A stretch of 42,494 nt of DNA, taken from positions 1-42,494 of the forward strand of contig JAUWYR010000019.1 of the NCBI GenBank assembly GCA_030615745.1, written 5' to 3'. Both the position numbers and the translations under genes were made by a program. Shown in pieces: positions 1 to 42,494 of the stretch. The notes under the pieces are model-generated. The model was not told the DNA's origin. It saw only the letters and a list, made by a program, of their open reading frames with translations, and did not search any database. The number at the start of each line of letters is the position of its first letter. The first letter of the stretch is position 1. Source of the DNA: Candidatus Zixiibacteriota bacterium. Lineage in GTDB: Bacteria > Zixibacteria > MSB-5A5 > SM23-73-2.

Positions 1-359
1 GCATAACCAACAGCGGTCAGCTGAGTCCTCGGCGAAAGCTCCGCATCTCCTCCAACCTTTATCCCTAACCAGTACAAAGCATTAAAGGGCAAATTGATGG
101 GAGTCGATTCACCCAATTTCACATTGAAAAGACCATTGGTCACCGTAACTGACTTGGTCTTATCCCATAAGGTACTTCCTCCTACTGAAGCGGTGTAAAT
201 TCTGAACCTTATGGAATAATCTCCATTCGGAACCGGGCTCCCCCCAGGAGTGGTCAACATCCCCTGATAATTGATGATCTTAGGAAAACTCACAGGAGCA
301 TAAGCTAACAAATATAACAATAAAAATAATGCGACAAATAAAAGAATTACTTTTTTCAC
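1..359 (-). CDS. Secreted protein, N-terminal part of an S74-type surface protein (cut by window edge)
   Basis: A GTG start at 359 is preceded by a strong AAGGAGG site and opens a frame that runs off the left edge (119 codons seen). Residues 1-20 form a hydrophobic signal peptide. The rest (KIINYQGMLTTPGG... then LYWLGIKVGGDAELSPRTQL) matches, position for position, the region after the signal peptide in the S74 surface protein at 28103. This N-terminal module often precedes head repeats and an endosialidase-chaperone end in exported proteins. The C-terminal type cannot be known here. It may share a transcript with the sorting-domain protein upstream at 528-1103, since only a hairpin-bearing 168-bp gap separates them. 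Confidence 0.8.
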   Translation of the reverse strand, partial: MKKVILLFVALFLLLYLLAYAPVSFPKIINYQGMLTTPGGSPVPNGDYSIRFRIYTASVGGSTLWDKTKSVTVTNGLFNVKLGESTPINLPFNALYWLGIKVGGDAELSPRTQLTAVGY

Positions 360-427
360 TTTTCTATCCTCCTTCTTGTTTAGCTGTCAGAAGAAAGCTT
401 CCAACAGCACTTTTTATCTTTTCAGTT

Positions 428-488
428 CATTCGGGAATTAAAATTCCCGAATCATTGTCCTTTTGTGCGGGAAATTCAATTCCCGCAC
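428..488. repeat. Two palindromes with GGGAATT-type apical stems
   Basis: Positions 428-451 fold as ATTCGGGAATT/AATTCCCGAAT around a short A-rich loop. Positions 465-488 fold as GTGCGGGAATT/AATTCCCGCAC in the same way. The inner GGGAATT/AATTCCC pairing is shared and the outer base pairs differ on both arms. They sit between two minus-strand genes and lack a following T-run, so they are not typical terminators. Confidence 0.7.
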
Positions 489-527
489 TAACCAAAAACT
501 TCTAAAAAATCCGCTGAATCTGGTGAC

Positions 528-1103
528 CTACTTCAACAAAAGCATCTTCTTACACTTCACAAAATCGGTAGCCTGAATCCGATAAAAATAAACACCTGAT
601 GCCACATCAAAACCTTTATCATCTTTTCCATTCCAGACAACTTTCTTAAATCCCGCTCTCTCCATCTCATCTCTCAAAACTCTCACTTTCTGCCCTAAGA
701 TATTATATACCACGATACTCACATGACTTTGTTCAGGCAAAGCATATTCTATTACCGTATGAGGGTTAAAAGGATTGGGGTAGTTCTGGGAGATGCTGAA
801 ATCCTCAGGCAAAACTACCTCCTCTTCTTCCTCCTCCACATCTGTTGTCACTACCCAGGGATTCCAAAAACCGGCATAGCTGTTATAAGTCCCAACATGT
901 GCTCCTGCCACCGACTGACCAACCGAGCCGCAAAGTTTGTAATTAGTAGAGGATGAGTAGATGTTCCCTCCAGCATTAACACTCCACCAGGGAATCGTAT
1001 CGCTCACAGCTGACGAAGGAACCTTCCCCTCTGAACCAAAGGCTAAGTTGAAGAATACAAAAATGGTAAAAGCCAAAAAAAGACAGAAAACTTTAAATCT
1101 CAC
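528..1103 (-). CDS. Secreted protein with type IX-like C-terminal sorting domain
   Basis: This 191-residue protein has a signal peptide at residues 1-23 (hydrophobic run ending LAFG). A middle segment carries a TNYKLCGSVGQSVAG motif, then comes a run of six glutamates, and a C-terminal domain starts near residue 97. That domain has the SQNYPNPFNP signature, a VYNILGQKV strand and the GVYFYRI ending seen in FlgD-Ig/T9SS type A sorting domains. The protein is probably exported and anchored by a type IX-like route, but no secretion components are in the window. The start is GTG at 1103, behind a purine-rich GGAGAGGGGGTGAG site. The middle motif recurs in the dockerin protein at 31033 (ANYSLRISTGGQSSAG), which suggests a shared small domain. 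Function beyond export is unknown. Confidence 0.85.
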   Translation of the reverse strand: MRFKVFCLFLAFTIFVFFNLAFGSEGKVPSSAVSDTIPWWSVNAGGNIYSSSTNYKLCGSVGQSVAGAHVGTYNSYAGFWNPWVVTTDVEEEEEEVVLPEDFSISQNYPNPFNPHTVIEYALPEQSHVSIVVYNILGQKVRVLRDEMERAGFKKVVWNGKDDKGFDVASGVYFYRIQATDFVKCKKMLLLK

Positions 1104-1706
1104 TTATCTCACCCCCTCTCCTTTAAGAGGTTAAAATTTGAAAGATTTTAGCCCCAACTTGAAAAACTAATCTCGAATTTTCTCGATACACACCTCCTTT
1201 TTTGAAAAAAGTTAAAACTCTATATCATTAAGATGCTCCGCATATCTCTTAAGTCAAAAAAAGTTATATTTGAAATAACAGTAAAATACAAAGGGGGAGA
1301 TGTCAAGAAAATTCTTGTAGATTTCAAAAAAAACTATTTTAGAGCTGGATAAATTCCAGCTCCTATGAAATCCAGCCCCTATGAAATATAGAGGAGTTAC
1401 TCCGCCATAGGCGGGGCATTTAGCCCCGCAAAGATATTTTAAATAGTTGCGTCAGGAGCTCTACTCCCCTGGCCAGGCAGGCTGACGCTAAAAAAGTGTC
1501 AGGACTTCCACCGAAGGTGGATCCGCCTTTGGCGGAGAGGTCCTGACACAACACAGAAAAACGCAGGCTCACAAAGAACCTGCGTTTAAAAAATTACTTT
1601 TACTTACTTTGGTTGGTAATGGACACCTTGTCTATTACCAATAATTTGATTCTCTACAGTCACGGACAGGGTGTCCGTGACTATCAGCTAAAAATCTTTT
1701 ATCTTC
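1104..1706. repeat. Gene-free 600 bp holding a palindrome array
   Basis: No coding sequence is supported. Palindromes lie at 1342-1362 (GAGCTGGA/TCCAGCTC with an ATAAA-type loop), 1449-1488 (outer GCGTCAG/CTGACGC), 1496-1549 (outer GTGTCAGGAC/GTCCTGACAC enclosing CCACC-GAA-GGTGG and CCGCC-TTT-GGCGG), 1613-1641 (TTGGTAAT.../...ATTACCAA) and 1658-1682 (AGTCACGGACA/TGTCCGTGACT). The segment also contains a terminator-like hairpin at 1555-1587. The nested pair inside 1496-1549 would give a three-way junction if extruded. Confidence 0.75.
1555..1587 (-). terminator. Probable Rho-independent terminator of the korDABC-ndk-gltA operon
   Basis: AAACGCAGG and CCTGCGTTT form a 9-bp stem (1559-1587). 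On the minus strand it is followed by a run of five T. It lies about 120 bp downstream of gltA, the last gene of the operon. Confidence 0.6.
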
Positions 1707-2879
1707 CTACCTCTTATCTATAGGAATATATCTCTCTTCCAGAGGACCAACATAAACAGCACGAGGACGGAAAATTCTGTTTTCTGGAAGATATTCCAAG
1801 ACTCGAGCTACCCAGCCAGAAACCCTGCTCACAGCAAAGATAGGTGTGAACATCAAAACATCTATGCCCATTGCATAGTAGATAGTTCCGGAATAGAAAT
1901 CCACATTGGGGAAAATCCCTTTTTCTCCATAAGCAGCTATAACTTCTTCCTCGACTTTTTTTGCGATTTTGTAAAGATGACCCATTCCCTTCATCTCAGT
2001 TACCTTCTGAGAATATTGTCCTAAAACTTTAGCTCTCGGGTCATAAGCTTTGTAAACCCTGTGACCGAATCCCATTATCTTTTTTTTCTGGGAAACACAG
2101 TCTTTAACATACCTTACCGCATTCTCCTCATCCTTAAGCTTCAAAAGAAAAGCTAAAGCCCGCTCATTTGCTCCACCGTGCAAGGGTCCTTTCAAACTGC
2201 AAATCCCAGCGCACACTGAGGAATATAAATCGGTTAAGGAGGAATTAACCACCATACAGGTGAAGGTGGATGCGTTCATCCCATGATCCGCATGCAAAAT
2301 CAATGATACATCCATAACCTTCGCAGAGAAATCATCAGGCTTTTCTCCATTCATCATATAAAGGAAGTTAGCCGAATGGTCAAGTTCAGGGTCAGGCTCT
2401 ATTGGGGGTTCACCTTTTCTTATTCTTCCTATAGCTCCAGCAATGGTCGCCATCTGTGAGATGAGCTTTATACCGATCTCGGTATCATTCTTCGGAGTAA
2501 TCTCCTCAGCTTTCCTGTCAAAGCAACCTAAAACCGATACCCCAGTCCTCAAAGCAGACATCGGGTGAACCTCTTTGGGAATAGATTTAAGAACATCTAT
2601 GACCACCTCAGGAACTTTCCTGTATCCCACAAGCTTTTTTTTGAAATCGGAAAGCTCATCATCTTTAGGGAGCTTTCCGAACAACAAAAGATAAGAGGTC
2701 TCCTCAAAGCTCGAATGCTCAGCCAGATCGAAAATATTATATCCTCTATAGACCAGCCAACCTTTCTCACCATCCACATATCCTATTTTTGTCTCATTGG
2801 TAATAGCTCCTTCCAAGCCTCTTCCCAGCTCGATTTTGGTTGGCCACTCTATTTTTCCAGTATATTTTGGTGCTGCCAT
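1707..2879 (-). CDS. gltA: Citrate synthase
   Basis: Condenses oxaloacetate and acetyl-CoA to citrate in the cytoplasm. Its 390 residues match the family length. The active-site signatures are intact: GPLHGGANE with His234, MGFGHRVYKAYDPRA with His273, and NVDFYSG with Asp327. ILHADHGMNAST at 194-205 is the typical helix before the active site. It is a Si-type citrate synthase and not the unrelated Re-type enzyme. It is the last gene of a unit that also encodes a 2-oxoglutarate-type ferredoxin oxidoreductase and Ndk, 69 bp after ndk. That pairing suits a TCA segment making glutamate precursors, or a cycle able to run in either direction. Direction cannot be told from sequence. Confidence 0.96.
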   Translation of the reverse strand: MAAPKYTGKIEWPTKIELGRGLEGAITNETKIGYVDGEKGWLVYRGYNIFDLAEHSSFEETSYLLLFGKLPKDDELSDFKKKLVGYRKVPEVVIDVLKSIPKEVHPMSALRTGVSVLGCFDRKAEEITPKNDTEIGIKLISQMATIAGAIGRIRKGEPPIEPDPELDHSANFLYMMNGEKPDDFSAKVMDVSLILHADHGMNASTFTCMVVNSSLTDLYSSVCAGICSLKGPLHGGANERALAFLLKLKDEENAVRYVKDCVSQKKKIMGFGHRVYKAYDPRAKVLGQYSQKVTEMKGMGHLYKIAKKVEEEVIAAYGEKGIFPNVDFYSGTIYYAMGIDVLMFTPIFAVSRVSGWVARVLEYLPENRIFRPRAVYVGPLEERYIPIDKR

Positions 2880-2948
2880 ACCTTCCTCCTCATATTATGT
2901 GAAATTTTTCACTATCTTACACAAAAAATAACTCTTTTTTTCTTTTTG

Positions 2949-3356
2949 TCAATCCTTTTCTGGGAAAAAAAATAAAATCTCATCCTTAGCAGTTTTTGAA
3001 GAGTCTGAGGCATGACAGGAATTGCGTGTTACATCTAAGCCAAAATCGTATCTTATGCTTCCTTTTTTTGCAAAAGCTGGATCAGTAGCTCCCACCAGTT
3101 CCCTCAGATCTTTTATAGCACTCTCTTTCTCCAAAACCATAGCGACTATAAGTCCTGCGCAGACATATTCAACTAACTTCTCAAAAAAGTCCTTGCCTTT
3201 ATGGATTTTATAGAATTCTTCTGCCTGAGCTTTTCTCAATCTCACCATTTTCAAATTATTAATCTTAAATCCAGAATTTTCAACTTTTCGGATGACCTCA
3301 CCAATCAGATTCCTCTCAACTGCATCAGGTTTGATAAAAAAAAGTGTCTTTTCCAA
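2949..3356 (-). CDS. ndk: Nucleoside diphosphate kinase
   Basis: Transfers the gamma-phosphate between nucleoside triphosphates and diphosphates. The 135 residues are near the usual 135-155. FFIKPDAVERNLIGEVI is the standard N-terminal strand and helix. RNSCHASDS contains the phosphohistidine, His115; the usual NxxHGSDS reads N-SCHASDS here, with Ala for Gly. The start is TTG at 3356, behind AAGGTGAT, with no ATG nearby in frame. The gene lies 11 bp after korC and before gltA. Its placement with an enzyme set ending in succinyl-CoA synthetase chemistry suggests a role in GTP/ATP exchange, an inference only. Confidence 0.95.
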   Translation of the reverse strand: MEKTLFFIKPDAVERNLIGEVIRKVENSGFKINNLKMVRLRKAQAEEFYKIHKGKDFFEKLVEYVCAGLIVAMVLEKESAIKDLRELVGATDPAFAKKGSIRYDFGLDVTRNSCHASDSSKTAKDEILFFFPEKD

Positions 3357-3367
3357 ATGGAATCACC

Positions 3368-3958
3368 TTATTTTTTCTCTCTTGATCTTCGATTTCTTCT
3401 TTTTCTCGGGAGCCCAAAGCCTAATTCGAGGGCTTTAAGATTTAGCTCCTCTGTTCCTTTGGGAGCTCTCTTTTTGACTGCCTCTATTAAAGCCTTTTTG
3501 GAGACGATCTTGGTTAGAGCGCCGATGGTGCCTAAGGCTATGATATTAGCCACAATTGGTGTCTTCAGCTTCTCTTTGGCAATCTGAGTAAAAGGAAAAC
3601 CTAAAACCTCTCTTAATGGTAGTTGTGTAACCAAACTGGAGTCAATAATAAGTATTCCATCCTCCTTCAACGCAAGGCAGTATTGGTCGCATGCCTCTTG
3701 AGTCAAGGCTAAAAGGAGGTCTAATTTGGTGGTTTTTGGATAATAGATTTCACTTCTGCTCACAACTATATCCGATCTCGATGCCCCACCCCTCGCCTCT
3801 GGGCCATAGGATTGAGTCTGGGTTACATTTTTCCCATCATAAATCCCTATAGCCTCTGCCAAAACAGTTCCAACAAAGATCAGTCCCTGTCCCCCAGAGC
3901 CAGAGAGCCTTATCTCATAAATATCTTGAAACTCGGTATGCTTTATAACATGTTCCAT
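3368..3958 (-). CDS. korC: 2-oxoacid:ferredoxin oxidoreductase, gamma subunit (copy 1)
   Basis: The gamma subunit of a four-subunit 2-oxoglutarate (or related 2-oxoacid) ferredoxin oxidoreductase. The 196 residues show the family signature IRLSGSGGQGLIFVGTVLAEA near residue 16 and the QTQSYGPEARGGASRSDIVVS segment around residues 47-67. The last 20 residues are a basic tail (RKRRNRRSREKK) that is not part of the usual fold. The ATG at 3958 follows korB after 70 bp, the largest gap in this operon. The 193-residue protein at 15171 is a diverged paralogue. Substrate cannot be assigned from the gamma subunit, and the 2-oxoglutarate call rests on gltA in the operon. Confidence 0.93.
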   Translation of the reverse strand: MEHVIKHTEFQDIYEIRLSGSGGQGLIFVGTVLAEAIGIYDGKNVTQTQSYGPEARGGASRSDIVVSRSEIYYPKTTKLDLLLALTQEACDQYCLALKEDGILIIDSSLVTQLPLREVLGFPFTQIAKEKLKTPIVANIIALGTIGALTKIVSKKALIEAVKKRAPKGTEELNLKALELGFGLPRKRRNRRSREKK

Positions 3959-4028
3959 TTTCTTTAACAGGTTTTGAAACTATCCAGAGTTATGTGTGTA
4001 ACTTTTGTAAAAACCATCTTTTTTTAAA

Positions 4029-4859
4029 TTAACTTCTCCCCTGTGCTCTTGCTATCACTTTCTCATATTCTTCACAATATTCCGGGAATTCAATATCCCA
4101 TAAAACCCCGGTTAAAAATTTGTCCTTTAATTTCTCAGGAGACATTCTCTGGGCAGATTCAATTGAAACAGCGTGCTTCCTCTGCCACTTCATCATCTCA
4201 ACCGCAGAACCCTCTCGATTCAATCTTCCGTAGATAACAGGACAGTGACAGACAACCTCGACCAAGGAGAATCCTTTCTTAACTATGGCTTTTTCTATAA
4301 GCTTCTGCAATTGAATCACATGATAGGTAGTGCCGCGTGCCACGAAAACAGCACCGGAGCCCTTAGCTAAATCGCAAGGGTCAAATGGCCTCTCCACATT
4401 TCCAAAGGGCGCGGTGGTCCCATATTTTTCAAAAGGGGTACACGGTGAGTATTGACCACCGGTCATAGCATAAGTGTTGTTATTCAGCAAAATAGTGGTG
4501 ATATCGATGTTGCGTCTGGCAGTGTGAATAAAATGATTTCCTCCGATAGCCAACCCATCCCCATCACCGGTAATAACTATAACAGAAAGCTCAGGCTTGG
4601 CCATCTTTACCCCAGTAGCAAAAGCTAATGCTCTTCCATGAGTTGTATGTAAAGTATTAAAATCAGCATAGACCGGCATCCTGCTTGAACAGCCGATACC
4701 AGAGACCAAAGCTATTTGGTCTTTTCCTAATTTCAAATTATCTATGGCCCGTATAAGGGTGCCGAAGACTATTCCAATTCCACAACCCGAACACCATACA
4801 CTTGGAAACTTCTTTTTAGTTCGAAGATAGCGATAAGTGATTTTGGTCATCTGTTCCAT
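4029..4859 (-). CDS. korB: 2-oxoacid:ferredoxin oxidoreductase, beta subunit (copy 1, TPP-binding)
   Basis: This subunit binds thiamine diphosphate and carries electrons from the decarboxylated 2-oxoacid. The 276 residues include WCSGCGIG (Cys23, Cys26), SGIGCSSR, THGRALAFATG and the TPP/Mg motif GDGDGLAIGGNHFIHTARR beginning at residue 98, followed by LLNNNTYAMTGGQ. These features place it with KGOR/VOR-type beta subunits. It starts with ATG at 4859, one base after the TGA stop of korA, so the two are almost certainly translationally coupled. Confidence 0.95.
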   Translation of the reverse strand: MEQMTKITYRYLRTKKKFPSVWCSGCGIGIVFGTLIRAIDNLKLGKDQIALVSGIGCSSRMPVYADFNTLHTTHGRALAFATGVKMAKPELSVIVITGDGDGLAIGGNHFIHTARRNIDITTILLNNNTYAMTGGQYSPCTPFEKYGTTAPFGNVERPFDPCDLAKGSGAVFVARGTTYHVIQLQKLIEKAIVKKGFSLVEVVCHCPVIYGRLNREGSAVEMMKWQRKHAVSIESAQRMSPEKLKDKFLTGVLWDIEFPEYCEEYEKVIARAQGRS

Positions 4860-4860
4860 T

Positions 4861-6009
4861 TCATCTCACCTCCCTCAGGCGTTTGAAAATCTCATCAGGA
4901 GTTATAAGTTCTCCATCATAGCGGTTTAATCTCCTTATCCTGGCCCTACCGCAATTTGTCCTTAAAACCTCATTTACAAGCTGTCCCTGATTTAATTCCA
5001 CAACAAGAATTAACTCCAGCTTATCGGACATATGCTCCATATAAACGTCAGGAAAAGGCCAAACTGTTGTGGGTTGAATTAAACCCACCTTAATTCTTTT
5101 TTGTCTCGCTATCCTGATAGCTTGACGCGCAGACCGAGCAGCAGAGCCGTAGGCAAAAATAGCAGAGGTGGCATCCTCCATAAACTCCTCTTTTACCTGA
5201 ACAATATCGTTAATATTATGCTCTATTTTGTTTCTAAGTTTATCCAGCTTGTCTTTAATCTCCTGAGCTTTTGCAGTGGGAAATCCTAAGGGATCATGAG
5301 TTAACCCGGTGACATTGAACCGATACCCTTCCCCAAAGCTCGCCATAGGAGATATGAAATGAGGATTTATCTCAAAATGCTGATACCACTCAGGTGGAAC
5401 AGTTGGCTTCCATCGGTTGAACACCTTTATCTCCTCTGGTTGGGGAAGGGTTACCTTCTCCCTCATATGCCCGATCACCTCATCCATTAACAAAATAACA
5501 GGAGTCCTGTATTTCTCAGACAAATTGAATGCTCTTATTATGAGCTCGAAGCACTCCTTTACCGAAGAGACAGCTAAAGTGATTGAGTGGTAGTCACCGT
5601 GGGTCCCCCATCGCGCCTGCATGGTATCGGACTGGGAGACTTTTGTCGGAAGACCAGTGGAAGGACCACCCCTTTGAACATCAACTATCACACAGGGAAC
5701 CTCAGCTATATAGGCATATCCTATATTTTCCTGCATCAGGGAGAACCCGGGACCAGATGTAGCGGTCATCGCTTTAGCTCCAGCAAGTGAGGCACCAATA
5801 ACCGCAGAAATGCTTGCTATCTCATCCTCCATCTGGATAAATTTCCCACCATATTTCGGGAGATTCTTCGCCAGATACTCAGCGATCTCAGTTGAGGGAG
5901 TAATAGGGTAACCAGCAAAAAAGTTAAGACCAGCTGCCAATGCTCCTTGGGCACACGCTACATTCCCCTGTAAAAGTATCTCTTTTTTCTCCTTAACTTT
6001 CTCTTCCAA
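4861..6009 (-). CDS. korA: 2-oxoacid:ferredoxin oxidoreductase, alpha subunit (copy 1)
   Basis: The pyrimidine-binding alpha subunit of the 2-oxoacid oxidoreductase, 382 residues. It has FFAGYPITPSTEIAEYLA near residue 30, QMEDEIASISAVIGAS, TSGPGFSLMQENIGYA and VQRGGPSTGLPTK, all typical of KorA/VorA. LLMDEVIGHMRE belongs to the same family pattern. The start is TTG at 6009, preceded by GGAGAGAAG, one base after the korD stop. It ends with a plain TGA, which shows that TGA acts as stop in this genome. A second, diverged copy is at 16596-17753. Confidence 0.95.
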   Translation of the reverse strand: MEEKVKEKKEILLQGNVACAQGALAAGLNFFAGYPITPSTEIAEYLAKNLPKYGGKFIQMEDEIASISAVIGASLAGAKAMTATSGPGFSLMQENIGYAYIAEVPCVIVDVQRGGPSTGLPTKVSQSDTMQARWGTHGDYHSITLAVSSVKECFELIIRAFNLSEKYRTPVILLMDEVIGHMREKVTLPQPEEIKVFNRWKPTVPPEWYQHFEINPHFISPMASFGEGYRFNVTGLTHDPLGFPTAKAQEIKDKLDKLRNKIEHNINDIVQVKEEFMEDATSAIFAYGSAARSARQAIRIARQKRIKVGLIQPTTVWPFPDVYMEHMSDKLELILVVELNQGQLVNEVLRTNCGRARIRRLNRYDGELITPDEIFKRLREVR

Positions 6010-6010
6010 T

Positions 6011-6247
6011 TTAACTTCTCTCCTTTTTTTCTTTTTCTCTTACCGTTATGGCAAAATCTGGACATCTCAGCTCACATAACTTACACAATGTGCACTTTTC
6101 CGGATGAGCAAGAAAAGGAAGACCATCTTTTTTAAGACTCAGTGCGGAAGTGGGGCAGAAAGCGGAACAGATTCCACAACGTTTGCACCAAGCCTCAAAT
6201 ATGTGGACTTTCTCTTTTTTCTCTACTTCAAGTTTTTTTTCTGCCAT
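6011..6247 (-). CDS. korD: 2-oxoacid:ferredoxin oxidoreductase, delta subunit (2[4Fe-4S] ferredoxin, copy 1)
   Basis: A small 78-residue ferredoxin-like subunit that passes electrons from the TPP site to soluble ferredoxin. It has two CxxCxxCxxxCP motifs: CKRCGICSAFCP and CTLCKLCELRCP. It is first in the operon, its stop is one base before korA, and a TTGACT-N16-TATATA promoter lies upstream on the minus strand. Confidence 0.93.
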   Translation of the reverse strand: MAEKKLEVEKKEKVHIFEAWCKRCGICSAFCPTSALSLKKDGLPFLAHPEKCTLCKLCELRCPDFAITVREKEKKERS

Positions 6248-6273
6248 AACTTTAGTTTTTTCTTGTAGAAATA

Positions 6274-6320
6274 GCTTGACTTTGTGCCTATATATAGTAA
6301 ACTAACTTAAAAAGTCAAGT
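6274..6320. promoter_or_regulatory. Overlapping face-to-face promoters for korD (minus) and the ferredoxin-like gene (plus)
   Basis: On the minus strand, TTGACT (6318-6313) is 16 bp from TATATA (6296-6291), leading to korD. On the plus strand, TTGACT (6276-6281) is 16 bp from TAAACT (6298-6303), leading to the gene at 6375. The two -35 boxes lie in an inverted repeat CTTGACTTT (6275-6283) and AAAGTCAAG (6311-6319). That arrangement could be an operator or just two promoters sharing one spacer, which would make initiation mutually exclusive. Confidence 0.5.
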
Positions 6321-6374
6321 TTTTAGTTATACCTTCGTCTAAAATATACGGACAAATTAAGTTCTCCTTTAATT

Positions 6375-6902
6375 ATGAAAAAAAATAAAAAATCTAAGCT
6401 AATCTTAGTGGGTGAAGATTTTGTAGGAATAGTGGGGTTGGATGAAATATTTCAAAATCTTTTCGATGATGGAAGGGAACCTGATGGATTTTTGAAAAAT
6501 GAACTTTTATCACTTGCCAAAAAAAAGAATTATATCCCTTCAAAGGTAGAAGATGAATATAAAGAGGCGCTTTTGAGAGAATACAGGAATTTCTATCAGA
6601 AGAAAATGAAAGGCATAAAAGAGGAGGAGGGGAAAAAGCAAAAAGATTTTTATCAGGGGATACCCAGGGAAAGCATTCCCTGGTTTCCAACTGTATATGA
6701 GGAAAAATGCACAGGATGCAAGAAATGCTTTCTTATGTGTCCTACCAAGGTTTTTCTATGGGATGATAAAACCGAAAAGCCAAAAGTAATAAAACCTCTA
6801 AATTGTGTGGTTGGCTGCACCGGCTGTGCCCAGATATGTGAACCCCAAGCGATATCTTTTCCATCTAAGAAATTTTTGGATAATATTAAAAGATATAGAT
6901 AG
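6375..6902 (+). CDS. Two-cluster ferredoxin-like protein with helical N-terminal domain
   Basis: This 175-residue protein has a helical N-terminal part (residues 12-75: VGIVGLDEIFQNLF, then LLREYRNFYQKK) joined by a Lys/Glu-rich linker to a C-terminal iron-sulfur domain. The first Cys motif is CTGCKKCFLMCPTKVF near residue 113. The second is CVVGCTGCAQICEPQAISFP near residue 143, with an irregular spacing for its first cysteine. It is one of the few plus-strand genes and diverges from korD, sharing its promoter region. It is probably a redox carrier for the Kor or Hdr enzymes. I do not recognise a named family for the N-terminal part. Confidence 0.8.
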   Translation: MKKNKKSKLILVGEDFVGIVGLDEIFQNLFDDGREPDGFLKNELLSLAKKKNYIPSKVEDEYKEALLREYRNFYQKKMKGIKEEEGKKQKDFYQGIPRESIPWFPTVYEEKCTGCKKCFLMCPTKVFLWDDKTEKPKVIKPLNCVVGCTGCAQICEPQAISFPSKKFLDNIKRYR

Positions 6903-6949
6903 AGACTTTACTCAATAGTAAAAGATAGAATCAACTCCTCTGCTCTTTG

Positions 6950-6972
6950 TGGATGTTATCATCCACAATAGG
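6950..6972. repeat. Palindrome GTGGATG/CATCCAC
   Basis: A GTGGATG stem with a TTAT loop and CATCCAC lies just after the ferredoxin-like gene. A related partial palindrome (TGTAGAT-TTT-ATCATCCACA) is at 7229-7251. Both belong to the intergenic palindrome set described in the findings. Confidence 0.6.
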
Positions 6973-7023
6973 TCTTTTGCGTGAGGCATAAAAAACATCC
7001 CTTCTTGAGCCAAGAATATCCAG

Positions 7024-7054
7024 TGTTGTTGCTGTATTTCAAATACAGCAACAA
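7024..7054. terminator. Long perfect hairpin between convergent genes
   Basis: GTTGTTGCTGTATTT and AAATACAGCAACAAC form a perfect 15-bp stem with a one-base centre, between the plus-strand ferredoxin gene and the minus-strand zinc-ribbon gene. An A-run follows on the plus strand rather than a T-run, so termination is plausible for neither strand by the simple rule. Its sequence resembles the GCTGCATT palindromes at 27901-27996. Confidence 0.45.
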
Positions 7055-7065
7055 CAAAAAAAGGG

Positions 7066-7209
7066 TTATTTTTTCTGTTCCTTTATTCTCCTCACCGAAT
7101 TGGAACGACACTTGGGGCAGGTTCTTTCCTGGGGACCTGCCTTTGGGTCATAGGGAAGTTTAAACTCCTGCCCACATCTTAAACATTTGAAATTTGCTTC
7201 CTCAGCCAT
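7066..7209 (-). CDS. Small zinc-ribbon protein
   Basis: A 47-residue protein with the pattern CLRC near residue 9 and CPKC near residue 31, a typical four-cysteine zinc ribbon, followed by a basic C-terminus. It starts with ATG at 7209, preceded by AGGAAGAG. The gene is 82 bp downstream of the hdrA-mvhD gene on the same strand, so it is probably cotranscribed. Similar small ribbons often accompany Hdr-type gene sets. A role in metal handling or complex assembly is a guess. Confidence 0.72.
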   Translation of the reverse strand: MAEEANFKCLRCGQEFKLPYDPKAGPQERTCPKCRSNSVRRIKEQKK

Positions 7210-7291
7210 AAAATCTCTTCCTGCTCGTTGTAGATTTTATCATCCACAACAGATTTTCAAGGGTGAGGATACCCTTGACCAACCGAAGAAT

Positions 7292-9745
7292 CTAAGCTTC
7301 TATCTTCACTTCTGCCTTTTTTGGTCTCCTCTTTGCCCCTTTTGGTTTCCAGTCAGATAAAACTTTCTTGGTATGCTCTATCTCTTCAGGGGTAACCTTC
7401 TGCCTCATCTCCTCAATCTCTCTCATCACCTTAGCAAATTTCTGTCCCTCAGCAGCTGAGATCCATTCGAGCTGTAATCTTTCCGGACGAATTCCCTTTC
7501 TTTCCAATTTATCCCAGAGCTTTTCCACCCTCTTCTGAGTCCAGCGGTTAGCATCGATGTAATGGCAATCAGCGAAATGACATCCGGAAACCAAAACAAT
7601 TGGCGCACCCTTGGAAAATGCATAAAGAATGAATTGCTCATCCACCCTTCCAGAACACATAGTTCTTATTATCCTCCCGGTAGCTGGATATTGCAACCTC
7701 GACATACCCGCATTATCCCCACCTTGATAGGAACACCAGTTACAAGCAAAGACAACTATCTTATCCTGTGGATTCTCCTCCAGGATCGCATCTATCTGAG
7801 GAAATATCTGCTCATCGGTAAAGTGTTTCATGGTGACCGCACCAAAAGGACACTCAGCTCCACAGGTTCCACATCCTGCACAGGCAGCCTCGATCACCTC
7901 CGCCGGAATCTTTGCTTTGCGATCAACCACGATGGCTTTAAAGGGACAGGCTTGATAACAGATTCCGCAGGAAGTGCATTTGTCTTTATCTATCACAGAA
8001 GTTATAGCTTCAACTTTTATTCTATCAGATGACAGAAGTATCCCTGCTCGCGATGCGGATGCAGATGCCTGGGTAACGGAATCTTTAACATCTTTAGGAG
8101 ACTCAGAGCATCCAGCGAAAAAGACACCTCGAGTAGGTGCATCCACTGGTTTTAATTTGGGATGAGACTCCATAAAAAATCCATCAACGGTGCGAGAGAG
8201 GGTCAAAAGCTTCTGGATCAAATCTCCATCCTGCCTCGGAATCACCCCAACAGATAAGACCAGCATATCAAGCTCATGCTTCTCCACCTCTCCAGTGGTG
8301 GTATTCTCAACATCTAAAATCAAATTCTTGGTTTTGGAATCTTCATAAATTTCCCCAGGTATACCCCGTATATACTTCACCCCTTCAGACCTGCTTCTTC
8401 TCAAAAGGTCCTCAAATCCTTTTCCAAAAGCTCTTAAATCCATATAGAAGACTTTCACCTCTATATCAGGATAATGATCTTTTAATAAAACTGTATCCTT
8501 TATAGTGTTCATACAGCAAATATTTGAGCAATAGCGATTCCCTCTTCTCTCCGATCTGGAACCCACACATTGAACAAAACCAATAGTTTTTGGAGTCTCT
8601 CTATCTGATAGGCGAATAAAATGCCCTGTGGTTGGACCTCCTGCACAAATCAACCTCTCAAACTCCATTGAGGTTATCACGTTGTCAAACCTTGTATATC
8701 CGAACTCATCCAATTCAGTAGGATCATAGACATCCATTCCCGATGCGACAATTATCGCACCTACTTCTAAATCTATGAACTGATCCTGCATATCGTAATC
8801 GATGCATTTTTTATCGCAGACCTCAACGCATTTTCCGCAGGCGATGGGATTGTTGCCCAAACAGGCATTCATATCGAGCACATAAGCAGAGGGGACAGCC
8901 TGTGGAAGCTGTATGTAGATAGCTTTTCTGGATGAAAAGCCCATCTGAAACTCATCCGGAACCACCACCGGACAAATCTTAGCACATTCAGCACAGGCAT
9001 TGCACTCATTCTCGTCCACATATCTTGCCTTTTTCCTGACCTTCACCTTGAAGTTACCCACATACCCTGAAACATCTTCGACCTCAGAGTAAACGAAAAG
9101 CTTTATCCTGGGATGTCGACCGACATCCATCATCTTCGGTCCAAGTATTCATATGGAGCAGTCCATGGTGGGATAGGTTTTATCGAGCTGAGCCATTATC
9201 CCGCCGATGGAAGGCTGTTTCTCAACCAAATATACTTGATATCCTGTATCTGCTAAATCTAAAGCCGCCTGAATTCCAGCCACCCCCCCACCTATCACCA
9301 AAACTTTATTGGTAACTGGAACCTCTGCCTCGATCTGAGGTTTTAGATGCCTGGCTTTAGCAACAGCAACCTTGACGATATCCTTAGCTTTTTCAGTAGC
9401 AGCTTTACGGTCGTGCAGATGAACCCAGGAGCAATGCTCCCGGATATTAGCCATCTCAAAAAGATATGGATTAAGCCCTGCCTCAGCCACACAAGTTCTG
9501 AATGTCGGCTCATGCATTAAAGGAGTGCAGGACGCTACCACCACCCTGTTAAGATTATGTTCCTTGATGTATTTTTTGATCTCATTTTGTCCGGGATCAG
9601 CGCAGGTGTATTTGTTCACTACCGAAACCACAACATCCTCTAAGGTTTCTGCATACTTTTTTACCTCCTCGCAGTCCAAAGATCCAGCGATATTAAGCCC
9701 ACATTCGCACACGAAAACCCCGATCCTCAGCTTATCTTCTTTCAA
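7292..9745 (-). CDS. hdrA: HdrA-MvhD fusion flavoprotein, probable selenoprotein (in-frame UGA at codon 199)
   Basis: One frame runs from TTG at 9745 (behind GGAGGTGAGAGG) to 7292, with a single internal TGA at 9151-9149. Read through, it encodes 817 residues with Sec199 in DCSI-U-ILGPKM, where cysteine HdrA proteins read DCSICILAPKM. Before the TGA lie the HdrA N-terminal domain and the FAD motif GGGVAG at 152-157. After it come [19 protein letters not shown], a split cluster around [37 protein letters not shown], and from about residue 660 a complete MvhD domain ([27 protein letters not shown]). HdrA carries the electron-bifurcating FAD of heterodisulfide reductase-type complexes; MvhD links it to an electron donor. 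Homology continues without loss across the TGA, and a SECIS-like hairpin follows. A nonsense mutation is the alternative. Confidence 0.85.
9111..9151 (-). promoter_or_regulatory. Bacterial-type SECIS hairpin after the in-frame UGA
   Basis: The UGA codon is at 9151-9149. Downstream on the minus strand, GGATGTC (9128-9122), loop GGTC (9121-9118) and GACATCC (9117-9111) make a perfect 7-bp hairpin. The loop begins 27 nt after the UGA. A GGU-containing apical loop at roughly 16-37 nt is the known bacterial SECIS pattern, recognised by SelB. An overlapping weaker pairing, GACCGA with TCGGTC, is also possible. Confidence 0.8.
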
Positions 9746-9852
9746 TTCCTCTCACCTCCATTTATATCGAGCACATCGAATCTATCCAGAGATTTTGCTC
9801 TTACGTTTGAGCCTTCTTTTTTTCGACAACCTCTTTTGGCATAGAACTTCAT
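9742..9852 (-). CDS. Possible 36-residue leader ORF overlapping the hdrA start
   Basis: An ATG at 9852 with AAGGGTGAAAG upstream opens a 36-codon frame (begins [12 protein letters not shown]). Its TGA stop overlaps the TTG start of hdrA as ATTGA. It begins three bases after the toxin stop codon. The peptide matches nothing I recognise and may be a chance frame. If real, it would couple hdrA translation to the upstream toxin-antitoxin transcript. Confidence 0.25.
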
Positions 9853-9855
9853 CTT

Positions 9856-10167
9856 TCACCCTTGCTTTTCTTTTTCCCACAACATCTTTAAATCTCTTTT
9901 TCCATGGATAAGCCCTAAGATCACCACATTGGATTCTTTGATAGTATAAACAAGTCGATACTCTCTCACAAGGAGTTCACGAATACTCTGATTACCTAAC
10001 TCAGGAACAACCCGTCCCCGTTCTGAGAATTCACTCAGTGAGTGGCTTGCCTCCAATATTTCTCGAACAAATACAGCTGCATAAAAGGAGGAGTCCCTTG
10101 CAATATAATCCGCAATCGCCTCCAAGTCTGCAGTGGCGGTGTAGGACCAAACTACTTGGCGAGCCAT
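9856..10167 (-). CDS. RelE/ParE-family toxin
   Basis: A 103-residue protein with the ParE/RelE plan: WSYTATADLEAIADYIARDS at the start, a central helix, and REYRLVYTIKESNVVILGLIHGKRDL at the end, which is the usual C-terminal beta-sheet with basic residues. ParE members act on gyrase and RelE members on ribosome-bound mRNA; which applies cannot be told. It starts with ATG at 10167, overlapping the end of the antitoxin gene by 16 bp. It lies directly upstream of hdrA on the same strand. Confidence 0.87.
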   Translation of the reverse strand: MARQVVWSYTATADLEAIADYIARDSSFYAAVFVREILEASHSLSEFSERGRVVPELGNQSIRELLVREYRLVYTIKESNVVILGLIHGKRDLKMLWEKEKQG

Positions 10168-10340
10168 TTTGTCATCCGTTTCTCAACTTCCTCTTGGGTG
10201 TAAACCCGACCCTCCCCAGCATCTCGCAAGCCATGTTCAACTTTCTCCCGAACATAGAGATGATAGTGAATATCCTCTATAGTGCAATCTTCGGGAAGTC
10301 CTTTGATAAGCTCAATTATTTGTTGTTTAATAGTGCTCAT
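10152..10340 (-). CDS. Antitoxin of the RelE/ParE module
   Basis: A 62-residue protein with KGLPEDCTIEDIHYHLYVREKVEHGL and RVYTQEEVEKRMTKWL, a pattern seen in short antitoxins paired with RelE/ParE toxins. The C-terminal segment is the likely toxin-binding helix. It is encoded first and overlaps the toxin, the usual order for type II modules with autoregulation. No clear promoter or operator could be assigned upstream. Confidence 0.8.
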   Translation of the reverse strand: MSTIKQQIIELIKGLPEDCTIEDIHYHLYVREKVEHGLRDAGEGRVYTQEEVEKRMTKWLAK

Positions 10341-10594
10341 GATTTACCTCCTCTTGGTCACTATATTACCAAGTCAAAGTTTATCTTTAAGGTTCATAAG
10401 TTTTTGTTCCACCTTCCCAGCTATCTCTCTATTCGATTTTATTAATGTTAATCTTCAGCAAACCGAACTCATCAGATTCAGGACCTTCAGGAAATATTCC
10501 GACAGATTGTATACTTAACTGAAGTGGTTCGTTTATCCCCCCATATACGGAATTAATACGAACCAAGGTTCGTTTATTTCTCACCTCCCATCTC
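10341..10594. other. Gene-free 250 bp, one weak hairpin
   Basis: No gene is seen. ACGAACC/GGTTCGT at 10557-10573 is a 7-bp palindrome just past the stop of the HdrD-like gene on the minus strand, and a second copy of the half-site GGTTCGT is at 10524. It may be a weak terminator or a binding site. Confidence 0.4.
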
Positions 10595-11746
10595 TTAAGC
10601 CACGCTTTGTTTTAATATAGCCTCAGCAAACAGCGTGGTCAAATCAACAATCTCTATCTTACCCTCTTCAGGATAATTTTCATCTTTTTGAGCACAAGAA
10701 AAATGAATCTGGCATTTAGGACAGGCAGTTAACAAAAGTTCAGCCCCGGTCGATTTCGCCTCCTTCAAACGGTCTATTTGCAAAAGCTTAGAATACCTAT
10801 CGCAGTTTGTCCAACAGCTGGTTCCACAACATACGGAGTTTCTGCCAGACCTCTCCATCTCCGTAAATTCAATCTCAGGAATGGAGGTGATGACTTCTCT
10901 CGGCTTTTGGTAAATTCCCAAATATCTGCCAAGACGGCATGGGTCCTGATAAGTGACCTTTTTGTTCACTCTCTTTAACTCATATTTATTTGAAGAAAGC
11001 TTCTCAGAGATAAACTCGGTTATGTGTAAGAACTTTAAATCCAAATTCCCAAAAACTTCAGGATAATCGAGTTTGAAAGTTGTCAAACACTCAGGACAGG
11101 AGGTTATCACATATTTGACATTTGAATCCTTCAAAAGTTTTATATTCTGTTCTGCAAGGGTTTTGAAGTTTTCGAAATCCCCTGTCCATAAAAGGTCATG
11201 ACCACAACAGCGTTCGTTTTTCAAAATTTTTGGCTCCACTCCAAAGAAATTCAAGATTTTCACAACAGATTGTGCAATCTTTATCGAATCGGTTTTTAAA
11301 TCAGAGAAGAACTGATCGAAATAAGGAAGACAACCAACAAAATACAAATATTCTGAGTTATCTGAGATTTTAAGATCGGGTGTAAGCCAATCCAATCTAT
11401 TCTGGTTTAATTTTGGAGCGGTCATAATCTTCCACAAAGATTCGAAAATACCTCCGTGGGTTGGTTCACCAAAAAATCCCAAGTTTTTTGCATCTCTTCT
11501 CATTAATTTTGTAAACTCATTATAATCAATACCTGAAGGACATCTTTCCTGACACATCATACAGGTAAGACAACTCCACAGCCTTTCATCCTTTAAGGTA
11601 TTTCCATCCGGAGAGTTCACTGTTTTTATTACCAATTTTCTGGGAGAATAAGATTTATTATATCTGGTCACAGGACACAAAGCAGTGCATTTTCCACAGT
11701 CTAAACAGAAGTAAGCTTTGGTTTTTTTAATAGTCTCTGAAATCAT
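10595..11746 (-). CDS. HdrD/GlpC-like iron-sulfur oxidoreductase
   Basis: The 383 residues comprise an N-terminal two-cluster ferredoxin domain (CLDCGKCTALCP near residue 14; CLTCMMCQERCP near residue 59) and two CCG domains. The first has the ERCCGHDLLW and TSCPECLTTF segments and the second has DPCRLGRYLG, SVCCGTSCW and TACPKC. CCG domains hold the unusual noncubane clusters of heterodisulfide reductase HdrB/HdrD. The architecture equals HdrD (HdrC fused to HdrB) and also occurs in GlpC-like proteins. It is the likely disulfide- or quinone-linked partner of the HdrA protein nearby, but a toxin-antitoxin pair separates them, so they need not form one complex. Confidence 0.88.
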   Translation of the reverse strand: MISETIKKTKAYFCLDCGKCTALCPVTRYNKSYSPRKLVIKTVNSPDGNTLKDERLWSCLTCMMCQERCPSGIDYNEFTKLMRRDAKNLGFFGEPTHGGIFESLWKIMTAPKLNQNRLDWLTPDLKISDNSEYLYFVGCLPYFDQFFSDLKTDSIKIAQSVVKILNFFGVEPKILKNERCCGHDLLWTGDFENFKTLAEQNIKLLKDSNVKYVITSCPECLTTFKLDYPEVFGNLDLKFLHITEFISEKLSSNKYELKRVNKKVTYQDPCRLGRYLGIYQKPREVITSIPEIEFTEMERSGRNSVCCGTSCWTNCDRYSKLLQIDRLKEAKSTGAELLLTACPKCQIHFSCAQKDENYPEEGKIEIVDLTTLFAEAILKQSVA

Positions 11747-11826
11747 TGTTCTATTTTATCTTTATCTAAATAGGGTTTAAACGCTTTTATTTCATATACA
11801 ATGCTCCGCTTAAAACTATTAAGAGC

Positions 11827-12666
11827 TCAATGAAATTTTATATATGGGTCACTATTGTCAACTCCATATCTGAATGTACAGATGTAAAAACCTTGGGTGC
11901 TTAGAGTAACTTTTATCTCATCATTTTTATTAATTGTTTGAGGAGAGTCGAATGGAACCGTTACAGTGTCACGCATCCACAAATCTTCTCCTGTATCACT
12001 TTCAGCAAAAGTTCTTTTCCAATCATCTGCGTAAATACTGTCATAGTTAAAATTGACTTCAAAATGAATAATCCCTTTTTCATCCATACTGGTCTTTTTG
12101 ACGTAGAAATTAAGATATATTTTCATACTATCAAAAGTAAAATCCTGATTCATCAAAAATCCATCCCAACAAAGTGTAGTATCATGCAAATAATCTGTTG
12201 GGTTAGTTGGGTCAGGATTTAAACTTAATAACCTCTCCTCACCATCTTTTGCAAAATATAGTTTTAGATCATATATTTTTGCCAAGACGTCTAAAACGAG
12301 AGTTGGGTTATTAGACTTTCCTCCTCCACTTCCACTTAAAGTCAACTCAAAATGACCCACCGGAGCAGTTGAGTCTGCTTTTATCCAGATGGTTGTGGAA
12401 TCAGGTGGGGTCAAAATACTATCCTCGAAAAATGCCTCCACACTATCTGGAACCCCGATTATGCTCAACTTAACCTCAGAGTTAAATCCACCAACAGAGA
12501 CAAGCTTAACCAAAAAGCTTACAGAATCGCCTTGCACAACAAAATCTGATGCTGGCTTGAGGATAATGGCGAAATCAGGTTCAAACTCGGTGGCTTTTTC
12601 ACCACAGCTAAAAAAAAGCACAAAGGAAAAAAAGAAAAGAAATAGTATAAAAATTGTTTTACGCAT
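11827..12666 (-). CDS. Lipoprotein with Ig-like domain
   Basis: This 279-residue protein opens with a lipoprotein signal (FVLFFSCG, lipobox Cys at 21), so it is probably anchored in a membrane facing the periplasm or outside. Residues 30-130 resemble a beta-sandwich Ig-like repeat (FAIILKPASDFVVQGDSVSFLVKL, then TLSGSGGG). The second half is rich in beta strands and acidic residues and has no motif I recognise. It sits between hdrD-like and mvhD genes on the same strand but looks functionally unrelated to them. Confidence 0.75.
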   Translation of the reverse strand: MRKTIFILFLFFFSFVLFFSCGEKATEFEPDFAIILKPASDFVVQGDSVSFLVKLVSVGGFNSEVKLSIIGVPDSVEAFFEDSILTPPDSTTIWIKADSTAPVGHFELTLSGSGGGKSNNPTLVLDVLAKIYDLKLYFAKDGEERLLSLNPDPTNPTDYLHDTTLCWDGFLMNQDFTFDSMKIYLNFYVKKTSMDEKGIIHFEVNFNYDSIYADDWKRTFAESDTGEDLWMRDTVTVPFDSPQTINKNDEIKVTLSTQGFYICTFRYGVDNSDPYIKFH

Positions 12667-12731
12667 AACACCTTCCTTTTAAGGAATTATAATTTATAAA
12701 AAAATCTTTATCTTTTATCATTTTTTCTTTT

Positions 12732-13157
12732 CTAAGCAACCCTCAAAGGATTTGGACCGAGCGTCTTTATATCCTCGATAAATTCATCCATCACCTCATC
12801 TAACTTTCCATTCTCATTAAGGAAGCCGAGCTCTACCTTTAGTCTTTTAGCATTTATACCTAAAAGGTCGAGCAGAGATTTTGATAGTTCACACTCCTTT
12901 ATAGCATTTTTGTTTCCGAAATTATAATGGCATTTCCCCTCAGGACAGCCAAAGACAACCACCCCATCAGCGCCCTTCTCAAATGCTTTTAAGATCAAAG
13001 CAGTGTTGATCCTCCCAGAACACAAAAGTTTCACCAATTTAAAATTAGAGAAATCCTCAACCGGGTTTATCTCGTTTCTTCCAACACCGCACCAGTGACA
13101 GGCAAAAGCGATAACTTTAGGCTCAAACTCTTTTTTCTGATTCATCTTTTTTCCCAT
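12732..13157 (-). CDS. mvhD: MvhD-type electron-transfer subunit
   Basis: A 141-residue protein of the methyl-viologen-reducing hydrogenase delta family, a [2Fe-2S] protein that joins an electron donor to HdrA. It has FACHWCGVGRNEI near residue 18, LLCSGRIN near residue 45 and GCPEGKCHY near residue 70. A free-standing paralogue of the MvhD domain fused to HdrA at 7292, it overlaps the upstream flavoprotein gene by 35 bp if the ATG at 13157 is used; an ATG four codons later (13145) is also possible. The flavoprotein ends in the KAKHFT motif that in HdrA-MvhD fusions directly precedes MvhD, so the two proteins likely dock. Confidence 0.92.
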   Translation of the reverse strand: MGKKMNQKKEFEPKVIAFACHWCGVGRNEINPVEDFSNFKLVKLLCSGRINTALILKAFEKGADGVVVFGCPEGKCHYNFGNKNAIKECELSKSLLDLLGINAKRLKVELGFLNENGKLDEVMDEFIEDIKTLGPNPLRVA

Positions 13158-15138
13158 CCTCTAACAAACAACTCTCTATTAGTTTTTCAATCCTTTGGGA
13201 AGTAAAATGTTTAGCTTTTATCGCGCCACTTGGACAGACAGCGAGACAGGTATCGCATCCTTTACATAGAGTCTGGTCGATCTCGGAGACAAAGGTTCCA
13301 TCACCATTGGGTTTAAGCTCTACTGCTTTATATTCGCAAATTTTTTTACAATCACCGCACCCTCGGCATAAGTTTTGGTCCACGAAGCAGACAATGGGTT
13401 CCAAAGTTAAGGATAATTCCTCTTTTTTCTCTTTTTCATCTATCCATGAGATCAAAACCTCTTTTGACCTTTCATCCCAGGGAAGCTTTTTAGGGTCAGT
13501 GGGAACTCTTAATACAAACTCTGGAATTTTTCCTATATCCTCAGTGGCGCTTTCTGGAAAACTGAGCATAACCAACCTTTTGCTACACCCTGGAACACAT
13601 TCACGACACTCGATACAAGGACCGCATCTCAAGCACCTATTTGCTTCAGCGATAGCCATCTTTTCTGTAAAACAGAGATCCACCTCATCAAAGCTGTGCA
13701 ATCTTTTCTCCAATGAAAACTTAGGAATAGGGGTTCTCTCTATGGGTCTCTCATCCTCAATCTCTAATTTAAATCCCCATTCACTGATTTTAAGACTCTC
13801 ACCTAATCCCTTCTTTAAGTCTTTGTGGCTAAGATACCTATCGATGGACCTTGCAGCGAAGTGACCATGAGCAATGGCATCAATAACTGTGCTTGGTCCT
13901 GTAACTGCATCTCCACCTGCGAAAAATCCCGGAATATTTGTGGCAAAGGTAACTGGATCAACCTCGAATGTATCCCACTTGGATATTCTAAACTCAAAAT
14001 TTCGAGGCAAAAAAGAGATGTCCGGTTTCTGAGAGATAGCTGGAATTATTACGTCAGCCTCAATCACAAACTCAGTACCCTCGATAGGAATAGGTCTTCT
14101 CCTGCCACTTGCATCCGGCTCCCCTAATCTCATTTTAATACACTCCATCCCGACAACCTTTCTGTTTTTTCCTAAGATCTTAACTGGGGCTGTTAAATAT
14201 CTGAGTTTCACACCCTCTTTTTCCGCCTCCTCGATCTCAGACGAGGCGGCTGGCATCTCTTTCCTGGATCTCCTATACACTATGTAGACCTCCTCACACC
14301 CCAGCCTCAAAGCGGTTCTCGAAGAATCTATCGCAGAATTCCCCCCACCAATGACGATCGCCCTTCTTCCAGGTTTATTTCTATCACCAGTATTAACTTT
14401 TCTTAAAAAGTCGACGCAATCTACAACCCCTTGATATTCACTCTCACCTGGAATCCCTAACTTCAAACCCTTATGAGCTCCGATTGCGATAAATACAGCC
14501 TGATAACCCTTTTTCAAAAAATCGTCAAAACTAATATCCTCACCCAGTTTAGTGTTTGTCACTAACTCCACGCCCAAATCTGTTATCGCGGAAATCTCTT
14601 TCTGGATAATATCCCTGGGCAAGCGAAAAGGAGGTATTCCCACAGTTAACATCCCACCGGGAACAGGAAGAGCCTCAAAGATAGTGACCCCATAACCCTT
14701 TCTAATCAAATCATTGGCACAGGTTAAACCAGCAGGACCTGAGCCAACGATAGCAACTTTTTCCTTTTTTGTCCTTTTAACCTTCTGAGATTTTTTTATT
14801 CCTTTTTTCAGCTCCCAGTCAGCTAAAAATCTCTTCAGAGCACAGATAGCGACAGACTCATCAACTTTCCTCCGATTACACTCAGATTCGCAGGGGTGAG
14901 TGCAAACCCGCCCGCATATCCCTGGCAAAGGGTTAGTCTGCTTAACCATCTCCAAAGCTTCATCGAACTTCCCTGCAATGATCAGTCCAATATAGGCTTT
15001 AACATCAACCCCTGCAGGACAAGCCACCTTACAGGCAGAGGGTTCTAAGCGGGTGAGAGTGTGAATCTCTTTTGAAAGCTTGGGAAAATATAACTTTATC
15101 TGCTCTTTTTCTAAAGCGGTTTGTAACGCATCTATCAT
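13123..15138 (-). CDS. GltD/NfnB-like NAD(P)H:ferredoxin-type flavoprotein with extra ferredoxin domain
   Basis: The 671 residues contain an N-terminal iron-sulfur helical domain (CKVACPAGVDVKAY, then CGRVCTHPCESECNRR), an FAD motif GSGPAGLTCANDL near 131 and an NAD(P) motif GGGNSAIDSSRTAL near 268. A distal FAD-binding segment FFAGGDAVTGPSTVIDAI follows. The C-terminus has a Cys-rich stretch (CLRCGPCIECRECVPGC) and a two-cluster ferredoxin (CRGCGDCKKICE and CKGCDTCLAVCP). This is the fold of glutamate synthase small subunit and NfnB. With no gltB nearby, and kor2 upstream and mvhD downstream, it more likely moves electrons between NAD(P)H, ferredoxin and an MvhD partner. Bifurcation is inferred, not shown. 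Confidence 0.88.
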   Translation of the reverse strand: MIDALQTALEKEQIKLYFPKLSKEIHTLTRLEPSACKVACPAGVDVKAYIGLIIAGKFDEALEMVKQTNPLPGICGRVCTHPCESECNRRKVDESVAICALKRFLADWELKKGIKKSQKVKRTKKEKVAIVGSGPAGLTCANDLIRKGYGVTIFEALPVPGGMLTVGIPPFRLPRDIIQKEISAITDLGVELVTNTKLGEDISFDDFLKKGYQAVFIAIGAHKGLKLGIPGESEYQGVVDCVDFLRKVNTGDRNKPGRRAIVIGGGNSAIDSSRTALRLGCEEVYIVYRRSRKEMPAASSEIEEAEKEGVKLRYLTAPVKILGKNRKVVGMECIKMRLGEPDASGRRRPIPIEGTEFVIEADVIIPAISQKPDISFLPRNFEFRISKWDTFEVDPVTFATNIPGFFAGGDAVTGPSTVIDAIAHGHFAARSIDRYLSHKDLKKGLGESLKISEWGFKLEIEDERPIERTPIPKFSLEKRLHSFDEVDLCFTEKMAIAEANRCLRCGPCIECRECVPGCSKRLVMLSFPESATEDIGKIPEFVLRVPTDPKKLPWDERSKEVLISWIDEKEKKEELSLTLEPIVCFVDQNLCRGCGDCKKICEYKAVELKPNGDGTFVSEIDQTLCKGCDTCLAVCPSGAIKAKHFTSQRIEKLIESCLLEDGKKDESEKRV

Positions 15139-15170
15139 TTTCTCTTACTTTCTCAAATTATTAAGTTAGT

Positions 15171-15719
15171 TTAACTACTTTCACTCAGAAGTTTTTTCCC
15201 AAATTCATAACCCTGATCAAAAGCTTTCAAGTTCAACTCAATATACCTTTCCGGAACAGAGCCGAAAATAGCTTTCCTTCCAGCTTCTTTTGTTATTACC
15301 TTGGTCACAGCCGTGAAAAATCCTAACATAACAATATTAGCTATGATTTTGTTACCCATTTCCTCAGCAATCCTGGTGGCAGGAATTGAGTAAAATTTTA
15401 TTTGATCTCTTCTTTTCTCAGGTTTGACCAAATCCTGGTCTATAAGTAAAATCCCATTTTTCTCCAGATTTGATTCGAACTTGGTGTAAGCCTCCTGAGA
15501 CATAGCAACCAGTATATTAGGAACTGTGATATAAGGATATAGGACCCGATCCTTCTCAATAACCACCTGAGCACTGCAAGCAGACCCCCTTGCTTCTGGT
15601 CCAAAGCTTTGCGTTAAAGTGGCACTTTTCCCATCATAAATAGAAGCTGCCTTACCGATAATATAACCGCATCGAATAATACCCTGACCTCCAAACCCAG
15701 ATATTCTAATCTCCGTCAT
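15171..15719 (-). CDS. korC: 2-oxoacid:ferredoxin oxidoreductase, gamma subunit (copy 2)
   Basis: A gamma subunit of 182 residues from ATG at 15719. The family motif ISGFGGQGIIRCGYIIGKA is at the start, and TQSFGPEARGSACSAQVVI follows. I prefer this start over the upstream in-frame ATG at 15752 because it has GGAGGTCCAG six bases before it and overlaps the korB stop by 14 bp, typical of coupled subunits. A 32-bp gap leads to the GltD-like gene. Confidence 0.92.
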   Translation of the reverse strand: MTEIRISGFGGQGIIRCGYIIGKAASIYDGKSATLTQSFGPEARGSACSAQVVIEKDRVLYPYITVPNILVAMSQEAYTKFESNLEKNGILLIDQDLVKPEKRRDQIKFYSIPATRIAEEMGNKIIANIVMLGFFTAVTKVITKEAGRKAIFGSVPERYIELNLKAFDQGYEFGKKLLSESS

Positions 15720-16599
15720 CTGGACCTCCATACTCCTTAAACTTATCACCAAATACCTTTCTGTTCCAATCGTTTAAAGACTCCAAAAAGGTTGGACGTT
15801 CTCTGTCAACGAACTTCCCTACAATGATTTTCTGTTGAAAACCGATATCGAGCTCCTTGGTGTTAGCACCATGTTTTATTATAGAGTTATCATGATAAAA
15901 TTTCATTAAATCCAATCCTGAGCCCAACCTGTTCCTGCGAGCATAGATAGTGGAACAGGGACAGATTATCTCTATAAAAGAGAAACCTTTTTTGTTCAAA
16001 GCCTCAGTTATTGAATTTGCTAATCTGCGCACATGCAAAACAGTCCAGCGAGCAACATAGACAGCACCACAGGAATCAGCTAAATAGGGTAGGTTAAAGG
16101 GGGTTTCATAATTCCCATAGGGTGAGGTAGAGGTATTAGCGGTAAGGGGTGTGGTAGCAGCAAGCTGTCCCCCGGTCATAGCGTAGATGAAATTATTTAT
16201 GCAGAGGACCAGCATATCCATATTCCTTCGAGCCGAGTGGATGAAATGGTTCCCACCTATTCCGATAATATCACCGTCACCGGAGAATACCACCGTCTTC
16301 AGTTTTGGGTTACCCAATTTCAAACCGGTTGCAAAGGGAATTGCACGCCCGTGTGTGGAGTGAAAAGAATCCAGTTTAACATATCCTGCAACTCTGCCAG
16401 AGCATCCTATTCCCGATACCACACAGACCTGATCCAATGGGATTTTCGACTTTTCTAAAGCTATAGCAAATGAAGTAACAGCTATCCCGATTCCGCAGGT
16501 GGGGCACCAGATATGGGGGATCCTGTCCATCCTCAGGATATTTTCCATCGGATGTTTTTCCTCTATGACACCCATTTCTTTGGTCAAAGTCTCGTTCAT
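15706..16599 (-). CDS. korB: 2-oxoacid:ferredoxin oxidoreductase, beta subunit (copy 2, TPP-binding)
   Basis: A beta subunit of 297 residues from ATG at 16599, which has AAAGGAGG nine bases upstream and overlaps the korA stop as ATGA. The longer in-frame start at 16650 has no such signal. It keeps WCPTCGIG (Cys32, Cys35), SGIGCSGR, the TPP motif GDGDIIGIGGNHFIHSARR from 107, and NNFIYAMTGGQ. It carries about 20 extra residues at each end compared with copy 1, so the two complexes probably differ in substrate. Confidence 0.93.
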   Translation of the reverse strand: MNETLTKEMGVIEEKHPMENILRMDRIPHIWCPTCGIGIAVTSFAIALEKSKIPLDQVCVVSGIGCSGRVAGYVKLDSFHSTHGRAIPFATGLKLGNPKLKTVVFSGDGDIIGIGGNHFIHSARRNMDMLVLCINNFIYAMTGGQLAATTPLTANTSTSPYGNYETPFNLPYLADSCGAVYVARWTVLHVRRLANSITEALNKKGFSFIEIICPCSTIYARRNRLGSGLDLMKFYHDNSIIKHGANTKELDIGFQQKIIVGKFVDRERPTFLESLNDWNRKVFGDKFKEYGGPDDGD

Positions 16600-17753
16600 T
16601 TCACTGCCTCCTTTATCCCCCTGTAAATATCTTCTGGGTTGTGAACCCATCCCCCACCATGGGGCACCAGAATCGCATCACATTCTCCATGAACAGACCT
16701 TTCAACCTCTAAGACAATCTGTCCATAGTTTATCTCAGGGACAACAAAAGCCTTAATTTTTTTTGATAATTCATAGACCCTTTTTTCAGGAAAAGGCCAA
16801 ACAACTATAAGCCTTAATACCCCTACTTTTATCCCTTCGGCTCTTGCCTTCTGGATAGCTGGAATTGCCACCCTCGAGCTTATCCCGTAGGAGAGAAGAA
16901 CTATCTCAGCATCATCGGTTTCTTCCTCCTCATACTCAACAATATCATCTGCGTTCTTTCTTATCTTCTCAACCAATCTTCTAACCAGCTTCTCCTGCGC
17001 CTCCCAGTTCATCACTGGATAGCCCTTCTCATCATGGGTTAGACCGGTCGCATGAATTCTATATCCATCACCAGCTTTGACCATCTCAGGAACCAAATTC
17101 GGACCTGGCTTAAATGGAAGATACTCCTCTGGGGGAAGTTTGGTATATCTTCTTTGGAAAAGCTCTATTTTATCCGCTTCTGGAATGATTACCTTTTCGG
17201 TCATATGCCCTACGCACTCATCGGTCATAACAAAAGCAGGGACTCGATATTTTTCAGACAGATTGAAAGCTTTTATAGTGAAAAAGAAACATTCCTGAGG
17301 CGAGTTAGGGGATAAAGCTATTATCTCGTAGTCACCATGTGAGCCCCATCTCACCTGCATCATATCAGCCTGTCCGGTCAAAGTTGGGAGTCCGGTAGAG
17401 GGTCCTCCTCTCTGCACATTAATTATAACACATGGGGCTTCCAGCATACAGGCAAGACCGATATTCTCCATCATCAGAGAAAATCCAGGTCCAGAGGTCA
17501 CAGTCAACGCCTTAGCTCCACTCCAAGAGGCTCCCACCACTGCTGCCATGGAGGCAAGCTCATCCTCCATCTGGATAAAAATTCCGCCCACCGTGGGAAT
17601 CCTTTCGGAGATCCTCTCCACCACCTCGGTGGAAGGGGTTATTGGATATCCGGCAATAAATGTGCACCCAGCTGCCAAGGCCCCCTCAGCACAGGCATGG
17701 TCCCCATCTAAATAATGCTCCCCAGTTAAAACCCTTTTTGGATCAGCTTTCAA
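16596..17753 (-). CDS. korA: 2-oxoacid:ferredoxin oxidoreductase, alpha subunit (copy 2)
   Basis: An alpha subunit of 385 residues, starting with TTG at 17753 behind GGAGGTC. It has FIAGYPITPSTEVVERIS, QMEDELASMAAVVGAS, TSGPGFSLMMENIGLA and VQRGGPSTGLPTL. It resembles copy 1 throughout but is clearly diverged, so the duplication is old. It overlaps korD by 11 bp. Confidence 0.94.
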   Translation of the reverse strand: MKADPKRVLTGEHYLDGDHACAEGALAAGCTFIAGYPITPSTEVVERISERIPTVGGIFIQMEDELASMAAVVGASWSGAKALTVTSGPGFSLMMENIGLACMLEAPCVIINVQRGGPSTGLPTLTGQADMMQVRWGSHGDYEIIALSPNSPQECFFFTIKAFNLSEKYRVPAFVMTDECVGHMTEKVIIPEADKIELFQRRYTKLPPEEYLPFKPGPNLVPEMVKAGDGYRIHATGLTHDEKGYPVMNWEAQEKLVRRLVEKIRKNADDIVEYEEEETDDAEIVLLSYGISSRVAIPAIQKARAEGIKVGVLRLIVVWPFPEKRVYELSKKIKAFVVPEINYGQIVLEVERSVHGECDAILVPHGGGWVHNPEDIYRGIKEAVK

Positions 17754-18024
17754 CTTTTTTGACCTCCTTTTGTTTTTCAGTCACCCAAATAGCAAACTCA
17801 GGACATATCGTCTCGCAAAGCCTACAAAAAAGACACTGGTCTGGATTTTTCACGTAAGGTGGATGGTATCCTTTAATATTGAACTCATCAGAAAGCTCCA
17901 GAACATCCTTGGGGCAATACTCTACACAGAACGCACATCCTTTACATCTATCCTTCACAATATGAATCTCGCCATGAGGAATCTCCAATTGGTCTAAATC
18001 CAAAGGCTTTCTCCAGAACTTCAT
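17743..18024 (-). CDS. korD: 2-oxoacid:ferredoxin oxidoreductase, delta subunit (copy 2, ferredoxin)
   Basis: A 93-residue ferredoxin subunit with CKGCAFCVEYCP and CLFCRLCETICP. It has an N-terminal extension of about 20 residues (FWRKPLDLDQLEIPHGEIHI) absent from copy 1. It is the first gene of the second kor operon, which continues through korA, korB, korC, the GltD-like flavoprotein and mvhD with short gaps or overlaps. Confidence 0.92.
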   Translation of the reverse strand: MKFWRKPLDLDQLEIPHGEIHIVKDRCKGCAFCVEYCPKDVLELSDEFNIKGYHPPYVKNPDQCLFCRLCETICPEFAIWVTEKQKEVKKVES

Positions 18025-18355
18025 TTTATAGCTCCTTTTCTCCTTATCAAACTTATATACTTAACAAAATCACATTTTTTTGGGTTTAGAACAAAAAAAT
18101 GCTTTATTTATTCAGTTTATCAAAATTTACAAGACAGCTACCTTCTCTTTTTGACTTTTTCAGCTTTCTTTGATTCTGCATTCACTTTTTTTCTTGCACC
18201 TTTTTAGTTCTTTTTACATCGGGTCTTTTTTCTCTTTTTTTAGTCGATTTCTTCTTCAGTTTACTAGTGCCATTCCAATTAAATTATGCAAATTTTTCTG
18301 TAGGGGAGGGGCTCGTCCCCTCCCAACCACCAACGGGAGACCACGAGGGTCCCCC
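18025..18355. other. Gene-free 330 bp upstream of korD copy 2
   Basis: AT-rich sequence. On the minus strand 18130-18260 reads as lysine-rich in two frames without a usable start, and the right end is occupied by a GTAGGGG element (18300-18359). No convincing promoter could be placed. Confidence 0.4.
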
Positions 18356-18359
18356 CTAC
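18300..18359. repeat. GTAGGGG element abutting sucD
   Basis: A 60-bp element opening GTAGGGGAGGGG and closing CCCCCCTAC, with an internal GGGGCTCGTCCCC palindrome. It is related to the elements at 27453-27507 and 30595-30682. The last bases of sucD, including its TAG stop (18358-18356), lie inside it. Confidence 0.7.
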
Positions 18360-19252
18360 GTATTAGGTTTATTTTGTTGGATAAGTACTAGTTCCTCTTT
18401 AATCAAAGCTGCCACCTCAGCTGGAGTTGGAGCGACTTTAATTTTTGCTTTTTCAAAAGCTTCGATTTTCTCTTCTGCTGTTCCAGAGCCTCCGGAGATA
18501 ATGGCTCCGGCATGCCCCATCCTTTTACCAGGAGGAGCGGTTCTCCCGGCAACAAAAGCTACCACCGGCTTTTTCATATTCTTTTTTACATATAAAGCCG
18601 CCTCCTCCTCATCGGTTCCACCTATCTCACCTATCAAGACAACAGCTTTGGTCTGAGGGTCTTTCTCAAACAAAAAGAGGCAATCGATAAAATTTGTTCC
18701 TATTATCTGATCCCCTCCTATTCCGATGCAGGTGGATTGACCCAGTCCATTTAAAGTGAGATGATATACCACCTCGTAAGTTAAAGTCCCGCTGCGAGAG
18801 ACAACACCGATTTCTCCTTTTTTATGAATCTGACCCGGCATTATCCCAACTTTAGCCACCTCTGGTGTGATCACCCCGGGACTATTGGGACCAACCAATC
18901 TGGTCTCGGTGGTTTTAAGATAATTATAAACTTTAAGCATATCAATTGCGGGAATTCCCTCAGAGATGCAGACTATTAATTTGACTCTTGCATCGGCTGC
19001 CTCATATATGGCATCCACAGCAAATTTAGCCGGAACATAGATAACCGAGGTGTTGGCACCTTTCTTTTCAACTGCTTCTTTTACCGAATTAAAAACCGGA
19101 ATACCATCAACGCTCTCCCCACCTTTTCCGGGAGTAACTCCTGCAACAACATTAGTTCCATATGATTTCATCTGCTTAGCATGAAACGACCCATCCCTAC
19201 CGGTTATTCCCTGAACAACAACCTTAGTATTTTTATCGACCAAAATGCTCAA
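18356..19252 (-). CDS. sucD: Succinyl-CoA synthetase, alpha subunit
   Basis: The alpha subunit binds CoA and carries the phosphohistidine that links succinyl-CoA cleavage to ADP or GDP phosphorylation. Its 298 residues include [18 protein letters not shown] (CoA-binding fold), [20 protein letters not shown] and [21 protein letters not shown] with active-site His247. The C-terminus (LIQQNKPNT) ends on a TAG that belongs to a repeat element, so the last residues may have been altered by its insertion. The gene follows sucC after 201 bp that contain three palindromes. Confidence 0.95.
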
Positions 19253-19281
19253 TTTTTTCCTCCTAATCTTTGATTTAACCT

Positions 19282-19430
19282 ACCTGGGATAAATTCCCAG
19301 TTCTATCAATATTCATTAATAACTTTATAGCGTAATCCATAGTCGGGGGAATTCATCCCCTGACTAATTCAAAAATCACCTCTTGCTGTTCGCTGGGGAT
19401 GTTATCCCTGGCCGGGCAGGCATCCCCAGC
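19282..19430. repeat. Three palindromes between sucC and sucD
   Basis: 19284-19300 is CTGGGA/TCCCAG with a TAAAT loop. 19340-19365 is TAGTCGGGGGA/TCCCCTGACTA. 19392-19430 has outer arms GCTGGGGATG/CATCCCCAGC enclosing TTATC and the recurrent CCTGGCCGGGCAGG. They sit inside what should be one transcript, so they may be present in the mRNA. Confidence 0.7.
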
Positions 19431-19453
19431 TTCTACTTTTTGAAACTTCCAAT

Positions 19454-20587
19454 CTATCCCTTGCTCAACTCGATCGCCTTCTTAACCACATCCACCATAG
19501 AAGATGTGGCAGTCAAATTCACCTTCTCTAATATCTTTTTTGCTTTATCTTCATTGGTCCCGGTCAATCTCACCGCTATGGGAACAGGGGGTTTTAGTTG
19601 TTTCACTGCCTGAACAATTCCATTTGCCACGTCATCGCACCTGGTTATTCCTCCGAAGATGTTAAACAAAATCGCCTTAACATTTGGTTCTTTTAAGATT
19701 ATTTTCATCGCATTTAAAACTTTTTCAGGGCTGGAGCTCCCTCCAATATCCAAAAAGTTTGCAGGCTCCTCACCGAAGTGCTTGACCAAATCCATGGTTG
19801 CCATAGCCAGCCCTGCTCCATTGACAATGCAACCGATGTTACCATTTAATTTAACAAAGGAAAGACCCCCCTCTCTTGCTTTCATCTCAGAGGGATCCTC
19901 TGCATCTTTATCCCTCATGCTCTCTATCTCAGGGTGCCGGGCAAGTCCAGAATCATCAAGGTTGATCTTAGCATCCAAAGCCCAGACTTCACCTTTGGGT
20001 GTGGTTATGAAGGGATTTATCTCAGCTAAGGAACAATCGTTTTCTGTAAAAGCAAAATAAAGCTTTTTTATAACATCAGCTGCTTTTGCGGCTATTTTAA
20101 AATCCGAATAGATTTTTGAACCTAAATCTCTTGCCTGAAAGGACTGTAAACCTAACAAAGGGTCGACCTCTAATTTAAATATCTTCTCAGGAGTCGTTTT
20201 CGCCACCTCCTCGATATCTATTCCCCCTGCTTGTGAGACTATAACTACCGGCTTTTTTGTCTTTCTATCGACGATAACCCCGATATAGGCTTCAGAAGAA
20301 ATATCAGCAGCCTCGGTAACTAAAACTTTTTTTACTTTTATTCCCTTAATTTCCATTCCTAAGATTTCTTTCGCATATTGGTATGCTTCATCAGGGTTTT
20401 TTGCATATTTTATTCCACCCGCTTTACCTCTTCCGCCAACCAGAACCTGAGCCTTAACCATTACCGGCTTTCCTATTTTCTCCGCTATATTTTTACCCTC
20501 TTCTGGAGAGTTTGCCACCTCTCCGGCTTGAACAGGTATACCATATCTTTTAAAAATCTCCTTTGCCTGATATTCGTGAATTTTCAT
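19454..20587 (-). CDS. sucC: Succinyl-CoA synthetase, beta subunit
   Basis: The beta subunit has an ATP-grasp nucleotide site and the succinate site. Its 377 residues match the family length. MKIHEYQAKEIFKRYGIPV opens the ATP-grasp domain, VKAQVLVGGRGKAGGIK binds nucleotide, ALDAKINLDDSGLARH carries metal ligands, NGAGLAMATMDLV lies near the subunit contact, and FNIFGGITRCDDVANGI is the succinate-side loop. It starts with ATG at 20587. Together with the Kor enzymes it interconverts 2-oxoglutarate and succinate with energy conservation. Confidence 0.95.
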   Translation of the reverse strand: MKIHEYQAKEIFKRYGIPVQAGEVANSPEEGKNIAEKIGKPVMVKAQVLVGGRGKAGGIKYAKNPDEAYQYAKEILGMEIKGIKVKKVLVTEAADISSEAYIGVIVDRKTKKPVVIVSQAGGIDIEEVAKTTPEKIFKLEVDPLLGLQSFQARDLGSKIYSDFKIAAKAADVIKKLYFAFTENDCSLAEINPFITTPKGEVWALDAKINLDDSGLARHPEIESMRDKDAEDPSEMKAREGGLSFVKLNGNIGCIVNGAGLAMATMDLVKHFGEEPANFLDIGGSSSPEKVLNAMKIILKEPNVKAILFNIFGGITRCDDVANGIVQAVKQLKPPVPIAVRLTGTNEDKAKKILEKVNLTATSSMVDVVKKAIELSKG

Positions 20588-20870
20588 CTTCTCTCCTATT
20601 TTTTACTTTCTTTAAGTATTATTTAAATTTTATTTTCCTCAGCAGATTCAAAAGCTTTTCTTCTTTTAGACTTTCAAGCAAATAAAAAGTTTTAAAATAG
20701 CACAAAGGATTAATTCATTTACTTCAATATAAGTTTCTAAGAAAAAACTTTTTTTATTATAGCTTATTACTTTGAATAGTTAAGATAAAATGAAGCATCT
20801 CAACTGATCTAAATTACCATTCAACACCCTATATAATAAGTTATTTTTTTCACAAAGTCCACTAAATTTT

Positions 20871-22238
20871 TTATTTTTTTTCTTTTAAAAATTTTTTTGC
20901 CTCTTCCAAAAGCATATCTTTTTGGTTTAACTCAGGATAGTCTAAAACTTTATCCAAAAGATGATTTAATATTTTACCGACCAAAGGTCCTGGTGAAAGC
21001 CCGAAGTTTTTCATTATGTCCGATCCGTTAACTTTTAGATCTTTTAATCCAAATGGAGGTTTTTTCTCTATCTCCGCTCTTATTCTTTTTTCGAACTCAT
21101 CAATCTCATAAGCATTCCCATTTTTCCCCTGAGCAATTATATCCGCCCTGCGAAGTTCCAGAAGGTCAAATATATTCTCCTCTCCTACCCTGTTTATCAA
21201 TCTTCTCACCCCTTTATCAGTTACACCTGTGGTGAACATATGTTTTTCCACAAGAAGTTTAACTTTAGATATTATCTCGTTTGAATATCTTAACCTCAAA
21301 AGAATATTTTGTGTAACAAGAGCCCCTTTTTTCTCATGTCCATAAAAAGTTGCGCCTTCTGAAGTCAAAGCTCTGCATTGTGGTTTGGAAATGTCGTGAA
21401 AAAGGGATGCTAAACGCAAAGCAAGCTCCATTGGCGTATTATCCATAGTTACTAAAGAATGCTCGAAAACATCATAGCTATGATACCCACCGGGTTGGCT
21501 AATCCCAACACAAGCTTCAAATTCTGGAAGAATATGTTTTAAAATCCCGGTTTTATGCATCAGCCTGAAACCGATAGAAGGTATTTTTGCCCTGGTCAAA
21601 AGTTTATTTAATTCCAGTTGAATCCTTTCAGGTGAAACAGTCTTTATCAATTCCGCATTTTCACACATCTTTTTGAAAGTCACCTTTTCCAATTCGAATT
21701 CAAACCTTGCAGAAAATTGAATCCCTCTTAACATCCTCAATGGGTCATCTAAAAAAGAGTTGGGATAGGTTATCCTTATAAGACCCTTTCTGATATCCTT
21801 TTTCCCACCCAGAGGATCGACCAATTTTTTAGTGGAAAGGTCAAATGCCATGGAATTTATAGTGAAATCCCTGCGAGCCAGATCATCCTCAACCTTTAAT
21901 TTGTGGTCGAATTCAACTCTGAAATCCTTATGACCAACCCCTGTGCTATACTCCTTTCGAGGTAAAGCCACATCAAAGGTTTTGGCTACATCACCTGTAA
22001 AGAATTTTTTTGAAGGGGTAAATTTTATAACACCAAAGGACTTGCCCACAAGATCCACTTTACCGTAGTCTTTTAAAAGCTCGATCAAATCATCCATAGG
22101 TATGCCGGTGACAAGGTAGTCTGCATCCTCATCAGGCAAAACAGGTGAGATGATTCTGTCCCTGACAATCCCTCCAACTTCATAAACTTTCCCCCTTTTT
22201 AAAATCTCAACTATAATCAAATCGTTTATTTTTGGCAT
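20871..22238 (-). CDS. cca: CCA-adding tRNA nucleotidyltransferase / poly(A) polymerase family with HD domain
   Basis: The 455 residues begin with the nucleotidyltransferase core: YEVGGIVRDRI near 20 and DEDADYLVTG near 37, where the acidic pair binds metal. FTINSMAFD and DPLGGKKDIRKGLIR follow, and then RMLRGIQFSARF, the region that selects nucleotides. An HD phosphohydrolase domain (ASLFHDISKP, HEKKGALVTQ) occupies the middle to C-terminal part, as in bacterial CCA enzymes with 2',3'-phosphodiesterase activity. It repairs or completes the 3' CCA end of tRNAs. A 283-bp AT-rich gap without genes separates it from sucC downstream to its left; it ends 18 bp from carbamate kinase. Confidence 0.9.
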   Translation of the reverse strand: MPKINDLIIVEILKRGKVYEVGGIVRDRIISPVLPDEDADYLVTGIPMDDLIELLKDYGKVDLVGKSFGVIKFTPSKKFFTGDVAKTFDVALPRKEYSTGVGHKDFRVEFDHKLKVEDDLARRDFTINSMAFDLSTKKLVDPLGGKKDIRKGLIRITYPNSFLDDPLRMLRGIQFSARFEFELEKVTFKKMCENAELIKTVSPERIQLELNKLLTRAKIPSIGFRLMHKTGILKHILPEFEACVGISQPGGYHSYDVFEHSLVTMDNTPMELALRLASLFHDISKPQCRALTSEGATFYGHEKKGALVTQNILLRLRYSNEIISKVKLLVEKHMFTTGVTDKGVRRLINRVGEENIFDLLELRRADIIAQGKNGNAYEIDEFEKRIRAEIEKKPPFGLKDLKVNGSDIMKNFGLSPGPLVGKILNHLLDKVLDYPELNQKDMLLEEAKKFLKEKK

Positions 22239-22256
22239 CTTTTAAAAATTAAACTA

Positions 22257-23210
22257 TTAGCGAACTACTATCTTCGTTCCTGCTTCTCCCTTCACCGATT
22301 CAAATGCTTTTTCTATTGAGGTGATTATTACCTCTTTTCCACCTGATTCTAAGAATTGGATTGCTGACTCGATTTTAGGTCCCATACTCCCTGGTGGAAA
22401 GTGCCTCTCTTTAAGATATTTTTTAGCCTCAGACAAAGTCACTTTATCTAAATCTTCCTGGAGTAGTGTGCCAAAATTTAAAGCCACCTTCTCAATCTGA
22501 GTCAAGATCAAAAGCAACTCCGCCCCAATATCTCTGGCTAAAACAGCAGAAGCTCTGTCTTTGTCTATAACTGCATCGATACCCTCGAAAGTTCCATCAT
22601 CTTTTTTGTAAACAGGAATACCACCCCCACCAGCAGCTATAACTATTATCCCGTCTTTAACCAAAGACTTTATAGTATTTTTCTCAACAATCTCTAAAGG
22701 CAAGGGTGATGGAACTACCCTTCTCCAGCCCCTTTTCGAATCTTCTTTAACCACCCAGCCTCTCTTTTTCCTGAACTCCTTAGCTTCCTTTTTAGAATAG
22801 AACTGCCCGATAAATTTGGTTGGATTTTTTATTGATGGGTCACCTTTATCAACAACAACCTGAGTGACGATAGTGACAACTTCCCTTTTTATTTTCTCCT
22901 CTTTTAATCTATTCTTCAAACATTGTTCGATCATATAACCCATTCCACCCTCTGTATCAGCCACACAGATCTGAAGAGGTAAAATTGGCGCTTTGTCCCG
23001 TGCAAGCTCTACCCTTAAGATTGCATTTCCAACCTGAGGACCATTCCCATGAGTCATGGCTAAATTATAGCCGGACCTTATAAGCTCAACGATTCCAGCT
23101 AAGGACTGGTTGGTATTCTTGAACTGATTGGGAATAGTATCCTCCTCCCCTTTTTTGCTGATAGCATTCCCACCCAATGCAACAACAGCTGTCTTTTTCT
23201 TCTTTATCAT
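22257..23210 (-). CDS. arcC: Carbamate kinase
   Basis: Makes ATP from carbamoyl phosphate and ADP, or the reverse. The 317 residues are of usual length, with VVALGGNAI at the start, THGNGPQVGN near 56 (substrate loop), ADTEGGMGYMIEQ, IAAGGGGIPV near 200 and PPGSMGPKIESAI near the end. No arginine deiminase or ornithine transcarbamylase gene is adjacent. The neighbour upstream is a cyclic-2,3-diphosphoglycerate-synthetase-like gene; the two often occur together in anaerobes, which hints at a shared but undefined pathway. Confidence 0.93.
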   Translation of the reverse strand: MIKKKKTAVVALGGNAISKKGEEDTIPNQFKNTNQSLAGIVELIRSGYNLAMTHGNGPQVGNAILRVELARDKAPILPLQICVADTEGGMGYMIEQCLKNRLKEEKIKREVVTIVTQVVVDKGDPSIKNPTKFIGQFYSKKEAKEFRKKRGWVVKEDSKRGWRRVVPSPLPLEIVEKNTIKSLVKDGIIVIAAGGGGIPVYKKDDGTFEGIDAVIDKDRASAVLARDIGAELLLILTQIEKVALNFGTLLQEDLDKVTLSEAKKYLKERHFPPGSMGPKIESAIQFLESGGKEVIITSIEKAFESVKGEAGTKIVVR

Positions 23211-23331
23211 ATCTCTTGATGCGTCCGCAAAAAGCCTTTTAGCCCAGGTCGATCTATCTGAAAAAGGTGGCTAACTTATAATAAAACGATAGAAAAATAG
23301 TAATTTTTGTTATCTGTTTTAAACTACCTCG

Positions 23332-24660
23332 CTATTTTTTAATCCTTTTTAAAAAATCTGAAACGACATCTTTCAGATCAGGTTTCCCAATCTCTTGGAG
23401 TTCATATCTCACCCTGGTGCAGGGTTTTTTTATCTTCAAAAATCTACGCAGGTCAACAGGGGTGGCAATAATCACCGAATCACATTTTGTCCTATTGATG
23501 GTTTTCTCCAAATCAGAGATCTGCTTTTTCCCATACCCCATCGCGGGCAAAAGAGGTCCGATATCAGGATATTTTTTGAAAGTCTTTTTAATCTCCCCAA
23601 AAACCCATGGGCGCGGGTCAACAATTTTTTTTGCCCCGAATTTCTCAGCCGCCACTATCCCTGCTCCATAGGTCATCTCACCATGGGTTAAAGTAGGACC
23701 ATCCTCAACCACTAAAACCTCGAGGTCTTTAATAACATCTGGGTCTTCAACAAAAATTGGTGAGGCAGAATCAATTATTATAGCTTTCGGATTCACCAGT
23801 TTAATATTAGACCTCACCACACCTATTTTTTTTGGATCAGCAGTGTCGATTTTATTTATCACCACAACATCAGCTAACAAAAGATTCGTCTCACCAGGGA
23901 AATAGCCTATCTCATGCCCGGGACGGTGAGGATCGACCACCGTGATGAATAAGTTTGGCTTGTAAAATGGGATATCGTTGTTCCCGCCATCCCATACTAT
24001 GATATCCGTTTCCTTCTCCGCCTCCCTTATTATAACCCGGTAATCGACTCCAGCATAAACTACTGTTTTCTCTCTAATATGAGGTTCGTACTCTTCCCTT
24101 TCTTCAATGGTACAACGGTGCTTATCCAGATCGGAAAGTTTTTCAAACCTCTGAGAGATTTGCTTGGTTAAATCTCCATAAGGCATAGGATGTCGAATAA
24201 CAACCACCTTCCTTTTAAAACTTTTTAAAAGCTGACATATCTTTCTGGTAGTCTGCGATTTTCCTGAGCCGGTCCTGGTAGCACAGATCGCCACAACAGG
24301 TTTTTTTGACTTAAGCATAGTCGAGTCTTTTCCTAAAAGCTTGAAATCAACACCGGCTGCCACAACAGTTGAAGCTTTATGCATCACATAATTATAAGAA
24401 ACATCACTGTAGGAGAAAACGACCTCATCCACTTTAAATTCTTTTATTAATTTAATCAGGTCCTTCTCCGGAAGGATTGGTATACCTTTTGGATAGAGCT
24501 TTCCCGCCAATTTGGAAGGATATTTCCTCCCCTCAATATTGGGAATCTGAGTGGCTGTGAAAGCCACTATTTGGTAATCTAAATTATCGCGAAAAACCGT
24601 ATTGAAATTGTGGAAATCCCTTCCTGCTGCCCCCATGATTAAAACTTTTTTCTTTCGCAT
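23332..24660 (-). CDS. Cyclic 2,3-diphosphoglycerate synthetase-like P-loop protein
   Basis: A protein of 442 residues from ATG at 24660, which has GGAAGTT just upstream; the in-frame ATG at 24684 has no ribosome site. It opens with a Rossmann-like KVLIMGAAGRDFHNFN segment and has a P-loop VAICATRTGSGKSQTTR near residue 125. DIIVWDGGNNDIPFYKPNLFI and VVINKIDTAD follow, the latter resembling a GTPase NKxD site. EDGPTLTHGEMTYGAG is characteristic of the family annotated as cyclic 2,3-diphosphoglycerate synthetase. Many bacterial members are of unknown activity, so the reaction is tentative. Confidence 0.78.
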   Translation of the reverse strand: MRKKKVLIMGAAGRDFHNFNTVFRDNLDYQIVAFTATQIPNIEGRKYPSKLAGKLYPKGIPILPEKDLIKLIKEFKVDEVVFSYSDVSYNYVMHKASTVVAAGVDFKLLGKDSTMLKSKKPVVAICATRTGSGKSQTTRKICQLLKSFKRKVVVIRHPMPYGDLTKQISQRFEKLSDLDKHRCTIEEREEYEPHIREKTVVYAGVDYRVIIREAEKETDIIVWDGGNNDIPFYKPNLFITVVDPHRPGHEIGYFPGETNLLLADVVVINKIDTADPKKIGVVRSNIKLVNPKAIIIDSASPIFVEDPDVIKDLEVLVVEDGPTLTHGEMTYGAGIVAAEKFGAKKIVDPRPWVFGEIKKTFKKYPDIGPLLPAMGYGKKQISDLEKTINRTKCDSVIIATPVDLRRFLKIKKPCTRVRYELQEIGKPDLKDVVSDFLKRIKK

Positions 24661-24673
24661 AACTTCCTTTTTT

Positions 24674-24709
24674 AAAAAATTCAAAGGATAGGTAAATCAC
24701 CTATCCTTT
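24674..24709 (-). terminator. Rho-independent terminator downstream of the aldehyde dehydrogenase gene
   Basis: AAAGGATAGGT and ACCTATCCTTT (24683-24709) form an 11-bp stem with a five-base loop. A T-rich tract follows on the minus strand (24679-24674). It lies 21 bp past the aldehyde dehydrogenase stop and just before the next gene. Confidence 0.75.
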
Positions 24710-24730
24710 ATCCTGTTACAAATTGAAAAT

Positions 24731-26230
24731 TTACTCAAGTATTTGATCTATCTGAGCCTTTTGCAATTTTTCGCTGAAGTCGATATAGATCGCCTTCCAT
24801 TCGGAGAAAACATCCAAAGCTGCAATCCCGGCTTCCCGGTGCCCATTTCCTGTCTGGTTGGTTCCACCAAAAGGAAGATGAACCTCAGCTCCAATCGTAG
24901 GAGCGTTCACATAAAAAATCCCGGTGTAGGTATCCCTCATAGCGGTAAATGCTTTTTTGACAGAGCTGGTGTAGATCGAAGCGGAGAGCCCATAGATAGT
25001 TCCGTTGCATATCTCGATCGCCTGTTCCAAACTATCACAGGGGATCACCGATACCACCGGACCGAATATCTCCTCCTGTGCGATTCTCATCTGGGGGTCT
25101 ACATTCCCGAAGATGGTCGGCTCGTGGAAAAAGCCAAATTGATAGGGGCCCGAGGTTAATCTTTTTCCTCCACATAAAAGCTCAGCACCCTCTTCAATCC
25201 CGATCTTTACATATTTCATCACAGTGTCTAACTGAGCCTCATTGATCGAGGGGCCCATTTCCACGTCAGGGTCTAACCCATTTCCTATTTTCAAAGCTTT
25301 AGCCCGGTTAACAAATTTCTGGGTGAACTCCTTTAAAACCTTTTTGTCAACTATAACCCTCGATGTGGCAGTGCATCTCTGACCGGTGGTCCCGAATCCA
25401 CCCCATAAAGCTCCTTCGACCGCTAATTCAAGGTTAGCATCATCTGCCACCATTATTGCATTTTTCCCACCCATCTCCAGATGAACGTGTCTGAAATCTG
25501 GAGCACAGGCTTGAGATACTTTTCTTCCAACGAAAGTTGAGCCGGTGAAAGAGACAACCTTCACATCCTCAGACCTCATCAAGGGCTCACCCACACCGGA
25601 TCCTGAGCCGGTGACCAGATTTATAACCCCTTCTGGAACACCTGCCTCATCACAGACCCTAACTAAGTTGACTGCAGATAAGGGAGTGTCAGTTGCCGGC
25701 TTGAAAACAACAGTGTTTCCACAAACCAAGGCGGGCATCAGCTTCCAGGAGGGAATTGCCATTGGGAAATTCCATGGTGTGATCATAGCACACACCCCTA
25801 AGGGTTGTCTTACCGACATCATGAACTTGTCAGGAAGCTCAGAAGGGGTAGTCTGTCCAAACTGACGTCTCCCCTCACCAGCCATATAATAACTCATATC
25901 TATCGCTTCCTGAATATCCCCTCTTGTCTCCTTTAAGATTTTTCCCATCTCAGCGGTCATCTGACGTGCGAAGTTCTCCTTTTTCTTGGCTAAAATCTCA
26001 GCTACTCGAAATATAATCTCAGCCCTTTTAGGAGCAGGTACCAACCTCCACTTCTTATAAGCCTCCTTTGCAGAACCAATTGCTAATTTCACATCTTCCT
26101 CACAAGATTTCTGAAAAACGCCCAAGACCTCTCTGGTATCTGCAGGATTTCTATTTTCAAATGTTTTATTAGATTTCGCTTCCACCCATTCACCATTTAT
26201 GAAATTGTGAAAAACTCTTGTATCTGTCAT
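24731..26230 (-). CDS. NAD(P)-dependent aldehyde dehydrogenase
   Basis: Oxidises an aldehyde to the acid with NAD(P). The 499 residues have the complete family pattern: [19 protein letters not shown] near 150, [35 protein letters not shown] with the general base Glu252, and [11 protein letters not shown] with catalytic Cys286. The end, [17 protein letters not shown], resembles the ALDH group that acts on semialdehydes such as alpha-aminoadipic semialdehyde. No lysine-degradation neighbours are present, so substrate is open. It is a single-gene unit: promoter at 26261-26288 and terminator at 24674-24709. Confidence 0.92.
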
Positions 26231-26260
26231 ATATCCTCCTACAATTCTTTTAATTCATAT

Positions 26261-26288
26261 AATATACCGTATTTAAAGATTGTGTCAA
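26261..26288 (-). promoter_or_regulatory. Sigma-70-type promoter of the aldehyde dehydrogenase gene
   Basis: On the minus strand TTGACA (26288-26283), a 16-bp spacer and TATATT (26266-26261) lie about 30 bp upstream of the ATG at 26230. A GTAGGAGGATAT ribosome site sits just before the start. Confidence 0.7.
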
Positions 26289-26381
26289 CAGGTTTTGCCT
26301 GAAAACAAAAACAACTATTTCCGCATTTTTATATAAATCAATAAGTTAAAAGAACATTTATAGTTTTAAAAAGATATAAAG

Positions 26382-27191
26382 TCAGAGCAAAAGTGAAAGT
26401 CCATCAAAAGCGAACTGGAAGTTTTTAATCTTTAAATCATTTGCTTTTTTTGTTATCCCTTCTTTTTCTTTCTCCAGCTCAGCGGGGATATGAGTGAACA
26501 GAGTCGATTTTACCTTTGACTTTTTGATCAAATCCAGAAGCCTTTCTATATCCAGATGCATACATTCAGTTATAAGAATATCCGCATTATGTATGATCAT
26601 CTTCAAATCGTCCAATCCTCCAACATCACCTGAGTAGACAACCTTTTTGTTTTTAAAAGCTATCTCAAAGGAGAAGCTTTCCATCTTATTTGAAAGCTTT
26701 TCCTTCTCTATCTCTTGATGTCTCTTGACCTTCGGCGTCCGCATAATCTTTTCGTTCTCAGCAAGGTGTAAGTTTGGATAAGCTTTTACTTTAAGATAAG
26801 AATCTTCAAAGAATAAGCCAGGCTTTATGGTGTAAAAATAAAGGTCAAAGCTTAATTTTTCAGGAAAAAGATATAATGTATTTAAAAAATTCTTCACACC
26901 TGTGATCGATTCCTCAGGAAGGTATATCTCCAGGCTTTTTTCCCTGTTTAAAAGATACATCATCTGGATAAGGGAAAAAAGACCAACACAGTGGTCAGGA
27001 TGCATATGGCTGATAAATATAGTATTTATTTTATCGTAATCGATATTGTATCTTAAAATTGAGGTGCTTGTTCCCTCACCTGCATCGAAAAGATAACTTT
27101 GGGAGTCAGTTTCCAAGATAAAAGAGGAAGAGGACCTTTGTGCAGATGGCATCCCTGAGGCTGAGCCTAAAATAACGATTCTTTGTTTCAT
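26382..27191 (-). CDS. Metallo-beta-lactamase-fold hydrolase, RNase Z-like
   Basis: The 269 residues have LGSASGMPSAQRSSSSFIL at the start, YLFDAGEGTS, then the metal-binding FISHMHPDHCVG near residue 60. VVYSGDVGGLDDL and TLFTHIPAE provide the further metal ligands. The layout resembles RNase Z/ElaC and arylsulfatase-like hydrolases, but the exosite arm typical of true RNase Z is not apparent. It is therefore called a hydrolase of unknown substrate. It stands alone on the minus strand. Confidence 0.83.
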   Translation of the reverse strand: MKQRIVILGSASGMPSAQRSSSSFILETDSQSYLFDAGEGTSTSILRYNIDYDKINTIFISHMHPDHCVGLFSLIQMMYLLNREKSLEIYLPEESITGVKNFLNTLYLFPEKLSFDLYFYTIKPGLFFEDSYLKVKAYPNLHLAENEKIMRTPKVKRHQEIEKEKLSNKMESFSFEIAFKNKKVVYSGDVGGLDDLKMIIHNADILITECMHLDIERLLDLIKKSKVKSTLFTHIPAELEKEKEGITKKANDLKIKNFQFAFDGLSLLL

Positions 27192-27641
27192 TTTTATAAA
27201 ACTCCGATTTTTTCTTTTGATTTTTTAAATTATACAAAAGTTTTACCCCTTAAATGCTTCTTTTTTATCAAATTTATCAAATGCGTTCTTTTTTTGTTCC
27301 TTTCAAAGGGATTTAATAATAACATTATTTTTAATAAAGTCAATCCAAATTTCTCAAATTTTGTTTTATTTTTTATTCTCATCAAAAAAGAAGGAATGCA
27401 AAAACTTGTTTTTGCAAAGAATCGCAATCCATATGGATTGCACTCCAGAAATGTAGGGGAGCCCCTCGTGGGCTCCCGATAGGGAGGGGATGAACCCCTT
27501 CCCCTACATTAAGACAAAAACCGTCTGGGATAAACCCAGACGCTACGAAAAATTTCCCTGTGCTGTCAAAAGTTACCTCCCGACAGGAATATGTGTCAGG
27601 AGGAAACTCCTGACACCACCTAAATTATAGCTATTTTTTTC
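27192..27641. repeat. Palindrome array upstream of the S74 gene
   Basis: No gene is supported. Elements seen: an inverted repeat around GCAATCCATATGGATTGC (27423-27441); a GTAGGGG element (27453-27507); CGTCTGGG-ATAAA-CCCAGACG followed by CTACGA (27520-27546); a CTGTC...GACAG segment (27562-27586) that recurs at 31714-31744; and GTGTCAGGAG/CTCCTGACAC (27593-27616). Confidence 0.75.
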
Positions 27642-27670
27642 TTGACAAATAGGGTTTTTAAGGTTAATAT
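27642..27670 (+). promoter_or_regulatory. Strong sigma-70-type promoter of the S74 surface-protein gene
   Basis: TTGACA (27642-27647), a 17-bp spacer and TAATAT (27665-27670). The start codon is about 430 bp downstream, so the transcript would carry a long structured leader. No other plus-strand gene starts in between. Confidence 0.7.
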
Positions 27671-27900
27671 ATAAAAAAGACTTCATAATAAATACTTTGA
27701 TTTAACTCTTCTTAGAAAACAGCAAGTTTGTAACAGGATTTGAGGTCTTTGTTTTTCTATTTCTAATTTTCCTCAAAGGATTGGGGAGATAAAAGGGGCA
27801 AATTAAAAAACAGAGGGGGAAGCTCTTTTAACCTCTAACCCGATGTGGGGAGGTGAGGCTTATTTTATAAACTTTTTTGTCTGATATTACAAGGGAAAAA

Positions 27901-27996
27901 TTCTTAGGTTGTTGCTGCATTTTCAATGCAGCAAAATTTGACTTGCCGTTCTTAGGTTGTTTCTGCATTTTTAATGCAGAAAAATCTAACTTGCCG
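27901..27996 (+). repeat. Tandem 48-bp repeat with hairpins in the S74 leader
   Basis: Two 48-bp units (27901-27948 and 27949-27996) begin TTCTTAGGTTGTT and end CTTGCCG. Each has a hairpin centred on CTGCATT...AATGCAG. Where unit 1 has GCTGCATT/AATGCAGC, unit 2 has TCTGCATT/AATGCAGA, so the pair changed on both arms. A further hairpin, GCCGAATT/AATTCGGC, follows at 27993-28011 and recurs at 31818-31837. Confidence 0.75.
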
Positions 27997-28102
27997 AATT
28001 ACAAATTCGGCAATAACGGGAAAGCGGCAACAACAGGATTTTTCAAGGGGCAAATGTTAACTAAAATCTCTTTAACCCTCCTAACAAGAAAGGAGCAAAC
28101 AG

Positions 28103-30505
28103 ATGAAATACGCAAAAGTTTTCCTTCTGACTATCTTAGTTTTAATTTTTTCATTTTCATCTTTGATTTTTGCAGATGTTCCCCAGATGATTAACTATCA
28201 GGGGAAGATAACCACACCTGCTGGGGCTTTGATTGACACCACAGTTCAGATGGTGTTTAAAATCTATGACGCCGCTACTGATGGTGGAGTCTTATGGGCA
28301 GATACACAATCTGCAGTCGTAGTGGAAAAAGGAGTTTTCAGTGTTTTATTGGGCAGTGGAAATCCGATTCCTGATTCGGTTTTTGATGGTAATGTTAGAT
28401 ATTTGGGCGTTAAAGTTGGCAATGATGCTGAGATGACTCCCAGAAAAGAGATTGTGAGTGTAGGATATGCATTCAAATCAGAATTTGCGGATACTGCCGA
28501 TTATGCTCGTGCAGGAGTCGGTGGAGCTGACAATGATTGGACCTTCCGCATAACTGACACTGCAGACACTACCCTTATTACCGGTGGTGAATGGGGCATT
28601 GCTCGATACGGCAACACTCTTTACGGTAATGCGGACTCCACCCATGTAAACCTTGGAGTAGCCTGCACCACAGGGACCAGCGGACAGAACTATAAATACT
28701 GCACCGTAGGAGGTGGAGAGAGCAACACCGCCAGCAAATGGTATGCAACCGTAGGAGGTGGATATGTCAACACCGCCAGCGGCCACTACGCAACAGTAGG
28801 AGGTGGATATCGAAACACCGCCAGCGGGGATTATGCGACCGTGCCGGGGGGTTATGCGGACACTGTTGCCGGGGACTACTCATTCGCAACCGGGCATCGA
28901 GTGAAGCTTACTTCTGATGCTGATTACACTTTTGCTTTTGGACGCAATTTTACCACCTCAACCCCTAATGCGGTCATTTTTCACAACTCGCATGATCCAA
29001 TTAAGGTAGGGATCGGGACTACGGCCCCTGATGAGGAACTCCATGTTGTTGGAAATATCAAGATGGTTGATGGGAATCAAGCAGCAGGCAAGGTTTTGAC
29101 CTCCGATGCTAATGGAGTGGGAACCTGGCAGTCAGCTGCTGGAGGTGATAATGACTGGACCTTCCGTATAACCGACACTGCTGACACTACCCTTATTACT
29201 GGTGGTGCATGGGGCATTGCCCGATATGGCAACGTTCTTTACGGAAACAAGGATTCAACTCATGTAAACCTTGGAGTAGCCTGCACCACAGGAACCAGTG
29301 GACAGAACTATAAATACTGCACCGTAGGAGGTGGATTGGGCAACACCGCCAGCGGCTGGCATGCAACCGTAGGAGGTGGATATATCAACACCGCCAGCGA
29401 CATTTGGGCAACCGTAGGAGGTGGAGGGAGCAACACCGCCAGCGGCCATATGGGAACCGTGGGAGGTGGATACCACAACATCGCCAGCGGACGTAGAGCA
29501 ACCGTAGGAGGTGGATGGGGAAACACCGCCAGCGACACTGCAGCAACCATAGCAGGTGGACGAGCGAACGTTGCCAGTGGCCAGTATGCGACCGTAGGAG
29601 GCGGATATTTCGACACCGCCAGCGGCAATCGTGCAACCGTAGGAGGTGGATGGTATAACACCGCCAGCGGCACACGTGCAACGGTAGGAGGTGGAGAGAA
29701 CAACACCGCCAGCAACACCCATGCAACCGTATCAGGTGGATGGAACAACACCGCCAGCGGACAGCGTGCAACCGTAGGAGGTGGAGCTCACAACATCGCC
29801 AGCGGCTACTATGTAACCGTAGCAGGTGGAGTGGGCAACGCCGCCAGCGGTAGTAATGCAACCGTAGGAGGTGGAGACTACAACGCCGCCAGCGGCGTAC
29901 GTGCAACGGTAACAGGTGGATGGAACAACACCGCCAGCGGCTACTGTGCAACCATAGGAGGTGGATGGGAGAACACCGCCAGCGGAGATTACTCATTCGC
30001 CGCCGGGTACAAAGTAAAGCTTACTGTAGATGCTGATTACACTTTTGCATTTGGACGAGATTGCACCACTTCAACCCCTAATGCGGTTATATTCTCTCAC
30101 CCATCTTCTGCGACTAGGGTTGGTATCAATAAAACAAACCCAGCTTATGCAATAGACCTTCCCAACAATGCTAATGTCTCAGGTCGAGGTAGGGCTAATT
30201 CCTGGACCACCTACTCCTCTGCTCGCTGGAAGGAGAATGTAAAGCCGATTGAAAATCCTCTGGATAAAGTTCTGGCTCTCCGAGGCGTGTCTTTTGACTG
30301 GAAGGAGAGTAAAAAGCATGATATAGGCATGATAGCCGAGGAGGTGGGCGAGGTCGTTCCGGAGGTTGTTTCTTATGAGGAAGACGGGATAAATGCCCAG
30401 GCTCTTGACTATGCCAAGCTCACAGCTTTATTGGTCGAGGCAATAAAGGAACAGCAGAAAAAGATATCGGCTTTGGAGCAGCAGATAGCTGAATTGAAGA
30501 GGTGA
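28103..30505 (+). CDS. Surface protein: head-repeat adhesin with C-terminal peptidase S74 intramolecular chaperone
   Basis: The 800-residue protein has a signal peptide (1-24) and an N-terminal module shared with the cut gene at window start. A block NDWTFRITDTADTT... followed by head repeats then occurs twice. Repeats of 15 residues, N-T-A-S-G-x-x-x-T-V-G-G-G-x-x, number four in the first block (residues 199-258) and fifteen in the second (405-629). They resemble the left-handed beta-roll heads of YadA-like trimeric adhesins. The C-terminus from about residue 705 is a peptidase S74/endosialidase chaperone (SSARWKENVKPI, then ISALEQQIAELKR coiled coil), which trimerises and cuts itself off; Ser706 and Lys710 are the likely dyad. 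A strong AAAGGAG precedes the ATG. It is probably an exported trimeric fibre or adhesin. Confidence 0.88.
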   Translation: MKYAKVFLLTILVLIFSFSSLIFADVPQMINYQGKITTPAGALIDTTVQMVFKIYDAATDGGVLWADTQSAVVVEKGVFSVLLGSGNPIPDSVFDGNVRYLGVKVGNDAEMTPRKEIVSVGYAFKSEFADTADYARAGVGGADNDWTFRITDTADTTLITGGEWGIARYGNTLYGNADSTHVNLGVACTTGTSGQNYKYCTVGGGESNTASKWYATVGGGYVNTASGHYATVGGGYRNTASGDYATVPGGYADTVAGDYSFATGHRVKLTSDADYTFAFGRNFTTSTPNAVIFHNSHDPIKVGIGTTAPDEELHVVGNIKMVDGNQAAGKVLTSDANGVGTWQSAAGGDNDWTFRITDTADTTLITGGAWGIARYGNVLYGNKDSTHVNLGVACTTGTSGQNYKYCTVGGGLGNTASGWHATVGGGYINTASDIWATVGGGGSNTASGHMGTVGGGYHNIASGRRATVGGGWGNTASDTAATIAGGRANVASGQYATVGGGYFDTASGNRATVGGGWYNTASGTRATVGGGENNTASNTHATVSGGWNNTASGQRATVGGGAHNIASGYYVTVAGGVGNAASGSNATVGGGDYNAASGVRATVTGGWNNTASGYCATIGGGWENTASGDYSFAAGYKVKLTVDADYTFAFGRDCTTSTPNAVIFSHPSSATRVGINKTNPAYAIDLPNNANVSGRGRANSWTTYSSARWKENVKPIENPLDKVLALRGVSFDWKESKKHDIGMIAEEVGEVVPEVVSYEEDGINAQALDYAKLTALLVEAIKEQQKKISALEQQIAELKR
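28697..28876 (+). repeat. First head-repeat block, 4 units of 45 bp
   Basis: Four in-frame 45-bp units with the frame ACC-GTA-GGA-GGT-GGA-x-x-AAC-ACC-GCC-AGC. The fourth unit has decayed (VPGGYADTVAG). Confidence 0.85.
29315..29989 (+). repeat. Second head-repeat block, 15 units of 45 bp
   Basis: Fifteen units of exactly 45 bp, with near-identical framework codons and two variable codon clusters per unit: two codons after GGG and three before TVGGG. No unit is broken by a frameshift. Confidence 0.9.
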
Positions 30506-31019
30506 GAATCTGTTGGAGATAGAAAGTAGGTCGAAATTCCAATTTCGACAAAATAAATATCGATTTTGGAAAATCGACCTACGAGCTTGTAAACGTAGGG
30601 GAGTCCCTCGCGGGCTCCCAAAGGACGGGAGGGGACCCCGATAAATCGGGATTTCGCCAGGCTCAACAACCCCCTCCCCTACAACACGCGTAGCAGAGCC
30701 TTTATGGCTCTGTGCGGAGGGATAAACCCTCCCTGGCCGGGCAGGCCGCTACGCGGAGATAAATGTAGCGTCGGGCTTTATGCCCGACGAATTAAACCGT
30801 CTGGGATAAACCCAGACGCTACGAAAAGATTTTAAATAGGAGGTTTAAAGATGAGCAAAAGTAAGATTATCAAATCCAAATGTGGTGGACAGGTCCCCTG
30901 ACCTGTCCACATAAGTTGCTTTCTTATGTTGGTGCAGGAATTGTCTCAAGATCCGTTCCGGGGATTTCCTGCACCGAAACTATGGTTGGGGAATTCCAAT
31001 TCCCCAACCAACACGAAGG
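30506..31019. repeat. Dense palindrome array between the S74 and dockerin genes
   Basis: In order: GTAGGTCGA/TCGACCTAC enclosing two hairpins (30525-30582); GTAGGGG element (30595-30682); CGCGTAGC/GCTACGCG enclosing AGAGCC-TTTAT-GGCTCT, GGAGGG-ATAAA-CCCTCC and CCTGGCCGGGCAGG (30687-30755); GTAGCGTC/GACGCTAC enclosing two hairpins (30765-30822); a truncated gene start (30838-30901); GGTC-CCCT-GACC hairpin (30881-30911); GTTGGTGCAGGAA element (30928-30975); and GGTTGGGGAATT/AATTCCCCAACC (30985-31010). Confidence 0.8.
30851..30901 (+). pseudogene. Orphan gene start MSKSKIIK, cut by a palindrome element
   Basis: AGGAGG (30838-30843) and ATG at 30851 start MSKSKIIK, the same eight residues that open the dockerin protein at 31033. 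The frame then enters a palindrome element and stops at TGA 30901 after 16 codons. Synonymous codons differ from the intact copy, so it is an old remnant of a related gene rather than a fresh duplicate. Confidence 0.5.
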
Positions 31020-31032
31020 AGGTGTTTAAAAA

Positions 31033-31503
31033 ATGAGTAAATCAAAAATCATTAAATTGTTAGTGTTCTTCTGTGTGGTTTCAGTTTCTGTTCCCTTAAT
31101 CTTTTATACCAATTCACAGGCTCAGAACTTCAAACTGGTCACCGATGTCTTGGATGAGTTCGGAGGAAGGGCAGGCTCAGCCAATTATTCATTGAGAATC
31201 TCAACCGGTGGTCAGTCATCTGCTGGTGGGAAGATGGAAAGTGACAGCTTTCAGGCTGGTTCTGGATATGTGGAATCTGCCTGGGTCTGGCATGGTGATA
31301 CAAACGGAAATGGGAAAATCAACCTTGGTGATGTGATCTACTTAGCCAACTATCTCATGAAGGGAGGACCGCCACCCCGACCTATGGAGGCAGGTGCTGT
31401 CAATGACATCACTACTGTTTGTGATAACATCATAAATTTGGCTGACATCATCTATTTAGCCAACTACCTTATCAAAGCTGGTCCACCACCGTGTAACTTA
31501 TAG
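31033..31503 (+). CDS. Secreted dockerin-domain protein
   Basis: This 156-residue protein has a signal peptide (1-31, ending SQAQ). A segment ANYSLRISTGGQSSAGGKM resembles the middle of the sorting-domain protein at 528-1103. A type I dockerin follows (about 88-148) with two calcium-loop/helix units, DTNGNGKINLGDVIYLANYL and CDNIINLADIIYLANYLIK. The second loop lacks the full set of Asp/Asn calcium ligands. Dockerins usually bind cohesins in cell-surface complexes; no cohesin is in the window. Ribosome site AGGAGGTG lies 10 bases before the ATG. Confidence 0.85.
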   Translation: MSKSKIIKLLVFFCVVSVSVPLIFYTNSQAQNFKLVTDVLDEFGGRAGSANYSLRISTGGQSSAGGKMESDSFQAGSGYVESAWVWHGDTNGNGKINLGDVIYLANYLMKGGPPPRPMEAGAVNDITTVCDNIINLADIIYLANYLIKAGPPPCNL

Positions 31504-31941
31504 ATAATACCAGTAGCGGCGGGCTATACGCCCGACGATAAAAAGGAGTGCGAAAACTTGTTTTTGCAAAGAATTGCAACAATAAATTTCGTTGGTGCAG
31601 GAATTGTCTCAAGACCCGTTCCGGGGATTTCCTGCACCTAAACTACGGTTGGGGAATTCCAATTCCCCGACCAACAGGGTCTGGGATGAACCCAGACTAC
31701 ACAAAAACTTCTTTGTGCTGTCTGGGGAGTTACCTCTCGACAGCGATTAAAAAGGCAAAAACCGTCTGGGATGAACCCAGACGCTACGAGTAAAATGCAG
31801 AAAAATCTAATAATTTGCCGAATTACAAATTCGGCAACAACCAAAAATGCACTTTGTCTAACAAACCCTGTTGAAAAAATAAAAAAACCCCCCCGCTAAA
31901 GGTGGGAGGGGACACCCCCTTCCCAGATAGATAAAAATATT
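31504..31941. repeat. Palindrome array after the dockerin gene
   Basis: Contains GTAGCGGCGGGC...GCCCGACGA (31513-31538), a GTTGGTGCAGGAA element (31591-31638), GGTTGGGGAATT/AATTCCCCGACC (31646-31673), GTCTGGG-ATGAA-CCCAGAC twice (31678-31696 and 31763-31783), a CTGTC...GACAG segment (31714-31744) and GCCGAATT/AATTCGGC (31818-31837). CCCCCCGCT...GGTGGGAGGGG at 31889-31912 may act as terminator between the convergent genes. Confidence 0.75.
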
Positions 31942-33288
31942 CTATTCCACTTTAAATTCTTTCCAATCCGATGCCCATCTCTGGTTTTGCCTGTCATATA
32001 AGACTAAAGAAAAGAAATACTTACCTTTTTCGACCTTTTGAAAATTTTCATCCTTTAAGTCCCATAACAAACTGAAAGGAAGTGGACCGATACCTTCCTT
32101 GGTTTTGACTAAAAAATCTCCTATATCTTTCCAATCTTTTGGCTTTTCCCTCACAAAAAGTAGCTTCCAACTTCTAACATCTAAATCTAATTTTGGCTCG
32201 AAAAAGAATACAACTAAGTTATCCTGGTCAAAAGATAAATTCTCAATCTCTACATTCAGATCGAATCTCAGCCATCCCGGAATATACGATGCTTTCTTTT
32301 TACTGAAAACAGGCTTTTGAATCTTTTCTTTTTGCGGCTTTGGTCTTTTTTCAAAAATTGGCTTTTTAAAGTTTCCAAAGATGTAAGTCAAACCTATTCT
32401 GTGGTCACCTGTTGTCACTTTAGCATTGTCATAAGGATATTTCTGGAAGCTATAATCCAACCTTATCGTATTCTCACCTTTTATCTTTAAAGAGAAACCA
32501 AATGAGGGTTGGCCAAAATCTTTTCCGAACTCCTTGCCAAATGTATATCCCAATCTGAACCCGAAATTTGAGAACCATTCTTCTAAACCGAAACTGTATA
32601 AATTGTAGTGCTTTGTTTTTGGCTCTGTTTGTTCTTTTAAAATCAAATCAAAAGCCAAAAGGGTAGATTTTTTCTCTGTGCCAACTTTATATGCAAAACC
32701 TAACTTCATCTCCCTTGTGGGATAGTCAAAGACCACTTTATTATCATTGGTCATATCTTCTGCTAAAATATCTTCTCCAACCAAGCCCAAAGAGAATTTA
32801 TTAAAAGGATGATACAAAATTCCCAGATCAAAATCATAACCTTTCTTTTTGCCGAAATTTGAGTTATATAAAAACTTATTATTTATTCCAAAAGAAACTT
32901 TTGAGGAAAGCTCGTAGGATAAAGTTACCAGACCAATATTATTAGTCACAATTCCGGTTGGCTCTGACCAGGAGCCTTTTTGAAGACCGGCTATACCAAC
33001 TGTTAATTTTTTTGAAAACCAAAAAGTGCTAACTCCGGAGAAAAGATAAGGATTCTCGTTTTCTGCAAAACCATGTTTAGTCCTTTTGGCATAGAGAAAG
33101 GAAAGTTGCATATTTTTTAACTGGGAAAGACCTGCTGGATTATAGAAAACCCCACCGGGTTCATCCGCAACACCTACAAAAGCCCCCATCCCGGTTGCAC
33201 GCGCGCTTGTGCCCAAATTATTATACCCTTCTGAATTTGAAGGAAGGAAAAATAAAATCAAAAACAAAAATATAAAATATCTTCTCAT
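31942..33288 (-). CDS. PorV/PorQ-like outer-membrane beta-barrel protein
   Basis: This 448-residue protein has a signal peptide (1-21). It opens with LGTSARATGMGAFVGVADEPGGVFYNPAGLSQL, the signature of the PorV/PorQ (UPF0164) outer-membrane family, and continues with alternating amphipathic strands to about residue 300. A Pro/Lys-rich linker (KKPIFEKRPKPQKEKIQKP) leads to a C-terminal beta domain ending RQNQRWASDWKEFKVE. Family members include components of type IX secretion, so it may serve the sorting-domain protein at 528. The extra C-terminal domain is unusual for PorV. Confidence 0.8.
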   Translation of the reverse strand: MRRYFIFLFLILFFLPSNSEGYNNLGTSARATGMGAFVGVADEPGGVFYNPAGLSQLKNMQLSFLYAKRTKHGFAENENPYLFSGVSTFWFSKKLTVGIAGLQKGSWSEPTGIVTNNIGLVTLSYELSSKVSFGINNKFLYNSNFGKKKGYDFDLGILYHPFNKFSLGLVGEDILAEDMTNDNKVVFDYPTREMKLGFAYKVGTEKKSTLLAFDLILKEQTEPKTKHYNLYSFGLEEWFSNFGFRLGYTFGKEFGKDFGQPSFGFSLKIKGENTIRLDYSFQKYPYDNAKVTTGDHRIGLTYIFGNFKKPIFEKRPKPQKEKIQKPVFSKKKASYIPGWLRFDLNVEIENLSFDQDNLVVFFFEPKLDLDVRSWKLLFVREKPKDWKDIGDFLVKTKEGIGPLPFSLLWDLKDENFQKVEKGKYFFSLVLYDRQNQRWASDWKEFKVE

Positions 33289-33700
33289 TTTAAAACTCCT
33301 TTCGTCTTTTTATATTAAATCGGAAAAAAGATGAGTTGATTTAGTGGAAATATGAAGTTTTTTTGCTTTCAAAGCTTTATTGTGTTATCAAGTAGCACAG
33401 GTTACAAAGTCATCAACTGACATAGGTAACAGATTTGATCAGCTCTTTCCCATAATAGATATTAAAAAAGCTTGTAGGCACGAATTCATTCGTGCAATTT
33501 ACAGATTCGTATGTGCGAAGTCTCTTGACCTTCGGCATCTTGACGAAATGTCCGAAGCATGCTACGCGGCTGTTCGACTATGGTTTATTATCCCCTGGCA
33601 TCTCTACCTCTCCCGCCTTTGGCAGGATAAGATGACATGCCAAAAGGTGTTACCCATATAATTTGATAATTCTATCACCGATGCAGGTTGATAATACACT
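33289..33700. other. Gene-free 410 bp with scattered palindromes
   Basis: A palindrome GGCACGAAT/ATTCGTGC lies at 33477-33495 and a broader inverted repeat TGGCATC.../...GATGACATGCCA spans 33596-33645. The one open frame here has no ribosome site or recognisable protein and is not called. Confidence 0.5.
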
Positions 33701-34132
33701 TTATCTTGCACCACGTGCTGAGATAACAGATGGTAAAGTTTTTAAAAGGATTTTTAAATCCAAAAGTAGAGACCAGTTTTTTATATATTCCAAATCCATT
33801 CTCATCCAATCCTCAAAAGAGACATCATTTCTTCCATTTATCTGCCAGAGACAGGTGAGCCCTGGCTTGACTGAAAGTCTTTTCCTGTGCCAGCTTTTAT
33901 ACTGACTCACCTCCTCCGGAAGTGGGGGACGAGGACCAACCAAGGACATATTCCCTGAAAGGATATTAAAAAGTTGAGGGAGCTCATCCAAGCTGAATTT
34001 TCTCAAAAATTTTCCCACTTTAGTTATCCTCGGGTCATCTTTTATTTTAAAAGCAGCCCCATCCATCTCATTCTTAGTGATAAGATACTTTTTCAAACCC
34101 CTATATTCAACCATAGCCAAGAACTTGAACAT
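33701..34132 (-). pseudogene. 5'-truncated undecaprenyl-phosphate sugar transferase
   Basis: The frame encodes 143 residues that match only the C-terminal catalytic part of WcaJ/WbaP-type sugar transferases: MFKFLAMV (family MYKFRSM), NEMDGAAFKIKDDPRITKVGKFLRKFSLDELPQL, GNMSLVGPRPPLPEEV, KPGLTCLWQINGRN and DLEYIKNWSLLLDLKIL. The membrane segment and the first catalytic strand are missing. Two further matching codons (TTC CGG) precede the ATG, and then an in-frame TAA appears, so the gene was cut at about 34138. It is last in the rhamnose cluster, 15 bp after the glycosyltransferase. Activity without the membrane anchor is doubtful. Confidence 0.8.
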
Positions 34133-34147
34133 CCGGAATTACATAAA

Positions 34148-35419
34148 CTAGTTGCTGAGATAGTGGTCCAAACTATCTTCACTTTTACCCCCCTCTAAAA
34201 GATTCTGGTAGATGTTAAGGAGTTGCGGATAATAGGTCTCTGACGAAAATCCATTTTCTATTTTTTTACGTCCTGCAATTCCCATTTTCTTTACCAACAG
34301 TGGCTTTTGATAAAGGTATTTGATCTTTTCAGTCAAATCCAACGGATTGCCGGGCTCAAAAAGAAGCCCATCCACTCCATCCTCCACAAACTCCGGAATG
34401 CTTCCAAGATTTGAAGCAATCACTGGCTTGGCAAACGCCAAGGACTCAAGTAAAGCCATGGGACAGTTGTGATAACAGATAGCTGGAAAAACGGTAAACT
34501 TTGCCCCATTTACTAATTCCTTTAGTTTATTCCCCTTTAAAAATCCAGTCAGATGTATATTATTTAATTTTTTTATCCTCTTGATCTCCAAAAGTTTTTC
34601 CTTTAACTCCCCTTCTCCCGCAATCACCAACTTGATCTGGGGAAGTCTCTCCATAGCTTTAGCCAGGATAAGAACTCCATTCTTTTCCGACAACCTTCCC
34701 AAAAACAGGATATAGTCCTCGGTTTGAGCAGTGGGACAATTTGAGGATAGATCAATACAATTTGGAAGAACAACTATCTTCTCCTCAGGGATTCCATACT
34801 CGATCATCTTATTTTTGGTAAATTGGCTCAAGGCTATGAAAAGATCCACAGATTTAGTATATACTCCCCACCATTTATGCAAATACATCTCCACCGCGCC
34901 GAGGGTGCTAAAAACCAGAGAATTATGGATACATCTGTGTTTTACCGCCTGATAGAAACGTTTGCCTTCACAGTCTTCGCAAACTGAATTACCCCTCAAA
35001 AAGGTATAGTTGGGGCAAGCCAACTTGAAATCGTGTAGGGTCATCACCACCGGAATTCCCCTTTTTTTCAATATAGGTAAAATCGAGGGTGAAAACTGAT
35101 CATAGATATTGTGAAGATGGGCTATATGAGGAGGGTGATCTTTAAGAAGTCTCTCCATTTTCTTTTTTGCCTCCCAGGAATAAATCAAGCTGGTGGCAAT
35201 CTTTAATTTGCTTACAAATGAACCATTTTGATCGTGGTAATTGACCTCTGTCACAAAATACTTTGAATAAGGAGTAGAAAGGTTTGAAGGATGTTTCATT
35301 GAAAAGGGAATGACCTCATGTCCCATTCTCTGTAGATTCTCAATTGACTGGAATGATACAGTCTCCGAACCGTCACCTGGGTGGAAGAACTTATTGGCAA
35401 AAAGTATTCTCAATTTCAT
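34148..35419 (-). CDS. Glycosyltransferase, GT4 family
   Basis: Transfers a sugar from a nucleotide donor during surface polysaccharide assembly. The 423 residues begin MKLRILFANKFFHPGDGSE at 35419; the in-frame extension to 35542 has no homology character and is not accepted. PHIAHLHNIYDQFSPSILP, GIPVVMTLHDFKLACPNY, ILFLGRLSEKNGVLILAKAM and PMALLESLAFAKPVIASNLGSIPEFV are the classical GT4 segments, the last being the donor-binding EX7E-type region. It lies between the rhamnose-synthesis gene rfbD and the truncated sugar transferase. Confidence 0.9.
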   Translation of the reverse strand: MKLRILFANKFFHPGDGSETVSFQSIENLQRMGHEVIPFSMKHPSNLSTPYSKYFVTEVNYHDQNGSFVSKLKIATSLIYSWEAKKKMERLLKDHPPHIAHLHNIYDQFSPSILPILKKRGIPVVMTLHDFKLACPNYTFLRGNSVCEDCEGKRFYQAVKHRCIHNSLVFSTLGAVEMYLHKWWGVYTKSVDLFIALSQFTKNKMIEYGIPEEKIVVLPNCIDLSSNCPTAQTEDYILFLGRLSEKNGVLILAKAMERLPQIKLVIAGEGELKEKLLEIKRIKKLNNIHLTGFLKGNKLKELVNGAKFTVFPAICYHNCPMALLESLAFAKPVIASNLGSIPEFVEDGVDGLLFEPGNPLDLTEKIKYLYQKPLLVKKMGIAGRKKIENGFSSETYYPQLLNIYQNLLEGGKSEDSLDHYLSN

Positions 35420-35648
35420 CCCTAACGAAACTAAGATATCTCTCGGTGAAACTCCATTTCCAATCCCAAAAAATCTTTCTCCAGTTTTCCTAATCGACAC
35501 AAACAAAGAAATCTTAAGAGAAATGTGAAAAAATTTGCACACTTTTTAAAAAGGATTAAATTGAAGTGTCCAAAGGATTTTGATGATAGACCTTCAGGTT
35601 TACTTTCGAAAATCTGAAATCACTCTAAAAAGGTGGGATTAGCTTAGG

Positions 35649-36554
35649 TTATAATGGATTATTTTTCATATATTCCAATCCTTCATCCACATTCAGAAGC
35701 TTAGTTGAAAGGAGCTTTTTTGCGAGATCGATTTTTAATCCCCCTTTTTGGGGTCGGGGTGCTTTCTGCTTCAATTCTTCTGTTTTAATGGAAGATATTT
35801 TCATTTTATTGAATTTGAATTTTAAAGCTATTTTTTTGGCGAAATCATATCTGGATAAATATTCGGATCCAGCTATATTTACAGTTCCAACAAAGTTTTT
35901 TTCAACTAATTCAGATATGGCTTGTGCTAAATTAAAAGCTAATGTAGGATTGTTTAACTGGTCTGTTACAATTTTTATGTTCTCATTATTTTTCAATTTA
36001 TCTATTACCCAGAGGACAAAATTCTTTTTAACCTTTACACCTTTGCCATAAAGGACATTAGACCTGACGATGATATAATCAGTCAGGTTATTTTTTATAA
36101 TCTTTTCGCTTTCGAGTTTGGTCAATCCATAATAGCCCAAAGGATTAGGAGGTTCATCTTCAGAATAGGGTCCATTTTTTCCATCGAAGATATAATCAGT
36201 TGAAAGGTGAACAAGTTTTATCTTAAATTCTTTGCATAAAAAAGCTAAGTTTTTTACCCCTTCAACATTCACTTTCCAGGCTTTATCTTTTTCTACCTCA
36301 CACCCATCCACGTCAGTGTAAGCTCCTGAATTTATTATTACCCCAGGTTTAAAGGAAGAAATAAAAGTTTCGAGCTTTTCCTTATCCAAAATATCTATTT
36401 TTTCATACTCGAAAAATCCTTTGGATATTTTTGGTTGAGAAGGGAAAAACTCAGGTTGGAGGTCTGATGCTAAAATCCTGTTCTCAGAAGAAAAAACCTC
36501 AACCAACTTTTGACCCAGAAGCCCGTTAGCTCCGGTGATGAAAACATTTTTCAT
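35649..36554 (-). CDS. rfbD: dTDP-4-dehydrorhamnose reductase
   Basis: Last step of dTDP-L-rhamnose synthesis. The 301-residue SDR protein has the nucleotide motif FITGANGLLGQKLVEVF, NSGAYTDVDGCE near 76, LVHLSTDYIFDGKNGPYSEDE, and the catalytic YYGLTKLESEK (Tyr and Lys). It is separated from rfbB by a 289-bp palindrome array, a wide gap for an operon of this kind. Confidence 0.93.
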   Translation of the reverse strand: MKNVFITGANGLLGQKLVEVFSSENRILASDLQPEFFPSQPKISKGFFEYEKIDILDKEKLETFISSFKPGVIINSGAYTDVDGCEVEKDKAWKVNVEGVKNLAFLCKEFKIKLVHLSTDYIFDGKNGPYSEDEPPNPLGYYGLTKLESEKIIKNNLTDYIIVRSNVLYGKGVKVKKNFVLWVIDKLKNNENIKIVTDQLNNPTLAFNLAQAISELVEKNFVGTVNIAGSEYLSRYDFAKKIALKFKFNKMKISSIKTEELKQKAPRPQKGGLKIDLAKKLLSTKLLNVDEGLEYMKNNPL

Positions 36555-36843
36555 CTTATTATCCTGTAGGGGCAGACCTTTCCGCCAGAGGCGGATCTGC
36601 CTACGGCATGACAGGTCTGCCAGGACAGGTTTAAAAACCTGTCCCTACATCGGCTCTGGAGTGCAATCCACGTGGATTGCCCGTTGGTCAAGGGTGCCCT
36701 CACCCTTGACCTTATTCAGAGTGCAATCCATATGGATTGCAAGCGTCCCGCCAAAGGCGGGACCGCACTCCAATGGTTAGGGAATTCCCCCGCTCTTCAG
36801 CGGGATCTTTACGACAATTCCCGAACCAACTCCAAAGGAAAGA
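36555..36843. repeat. Palindrome array inside the rhamnose operon
   Basis: 36565-36649 is bounded by TGTAGGG/CCCTACA and holds CCGCC-AGA-GGCGG and GGACAGGTTT/AAACCTGTCC. GTGCAATCCA palindromes occur at 36660-36681 and 36720-36742, with GGTCAAGGGTG/CACCCTTGACC between (36687-36712). GGTCCCGCC/GGCGGGACC-type pairing follows near 36745-36763. 36775-36830 is a minus-strand copy of the GTTGGT...GGAATTGTC element. No gene is seen. Confidence 0.75.
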
Positions 36844-37863
36844 CTACAATTTTTCTCTTCTAATATAGTGTCTCTCGTAATATTTCAGATATTCTTTTGA
36901 CTTAACCTTCTGCCACCAATCCTTGTTTTTGATATACCAATCGATGGTCAACTTCATCCCCTGTTCAAATGAAACCTCCGGCTCCCAGCCTAACTTCTTT
37001 CTTATCTTCTCTGCACTAAGTGCATATCTTCTGTCATGTGCAGGCCTATCCTTAACATGCTTTATAAGAGAGGAAGGCTTTTTCAGACAATCCAATATCA
37101 GATGGGTAATCTCTAAATTTGTCTTCTCAACATTGCTTGAGATATTATAAATCTCACCTACCTCTCCTTTGTGCAAAACAAAATCAACAGCCTTGCAGTG
37201 GTCCTCTACATAAATCCAATCCCTGATATAAAGTCCATCACCATAGATGGGAAGTTCCTGGTCATCCAATGCATTGGTGATGAAAAGTGAAATCAATTTT
37301 TCAGGAAATTGATATGGTCCATAGTTGTTGCAACAGCGGGTGATTATTGCTGGTAGATCGAAAGTTCTTTGATAGGCTCTGACCAAAAGGTCAGAACAAG
37401 CTTTGCTTGCGGAATAGGGAGAATTGGTTATAAGGAAACTTTCCTCTGTAAATGGACTCTCATCTTCCTTGAGGCTCCCGTAAACCTCATCAGTGGAGAT
37501 CTGAACAAATCTTTTTATCTTATGTTTGAGTGCAGATTCCATTAAGGTTTGAGTTCCCAACACATTGGTCTGCATAAAGACCTTCGGGTCATACAAACTC
37601 CGGTCAACATGGCTTTCAGCCGCGAAGTTTATTATAACGTCAATTCCTTCCCCAACAATCTGGTCAACAAGTTTCTGGTCACAAATATCACCCTTTACAA
37701 ATCTATAAGATTTGTTTTTTTCCAGATCAGCTAAATTCTCCAGGTTTCCTGCATAGGTGAGCTTATCTAAGTTTATAATCTTGTAGTCTGGATATTTTGA
37801 GAGAATGTATCTGATGAAATTCGACCCTATAAATCCAGCTCCACCTGTTACCAATATCTTCAT
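36844..37863 (-). CDS. rfbB: dTDP-glucose 4,6-dehydratase
   Basis: Converts dTDP-glucose to dTDP-4-keto-6-deoxyglucose. Its 339 residues have ILVTGGAGFIGSNFIRYIL at the start, NFAAESHVDRSL near 81, STDEVYGSL near 120 and the catalytic YSASKACSD. TRCCNNYGPYQFPEKLI and GDGLYIRDWIYVEDHC complete the substrate pocket. The ATG at 37863 directly abuts the rfbC stop. Confidence 0.96.
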   Translation of the reverse strand: MKILVTGGAGFIGSNFIRYILSKYPDYKIINLDKLTYAGNLENLADLEKNKSYRFVKGDICDQKLVDQIVGEGIDVIINFAAESHVDRSLYDPKVFMQTNVLGTQTLMESALKHKIKRFVQISTDEVYGSLKEDESPFTEESFLITNSPYSASKACSDLLVRAYQRTFDLPAIITRCCNNYGPYQFPEKLISLFITNALDDQELPIYGDGLYIRDWIYVEDHCKAVDFVLHKGEVGEIYNISSNVEKTNLEITHLILDCLKKPSSLIKHVKDRPAHDRRYALSAEKIRKKLGWEPEVSFEQGMKLTIDWYIKNKDWWQKVKSKEYLKYYERHYIRREKL

Positions 37864-38319
37864 CTAACCATCCTTTCTCCCCCAATCATAGGGTATTCCA
37901 CCCTCATGAGGATGAACCCGGTATTCATCCGGGTTTTCATAGTTATAAACTTCAGTGGGAACGTTTAAACAGATCGCCTCATCATCTGATATACATTTGA
38001 AACCATGGTAGACCAACTTGGGTATCTGGATAAGCTGGGGGTTGTGTTCCCCCAAGAAAAACTCGTTGACCTCACCTTTGGTGGGAGAATCTTCACGGGG
38101 GTCGTATAAAACTAATTTTATCATCCCTTTTAACACAGCGAAGTTATCCACCTGATTTTTGTGATAGTGCCATCCTTTAACCACCCCGGGATATGCGGTG
38201 GTGATATAGACCTGCCCGAACTTCAAAAAAAGCTGGTCATCGGATCTTAAAATTTCCATCAACCTTCCCCTCTCATCCGGGATAACCCTCAACTTCTTTT
38301 GTTTGACTCCTTCGATCAT
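37864..38319 (-). CDS. rfbC: dTDP-4-dehydrorhamnose 3,5-epimerase-family protein
   Basis: A cupin of 151 residues, shorter than the usual RfbC of about 180. It retains DERGRLMEIL, GQVYITTAYPGVVKGWHYHKNQ with the metal/base histidines, and LKGMIKLVLYDPRED. QIPKLVYHGFKCIS and NYENPDEYRVHP follow the family pattern. It overlaps rfbA by 4 bp (ATGA). The short form is known from other clusters and is probably a working epimerase, with some chance of a related isomerase role. Confidence 0.87.
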   Translation of the reverse strand: MIEGVKQKKLRVIPDERGRLMEILRSDDQLFLKFGQVYITTAYPGVVKGWHYHKNQVDNFAVLKGMIKLVLYDPREDSPTKGEVNEFFLGEHNPQLIQIPKLVYHGFKCISDDEAICLNVPTEVYNYENPDEYRVHPHEGGIPYDWGRKDG

Positions 38320-39068
38320 CTTCTCTTCCTTTTTAAACTTATTTTATTTGCTCCATTTTTAGCCACGAAATTATTTGCCTCCAGAAGGGCATCAATTGAC
38401 GCACCCGCATCAGCCCAATAACCCTCTAAGATCGAGTAAGTTAAATTGCCCTTTTTTATATATGCGTTGTTAACATCAGTTATCTCCAGCTCACCCCTTT
38501 TGGATGGCTTTAAGGTCTTGATTACGTCAAAGACCTCATTATCATACATATAAATCCCTAATACAGCGTAGTTCGACTTCGGTTTTTTGGGCTTCTCAAT
38601 TATATTCACAATCCTTTTGCCTTTTAGTTCAGCCACTCCATAATCTTTTGGATTTTCAACTTTTTTAAGCATTATCTTAGCTCCGGATTTTTGGGCTTTG
38701 AAATCTCCAACCGCCTGAATGATATTCCCCTCGATTATATTATCGCCCAATATCACAACCATTCTATCCCCTTCTGCAAAGTGCTCAGCCAATCCCAAAG
38801 CCTCTGCAATTCCGCCCTCTTTTTCCTGATAAGTGTAATTGAGATGTTTCAACCCGAATAAAGAACCGTTTCCAAAAAGCCTTAAGAAATCTCCTGCATT
38901 GTTTCCACCAGTTACAATCATAATATCTTTAATCCCTGCATTGACCAGAGTTTGAATAGGATAAAAAATCATCGGGCGGTCGTAAACAGGCAAAAGATGT
39001 TTGTTAGTAATCTTAGTCAAAGGATAAAGCCTTGTCCCAAGACCACCAGCTAAAACCAAACCTTTCAT
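38316..39068 (-). CDS. rfbA: Glucose-1-phosphate thymidylyltransferase
   Basis: First enzyme of dTDP-rhamnose synthesis, making dTDP-glucose. The 250-residue nucleotidyltransferase has KGLVLAGGLGTRLYPLTKITN with the nucleotide-binding loop, KHLLPVYDRPMIFYPIQTL, VILGDNIIEGN and IIEKPKKPKSNYAVLGIYMYD, and LEGYWADAGASIDALLEA near the end. It is shorter than classical RfbA (about 290) but of the short-chain type seen in many anaerobes. It starts the cluster rfbA-rfbC-rfbB-rfbD-GT. Confidence 0.9.
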   Translation of the reverse strand: MKGLVLAGGLGTRLYPLTKITNKHLLPVYDRPMIFYPIQTLVNAGIKDIMIVTGGNNAGDFLRLFGNGSLFGLKHLNYTYQEKEGGIAEALGLAEHFAEGDRMVVILGDNIIEGNIIQAVGDFKAQKSGAKIMLKKVENPKDYGVAELKGKRIVNIIEKPKKPKSNYAVLGIYMYDNEVFDVIKTLKPSKRGELEITDVNNAYIKKGNLTYSILEGYWADAGASIDALLEANNFVAKNGANKISLKRKRR

Positions 39069-39399
39069 AAAACTTCCTTTCTTAGCTGTATAATCAAAAT
39101 TTTCAAAATCTTAAGTAAACCAAACTTTTAGTTTTTTCCATAAAATTCTCCTTTTCTGTGCTCGCATGGTCCCCTGACCATGCGAGAGTTTCCGTCGGGT
39201 CGGGGGACCCAACGGGCACATGATTTTTTACCTTTTTGTTCGGTTTTCTTTCGCAGGCTAAAGCCTGCGCCTACCAATTTTTTGGTAGCCGCAATCTTTA
39301 GATTGCGCTTTTCTTAAGCGTCAGGAGAAAAGCTCCTGACGCAACTGTTTTCTTAAGTAAACCAAACTTTTCAGCCTTGCTTTCTTTAGTAAGTTTATC
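39069..39399. repeat. Palindrome array bounded by a perfect 20-bp direct repeat
   Basis: The 20-mer CTTAAGTAAACCAAACTTTT occurs at 39110-39129 and again at 39352-39371. Between them lie TGTGC...GCACA enclosing TCGCATGGTC/GACCATGCGA and a GGGTC/GACCC hairpin (39157-39220), CGCAGGCT/AGCCTGCG (39252-39269), CTACCAA/TTGGTAG (39271-39288), CGCAATC-TTTA-GATTGCG (39290-39307) and GCGTCAGGAG/CTCCTGACGC (39318-39341). No gene is seen. Confidence 0.8.
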
Positions 39400-39759
39400 T
39401 TAAACTATCCTTACCCCTTTCTTTAAAGCCTCACTTATAAGCCCCAAACTATTTTTTTTCCTCTCAAACTCCTCTGGAGTATAACATATAGCATCCACAG
39501 CCTCAGCTTTTTTATCATACAAAAGACCAGTTCTTTTCAAAAAAGTTGACCTTCTTTTTAAAAACCTAATCCTTTTGAACTTGTCTGAGACAATAATCAT
39601 ATCTATATCACTGTATAAATCAGAATGCCCATAAATCCTTGATCCCCAAAGCCAGATCTCCTTAGGAGCAAAAATTTCTTTTATCTTATCTAAGTAGTTT
39701 TCTAATATATAATTGACCTTTTTGTCTTTTATCTTCTTAGAAAACATATCTTTTAGCAA
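39400..39759 (-). CDS. MNT-type nucleotidyltransferase-fold protein
   Basis: The 119 residues have the minimal nucleotidyltransferase signature: IWLWGSRIYGHSDLYSDIDMIIVSD, that is GS followed by DxD, near residue 37-58. Such proteins are often antitoxins paired with a HEPN toxin. No HEPN gene lies on either side, so this is an orphan, or it acts in another role. It starts with ATG at 39759, with a second in-frame ATG at 39747 equally possible. Confidence 0.75.
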   Translation of the reverse strand: MLKDMFSKKIKDKKVNYILENYLDKIKEIFAPKEIWLWGSRIYGHSDLYSDIDMIIVSDKFKRIRFLKRRSTFLKRTGLLYDKKAEAVDAICYTPEEFERKKNSLGLISEALKKGVRIV

Positions 39760-39840
39760 ATGTCAGATGGCTAATCCAAAATTAATTCATGAAGCCTATT
39801 AGTATTTGCCACGCGAAAAACTATTTAAATTCTACAATAC

Positions 39841-39881
39841 AAAAAAGCTAAGAGCTTTAACTCTCCATTTAGCTCTTAGCT
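39841..39881 (-). terminator. Rho-independent terminator of the prs-rplY unit
   Basis: AGCTAAGAGCT and AGCTCTTAGCT (39846-39881) form an 11-bp stem; on the minus strand a run of six T follows. It lies about 36 bp past the rplY stop. Confidence 0.85.
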
Positions 39882-39916
39882 TCAAATATAAGCTCAATAA
39901 AACTACAATGCAAGCC

Positions 39917-40687
39917 CTATTTTTTCTCCTCCTTTTTACCCTCCTTGAAAGGAGCTTTCTTTTCCTCCTTCTTTTCAGCCTTAGCTTCCTTCTTTTCCCC
40001 TTTAACTTCTTCTTTCTTTTCAGCTTTTACTTCTTTCTCCTCTTTGGCTTCCTCGACTTTCTCAGCCTCCTCACCAACCACCTCAGGCTCACCCACTTCC
40101 TCCTCAACTACTTTGACCTCCTCCTTGAATACTGTTGGAGGTACAACTGAGACCACGGAGGTATCCGGGTCTGATAAGATCACGACTTTCTCCAGCTTTA
40201 GGTCTCTTACATGAATAGCATCTCCAATATTTAACTCACTCACCTCCACCTCCACCTTCTCAGGAATATCTGTCGGAAGACACTCGATCTCCAGCTCTCT
40301 TGTCGCATGCTGAAGTATTCCACCTTCATCTACACCAATTGCAGTTCCGACCAGATGCACAGGGATGCTGAGTTTTATCTTTTTCTTCATTGAGATGTGC
40401 TGAAAATCGACGTGCAGAATACCACCCCACACAGGGTCGTGCTGGATTTCCTTGATTAAAACCTTCTTCTCTTTCTTTTCATCATCGATATTCAAATTTA
40501 TAATCACATTTTCTCCTAAACCGGAACGCAAAATCGATAATAAGTTTTTTTGATCCAGCTCCAAAGGTATTGGCTTCTCACCTGCGCCATACACTACTGC
40601 GGGAATTTTACCATTCCTTCTTAACCTTTTAGCAACAGATGTTCCTACCTCATGTCTTGTTTTGACCTCAAGTTTAATCTCTTTCAT
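39917..40687 (-). CDS. rplY: Ribosomal protein L25 (Ctc form) with Lys/Glu-rich tail
   Basis: Binds 5S rRNA in the large subunit. The 256 residues begin with the L25 domain (LEVKTRHEVGTSVAKRLRRNGKIPAVVYGAG) and the TL5 C-terminal domain (PVHLVGTAIGVDEGGILQHATRELEIECLPTDIPEKVEVEVSEL split over residues 105-150). A tail of about 70 residues is almost entirely Lys, Glu and Ala in short repeats, longer than in most Ctc proteins. It is 19 bp after prs, a gene pairing widely conserved in bacteria. Confidence 0.95.
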   Translation of the reverse strand: MKEIKLEVKTRHEVGTSVAKRLRRNGKIPAVVYGAGEKPIPLELDQKNLLSILRSGLGENVIINLNIDDEKKEKKVLIKEIQHDPVWGGILHVDFQHISMKKKIKLSIPVHLVGTAIGVDEGGILQHATRELEIECLPTDIPEKVEVEVSELNIGDAIHVRDLKLEKVVILSDPDTSVVSVVPPTVFKEEVKVVEEEVGEPEVVGEEAEKVEEAKEEKEVKAEKKEEVKGEKKEAKAEKKEEKKAPFKEGKKEEKK

Positions 40688-40706
40688 TTTTACTCACCTT
40701 CTTTTT

Positions 40707-41639
40707 TTATTCAAATAAAATCGATACTGATTCTTCATTATGTATACGTAAGATCGCCTCACCAAATATATCCGAGACCGAGACGATCTCAAATTTAGAA
40801 GAAAGTTTTTTATCCTCAGTTGAAATAGTATCAGCTAAAACTATTTTCTCAATAAGTGATTTATCAATTTTTTTGATTGAGTCTCCAGATAGAACCGGAT
40901 GGGTGCAACAGGCGAAGATTCTTTTTGCACCCTTTTTGGTTAAAGCCAAAGCTGCCTCAGTCAAGGTCCCACCGGTGTCAATCATATCGTCCCTTATTAT
41001 TGCATTTTTATCCTTGACCTCACCAATTATATTCAATATTTCAGCATGGTTGGGCGAAGGTCTTCTTTTATCCAATACTGCCAAAGGCGCATTGATTTTT
41101 TTAGCAAATGCTCTAACCATCTTTATTGTTCCGATATCGCTTATCGCCACTGGATTTTCTAAGTTTAATTTCTCAAAGTAGTCGAAAAATACCGGGTTGG
41201 AAAAAAGGTGATCGGCGGGGATATCGAAAAATCCCTGGATTTGAGCCGCATGTAAATCCATTGTTAAAACACGGTTAGCCCCAGCTTTGGCTATCAGATT
41301 AGCCACAAGCTTAGCTGTTATCGGAACCCTGGGCTGGTCCTTTCTATCCTGACGGGCATATCCAAAATAGGGTATAACTGCTGTTATCCTTCTGGCCGAG
41401 GCTCTTGAAGCCGCATCCAATAAAATCAAAAGCTCCAAAAGGTTCTCAGCTGGCGCGTTAGTCGACTGAATTATAAAAAGATCCATCCCTCTGATGTTCT
41501 CATTGATCTTGACTCTTATCTCATCATCTGAAAATCTTGCGACCTCAGTATCGCAAAGTTCAACTTTAATATAATCACTTATCTTCTGAGCCAAAATTTG
41601 ATTTGAATTGCCTGCAATTAATTTTATCTCTCCATTCAT
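40707..41639 (-). CDS. prs: Ribose-phosphate pyrophosphokinase
   Basis: Makes PRPP from ribose 5-phosphate and ATP. The 310 residues from ATG at 41639 are of typical length, and the ribosome site GGAGAG is six bases before this start; the upstream in-frame ATG at 41651 has none. RFSDDEIRVKINENIRG, PYFGYARQDRKDQPRVPITAKLVANLI (ATP and regulatory loops), TMDLHAAQIQGFF and the PRPP loop RDDMIDTGGTL are intact. Confidence 0.95.
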   Translation of the reverse strand: MNGEIKLIAGNSNQILAQKISDYIKVELCDTEVARFSDDEIRVKINENIRGMDLFIIQSTNAPAENLLELLILLDAASRASARRITAVIPYFGYARQDRKDQPRVPITAKLVANLIAKAGANRVLTMDLHAAQIQGFFDIPADHLFSNPVFFDYFEKLNLENPVAISDIGTIKMVRAFAKKINAPLAVLDKRRPSPNHAEILNIIGEVKDKNAIIRDDMIDTGGTLTEAALALTKKGAKRIFACCTHPVLSGDSIKKIDKSLIEKIVLADTISTEDKKLSSKFEIVSVSDIFGEAILRIHNEESVSILFE

Positions 41640-41782
41640 TTCACTCTCCATTTTTTGAAAAATATAAAATATAAAAGATAAATCTTTTGTAAAGTCTTTT
41701 TTTAATAAATCTGAATTTTTTGATCCTTATAAAACCATCGTTTTTATAGCCTTTTAAAATTTTTTTTAGTCGAAAATTTTAC

Positions 41783-41812
41783 TTGACAAAATTTTTTTGA
41801 CAATCGTATATT
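41783..41812 (+). promoter_or_regulatory. Promoter of the small zinc-finger gene
   Basis: TTGACA (41783-41788), an 18-bp spacer and TATATT (41807-41812), about 90 bp upstream of the ATG at 41900. A second TTGACA at 41797-41802 is too close to the -10 to act with it. Confidence 0.6.
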
Positions 41813-41899
41813 AGTTTTCCAAAAAATAAAAAGAGGTGTTTTAAATCTTAACCACTTTTGCTGAGCATCCATACGAATATCAAAGTGAGGTGATAAAAG

Positions 41900-42049
41900 A
41901 TGAGATGTGCATATTGCAGAGAAAAAATAGATGATGAGCCGGTCTGGAGAAATAACCAGCCTTATTGCTCAGAGGAATGCGCTAAATTAGCTTTATCTGA
42001 GGAGAAAGAGGAGTTCGAGGAGGAAGAAGGGGAGGAGCAAGATTTTTAA
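41900..42049 (+). CDS. Small TRASH/MYM-like zinc-finger protein with acidic tail
   Basis: A 49-residue protein from ATG at 41900, with AGTGAGGTGAT upstream. Cysteines CAYC (3, 6) and CSEEC (23, 27) form one treble-clef zinc site of TRASH/MYM type. The last 20 residues are nearly all Glu. It has its own promoter, diverging from prs. Such small proteins are thought to handle metals or bind partners; function is unknown. Confidence 0.75.
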   Translation: MRCAYCREKIDDEPVWRNNQPYCSEECAKLALSEEKEEFEEEEGEEQDF

Positions 42050-42494
42050 AAACCTGCTCAAAAAAGACCAAAAAGGCTCATCTTAGAAAAGAGTCGATTT
42101 TGGTCAGAAATGACTCAAATGAGAAAATCGACCTACTAAAAATGCTAAATAAGGTCAAGGCTGAGGGCACCCTTTACTAACGAGCGTAGCGGCCGGCTTT
42201 ATGCCCGCGAAATAAAACGTCTGGGATAAACCCAGACGCTACATCTTGGTGGGATAATTCTTGTCGGGTCTGGGGACCCGACAGGCACAATCATAGTCTT
42301 TCGTGCCCTAAATGTGGTGGACAGGTCCCCTGACCTATCCACAAAAATCACTCAAAAGGAGTGCGAAAACTTGTTTTCGCTTGCTAAAAATGTAGGGACA
42401 GGTTTTTAAACCTGTCCAAGACAGACCTGAAGGTCTCCTCTCGTTGGTGCAGGAATTGTCGTCAAGACCCGTTCCGGGGATTTCCTGCACCGAA
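42050..42494. repeat. Palindrome array at the right end
   Basis: Contains TCGATTTT...AAAATCGACCTAC (42093-42136, a looser form of 30525-30582), GTAGCG...CGCTAC enclosing two hairpins (42186-42242), GTCGGGTC-TGGG-GACCCGAC (42254-42275), GGTC-CCCT-GACC hairpin (42313-42343), GTGCGAAAACTTG (42361-42373), a TGTAGGGACAGGTTT half element (42392-42420) and a GTTGGTGCAGGAA element (42443-42491). No gene is seen. Confidence 0.75.

Follow-up and report, generated by a model that had tools for sequence, protein, structure and literature searches.

An inverted pair of GTAG-headed hairpins in a Zixiibacteriota genome is very probably a REPIN

Introduction

GTAG-headed REPs are best known from Proteobacteria. 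Their dimers with GTAG outside are termed HH, and heterodimers with unlike stems are known (Di Nocera 2013, PMC3733652). For REPINs, the doublet has been proposed as the replicating unit and singlets as its remnants, and alternative 'clover' and long-hairpin folds have already been discussed (Bertels and Rainey 2011, PMC3116915). Inverted REPs lie on either side of RAYT genes (PMC2817692), which have been described as vertically inherited (PMC8049555). REPs can persist without REPtrons, RAYT has been lost in some E. coli strains (PMC3733652), and E. coli genomes without RAYT exist (PMC8049555).

Here we analyze a doublet at positions 30765-30822 of a 42,494-nt contig of Candidatus Zixiibacteriota (the window). 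As in REPINs (PMC3116915), we find an inverted REP pair, fixed spacing, compensatory changes, probable singlet remnants, association with RAYTs and alternative folds. The differences from REPINs are an 8-nt linker, compared with 71 bp between the 16-mers of the SBW25 GI doublet; a low copy number (28 units), with no cognate RAYT found in the same genome; and the host, a MAG that shares its order with Zixibacteria RBG_16_43_9. With the GTAG-tagged REP superfamily (PMC3733652), the family shares an unpaired GTAG at one end, an 8-bp stem, a short loop, complementary stem changes among subfamilies, HH dimers of unlike stems and REPtrons with RAYTs, whereas its TTTAT or TTCAT loop and CGTC-NGGN stem differ from the general description of that superfamily, for which 24 family consensuses are published. 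E. coli REPs and BIMEs with TnpA_REP (PMC8266576; PDB 4er8) also combine GTAG with a hairpin and occur as inverted pairs, and one RAYT of the present genome is a sequence relative of that enzyme; however, a stem bulge is required there, while the stems here are perfect, as in the group 3 REPs of the same study. The Smal2 REP of Stenotrophomonas, GGTAGCGCCGGGCCATGCCCGGCG (PMC2817692, Table 1), is likewise a GTAGCG-headed perfect palindrome beside a RAYT, but its loop is shorter and its stem different.

Results

Direct reading of the sequence confirms the palindromic double hairpin that a first-pass annotation had placed at 30765-30822. The sequence is GTAGCGTCGGGCTTTATGCCCGACG-AATTAAAC-CGTCTGGGATAAACCCAGACGCTAC (unit, linker, unit), that is, two inverted 25-nt units with their GTAG ends outward, each consisting of GTAG and then an 8-bp stem with a 5-nt loop (TTTAT or TTCAT). 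The two loops of that annotation, TTTAT and ATAAA, are both present, but they are one loop on opposite strands rather than two. The window contains 6 occurrences of the octamer GTAGCGTC, compared with 0.18 expected, a count reached in 0 of 100 shuffles. The doublet and the other copies in the window are as follows.

30765-30789, + strand: left REP unit, GTAG plus stem CGTCGGGC/GCCCGACG, loop TTTAT
30790-30797, no strand: linker AATTAAAC, 8 nt, between the two REP units of the doublet
30798-30822, - strand: right REP unit, read on the - strand as GTAG plus stem CGTCTGGG/CCCAGACG, loop TTTAT
42186-42209, + strand: decayed left REP unit of a second doublet, GTAGCGGCCGGCTTTATGCCCGCG, stem broken
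42218-42242, - strand: intact right REP unit of the second doublet, from hairpin and pattern match
27522-27546, - strand: REP singlet, perfect hairpin, from fold and pattern match
31513-31537, + strand: degenerate REP singlet, one stem mismatch, loop TATAC
31763-31787, - strand: REP singlet, perfect hairpin, loop TTCAT, from fold and pattern match
31680-31701 (about), - strand: truncated variant unit GTCTGGGATGAACCCAGACTAC, read directly on the - strand as GTAG-TCTGGG-TTCAT-CCCAGA-C

As single-stranded DNA, the 30765-30822 doublet has a predicted folding energy of -20.5 kcal/mol (z -7.9; 0 of 200 shuffles). DNA energies favor one hairpin per unit, with neither GTAG end paired, whereas RNA energies favor a three-way junction closed by GTAGC/GCTAC. 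The three-way junction initially proposed for the extruded element is therefore one of two plausible states, and not the one that DNA energies prefer.

The second copy reported at 42186-42242 does exist, but it is not complete, its left half having decayed. Among the reported half copies, those at 27520-27546 and 31763-31790 turn out to be perfect single units, with hairpin z-scores of -5.6 and -6.8 for the two, but the one at 31513-31538 is degenerate. The window contains no tRNA, and known structured RNA was rejected, there being no match to an Rfam family in the window.

The window also holds mixed arrays of further hairpin families with GTAG, GTTG, GTGG or GGAG heads (27400-27620, 30520-31020, 31540-31850, 36640-36710 and 42300-42494); examples are GTGGTGGACAGGT, GTTGGTTGGGGAATT, GTAGGTCGAAATT and GGAGTGCGAAAAC. 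Some of these hairpins resemble REPs that flank RAYTs in a same-genus genome (G001) or an order-level relative (G004), while their own genome has three RAYTs only.

We searched the whole genome (2.28 Mb, 74 contigs, 98.55% complete) with a pattern that left two stem pairs free to vary. At up to 2 mismatches there were 28 units, and 0 with a reversed-pattern control. Both free pairs were complementary in 18 of 18 exact-pattern units of this genome, where 25% is expected by chance; order-level relatives gave 23/24 for one pair and 21/24 for the other, and named genomes gave 132/138 and 127/138. Four intact doublets have an exact 33-nt offset between unit starts, and 42186-42242 is a decayed fifth. 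Both here and in other phyla, close neighbors are mostly convergent doublets with linkers mainly of 4-14 nt; in other phyla their offsets are mostly 29-39 nt. Only 2 of the 28 unit centers lie within ORFs of at least 150 codons, although such ORFs make up 67% of those loci. The units thus display the features of REPs, namely a conserved 5' GTAG with a palindromic hairpin, complementary stem changes and a mostly extragenic location, together with the inverted doublets at fixed short spacing that characterize REPINs and BIMEs. The common boundary and further copies that a discrete unit called for are likewise present: copies occur genome-wide, with an exact GTAG...CTAC edge and the 33-nt offset in the four intact doublets.

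Of 23 units in this genome, 95% have C or T immediately before GTAG, compared with about 81% of 212 units elsewhere. This pyrimidine (for example, at 27522-27546) is possibly a trace of the cutting site.

Exact units number 10-47 in each of four order-level relatives (G002, G004, G006 and G008), and the pattern was found also in MAGs labelled Nitrospirota, Bipolaricaulota, Deltaproteobacteria, Neomarinimicrobiota and Planctomycetota. Closer by, the same-genus genome G001 has no exact unit, and a relaxed pattern also found none in the 1.62 Mb of it that was searched. The unit at 31763 is also absent from a roughly collinear array in G001. An aligned site lacking the element was obtained for the doublet on contig C53 only (locus L026), which has no counterpart at the orthologous G001 site, in an intergenic alignment too diverged for base-exact boundaries; two further loci (L024 and L028) gave no convincing alignment. 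Within L026 of the window's own genome (G000), the doublet at 1501-1595 is about 95 bp long and its second unit carries a 36-nt hairpin-forming insert in the TTTAT loop, apparently one repeat inserted inside another.

Three intact RAYTs are encoded in the genome, with NCBIfam REP_Tyr_transpos scores of 145, 103 and 128 bits (cut-off 80), and one of them (L001) matches the TnpA_REP crystal structure 4er8 (E=3e-27). Each adjoins its own GTAG- or GTTG-headed hairpins, GTAGGTCAGGAGC at L001, GTAGGTCAAGT at L003 and both GTTGTTGCTGCATT and GTTGGTGCTGGATT at L002, none of which is the 30765 family. Weak Y1_Tnp matches at two other loci (L004 and L005) fell below the cut-off with no REP flank seen, and we took them as chance.

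The family does adjoin a RAYT in a Zixibacteria relative (G008, matching Zixibacteria RBG_16_43_9), where the gene at L206 has GTAGCGTCGGGCTTTACGCCCGACG on both sides and GTAGCGTCGGGGTTCATCCCCGACG also downstream. No L206-like RAYT was found in the window's genome, the best match having 30% identity, so the units there appear to be orphaned, provided that no assembly gap hides the gene. A same-genome cognate is a usual feature of REPINs and BIMEs, not a required one.

A RAYT search inside the unit-bearing loci of other genomes found none next to the family. Searching whole genomes of REP-bearing MAGs from other phyla with the L206 RAYT revealed four more RAYTs that adjoin it: L382 (Bipolaricaulis), with one flank visible only because the contig ends soon after the gene, L383 (Acetothermia), L385 (Nitrospirae) and L399 (Deltaproteobacteria), whose family hairpins have the stem CGTTGGGG. 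A cognate RAYT flanked by the same REPs is thus found in five other genomes. The family lies within 160 bp of 5 of 99 distinct RAYT-like ORFs, and all 5 are among the 19 closest to L206, compared with 0 among the other 80. With L206 left out, the ratio is 4/18 vs 0/80 (p ~ 0.0009, hypergeometric), for a cut at 19 that was chosen after the list was seen. These four RAYTs come from genomes selected for REP presence; the less similar RAYTs of those genomes serve as an internal control, and none has the family.

The RAYT closest to L206 (L264 on G009:C59, 50% identity) is flanked by near variants of the family with another loop, among them GTAGCGTCGGGGCTTGTCCCCGACG and GTAGCGTCGCAACTC, which suggests that loop and enzyme may evolve together. 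At 1480-2010 of L387, a Nitrospiria RAYT gene looks broken by a copy of its own flanking REP (GTAGGGACCGTTCCCCGAACGGTCC at 1852).

Could the doublets have arisen by a route other than RAYT-type mobilization? Small size, terminal inverted repeats and discrete length would suit a classical MITE moved by a DDE transposase. Such an element should leave a target-site duplication of fixed length, and a comparison of flanks had been suggested from the outset. Among 35 doublets, target duplications were not in excess over shuffled flanks (26 with none vs 23.5 expected). In addition, half units occur singly as perfect hairpins, and the family adjoins HUH-tyrosine RAYTs, enzymes for which a missing target-duplication signal is expected. 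We therefore rejected the MITE reading, to which we give next to no credence. Another route, in which copies arise chiefly through segmental duplication and inter-array recombination with no transposition, has support at some loci. A 190-bp stretch around the C17:39900 doublet, which is equal in length to the 30765 doublet, matches window 30686-30875 at 92%, and the gene downstream of the C17 doublet matches window 31027-31571 at 87%; given these shared flanks and gene, the 30765 and C17 doublets represent a single insertion that was copied along with a gene pair. The doublets on C23 and C73 have 107 bp in common at 91%. Segmental duplication, not separate transposition, accounts for both of these pairs. 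However, the other doublets among those tested for target duplications lie in unrelated surroundings with their edges at GTAG/CTAC, and members of the family accompany cognate RAYTs in several phyla, so that duplication as the main source is highly improbable.

Alternatively, the hairpins may be RNA elements (terminators, attenuators or stabilizers of mRNA 3' ends) under selection in the transcript rather than mobile DNA. Stable hairpins with covarying stems, nearly all intergenic, would be expected of such elements, and RNA roles have been proposed for REPs (PMC3733652). Yet a conserved, unpaired GTAG outside the stem is not needed for RNA stability, the doublets are inverted with a fixed offset, in several phyla these hairpins stand next to RAYT genes that resemble one another, and the window has no Rfam match. 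Selection as RNA is thus a very unlikely origin, but the hairpins may have a secondary RNA role.

Set against its paralogue on C17 (L008), the window contains an additional REP array, roughly 150 bp long, at 30851-31060, where the start of the gene is duplicated (ATGAGCAAAAGTAAG at 30851 and ATGAGTAAATCAAAA at 31033).

Discussion

We conclude that the element at 30765-30822 is, with high confidence, a REPIN: two inverted REPs with GTAG outside, which Di Nocera would call an HH heterodimer, forming a minimal BIME of the kind mobilized by RAYTs. We accept membership because the testable defining features are present, apart from the same-genome RAYT. The discrete mobile unit suggested by the first-pass annotation is consequently supported as a known kind of element, the REP doublet, REPIN or BIME, with mobility itself a matter of inference. 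The family most probably arose as mobile DNA and belongs to an ordinary category; its single units are most probably what remains of former doublets.

By analogy with the E. coli, Stenotrophomonas and Pseudomonas literature, we infer single-strand recognition and movement. Exposed as a single strand, as may happen on the lagging-strand template, the two halves would each fold into a hairpin with GTAG left unpaired. The enzyme would be a RAYT (TnpA_REP), one of the HUH single-tyrosine transposases and a relative of the IS200/IS605 enzymes; it would bind GTAG and the hairpin, nick beside them and transfer the strand. As a result, the doublet would be copied or moved as a unit without target duplication. 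Any present-day movement, like the cutting of single strands by a RAYT, is presumed on the same analogy. The family was presumably spread in this genome by a now-missing RAYT of the L206 kind, leaving a population that is now orphaned.

What is new here is the family and its host; the REP/REPIN category is already known. Both family and host are apparently undescribed; a literature search combining Zixibacteria, REP and transposase returned nothing relevant.

The same hairpin design stands beside similar RAYTs in four phylum-level groups: Zixibacteria, Bipolaricaulota/Acetothermia, Nitrospirota and Deltaproteobacteria. A tentative and rather unlikely reading is that one REP-RAYT pairing (GTAGCGTY hairpin, TTYAY loop, L206-like RAYTs) spread between distant phyla, with REP populations outliving the enzyme and possibly being served in trans by the RAYT of another cognate REP. 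Many REP families and only three RAYTs give the genome the look of an archive of earlier REP-RAYT occupations. The natural REP variants across the four groups provide material for testing how a RAYT reads its hairpin.
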